Source of the DNA: Candidatus Poribacteria bacterium
GTDB taxonomy: Bacteria; Poribacteria; DTPJ01; WJIO01
Direction: 5' to 3'
Assembly (NCBI GenBank): GCA_014730235.1
Contig: WJIO01000195.1
Location: forward strand, 1-13,922
DNA length: 13,922 nt
Part shown: positions 1-13,922 of the stretch, piece after piece
Layout of the letters: the number at the start of each line of letters is the position of its first letter
How positions within the stretch are numbered: the stretch's first letter is position 1
Translations under genes and position numbers: made by a program
The notes under the pieces: model-generated
Database searches by the model: none
Told to the model about the DNA's origin: nothing
What the model saw: only the letters and a program-made list of their open reading frames with translations

Positions 1-1
1 A

Positions 2-280
2 CTCATTAGCTCCAAGAATCTGGGAAAATTGGCCATGATCGCTGTTTTATTTACTTCAGCTTATGTGGTCAAAAGGTTCATAAAAAGAGACCGTAAAACT
101 GCCGATGCTGTTCGTAAAGAATTGGGAAAGCCGGATCGGGTGTTGGAATTTCAGGACGGCTTTGATCACTGGAAAATCGAGTGGTATGGGGAGAAAATAC
201 TGGCTTTCCGAAATGGTTATATAAGCGAAAAATATCCTGAATCAGTGATTAAAAATAAGGAAAAGAATGACATTAAATAG
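2..280 (+). CDS. Small membrane-anchored hypothetical protein, 5' end uncertain or off the window
   Basis: I do not recognise this protein. The frame is open from the first complete codon at the left edge, so the gene may begin outside the window; in-window candidates are TTG at 29 and ATG at 35, neither with a convincing ribosome site (a GGGA at 22-25 is the best). The visible part has one hydrophobic stretch (LAMIAVLFTSAYVV) followed at once by a basic cluster (KRFIKRDRK), typical of a single membrane helix with the following part in the cytoplasm. After it comes a charged domain of about 60 residues containing GKPDRVLEF and WKIEWYGEKILAF, a beta-rich pattern. Its end overlaps the PAP2 gene by 14 bases, so it is very likely the preceding gene of the same envelope operon. 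Function unknown. Confidence 0.6.
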   Translation, partial: LISSKNLGKLAMIAVLFTSAYVVKRFIKRDRKTADAVRKELGKPDRVLEFQDGFDHWKIEWYGEKILAFRNGYISEKYPESVIKNKEKNDIK

Positions 281-857
281 AATAAGCTTTGTTCCTTGTG
301 CTATTGGATTAGTTTTTATCTTATTGATAAATAATACATCCAGTTCCAACCCCTTTGGCGATGCAGACCGTTACCTGTTTAAAAGTATCAGCAATGATAT
401 GCAAAATGATTTTCTCGATGATATTGTTCCGTCGGTGCAAAGAATGGGAGAACCCCAATTTTATATGGGTGTATGTACTCTTTTATGCGCTTTTGGCGAC
501 GAAAAAATGTATGAAACCGGGAAGCTGGCCATGGCCACATTTATCGAAGCAGGATTTGTAGGTTATATCATGAAGCACATAGTCCGAAGCCCAAGACCAG
601 GGGAAGAAAATCACTGGGACAAAACCTCGTTTCCGTCAGGTCATGCTGTAGTCGCTTTTTCTCTGGCAACGATTGTAGGTCATCAGTATCCAAAACTTCG
701 TATCCCCGTCTACCTGGCAGCTTTGGCCACAGGATTATGCCGAATATATCTGGGGCGGCACTACCCCAGCGATATACTGGGCGGGGCAGCTATCGGTGTT
801 TTAGGCGGAATCCATGTAATTAAATGCCAGAAGACAGTGCTTAGTTTATCTTTTTAA
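267..857 (+). CDS. PAP2-family membrane phosphatase
   Basis: A 196-residue type 2 phosphatidic acid phosphatase (PAP2) superfamily protein. The three-part active-site signature is complete: K103-x6-R110-P111, then PSGH at 123-126, then R159-x5-H165-x3-D169. In this family the motif-3 histidine forms the phospho-enzyme and the PSGH histidine protonates the leaving group. The N-terminus (residues 6-22) and residues 88-102, 127-137 and 146-158 are hydrophobic, consistent with several membrane spans and an active site facing the periplasm. Family members remove phosphate from undecaprenyl pyrophosphate, phosphatidylglycerol phosphate or lipid A. Placement directly before two LPS-type glycosyltransferases makes a lipid-carrier or lipid A phosphatase the likeliest role, but substrate cannot be read from sequence. 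The ATG lies within the end of the preceding gene, implying coupled translation. Confidence 0.9.
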   Translation: MTLNRISFVPCAIGLVFILLINNTSSSNPFGDADRYLFKSISNDMQNDFLDDIVPSVQRMGEPQFYMGVCTLLCAFGDEKMYETGKLAMATFIEAGFVGYIMKHIVRSPRPGEENHWDKTSFPSGHAVVAFSLATIVGHQYPKLRIPVYLAALATGLCRIYLGRHYPSDILGGAAIGVLGGIHVIKCQKTVLSLSF

Positions 858-859
858 CC

Positions 860-1855
860 ATGAAAAACATACTGCTGATAAGATTTGGTTCTCTGGGTGA
901 TGTGGTACTAACCACACCGACGATCCGGGCAATACGTAAAGAATTTCCTCATGCCAGAATTGCTATGCTGGTAGGTGAGCGATCTGCTGATGTTTTAACT
1001 ACCAATCCACATCTGGATGAATTGATAACCTTTGAGCGTAAAGCAAGGGGTTTGTCGGAAACGCGTCGGATAGTAAGTGTATTAAAGCAGTATAATTTTG
1101 ACGTAAGCATAGACATGCAGAGGAAGTTTCGTTCCAGCCTGATTACTTATCTGGGAAATGTAAGACTTCGTATCGGCTATCATGAACCCAAAGGTTTTCT
1201 GTGCAGCGTAAAAATCCCCGAAGATGAAAATAAACATGCTATAGATAGAAACCTTGACTTGCTGAAACCTTTGGGAATAGAGACTGAAGATATAAAACCC
1301 GAGATATTTATTCTCAAGGAACATCAGGATTTTGCCCGGGATGAATTGGAAAAACTAGGGGCGAATTTTGAATATCCAGCCCTGGGGATGTTTCCAGGCG
1401 CAGGATGGCGGCATAGATGCTGGCCTGCCCAGAAGTTTGCTGAAGTCGGGGATATGGCCATCAGCAATAAAAACGCTTCTGTGGTGGTACTAGGAGGGCC
1501 AAAGGAGTCTGATATCCTGGAAGATATATCTAACAGAATGAAAAACAAACCCATACTCATGAAGGCAAACATGACTATCCCCCAACTGGCAGGGGTGATC
1601 CAGCAATGTAACCTTTTTATCAGCAACGATACGGGCCCCATGCATATCTCAGTGGCGGTAAACACCCCAACTATAGGCTTATTTGGCCCTGGTAATCATA
1701 TTAAATTCAGACCTTTAGGAGAGCAAAACACCTTTATCAGGCATAACACTCCATGCAGTCCATGCAAGCAATTTACCGACCGCTGCAAAGACAACATCTG
1801 CATGAAAAAAATCAGTGTAGACGAAGTGTGGGAAGTAGTGAAAGAGAAATTATGA
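860..1855 (+). CDS. Glycosyltransferase family 9 (ADP-heptose:LPS heptosyltransferase-like), first copy
   Basis: A 331-residue GT-B fold enzyme of family GT9 (WaaC/WaaF type), which moves ADP-activated heptose or a similar sugar onto the inner LPS core at the cytoplasmic face of the inner membrane. The N-terminal acceptor domain opens with RFGSLGD; D14 matches the conserved catalytic-base aspartate. The C-terminal nucleotide-binding domain carries PGAGWRHRCWP (179-189), NDTGPMH (256-262) and GLFGP (273-277). A cysteine set near the end, C299-x2-C302-x6-C309-x4-C314, resembles that in many non-enterobacterial GT9 proteins and may bind metal. Its ATG is two bases after the PAP2 stop with no clear SD, so translation is probably coupled. 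The exact donor and acceptor are not determinable here. Confidence 0.9.
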   Translation: MKNILLIRFGSLGDVVLTTPTIRAIRKEFPHARIAMLVGERSADVLTTNPHLDELITFERKARGLSETRRIVSVLKQYNFDVSIDMQRKFRSSLITYLGNVRLRIGYHEPKGFLCSVKIPEDENKHAIDRNLDLLKPLGIETEDIKPEIFILKEHQDFARDELEKLGANFEYPALGMFPGAGWRHRCWPAQKFAEVGDMAISNKNASVVVLGGPKESDILEDISNRMKNKPILMKANMTIPQLAGVIQQCNLFISNDTGPMHISVAVNTPTIGLFGPGNHIKFRPLGEQNTFIRHNTPCSPCKQFTDRCKDNICMKKISVDEVWEVVKEKL

Positions 1856-2871
1856 GCGGACAGGAGAAAAGAATTCTTGTTATGCAAACTGGAGGATGGA
1901 TCGGGGATATGATACTCCTGACTCCAGCCCTGCGTTCTCTGAAACAGGAATATCCCGATTCTCATATTGAAATCCTTGTCAACCCCCTGGTTAATGAACT
2001 TATGAAGCGGAATCCATATTTGGATGGAGTGATTGTCTACGACAAACGAAAAAGCCAGAAGGGCTACCGCAAGTTGTCACAATTATCCAGAGACCTTAGA
2101 GACTGTGAATTTGATACAGCTATAATAATGCACCCAAGCTCTATTAGAAGCGCGTTTATAGCTTTTAAAGCCGGTATTCCTAAGCGTATAGGTTCAGAAG
2201 GTAAAGGCCGGGGTTTGTTTTTGACAAAAAAAGTAAAACATGATAAAAACATTCATGAAGTCCGACGATATATGGAGCTCATTGAACCAATAACAGAGCC
2301 AAATTATGATGACAGACTGGAATTCTGGGGCATCAGGGATGAAGATAAAGAATTTGCTACAAATGCCTTTAATGGAAAAACCAGGCCTCTTATCGGGATA
2401 AATCCCAGCACCACATGGCCCACAAAACATTGGATGCCGGAAAGATTTGCTGACTTAGCTAAAAGATTGCATAACGATTTGGGAGTCACTGTTTTTTTCA
2501 CCGGAGGCAAAAATGATGATCATCTGCGGGAAAAACTTTTGTCAGCTAACAATTCAGCCCTGGATTTCATAGGCAAAACAAACCTCTGGCAGCTTGGTGC
2601 TTTAATACAAGAATGTGATTTATTTATTACATGCGATAGTGGCCCTGTGCATATTTCGGCGGCTTTAGGTATTTCTACCGTCTCATTATTTGGCCCGACA
2701 GACCCCTGTCGTCACAGACCATATGGTGAGATTCATGAAGCCATTCGTAAAAATGATCAGTGTGGTCCATGTTATAGCCGAGAATGTAGAAAAAGTGTCT
2801 GTATGTCCATGATTCAGGTTGATGACGTATTTAAGGTTGTTAGAGATAAGCTAGGGGAGAAATTCCATTGA
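1852..2871 (+). CDS. Glycosyltransferase family 9 (heptosyltransferase-like), second copy
   Basis: A 339-residue GT9 enzyme, homologous to its upstream neighbour in domain plan but clearly diverged. I chose ATG 1852 because it overlaps the previous stop as ATGA and gives the family's usual N-terminus; the frame stays open upstream but only in the shadow of the first gene. Landmarks are QTGGWIGD (12-19, D19 as the presumed catalytic base), NPSTTWPTKHWMPERFA (184-200), CDSGPVHISAALG (261-273) and LFGPTDPCRHRP (279-290). The C-terminal cysteines are C304-x2-C307-x4-C312-x4-C317. Two successive GT9 genes usually add consecutive core sugars, so this is likely a WaaF-like second transferase. The sugar specificity is inferred, not seen. 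Confidence 0.9.
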   Translation: MSGQEKRILVMQTGGWIGDMILLTPALRSLKQEYPDSHIEILVNPLVNELMKRNPYLDGVIVYDKRKSQKGYRKLSQLSRDLRDCEFDTAIIMHPSSIRSAFIAFKAGIPKRIGSEGKGRGLFLTKKVKHDKNIHEVRRYMELIEPITEPNYDDRLEFWGIRDEDKEFATNAFNGKTRPLIGINPSTTWPTKHWMPERFADLAKRLHNDLGVTVFFTGGKNDDHLREKLLSANNSALDFIGKTNLWQLGALIQECDLFITCDSGPVHISAALGISTVSLFGPTDPCRHRPYGEIHEAIRKNDQCGPCYSRECRKSVCMSMIQVDDVFKVVRDKLGEKFH

Positions 2872-3281
2872 AATTCCTGCTAAGCCTTTTTTGTATTTCT
2901 CTATATTTATTATGTGGCGTTTCCAGTGGGGAGACAGAACTCGAATTTATAATATCATGCCGACAGGAAGCTATACCCCCGAATATGGAGAAAATAAATA
3001 CTGATAATGATTATACAATCTCGGAGGAAATTCTGACAGGTTCTATCAGGTTTTACCAGTCATTCATTTCAACTCAGGATTCAGCAGTCTGCAATTTCCA
3101 ACCCAGTTGCTCTCACTTTGGTATAGCGGCAATACATCATATTGGAATATTAAAAGGCATACTGCTTACTTCTGACCGACTTCAGCGATGCAATGGGATG
3201 AATATAGACAGATACAGCATGGATCATACAACTGGAAAACTTATAGACCCAATTGAATTCTATTCTTTACTCCTGCCATGA
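2868..3281 (+). CDS. yidD: YidD-domain protein with apparent N-terminal signal peptide
   Basis: A 137-residue protein whose middle is a YidD (membrane protein insertion efficiency factor) domain: IRFYQSFIS at 60-68, C75-x-F-x-P-S-C81-S-H-F, then LKGILLTSDRLQRC at 95-108, all lining up with the family core. Classical YidD is about 70-100 residues, lies on the cytoplasmic side near YidC/Sec, and starts almost at this core. Here about 55 extra residues precede it, beginning with a basic-hydrophobic signal-like segment (MKFLLSLFCISLYLLCGVSS). The usual GGYDPVP tail is replaced by a longer, diverged tail with IDPIE. The TTG start overlaps the previous stop (TTGA) and has a strong SD, AGGGGAG at 2853-2859, eight bases away. 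The family call is firm; whether it acts in the classical YidD role is not. Confidence 0.8.
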   Translation: MKFLLSLFCISLYLLCGVSSGETELEFIISCRQEAIPPNMEKINTDNDYTISEEILTGSIRFYQSFISTQDSAVCNFQPSCSHFGIAAIHHIGILKGILLTSDRLQRCNGMNIDRYSMDHTTGKLIDPIEFYSLLLP

Positions 3282-4129
3282 AAATTTATCCTGTAATTTT
3301 AATCTTCATTATCTTGCCGTTAATTCTCAATGCGGCAGAGCCTGATTATTACTCGCCGGAAAATATGCTGAGCTTCGCTGATCATCTGTATGATGATGAA
3401 GATTATCTTCGGGCAGCTGAGGAATACAAACGGTATATATTTCTTTCAACAGATGATAAAAACAATATATTATATAAAATAGGTCTTTGCTATCGTTTGG
3501 CTTCCAAAAATGATTTGGCTGTGGAATATTTTCGCAAAACTGCTGATAATACAACGAATGATAGACTTAAGCATGCGGCTGTTTATCAGACTGCCTATAC
3601 ATATTTTTTAGCAGAAGAATATGATAAATCCATTACCATCATAGACAATTTGGATGTTAAAGAAAAAAATTGGTTTTATACCCTCAAATCCCTAAATTAC
3701 CTGCATCAAAGAAAATGGTATAAAGCTAGAGACATTCTCGACCAGATCAAAAACTTGGATGAGAGATTAATTTATATAATACCGGAGTTAAAGGCAAAAT
3801 CTACAGCAGGAATAAATATGAAACGAAAAAAGCCGATCCTGGCGGCTTTGTTTTCCGCTGTACTTCCCGGTTCGGGGAAAATATACTGCGGGGAAATAGT
3901 AGATGGACTTTATTCTTTTGCCGTTGTAGGTTTATCAGGTTTGCTGGCCTGGGATGGTTTTCGGAAAAACGATGTAAATTCCATACAGGGATGGATTTTT
4001 GGTAGCTTATCCGTAGTTTTTTATTCGGGTAATATATACGGTTCAGCTTTATCAGCTCGTGTTTATAATTATTCAAAAGAAAATGATATTATCAATTCAA
4101 TACCAAAACTACCTGAGTTCCTGCCATGA
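3278..4129 (+). CDS. Exported TPR-like protein with C-terminal membrane domain, paralogue 1
   Basis: A 283-residue protein of unknown function. It starts with a signal peptide (hydrophobic 4-18, likely cut after LNAA at 20). Residues about 30-165 are helical hairpins of tetratricopeptide type, with repeated patterns such as AAEEYKRYIF, ILYKIGLCYRLA and AVYQTAYTYFLAEEYDKSI. After a basic stretch (MKRKKP) comes a C-terminal membrane module, 186-264, marked by LPGSGKIYCGEIVDG and FYSGNIYGS plus a hydrophobic stretch between. That glycine-rich pattern is seen in small TM2/DUF5683-like domains attached to repeat proteins. The ATG overlaps the upstream stop as ATGA, without an SD. It is homologous to the next gene along its whole length. 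TPRs suggest a protein-binding scaffold in the periplasm, possibly linked to envelope assembly; this is inference. Confidence 0.8.
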   Translation: MKIYPVILIFIILPLILNAAEPDYYSPENMLSFADHLYDDEDYLRAAEEYKRYIFLSTDDKNNILYKIGLCYRLASKNDLAVEYFRKTADNTTNDRLKHAAVYQTAYTYFLAEEYDKSITIIDNLDVKEKNWFYTLKSLNYLHQRKWYKARDILDQIKNLDERLIYIIPELKAKSTAGINMKRKKPILAALFSAVLPGSGKIYCGEIVDGLYSFAVVGLSGLLAWDGFRKNDVNSIQGWIFGSLSVVFYSGNIYGSALSARVYNYSKENDIINSIPKLPEFLP

Positions 4130-5007
4130 AATACGTTATATTAATTGCATTTATAATAACAGTAATTCAGGCATATTCAGCTTTATCAGATACCTGCCTG
4201 GAAATGGCAGATTATTTGATTAATGAGGGTGAATATGAAGATGCCATAACTGAATATAAACGCTTTATCTTCTTTAACAAAGAAAAACAGGAATCTCTGG
4301 ACTATGCCTATTATAAAATGGGATTGGCCTATCGCTCTATACGCAGATGGCATGAGTCAATCAGGGCTTTGAGGGCATCCATCCATACTTCTCAGGATCA
4401 GGATTTATCTCAACAGCGACGGATAATCTTATCAACTACTCTTATAGCCAGCGGCGATTGTAACCTGGCCAATATCGAGCTTATGAGAATTATACGTTCA
4501 AACGCCCGGACTCAAACCAAAAAACAGGCACTATATTTTAGTGGAGTATCTTCCCTATACATGCAGGATTGGTTTTCAGCACGAAGGCTGTTTCGGGATT
4601 TTTACGATTTTTTACCTCGGCAGGATTCAAAAGAACGATTTAAGGTTGTTGATTCCATACTAACGCAAATACCGGATTCCTATAAATCCATAAGGAAAGC
4701 AAAAGTTATGTCTATTATACTCCCGGGATTAGGGCAGATATATGCCAATGACTGGCGCAACGGGATAAATGCTTTTATAATTAACAGCCTTGGTATTGGT
4801 ATGACTGGATATTATTTTCATAAGGGAAAAACAAAAACAGCGTTCCTTATATCAGTATTTGCATTGAGGTTTTATGTGGGTAATGTATATGGGGCAGTTA
4901 CAAGCGTTGAGAATTATAATATCAATCTGGAAAGGCAAAATACAAACCGGATACTAAAAGTTATTGGAATGGATGAACCGGGTTTTGTTGATAATGAATC
5001 TGAATAA
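4126..5007 (+). CDS. Exported TPR-like protein with C-terminal membrane domain, paralogue 2
   Basis: A 293-residue paralogue of its upstream neighbour. It has a hydrophobic signal (3-19), TPR-like helices over about 24-160 (EYEDAITEYKRFIFF and AYYKMGLAYRS match the first copy), and a C-terminal membrane module with LPGLGQIYANDWRNG (199-213) and LRFYVGNVYGA (247-257). The two copies keep the LPGxGxIY and FYxGNxYG signatures but differ widely between, so the duplication is old. It starts with ATGA over the preceding stop. The junctions before both copies share the 13-mer TCCTGCCATGAAA (3271-3283 and 4119-4131), possibly a relic of the duplication. The last bases overlap a strong promoter for the downstream regulator. 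No specific function is known to me. Confidence 0.8.
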   Translation: MKYVILIAFIITVIQAYSALSDTCLEMADYLINEGEYEDAITEYKRFIFFNKEKQESLDYAYYKMGLAYRSIRRWHESIRALRASIHTSQDQDLSQQRRIILSTTLIASGDCNLANIELMRIIRSNARTQTKKQALYFSGVSSLYMQDWFSARRLFRDFYDFLPRQDSKERFKVVDSILTQIPDSYKSIRKAKVMSIILPGLGQIYANDWRNGINAFIINSLGIGMTGYYFHKGKTKTAFLISVFALRFYVGNVYGAVTSVENYNINLERQNTNRILKVIGMDEPGFVDNESE

Positions 5008-5016
5008 TGGTATAAT
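4988..5016 (+). promoter_or_regulatory. Sigma-70-type promoter for the sigma-54 activator gene
   Basis: TTGATA at 4988-4993 and TATAAT at 5011-5016 are separated by exactly 17 bases; a TGG just before the -10 adds an extended -10 element. Only one base departs from the -35 consensus. It lies inside the last codons and stop of the upstream gene and would start RNA near 5023, giving a leader of about 40 bases before the regulator ATG. Confidence 0.75.
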
Positions 5017-5064
5017 CGGATATGTTTTGTTTAAATATTAAAGTTGTCCAAGGGGGATTTTACC

Positions 5065-6453
5065 ATGCGCTCAGATAATATTTCTCGGATACTTGTAGTT
5101 GATGATGATCCTATGTTTCTGAGGGGGTTTTCCCGGTTATTGAAATCAACCAGCTATAAAGCTGATATAACAGGAGCATCGAATGGCTCAGAAGCATTGA
5201 AAATTGTTAAAGAAGAAAATACTGATTTGATTTTTCTGGATGTCATACTTCCGGATATTGATGGTTTGACTCTATTACCAAAAATACAGGAGATACAAAA
5301 AGATGTCTCAGTCGTTATGATAACAGCCCAGAGGGATATGAAGATGGTGATACGAGCTTTACGGTCAGGAGTTGCAGATTTTCTAAAAAAGCCTATTGAT
5401 TTAATGGAACTTGAGGCAGTTTTGGAAAAATCCATAAGGTTTAGCTCTATGAACCGGGAAAGCCATCGTTTAAGAGATACTATAAGGAATATTCAACAAT
5501 CAGAGCAAATACGCGAATCCAACCGAAAATTTATCGGCAACAGCAAATCGGCAAGAGATATTCGTAATCTTATAAAGCAGGCTGTTGAAGCTCAATGTGA
5601 TACTATACTTATTACAGGCGAAACCGGTACTGGCAAGGAAGTTGTTGCAAGGGAAATACACTTTCAGGCAAGCGGTGAAGATTCACCTTTTATAGCTGTC
5701 AGTTGTCCTGCCATACCTGATACGCTGGTGGAAAGCGAAATTTTTGGACATGTAAAAGGTGCTTTTACCGGTGCAACGGAAGACAGAGCAGGTAGTTTTG
5801 AACTGGCTGATGGCGGAACTCTTTTTCTTGATGAGGTGGGAGATCTATCCCTATCAGCTCAGGCTAAGCTTTTAAGGGTTTTGGAAACCAGGAGCCTCAG
5901 TCGTGTAGGCAGTGCAAAAGAGATAAGCGTAAACGTAAGGGTAATATCGGCCACCAATGCACCTCTGGAAAAACTTGTGGAAGATGGTAAATTTCGTTCC
6001 GATTTATTCTACAGGTTAAACATATTCTCTATAAATATCAAACCGTTAAGAAAACGGAAGGAAGATATAATTCTATTAGCTGAACATTTTTTACATTTGT
6101 ATATAAAACCGAGAGGAATAGAGCTTAAGGGATTTTCCGATGATGCAAGAGAAGTGCTTTTAACCTACGATTATCCGGGTAACGCCAGGGAACTTCGTAA
6201 CATAATAGAACGAGCGGCGATTATATGTCAATACGGGAAAATTACGCCTGAATATCTTAATCTGCCAGTAAATACTAAGACTTACAATATTGTTTCAAGA
6301 TCAGAGTTAGAAAATAAACAGGAAGACACGGAAAAAGCCCGGATAATCAAAGCCTTGGAAGAAACAAAATGGAATCGTAGTAAAGCAGCTAAAAAGCTTC
6401 AGATGTCATATTCAAAGCTTAGATACAGGCTTCGGAAATATGGAATATCCTGA
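5065..6453 (+). CDS. NtrC-family sigma-54-dependent response regulator
   Basis: A 462-residue three-domain activator. The receiver domain (about 8-122) has acidic residues D13/D14, phospho-acceptor D59 in [14 protein letters not shown]87 and K109, so it should be phosphorylated by a sensor kinase. The AAA+ domain (about 157-395) has Walker A GETGTGKE (185-192), the sigma-54-contacting loop GAFTGA (232-237) and Walker B GTLFLDE (251-257). The C-terminus (423-462) is a Fis-type helix-turn-helix ([21 protein letters not shown]). I chose ATG 5065 because AGGGGG at 5051-5056 sits eight bases upstream; an in-frame TTG at 5044 lies before that SD. No histidine kinase and no -24/-12 site was recognised nearby, so partner and targets are unknown; it may control the adjoining envelope genes. 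Confidence 0.95.
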
Positions 6454-6503
6454 GTTCTTATTATTATTAGCATCATCGGTAATATTGACAATAGGCGATA
6501 CTG

Positions 6504-6529
6504 TTTTAACGATTACATAACCGTTAAAA
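6504..6529. repeat. 8-bp perfect dyad, 10-base loop
   Basis: TTTTAACG (6504-6511) and CGTTAAAA (6522-6529) are exact inverted repeats around a 10-base spacer, lying between the regulator and the real terminator. There is no U-run after it on either strand, so it is not a classical terminator; it could be an operator or an RNA hairpin protecting the mRNA end. Confidence 0.45.
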
Positions 6530-6533
6530 AATG

Positions 6534-6565
6534 AAAGGGATATTTATAATATTCACCCTTTTTTC
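6534..6565 (+). terminator. Intrinsic terminator between convergent genes
   Basis: AAAGGG (6534-6539) pairs with CCCTTT (6556-6561), with an inner A/T pairing (ATATT/AATAT), followed on the + strand by a T run (6559-6564). The other arm is preceded by an A run, so it can also work for the minus-strand aldolase gene. Position between convergent stops at 6453 and 6592 fits a shared terminator. Confidence 0.6.
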
Positions 6566-6591
6566 TAAAATTAACTCAAAAGGCATTTAAG

Positions 6592-7380
6592 CTAATTCAT
6601 ATTTGGGGTATCATAAACAACTGACTGAAAAGCCTTTAGTGCCCCTGTTATATCAGGCATTCCCCATATATTTCTTCCTACAGTCAAGCCTTTTGCTCCG
6701 CTCTGGATAACCTGAGATGCCATTTTTAGTGCTGATTCAAGAGTTTCAGTTTTTGGGCCTCCTGCTGCGACTACAGGGATTGGACACTCTGAAACTATCT
6801 GACGGAAAGCTTCTACCTCTCCACAGTAGGGTGTTTTTATAACATCAACACCACATTCAAGCCCACATCGAACAGCCCAGGCCACCATTTCGGGTTTAAG
6901 TGATATAAACGGACCATCTTTTCCAAATTCCCGAGGATATATATGTAAAATAACTGGAAGGTCAAAATAGGCAGCATCTCTGACGCAATCGGCCACTATA
7001 TGCAGGCGTCTACCTTCATGTTTTCCACATATAAAGGCAGCAACCGCCAGGGCATCTGCACCTAACCTTACGGCATCTTCTGCATTTGCTACTTGTTCTT
7101 CTACAGTGTCGTCGGGTCTTGCTATAGTACTTTGTATAATAAAAGGAACTTTTCCCGCAAACGGCATCCAGGCTGAAGCAGCTATACCCTTATGCATTGT
7201 CACAGCATCCGGCTTACCTTTCACAAGTGCTTCCAGAGTTTTACTTATATGTCTTATACCATCAGGTATTCCATGTGCACCTTTACCATATGCAATAAAA
7301 TGATCTACTGCCACTGACAGAAACTTACCTGATGGATGGTTAAATATACGTTTAAGCCTGGTCGCTTTGCCAATGCCCAT
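6592..7380 (-). CDS. Class I aldolase of the DhnA/DeoC/LacD type
   Basis: A 262-residue (beta/alpha)8-barrel aldolase of the archaeal-type class I fructose-bisphosphate aldolase family. The Schiff-base lysine is K182 in DVIKTPYCG, the acid/base tyrosine is probably Y148 in HIYPRE, an early aspartate is D26 in VAVDHF, and the phosphate-binding loops are AAGGPK (205-210) and VGRNIWG (234-240). The family includes fructose-1,6-bisphosphate aldolase, the AroA'-type aminodideoxyheptulosonate synthase and LsrF-like thiolases, so the exact substrate is uncertain; a glycolytic or gluconeogenic FBP aldolase is my first choice. The ATG has an excellent SD (GGAGG, 7390-7394 on the + strand, nine bases away). 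It is monocistronic: convergent with the regulator on one side and facing a long noncoding stretch on the other. Confidence 0.85.
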   Translation of the reverse strand: MGIGKATRLKRIFNHPSGKFLSVAVDHFIAYGKGAHGIPDGIRHISKTLEALVKGKPDAVTMHKGIAASAWMPFAGKVPFIIQSTIARPDDTVEEQVANAEDAVRLGADALAVAAFICGKHEGRRLHIVADCVRDAAYFDLPVILHIYPREFGKDGPFISLKPEMVAWAVRCGLECGVDVIKTPYCGEVEAFRQIVSECPIPVVAAGGPKTETLESALKMASQVIQSGAKGLTVGRNIWGMPDITGALKAFQSVVYDTPNMN

Positions 7381-7532
7381 TTGGTTTTACCTCCGTTTTT
7401 CTTATAAATAATAAAAAATTTTGTATGTAAAATTTCACCAAAATCCTTATTGAGGCAGAAAACTTAATATTCCTTGTCTAAATATGAATAAATCATACTG
7501 CAATTTTTGTTTAAATAAATGGAATACATAAT

Positions 7533-7550
7533 AAAATTGATATCAATTTT
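7533..7550. promoter_or_regulatory. 18-bp perfect palindrome, possible operator
   Basis: AAAATTGATATCAATTTT is an exact 18-bp palindrome in the divergent region, about 150 bases before the aldolase start and about 130 before the -35 of the opposite promoter. Perfect palindromes of this size often bind dimeric repressors. The TTGAT/ATCAA halves recall FNR/CRP-type half sites but without the usual 4-base spacer, so I assign no regulator. Confidence 0.4.
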
Positions 7551-7576
7551 CATCTTTAATATTATCATGAAGACTT

Positions 7577-7674
7577 ATAGATTGTAAACCGTAAATTATT
7601 TTCGCAAATGCAGGAGATAACAGTTAACAAATCACAACAATGTATTGAAATTACTAGGTTTACGGAGAATCTAT
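7577..7674. repeat. Imperfect inverted repeat
   Basis: ATAGATT then CCGTAAA (7577-7583, 7589-7595) recurs inverted as TTTACGG then AATCTAT (7659-7665, 7668-7674). The inner spacers differ (5 and 2 bases). It sits directly upstream of the TTGACA promoter; it may be an operator pair, a decayed small element, or chance in A/T-rich DNA. Confidence 0.3.
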
Positions 7675-7678
7675 TATA

Positions 7679-7707
7679 TTGACAAAAATATATTGATGAG
7701 GTAAAAT
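7679..7707 (+). promoter_or_regulatory. Sigma-70-type promoter for the orphan exported-protein gene
   Basis: A perfect TTGACA at 7679-7684 is followed after exactly 17 bases by TAAAAT at 7702-7707. RNA would start near 7714, giving a leader of about 240 bases that contains the whole miniature element at 7740-7860 before the GTG at 7953. Confidence 0.65.
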
Positions 7708-7739
7708 AAGATCAGAAAGCAATATTTAGTAAATATTAT

Positions 7740-7860
7740 GGCTCTTGCTGGTTCAGTGTTGTTATAATTGAAAATTCTCTCAGCTTTGTTATTCCTGCCT
7801 TTGCAGGGATGACAGCATAAAGAAGTTTCTTGTCTTTAAAACACTGAACCTGGAAGAACC
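7740..7860. mobile_element. Miniature inverted-repeat element (MITE), copy A, 121 bp
   Basis: The element starts GGCTCTTGCTGGTTCAGTG and its other end is the inverted match GGTTCTTCCAGGTTCAGTG; over 21 terminal bases 18 pair. It is flanked by a perfect 8-bp direct repeat, AATATTAT, at 7732-7739 and 7861-7868, the mark of transposition. The centre is a hairpin, ATTCCTGC-CTTT-GCAGGGAT (7791-7810), with one mismatch. No transposase is encoded, so it needs one in trans. The GGCTCTTC-type tips with 8-bp A/T-rich duplications recall ISL3-family ends; that link is inference. Copy B lies at 8536-8658 in the opposite orientation, with 77 of 81 core bases identical. Confidence 0.85.
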
Positions 7861-7952
7861 AATATTATTAAAGCTCTTATAATTAAGTAATTAAGCTTGT
7901 TTATTGATGACCCAAGGATCAAATAAAAAAACTACACAAGGATGTGATAACA

Positions 7953-8531
7953 GTGAGGTATTCGCATGTTTTGGTAATATGTGTTACTTTTACTGTATTC
8001 GCTTTTTCCTCTGTGTTTCCTCAAGACAACCAGATATTTATTCCCGAACCTGAAATTTGTCCTACCGATAATAATGAATCTCCGTTAGATTTAGACTGGC
8101 TTGTTGAGCGTTATGATCTGGACTGGATAGAACAGCATTTCGATCAATATTACGGGGAATATTACAAGCCCTGTGAGGATTTTATTAATAATAAACCCAG
8201 AGAAATTGCTGGTAAATTTGGATTGAGTAATATATTTGTGGATCCAAATTTTCAGAGATATGAGGATACTAAATTAGTTCTGAGCAGGAGTTTCTGGGAT
8301 AAAAAGTTTGTTTTTAAATACTATGCTCCAGTAGGGGATTTAACGAAGTTCAGCTTATCTGTTTCTATAAAACCATATGATTCAGTCAGCTTTATAGCAA
8401 AAGGTGATATAGACGGAGATTTTAGTATTGCTATTCTAGCAAATAGGCCTTTAGGACGGCTAAAAAAGGAACCGGAGGAATTAAGGCGTATCAAGCAATA
8501 CCTTAATAATGCCAAAGGTGTACTTTATTAA
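7953..8531 (+). CDS. Orphan exported protein of unknown function
   Basis: I do not recognise this protein of about 192 residues. It opens with a signal peptide (basic RYSH, then hydrophobic VLVICVTFTVFAFSSVF). The mature part begins with an acidic, aromatic region holding two DLDW units (DLDWLVERY, DLDWIEQHF) and a tyrosine-rich stretch (DQYYGEYYKP), then alternating hydrophobic strands (residues about 105-165: KLVLSRSF, KFVFKYY, FSLSVSI, SVSFIAKG, FSIAILA), which suggests a beta-sheet domain facing the periplasm or outer membrane. I favour GTG 7953 because AAGGA at 7938-7942 lies ten bases upstream; GTG 7944 is in frame but too close to that SD. The gene is alone between two inverted MITE copies. 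Codon use is like its neighbours. Confidence 0.7.
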   Translation: MRYSHVLVICVTFTVFAFSSVFPQDNQIFIPEPEICPTDNNESPLDLDWLVERYDLDWIEQHFDQYYGEYYKPCEDFINNKPREIAGKFGLSNIFVDPNFQRYEDTKLVLSRSFWDKKFVFKYYAPVGDLTKFSLSVSIKPYDSVSFIAKGDIDGDFSIAILANRPLGRLKKEPEELRRIKQYLNNAKGVLY

Positions 8532-8535
8532 ATTT

Positions 8536-8658
8536 GGCTCTTCCGGGTTCAGTTTGTTAAAGACAAGAAACTTCTTTATGCTGTCATTCCTGCAAAGGCA
8601 GGAATAACAAAGCTGAGAAAATTTTCAAATTATTACCATACTTAAAACCGGAAAAGCC
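8536..8658. mobile_element. Miniature inverted-repeat element (MITE), copy B, 123 bp, inverted relative to A
   Basis: This copy begins GGCTCTTCCGGGTTCAG; its right end inverts to GGCTTTTCCGGTTTT, with 12 of 15 terminal bases matching. It is flanked by a perfect 8-bp direct repeat, TTAAATTT, at 8528-8535 and 8659-8666; the first copy contains the stop codon of the preceding gene. The central hairpin ATTCCTGCAAAGGCAGGAAT (8586-8605) has a perfect 8-bp stem and an AAAG loop. Bases 8546-8626 match copy A (7770-7850, reverse strand) with four differences and no gaps. It lies between convergent genes and has no coding capacity. Confidence 0.85.
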
Positions 8659-8669
8659 TTAAATTTTAG

Positions 8670-9119
8670 TTAAAAATTCCTATTGCTGTCCAGAAGTATA
8701 GTAACAGGCCCATTATTTACCAATTCAACCTCCATAAAAGCCTGAAAAATACCCGTCTTTACTTCCAAACCTATATCCTTTATAGCCGATACATAGAATT
8801 CATACAATTTTTCTGCTTCATCCGGTTTTGCTGCGTTAGCAAAACTTGGTCTGCGACCTTTACGACAATCACCATATAGAGTAAACTGGGATATAACCAT
8901 TATATCACCTTTTATATCTATAAGAGACAGATTCATTTTTCCTTCTTCATCCTCGAATATTCTCAGGTTTGCCGTTTTGTCCGCCAGATATTGGGCGTCC
9001 TGTTCTGAATCACCTTTACCAACACCCAACAAAACCAGCAATCCCCTGGATATAGATGAAATTAACTGGTTATTTACTTTAACTGAAGCCTTATTTACCC
9101 TTTGTATAACAGCTCTCAA
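8670..9119 (-). CDS. dtd: D-aminoacyl-tRNA deacylase
   Basis: A 149-residue cytoplasmic proofreading enzyme that removes D-amino acids wrongly attached to tRNA (and glycine from tRNA-Ala in the DTD family). The typical start MRAVIQRV, the SQFTLYGD motif (77-84) and the Gly-cisPro motif NGPVT (136-140) are present, and the length is normal. The start is TTG at 9119; it is right because it gives the invariant family N-terminus and has AGGA seven bases upstream. It is the last gene of the pyrK-pyrD-pyrB-dtd run, 26 bases after pyrB. Its stop is only a few bases from MITE copy B; before that insertion it would almost have touched the convergent exported-protein gene. Confidence 0.95.
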   Translation of the reverse strand: MRAVIQRVNKASVKVNNQLISSISRGLLVLLGVGKGDSEQDAQYLADKTANLRIFEDEEGKMNLSLIDIKGDIMVISQFTLYGDCRKGRRPSFANAAKPDEAEKLYEFYVSAIKDIGLEVKTGIFQAFMEVELVNNGPVTILLDSNRNF

Positions 9120-9145
9120 TATTTATTCCTTATATTTATTTTGAA

Positions 9146-10249
9146 TTATTTGGAAGTTTGATCTATGTCCACCGGTTCATATCCGCAGTAGATACAACCT
9201 AGCATAAGCTCTGATACTACCTCGAATTCCGGTTTCAGGTATTTTTCATGATTAAGAACGCATTGGGGGTTTGGACATTTCTTATTTACCATAACAGTTC
9301 TGGGAGGGGGTTCAGACTTAACAGAATCAGGTATTTTCAATGCTCCCAGCAGAAGGGCTGTTATGGCCATACGAACCCGTACACCATAGCCTGATTGCCT
9401 GAAATAAAAAGCCCTGTCGTCTGTATCCACATCATATGCTATTTCATCTACTCGAGGAAGAGGATGAAGTATAATCATTTCTCTTTTTGCAAGATCCAAA
9501 AGGGATTTATCTATAACATATTTACCTGATACGGAATTATAATCAATATTTTCCGGCAAACGCTCCTTTTGTATTCTGGTCATATAAAGAACATCCAGTT
9601 CAGGGATAACATCCTCAAGCCTTGTAGCTGTTTCTATTTCCCTTTTATATTTTAATTTCAACCTTTTTTTAACGTTATCAGGCATCTGTAAAGCTTCAGG
9701 AGATATACATACTATATTAGCACCTAATCTTGCCAAGGCATATACCAAGGAATGAACAGTTCGGCCGTATTTCAAATCACCGCAAAGACCTACGTTCAGT
9801 TCACCAATTGGCCCCATATGTTTTCGTATGGTATACAGATCATAGAGTGTTTGAGTTGGGTGTTGATGGCTGTTATCGCCGCCATTTATTACAGGAACGC
9901 TTGCATAATCAGCCATAAGTTTTGGTGCACCGGCCAGAGGGTGTCGTAATACAATAATATCTGCATAATCGGACATAATACGGGCTGTATCTGCAATAGT
10001 TTCACCTTTTACAACAGATGTATTATCCGGGTTATCAAAGCCCAAGACACTACCTCCCAGACGCATCATTGCACTTTGAAAAGAGAATCTGGTACGAGTG
10101 CTGGGTTCATAAAACAGAGTTGCCATTATTTTACCACGACAAAGAAGCGGTGTTCCAGATTCGATTATACCAGCCATATCGTCGGCTATATGAAATATAT
10201 GTTCTATCTGCTGGTTTGAAAGATCGTCTATAACTATAAAGTCTTTCAC
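9146..10249 (-). CDS. pyrB: Aspartate carbamoyltransferase catalytic chain fused to a PyrI-type zinc domain
   Basis: A 367-residue enzyme joining carbamoyl phosphate and aspartate, the committed step of pyrimidine synthesis. Catalytic landmarks are STRTR (50-54), VVKGET (79-84), HPTQ (130-133), KYGRT (160-164), TRIQKER (224-230) and HPLPR (262-266). The catalytic chain usually ends near 305-310; here a linker with EPPPRT leads to C325-x4-C330-x21-C352-x2-C355, inside KCPNPQC and LGCIYCGYEP. This matches the zinc domain of the PyrI regulatory chain (E. coli spacing 4/23/2), yet PyrI's N-terminal nucleotide-binding domain is absent. I chose GTG 10249, with AGGGGGG eight bases upstream and the family-typical start KDFIVIDDLS; an in-frame ATG at 10267 would add six residues but lacks an SD. 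Confidence 0.93.
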   Translation of the reverse strand: MKDFIVIDDLSNQQIEHIFHIADDMAGIIESGTPLLCRGKIMATLFYEPSTRTRFSFQSAMMRLGGSVLGFDNPDNTSVVKGETIADTARIMSDYADIIVLRHPLAGAPKLMADYASVPVINGGDNSHQHPTQTLYDLYTIRKHMGPIGELNVGLCGDLKYGRTVHSLVYALARLGANIVCISPEALQMPDNVKKRLKLKYKREIETATRLEDVIPELDVLYMTRIQKERLPENIDYNSVSGKYVIDKSLLDLAKREMIILHPLPRVDEIAYDVDTDDRAFYFRQSGYGVRVRMAITALLLGALKIPDSVKSEPPPRTVMVNKKCPNPQCVLNHEKYLKPEFEVVSELMLGCIYCGYEPVDIDQTSK

Positions 10250-10269
10250 TTTTTTGACCCCCCTCATTA

Positions 10270-11205
10270 TCAGAGCGTTTTCAGACTTCCAGTTAATTCC
10301 TGCAGTGATTTTATGTGGTTATCTATCATAAATTTTTCTATACCTAATATTACCTCTGAAACTGCCTGTGGATTAACAAAATTTGCTGTACCCATTGCCA
10401 CTGCCGATGCACCGGCTATCATAAATTCTACTGCATCTTCGGCTGTCATTATACCACCCATACCGATCACAGGAATATTAACAGCATCGGCAACCTGCCA
10501 CACCATTCTTACGGCTACAGGACGGACAGCAGGACCGGAAAGTCCACCGGTAATGTTAGCCAGCTTTGGCTTTCGTGTCTTTATATCAATAGCCATACCC
10601 AATAAAGTATTAATTAGAGATAGAGCATCTGCTCCGGCTTCTTCGGCATTTTTGGCAATAGTGACAATGTCAGTTACATTTGGAGTAAGTTTTGCTATTA
10701 TTGTAAGTTCAGTAACAGCCCTTACGGATTTTACCAGATTAAACGTGGTAGAAGCATCTCCCCCGAAGGCCATACCACCACAAGATACGTTGGGACACGA
10801 TATGTTTATTTCAATACCGGATAATCCTTTGACAGAATTCAACCTGGAAGCCAGTTTAACATAATCTTCTATATCTTCGCCAGATATGCTTGCTATTACA
10901 GGAACACCAATTTCACCAAGAAAAGGCATTTTTTCTGTTATGAATTTCTCAAGACCTACATTCTGCAATCCAATAGCATTCAACATACCCGCGGGAGTTT
11001 CACATACTCGGGGTGGTGGATTTCCTAATTTTGGTTTCAGAGTTATGCTTTTTGCTACTATGGCCCCTATACTTGCCAGATCGATGAAATCCGCGTATTC
11101 TTTGCCATAGCCAAATGTCCCAGATGCAACCATAACCGGGTTTTTCATGGAAATATCTGCAATTCTTACTGAAAGCTCTGGTTTACCGATTTCTATTAAT
11201 CCCAT
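10270..11205 (-). CDS. pyrD: Dihydroorotate dehydrogenase, class 1B catalytic subunit
   Basis: A 311-residue FMN-dependent barrel enzyme that oxidises dihydroorotate to orotate in the cytoplasm. The class 1 base is cysteine C137 in NISCPNV, as expected for classes 1A/1B rather than the serine of membrane class 2. FMN and substrate motifs are ASGTFGYG (27-34), AKSITL (51-56), GNPPPR (61-66), MLNAIGLQN (74-82) and PVIGMGGI near the C-terminus. Class 1B works with PyrK, which is encoded directly upstream and overlaps by ten bases, so the two are surely made together as a PyrD2-PyrK2 complex using NAD. The ATG gives a short extension before the conserved KNPVMVASG. An AGAG just upstream is a weak SD, fitting translational coupling. 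Confidence 0.96.
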   Translation of the reverse strand: MGLIEIGKPELSVRIADISMKNPVMVASGTFGYGKEYADFIDLASIGAIVAKSITLKPKLGNPPPRVCETPAGMLNAIGLQNVGLEKFITEKMPFLGEIGVPVIASISGEDIEDYVKLASRLNSVKGLSGIEINISCPNVSCGGMAFGGDASTTFNLVKSVRAVTELTIIAKLTPNVTDIVTIAKNAEEAGADALSLINTLLGMAIDIKTRKPKLANITGGLSGPAVRPVAVRMVWQVADAVNIPVIGMGGIMTAEDAVEFMIAGASAVAMGTANFVNPQAVSEVILGIEKFMIDNHIKSLQELTGSLKTL

Positions 11206-12020
11206 ATTAACTCTCTGGCATTAAACACAGGTCCATCCTTACAAACCATTTTATATTCCAATTTATTACCAGAACTTACAACGCGACATGCGCAACCCAT
11301 GCAGGCGCCGATACCACAGGCCATACGCTCTTCCAGTGAAACATAGGTCTGAATTCCTTTTTCTTGTCCTATATAAGCCACTGATTTAAGCATAGGTATG
11401 GGACCGCAGGCAAAGATGCAGTTCTGTTCTGTTGATATTATGCCATCATTTATAAGTTTTAAAAGTAATTCTGAAACAAAACCTTTGTAACCTCTGGAAC
11501 CGTCATCAGTAGCAATGTGTATTTTGACCCCCAGATCATTCAGGTCGTCTTCCCCAATTAACTGTTTTTCTGTAGCTACACCTAATAGTACATGTATATC
11601 CTGATCTGTCATACCCTCTATAAGACTCATAAGGGCAGCAATACCCATTCCACCTGACACTATTATAGCTTTCTGGCATTTTTTATCCACAGGAAAGCAT
11701 TTGCCCAATGGACCTACAATCAACAGATTATCTCCAACACATTTTTCCGCAAGGATTTTAGTACCTTTTCCTACCACACGAAAAAGTATCTCAAACTCTT
11801 CTCCCTGAGATCGAAATACAGCCAATGGTCGGGATAAAAGGGGATCATAGGAGTTACTAACCTGAACATGTATAAATTGACCGGGTTTCGAGTTTAAAGC
11901 TATATATGGACAATGTAGTTTTACACGAAAGTGTTCGGGTTTAACCTGATCTATAGAAATGATCCGTGCATCCGTTATTCTTTTTGGTACGCAAGTCTGA
12001 TTATTTACCAGGAAAGACAA
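11196..12020 (-). CDS. pyrK: Dihydroorotate dehydrogenase electron-transfer subunit
   Basis: The FAD and [2Fe-2S] partner of PyrD, passing electrons from FMN to NAD. Up to 274 residues: a ferredoxin-reductase-like FAD domain (PGQF at 46-49, RPLAV at 64-68, GPLG at 103-106), an NAD-binding domain (VSGGMGIAAL, 121-130; FACGP, 203-207), and a C-terminal iron-sulfur site C235-x4-C240-x2-C243-x16-C260. The start is uncertain. TTG 12020 directly abuts the only good SD (AAAGGGG, with no spacer), whereas CTG at 12011 is eight bases from it; a CTG start would be rare. An out-of-frame ATG at 12036 opens an 11-codon reading frame. First gene of the pyrK-pyrD-pyrB-dtd operon. Confidence 0.95.
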   Translation of the reverse strand: MSFLVNNQTCVPKRITDARIISIDQVKPEHFRVKLHCPYIALNSKPGQFIHVQVSNSYDPLLSRPLAVFRSQGEEFEILFRVVGKGTKILAEKCVGDNLLIVGPLGKCFPVDKKCQKAIIVSGGMGIAALMSLIEGMTDQDIHVLLGVATEKQLIGEDDLNDLGVKIHIATDDGSRGYKGFVSELLLKLINDGIISTEQNCIFACGPIPMLKSVAYIGQEKGIQTYVSLEERMACGIGACMGCACRVVSSGNKLEYKMVCKDGPVFNARELIWD

Positions 12021-12074
12021 CCCCTTTAAAGCCCATTTACTTAGGGATAATATGGAAAAAAGTGATTTTTCTTC

Positions 12075-12102
12075 ATTATCACACCAAACCCGAAAGAATC
12101 AA
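12075..12102 (-). promoter_or_regulatory. Probable promoter of the pyrKDB-dtd operon
   Basis: On the minus strand TTGATT (12102-12097) and GATAAT (12080-12075) are separated by 16 bases, with a TG just before the -10. RNA would start near 12068, about 48 bases before pyrK. No pyrR-type attenuator hairpin was seen in the short leader. Confidence 0.5.
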
Positions 12103-12137
12103 AAAGTTAACTGTAGGTTGGAATTCACAGACTTAAC
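12101..12137 (-). terminator. Probable terminator after the deacetylase gene
   Basis: On the minus strand, six bases after the deacetylase stop, GTTAA-gt-CTGT (12137-12127) pairs with ACAG-TTAAC (12114-12106) around a 12-base loop, followed by five T residues (12105-12101). The stem is A/T-rich and has a two-base bulge, so termination may be partial. Its T run overlaps the -35 of the pyr promoter. Confidence 0.45.
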
Positions 12138-12143
12138 TAAATC

Positions 12144-12977
12144 TTATGGCTTTAACCAACTAACTAACAAGCTTGCATAAGCACACCTGTTTATTAAAAG
12201 ATTCTTAATTTTTTGTCTGTAAGGAAGTAAGCCGGGATGCAAATCTCCAACTTTGGCCCTAAAGGCCTGCATATTGTCTAAAGAATATACAGCAATCCTT
12301 GGTAGGGAATAGGGATACTTAAAACCAAAATTCAACAATTCAGGACGCAGACAAAATCCGATCTTATATTCCATTGTTCTGGTTAAATCTATAACTTTAT
12401 CGTTGTAACAACCATAAGGATAGCTCAATGAGAAAATAGTCTCTCCCAGTTTGTCCTCTAATTCATGCTTTGATGCCTTAAGCTCATATTCTAATGATTG
12501 ATGATCCTGAGTTGTAAAAAATTTATGATTTACGCCGTGTGACCCAAAACAAATACCGTTAGCAAACATATCTTTAATTTGAAACCAATTCAGATGCTTA
12601 AATCTTGGGCCAGGGCTTTTGTCCCATATGTTATTTTTGCCTACATAGCCGGTAGTAATAAAAATAGTAGCCGTAAAATCATACTTGTGCAAAATCGGGT
12701 AAGCGTATTTATATACACCCGCATAACCGTCATCAAAGGTTATAAGAATAGGCTTTCTTGTAGAAAGTAAAGGATTTTCTGAAACAGATAAGTCTGAATT
12801 TGAATAATATCCTACTATATCCTGAATTTTCAGGCTCGTATATCCTTCATCTTTCAGAAAACTGATTTGTTTTTCAAACCTTCTGGGTGATATAGATGTT
12901 ACACCCAATTCCAGCTTTTGATCGACTTTATGATAAGCGAGAACCGGAAAATTTCTGTTAGCTACCTTCCCTTGCAT
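12144..12977 (-). CDS. Polysaccharide deacetylase (NodB-type, carbohydrate esterase 4)
   Basis: A 277-residue metal-dependent deacetylase that removes N- or O-acetyl groups from sugar polymers. NodB motifs are clear: TFDDG (80-84, with D82 as the presumed base and D83 as metal ligand), H147-x3-H151 in SHGVNH as the other metal ligands, SYPYG (185-189) lining the groove, and PRIAV (226-230). LAYHKV near the N-terminus is common in the subgroup that acts on exopolysaccharide or peptidoglycan. No signal peptide is visible, so a cytoplasmic role on a lipid-linked or nucleotide-linked sugar is possible. The ATG overlaps the end of lpxD by 20 bases and has no strong SD, implying coupled translation. 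Together with lpxD it suggests a lipid A or surface-polysaccharide step; substrate unknown. Confidence 0.9.
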
Positions 12978-13922
12978 TATTTATTTCTTTTTCCAGTTCT
13001 CCTATCCGTTTTTCCATTGTCTGAATTTTTTCCATTAACGCCGGAAGTCTGCGCATACTCGCCTGAACTCGTAGTTCTTTTGTATGAGGCATGGCAGGAC
13101 TGCCTGAATAAATGCAAGGGCCTGGAGGAATATCCTTACTCACTCCCGAACGAGCGGCAAATTGGGCATCATCACCAATAGTTATATGCCCCACAACACC
13201 GGATTGGGCAGCCAGTATAACTCGATCTTTGATCTTTGTGCTGCCAGCAATTCCCACCTGAGCGATGATTACACAGTCTTCACCTATTTCTACGTTGTGG
13301 GCTATCTGAACCAGGTTGTCAATCTTTGTTCCGCGACCTATTATGGTTTCCCGTAGGCCTCGATCAATAGTCACACCTGCCCCTATCTCCACATCATCTT
13401 CAATAATGACTGTACCGATCTGAGGAACTTTGTGGTATCTATCGCTAACCTGAGCAAAACCAAACCCGTCACTGCCAACAACAGTTCCGCTGTGAATTAT
13501 AACCCTTTCACCAATCCTGGTCTCTTCTCTTATAGTAACGTTGGGATATATATAAGTATCATTGCCAATCTCTGTATTATCACCTATATATACAAAAGGT
13601 GATATTACAACCCTTTCACCGATTTTTACATTGTCTCCAATAAAAGCATATCCCTGTATCCAGGCGTCTTCACCAATTTCTACATCTGTACCAACAATAG
13701 CCTTTGTGTCTACGCCTTTACCTCTTTTTTGTCGATTTTTAGCAAAGGCTTCAACAACTTTGGCCCAGGCCCAATATGGATTTTCAACCTGAATCATTGG
13801 CTTATCGTTGTATTGAATGGTTTTCCAGCTTATAATGGCGGAAGCTTTAGTCCTTTTTATCTGGGATACATATCTTGGATTAGCGACAAAGGTTATCTCT
13901 CCATGCCGGGCCTCCTTAATAC
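12958..13922 (-). CDS. lpxD: UDP-3-O-(3-hydroxyacyl)glucosamine N-acyltransferase, 5' end off the window
   Basis: The third acyl step of lipid A synthesis: transfers a 3-hydroxyacyl chain from acyl carrier protein to the glucosamine nitrogen. The frame is open to the right edge; ATG 13797 is only an internal methionine, since upstream codons read [11 protein letters not shown], part of the LpxD N-terminal uridine-binding domain. About 320 residues are visible. A left-handed beta-helix of hexapeptide repeats (such as VEIGED, VKIGER, TEIGND) contains the catalytic histidine in [10 protein letters not shown] (visible residue 208; E. coli His239, so about 30 residues are missing). GSDGFGFA and [10 protein letters not shown] are typical. 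The C-terminus is a helical, charged tail ([17 protein letters not shown]), expected for trimer packing. It proves a didermal, LPS-making host. Confidence 0.95.

What the first reader, a model, noticed from the sequence alone, without database searches (positions are those of the whole stretch)
7732..8666. Two independent insertions of one MITE, in opposite orientation, each with its own 8-bp A/T-only target duplication
Copies at 7740-7860 and 8536-8658 match at 77 of 81 core bases, have GGCTCTTC-type terminal inverted repeats and carry perfect duplications AATATTAT and TTAAATTT. Different duplications mean separate events, so this is an actively spreading or recently spread non-autonomous family. 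Its centre is a dRS3-like ATTCCTGC...GCAGGAAT hairpin, a unit widespread as an unexplained intergenic repeat in other genomes; here it sits inside a bona fide transposable unit with defined ends. The tips and duplication size recall ISL3-family elements, but the driving transposase is unknown.
Basis: partly seen in the sequence, partly recalled or inferred. Interest (0 to 1): 0.72.

Follow-up and report, generated by a model that had tools for sequence, protein, structure and literature searches.

The report
Abundant ISL3-type MITE carrying REP hairpins
The two repeats are separate insertions of a short parasitic DNA element that has about 400 copies in this bacterium, was probably moved by an ISL3-type transposase, and carries in its middle a common bacterial hairpin repeat (a REP) that has no known transposase of its own, so the hairpin seems to have spread here mainly as a passenger.

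Summary
Copies lie at 7740-7860 and 8536-8658, match at 77 of 81 core columns, and have perfect, different 8-bp duplications. The rest of the genome settles the class. Tip sequences occur 1,024 times (control 0), giving about 420 tip-paired elements, roughly 1.1% of the genome. Of 109 examined, 46 have a perfect 8-bp duplication (0.25% expected) and no other duplication length appears. The target is TA[AAAWWTTT]TA, and 103 of 109 are intergenic. Tips (GGYTCTTCCGG) and duplication size fit ISL3: ISL3 elements elsewhere carry GGTTCATCCGG or GGTTCTTCGCGG. No full-length ISL3 partner was found. Two corrections. First, it is an old burst, not a recent one: copies average 92% identity to the consensus. 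Second, the central hairpin is a separable passenger, a CGTC-type REP. Eight of the 109 elements lack it, and two of these hold other hairpins. A second MITE family with 5-6 bp duplications carries the same REP, and hybrids join arms of the two families at it. In an unbiased sample 63 of 67 REPs sit beside a MITE tip (3% of random positions). In the one relative of the same order, REPs are solitary and MITE-free. New variant of a known kind.

The parts
7732..7739 (.). left target-site duplication of copy 1, AATATTAT
   Evidence: perfect match to 7861-7868
7740..7860 (+). MITE copy 1 (family M1), 121 bp, tips GGCTCTTGCTGG / GGTTCTTCCAGG
   Evidence: nhmmer match over the full model, both ends coincide with the family; 89% identical to consensus; RNA fold -47.4 kcal/mol, z -6.7
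7791..7810 (.). central CGTC-type REP hairpin ATTCCTGCCTTTGCAGGGAT
   Evidence: family identified from PMC3733652
7861..7868 (.). right target-site duplication of copy 1, AATATTAT
8528..8535 (.). left target-site duplication of copy 2, TTAAATTT; it contains the TAA stop codon (8529-8531) of the ORF 7944-8531
8536..8658 (-). MITE copy 2 (family M1), 123 bp, tips GGCTCTTCCGGG / GGCTTTTCCGGT
   Evidence: 89% identical to consensus; RNA fold -36.9 kcal/mol, z -5.0
8586..8605 (.). central CGTC-type REP hairpin ATTCCTGCAAAGGCAGGAAT
8659..8666 (.). right target-site duplication of copy 2, TTAAATTT

Best explanation
Each copy is a non-autonomous DNA transposon (MITE) of about 120 bp. A DDE transposase, most likely of the ISL3 family, bound the roughly 22-bp terminal inverted repeats (GGYTCTTCCGGGTTnAGTGTGG) in trans. 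It inserted the element into palindromic A/T-rich sites (TA[AAAWWTTT]TA), duplicating 8 bp. The two window copies are two such events. The centre is a passenger CGTC-type REP hairpin, captured by the MITE and multiplied with it. Because the same hairpin sits in many elements, it also became the point where arms of different elements, including a second MITE family, were joined. Shown: family, ends, duplications, target preference, separability of the hairpin, and hybrids. Inferred: ISL3 as the driver, capture of the REP by the MITE, and the recombination route of the hybrids.
For: Tips: 1,024 matches genome-wide, control 0; about 420 tip-paired elements, 1.1% of the sample. Duplications: 46/109 perfect and 20/109 at 7 of 8, against 0.25% and 2.6% for mismatched flanks; symmetric target consensus; length 8 only. 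Intergenic: 6/109 overlap an ORF of at least 100 aa, against 89% of random 120-bp stretches. ISL3: three PF01610 fragments in the genome, with ends GGTTCATCCGG (L009) and GGATTCATCCGGG (L011). ISL3 elements elsewhere: Pseudodesulfovibrio GGTTCATCCGG, duplication CTAATGGT; Vibrio GGTTCATCCGG, duplication CATTTAAG; Pseudomonas GGTTCTTCGCGG / GGTTCATCGCGC, duplication 7 of 8. Some MITE tips carry the A variant, GGCTCATCC. IS1595, another 8-bp family, is absent. Hairpin as passenger: 8/109 elements lack it, 4 of them without any REP and with perfect duplications (L020:1233-1332, L028:243-333, L041:11380-11551, L104:5513-5592), and L100:10844-11005 and L015:6748-6854 hold other hairpins. 63/67 REPs in the unbiased sample lie within 170 bp of a MITE tip, random 3%. 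In relative G001 REPs are solitary with canonical heads and CCA tails, and there are no M1 MITEs.
Against: No intact ISL3 element with the exact tip GGTTCTTCCGG was found; position 6 is mostly T in the MITE and A in the local ISL3 ends, and similarity beyond the first 11 bp is weak. Two of the three ISL3 fragments lie on contigs (C342, C236) with unusual G+C that may not belong to the genome. Hairpin-free elements could be deletion products, not ancestors: some junctions lie at 2-3 bp microhomology and one hairpin-less M2 copy keeps a REP remnant. About 40% of elements lack a recognisable duplication. Only one genome of the lineage is held, so no polymorphic insertion could be shown.
Confidence: 0.8

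Rival explanations
1. The REP hairpin is the mobile unit (moved by a RAYT-like tyrosine transposase), and the outer arms are only the palindromic targets it prefers, as reported for some REPs in Anabaena variabilis and Halothiobacillus neapolitanus.
For: REPs inside longer palindromes are described (PMC3733652 section 7). REPs also occur solitary in G001 and in a few places here. Different hairpins occupy the centres of a few M1 elements.
Against: The outer arms are themselves repeated with defined ends and 8-bp duplications, also in elements without the hairpin. The only Y1 transposase found (C236) is an IS200 type not flanked by these hairpins. The hairpin is usually at one place within the arms, as expected from co-amplification. 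It may still explain how the REP first entered the MITE.
Confidence: 0.1
2. A genuine MITE, but driven by a transposase family other than ISL3 that also makes 8-bp duplications (IS256, IS66, ISAs1, IS1595 or an undescribed one).
For: No intact partner with identical ends was found in the assembly. Several families make 8-bp duplications (own knowledge).
Against: IS1595 is absent from the genome. GGTTC[T/A]TC tips plus an 8-bp duplication were seen directly in ISL3 elements from other bacteria. IS256, IS66 and ISAs1 were not searched; their usual tips differ (own knowledge).
Confidence: 0.15
3. The elements are kept because they work as RNA hairpins (terminators or mRNA stabilisers) rather than as parasites.
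For: Both window copies fold far better than shuffles. Copy 2 starts 4 bp after a stop codon. The family is almost wholly intergenic.
Against: Copies lie in tandem, divergent and convergent intergenic regions without a preference for gene ends. They are lineage-specific and absent from the relative in the same order. Palindromes fold well by construction. Duplications mark transposition.
Confidence: 0.1
4. The two copies are remnants of one larger inverted-repeat element enclosing the 195-aa ORF 7944-8531.
For: They are inverted and flank one gene.
Against: Each has its own, different, perfect duplication, and hundreds of single copies exist.
Confidence: 0.01

Closest known systems
ISL3 family insertion sequences (e.g. 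Pseudodesulfovibrio plasmid paDPRO copy; ISAeme19 group)
   Same: Tips GGTTC[A/T]TC(C/G)..., and 8-bp duplications where both ends could be paired.
   Different: M1 has no transposase; its sub-terminal sequence is not shared with any ISL3 element examined.
QMITE2 of Coxiella burnetii (PMC5896051)
   Same: A MITE with TIRs and unique 7-11 bp duplications that contains a REP.
   Different: GTAG-type REP, 78 copies, and the REP is a target of IS1111; here a CGTC-type REP, about 420 copies, and two MITE families sharing the REP.
CGTC superfamily REPs (dRS3-like; Rickettsia RPE-4/6 and others; PMC3733652)
   Same: 8-bp stem beginning with AT, 4-base loop, (T/C)GTC head; often head-to-head dimers. 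No dedicated transposase known.
   Different: Usually solitary with a CCA tail (as in G001); here mostly symmetric GTC...GAC and enclosed by MITE arms.
Large bacterial MITE families: ERIC (711 copies in Photorhabdus), Correia, Chunjie (PMC10969869)
   Same: Short, intergenic, hairpin-forming, tens to hundreds of copies.
   Different: Described with other ends and duplications; no sequence comparison was made here.

Membership tests
MITE (non-autonomous DDE transposon) | terminal inverted repeats with constant ends | tested here: met
MITE (non-autonomous DDE transposon) | target-site duplication of fixed length at each copy | tested here: met
   8 bp; 66/109 with at least 7 of 8 matching; no other length
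MITE (non-autonomous DDE transposon) | many dispersed copies without coding capacity | tested here: met
   about 420 elements, 72-206 bp apart from one 382-bp pair
MITE (non-autonomous DDE transposon) | mobilised in trans by a related transposase | not testable with these tools
   needs an experiment or polymorphic strains
ISL3-derived element | GGYTCTTC-type tips of ISL3 elements | tested here: met
   10 of 11 bases shared with ISL3 ends of Pseudodesulfovibrio and Vibrio and with local fragment L009; the tip alone is short
ISL3-derived element | 8-bp duplication | tested here: met
ISL3-derived element | a full-length ISL3 relative with the same ends | tested here: not met
   only three PF01610 fragments in the genome; no tip-bounded element of 300-3000 bp with at least 7/8 duplication in 0.5 Mb. 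The assembly is incomplete, so this lowers the claim of direct descent rather than excluding it
IS1595-derived element | IS1595 transposase in the genome | tested here: not met
   PF12762 absent
CGTC REP (the central hairpin) | 8-bp stem beginning AT, 4-base loop, (T/C)GTC head | tested here: met
   against PMC3733652
CGTC REP (the central hairpin) | CCA-type tail | tested here: inconclusive
   a minority of MITE-borne copies and the solitary copies in G001 have it; most MITE-borne copies end GAC
RAYT-mobilised REP | RAYT gene flanked by the repeat | tested here: not met
   single Y1_Tnp hit, IS200-like, not flanked by the hairpin

The most novel reading that the evidence does not exclude
CGTC-type REPs, which lack a known transposase, can spread as passengers in the centres of DDE-driven MITEs. 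Once shared by several MITE families they act as exchange points where arms are swapped, producing new MITE types. If general, REP-within-palindrome cases in other genomes would be REP-carrying MITEs.
Probability: 0.35. Interest if true: 0.65.

Novelty: new variant of a known kind. Interest (0 to 1): 0.47.

Why it matters
How CGTC-type REPs disperse without a dedicated transposase was left open in the paper that defined them (PMC3733652). This genome offers a concrete, testable route: hitch-hiking inside MITEs, with two unrelated carriers and hybrids as traces. The family is also among the more abundant MITEs reported for a bacterium, with a sharply defined target consensus.

Tried and rejected
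IS1595 as driver: no transposase. RAYT as driver: only an IS200-type gene on a contig that may be foreign. Search of 38 related genomes: no family member, only the hairpin in G001 and G003. A score for pairing of sequences 60 bp either side of REPs did not separate MITE-borne from random positions and was not used. Copy estimates from the first sample were biased towards copies, so contigs C1-C62 were used for rates.

Full report
CHECK OF THE OBSERVATION. The window reads as described: copies at 7740-7860 and 8536-8658, flanked by AATATTAT and TTAAATTT respectively, each duplicated perfectly. Aligned in opposite orientation they match at 107 of 123 columns, and the best 81-column stretch has exactly 77 matches. 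Copy 2 begins four bases after the stop codon of the 195-aa ORF 7944-8531, and its duplication contains that stop codon.

THE FAMILY. Searched against its own genome (G000, 5.53 Mb in 451 contigs), copy 1 finds dozens of copies. A 22-base tip pattern with two mismatches has 509+515 matches against 0 for the reversed control. I took about 1.02 Mb of stretches, in which contigs C1-C62 other than C15 and C24 (0.487 Mb of readable sequence) were taken without regard to copies. A tip matrix finds 109 tip-paired elements in all and 37 in the unselected part. That extrapolates to about 420 in the genome, 1.1% of the DNA. The consensus is 120 bp, ends GGTTCTTCCGGGTTTAGTGTGG, and is itself nearly palindromic.

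DUPLICATIONS AND TARGET. Of 109 elements 46 have a perfect 8-bp duplication and 20 match at 7 of 8; left and right flanks of different elements give 0.25% and 2.6%. Under strict tips, exact duplications occur at length 8 (20 cases) and never at lengths 4-7 or 9-13 or at shifted offsets. The target, symmetrised, is TA[AAAWWTTT]TA. Only 6 of 109 overlap an ORF of at least 100 aa, against 89% of random 120-bp stretches.

AGE. Elements of 115-125 bp are on average 92% identical to the consensus (range 78-97%), the closest sampled pair is 97.5% identical, and both window copies are 89%. Among elements with a recognisable duplication the two copies differ at about 6% of sites. This is an old, decaying burst; present activity is not shown and cannot be tested with one genome.

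DRIVER. Two facts point to the ISL3 family: the 8-bp duplication and the tips. The genome has three ISL3 (PF01610) fragments, all at contig ends; readable ends are GGTTCATCCGGTTAATG (L009) and GGATTCATCCGGG (L011). ISL3 elements on plasmids have GGTTCATCCGG with duplication CTAATGGT (Pseudodesulfovibrio), GGTTCATCCGG with CATTTAAG (Vibrio), and GGTTCTTCGCGG / GGTTCATCGCGC with a 7/8 match (Pseudomonas). So both T and A at position 6 occur in ISL3 ends, and a few M1 tips have A. No tip-bounded element of 300-3000 bp with at least 7/8 duplication appears in the unselected sample, and IS1595 is absent. ISL3 is therefore the best-supported driver, but its partner has not been found. Contigs C342 and C236 have G+C above the bulk of the sample and may be foreign; C391 (L011) does not.

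THE CENTRAL HAIRPIN. ATTCCTGC-N4-GCAGGAAT with a (T/C)GTC head fits the CGTC superfamily of REPs, which 'apparently lack a dedicated transposase' (PMC3733652). It occurs 672 times in G000 with up to one mismatch. It is a separable part of M1. Eight of 109 elements lack it, four of them without any REP and with perfect duplications. Two elements hold a different hairpin at the centre: GTAGGGACACGG...CCGTGTCCCTAC at L100:10844-11005 and CGGGAGGG...CCCTCCCG at L015:6748-6854. Element lengths step through 120, 141, 162-164, 182-186 and 203-206, largely because the REP loop is extended by a further hairpin or replaced by a head-to-head REP dimer.

A SECOND CARRIER AND HYBRIDS. Many REPs not in M1 lie in another MITE family, M2: ends GTAATCGTTAAAAAATG, 235 tips genome-wide against 0 in the control. 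Twenty M2 pairs include 8 with exact 5-bp and 4 with exact 6-bp duplications, where about 0.1 or fewer are expected; the different duplication length implies a different transposase. Of 67 REPs in the unselected sample 33 lie between two M1 tips, 6 between two M2 tips, 6 between an M1 and an M2 tip, 18 beside one tip and 4 beside none. So 63 of 67 have a tip within 170 bp, against 3% of random positions. Hybrids run, for instance, M2 tip - M1 arm - REP dimer - M2 arm (L112:11168-11368) or M1 arm - REP - M2 arm (L042). Nested insertion followed by deletion between two REPs, or crossing-over at REPs, would both give this; the data do not decide.

COMPARISON GENOMES. G001, the only other genome of the order found here, has no M1; its REPs are solitary, with canonical TGTC heads and CCA tails, and share no sequence beyond the REP. 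In M1 most REPs are symmetric (GTC...GAC), as would result if a head-to-head dimer collapsed to one unit (inference). The simplest history is that REPs were present in the ancestor, were captured in the G000 lineage by a MITE, multiplied with it, and passed to a second MITE family by exchange at the REP.

WHAT IS KNOWN. REP-in-MITE has a precedent in QMITE2 of Coxiella (PMC5896051), and REPs inside palindromes are reported for A. variabilis, T. roseum and H. neapolitanus (PMC3733652 section 7). Bacterial MITEs of hundreds of copies are known (ERIC, 711 in Photorhabdus; PMC10969869). I found no paper in the held library on ISL3-driven MITEs of this kind, which does not prove there is none. The element is thus a new variant: an abundant ISL3-type MITE that, with a second family, carries nearly all CGTC REPs of its genome.

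Noticed in passing
L118:13166-13290, L120:808-931, L035:1087-1209 and others: Second MITE family (M2), TIR GTAATCGTTAAAAAATG, 5-6 bp duplications, 235 tips genome-wide, also carrying the CGTC REP.
   Followed up: partly
L012:5109, L030:6739, L033:168, L036:2899, L041:11622, L042:6100, L109 and others: An outer repeat, AAGCATAAAATTTATGTCCGTGAAAACTTT, abuts the M1 tip of one M1 subfamily at ten loci: M1 inserted in a third repeat family that then spread, or a composite palindrome.
   Followed up: partly
L037:2590-2730, L020:896-1057 and others: The REP loop is often extended by another palindrome (TTCAAGCTTTTTCAAAAAGCTTGAA, or a 45-base version), giving concentric palindromes that grow at the centre.
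   Followed up: partly
L100:10911-10938: A GTAG-type hairpin (GTAGGGACACGG...CCGTGTCCCTAC) replaces the CGTC REP in an M1 element with a perfect duplication; only one such hairpin in the unselected sample.
   Followed up: no
contigs C342 and C236 (L124, L125): Higher G+C than the bulk of the sample; ISL3 fragments and an IS200 gene; possibly foreign to this genome bin.
   Followed up: partly
window 7944-8531 (+): 195-aa ORF between the two MITE copies, no Pfam match; its stop codon lies inside the duplication of copy 2.
   Followed up: partly
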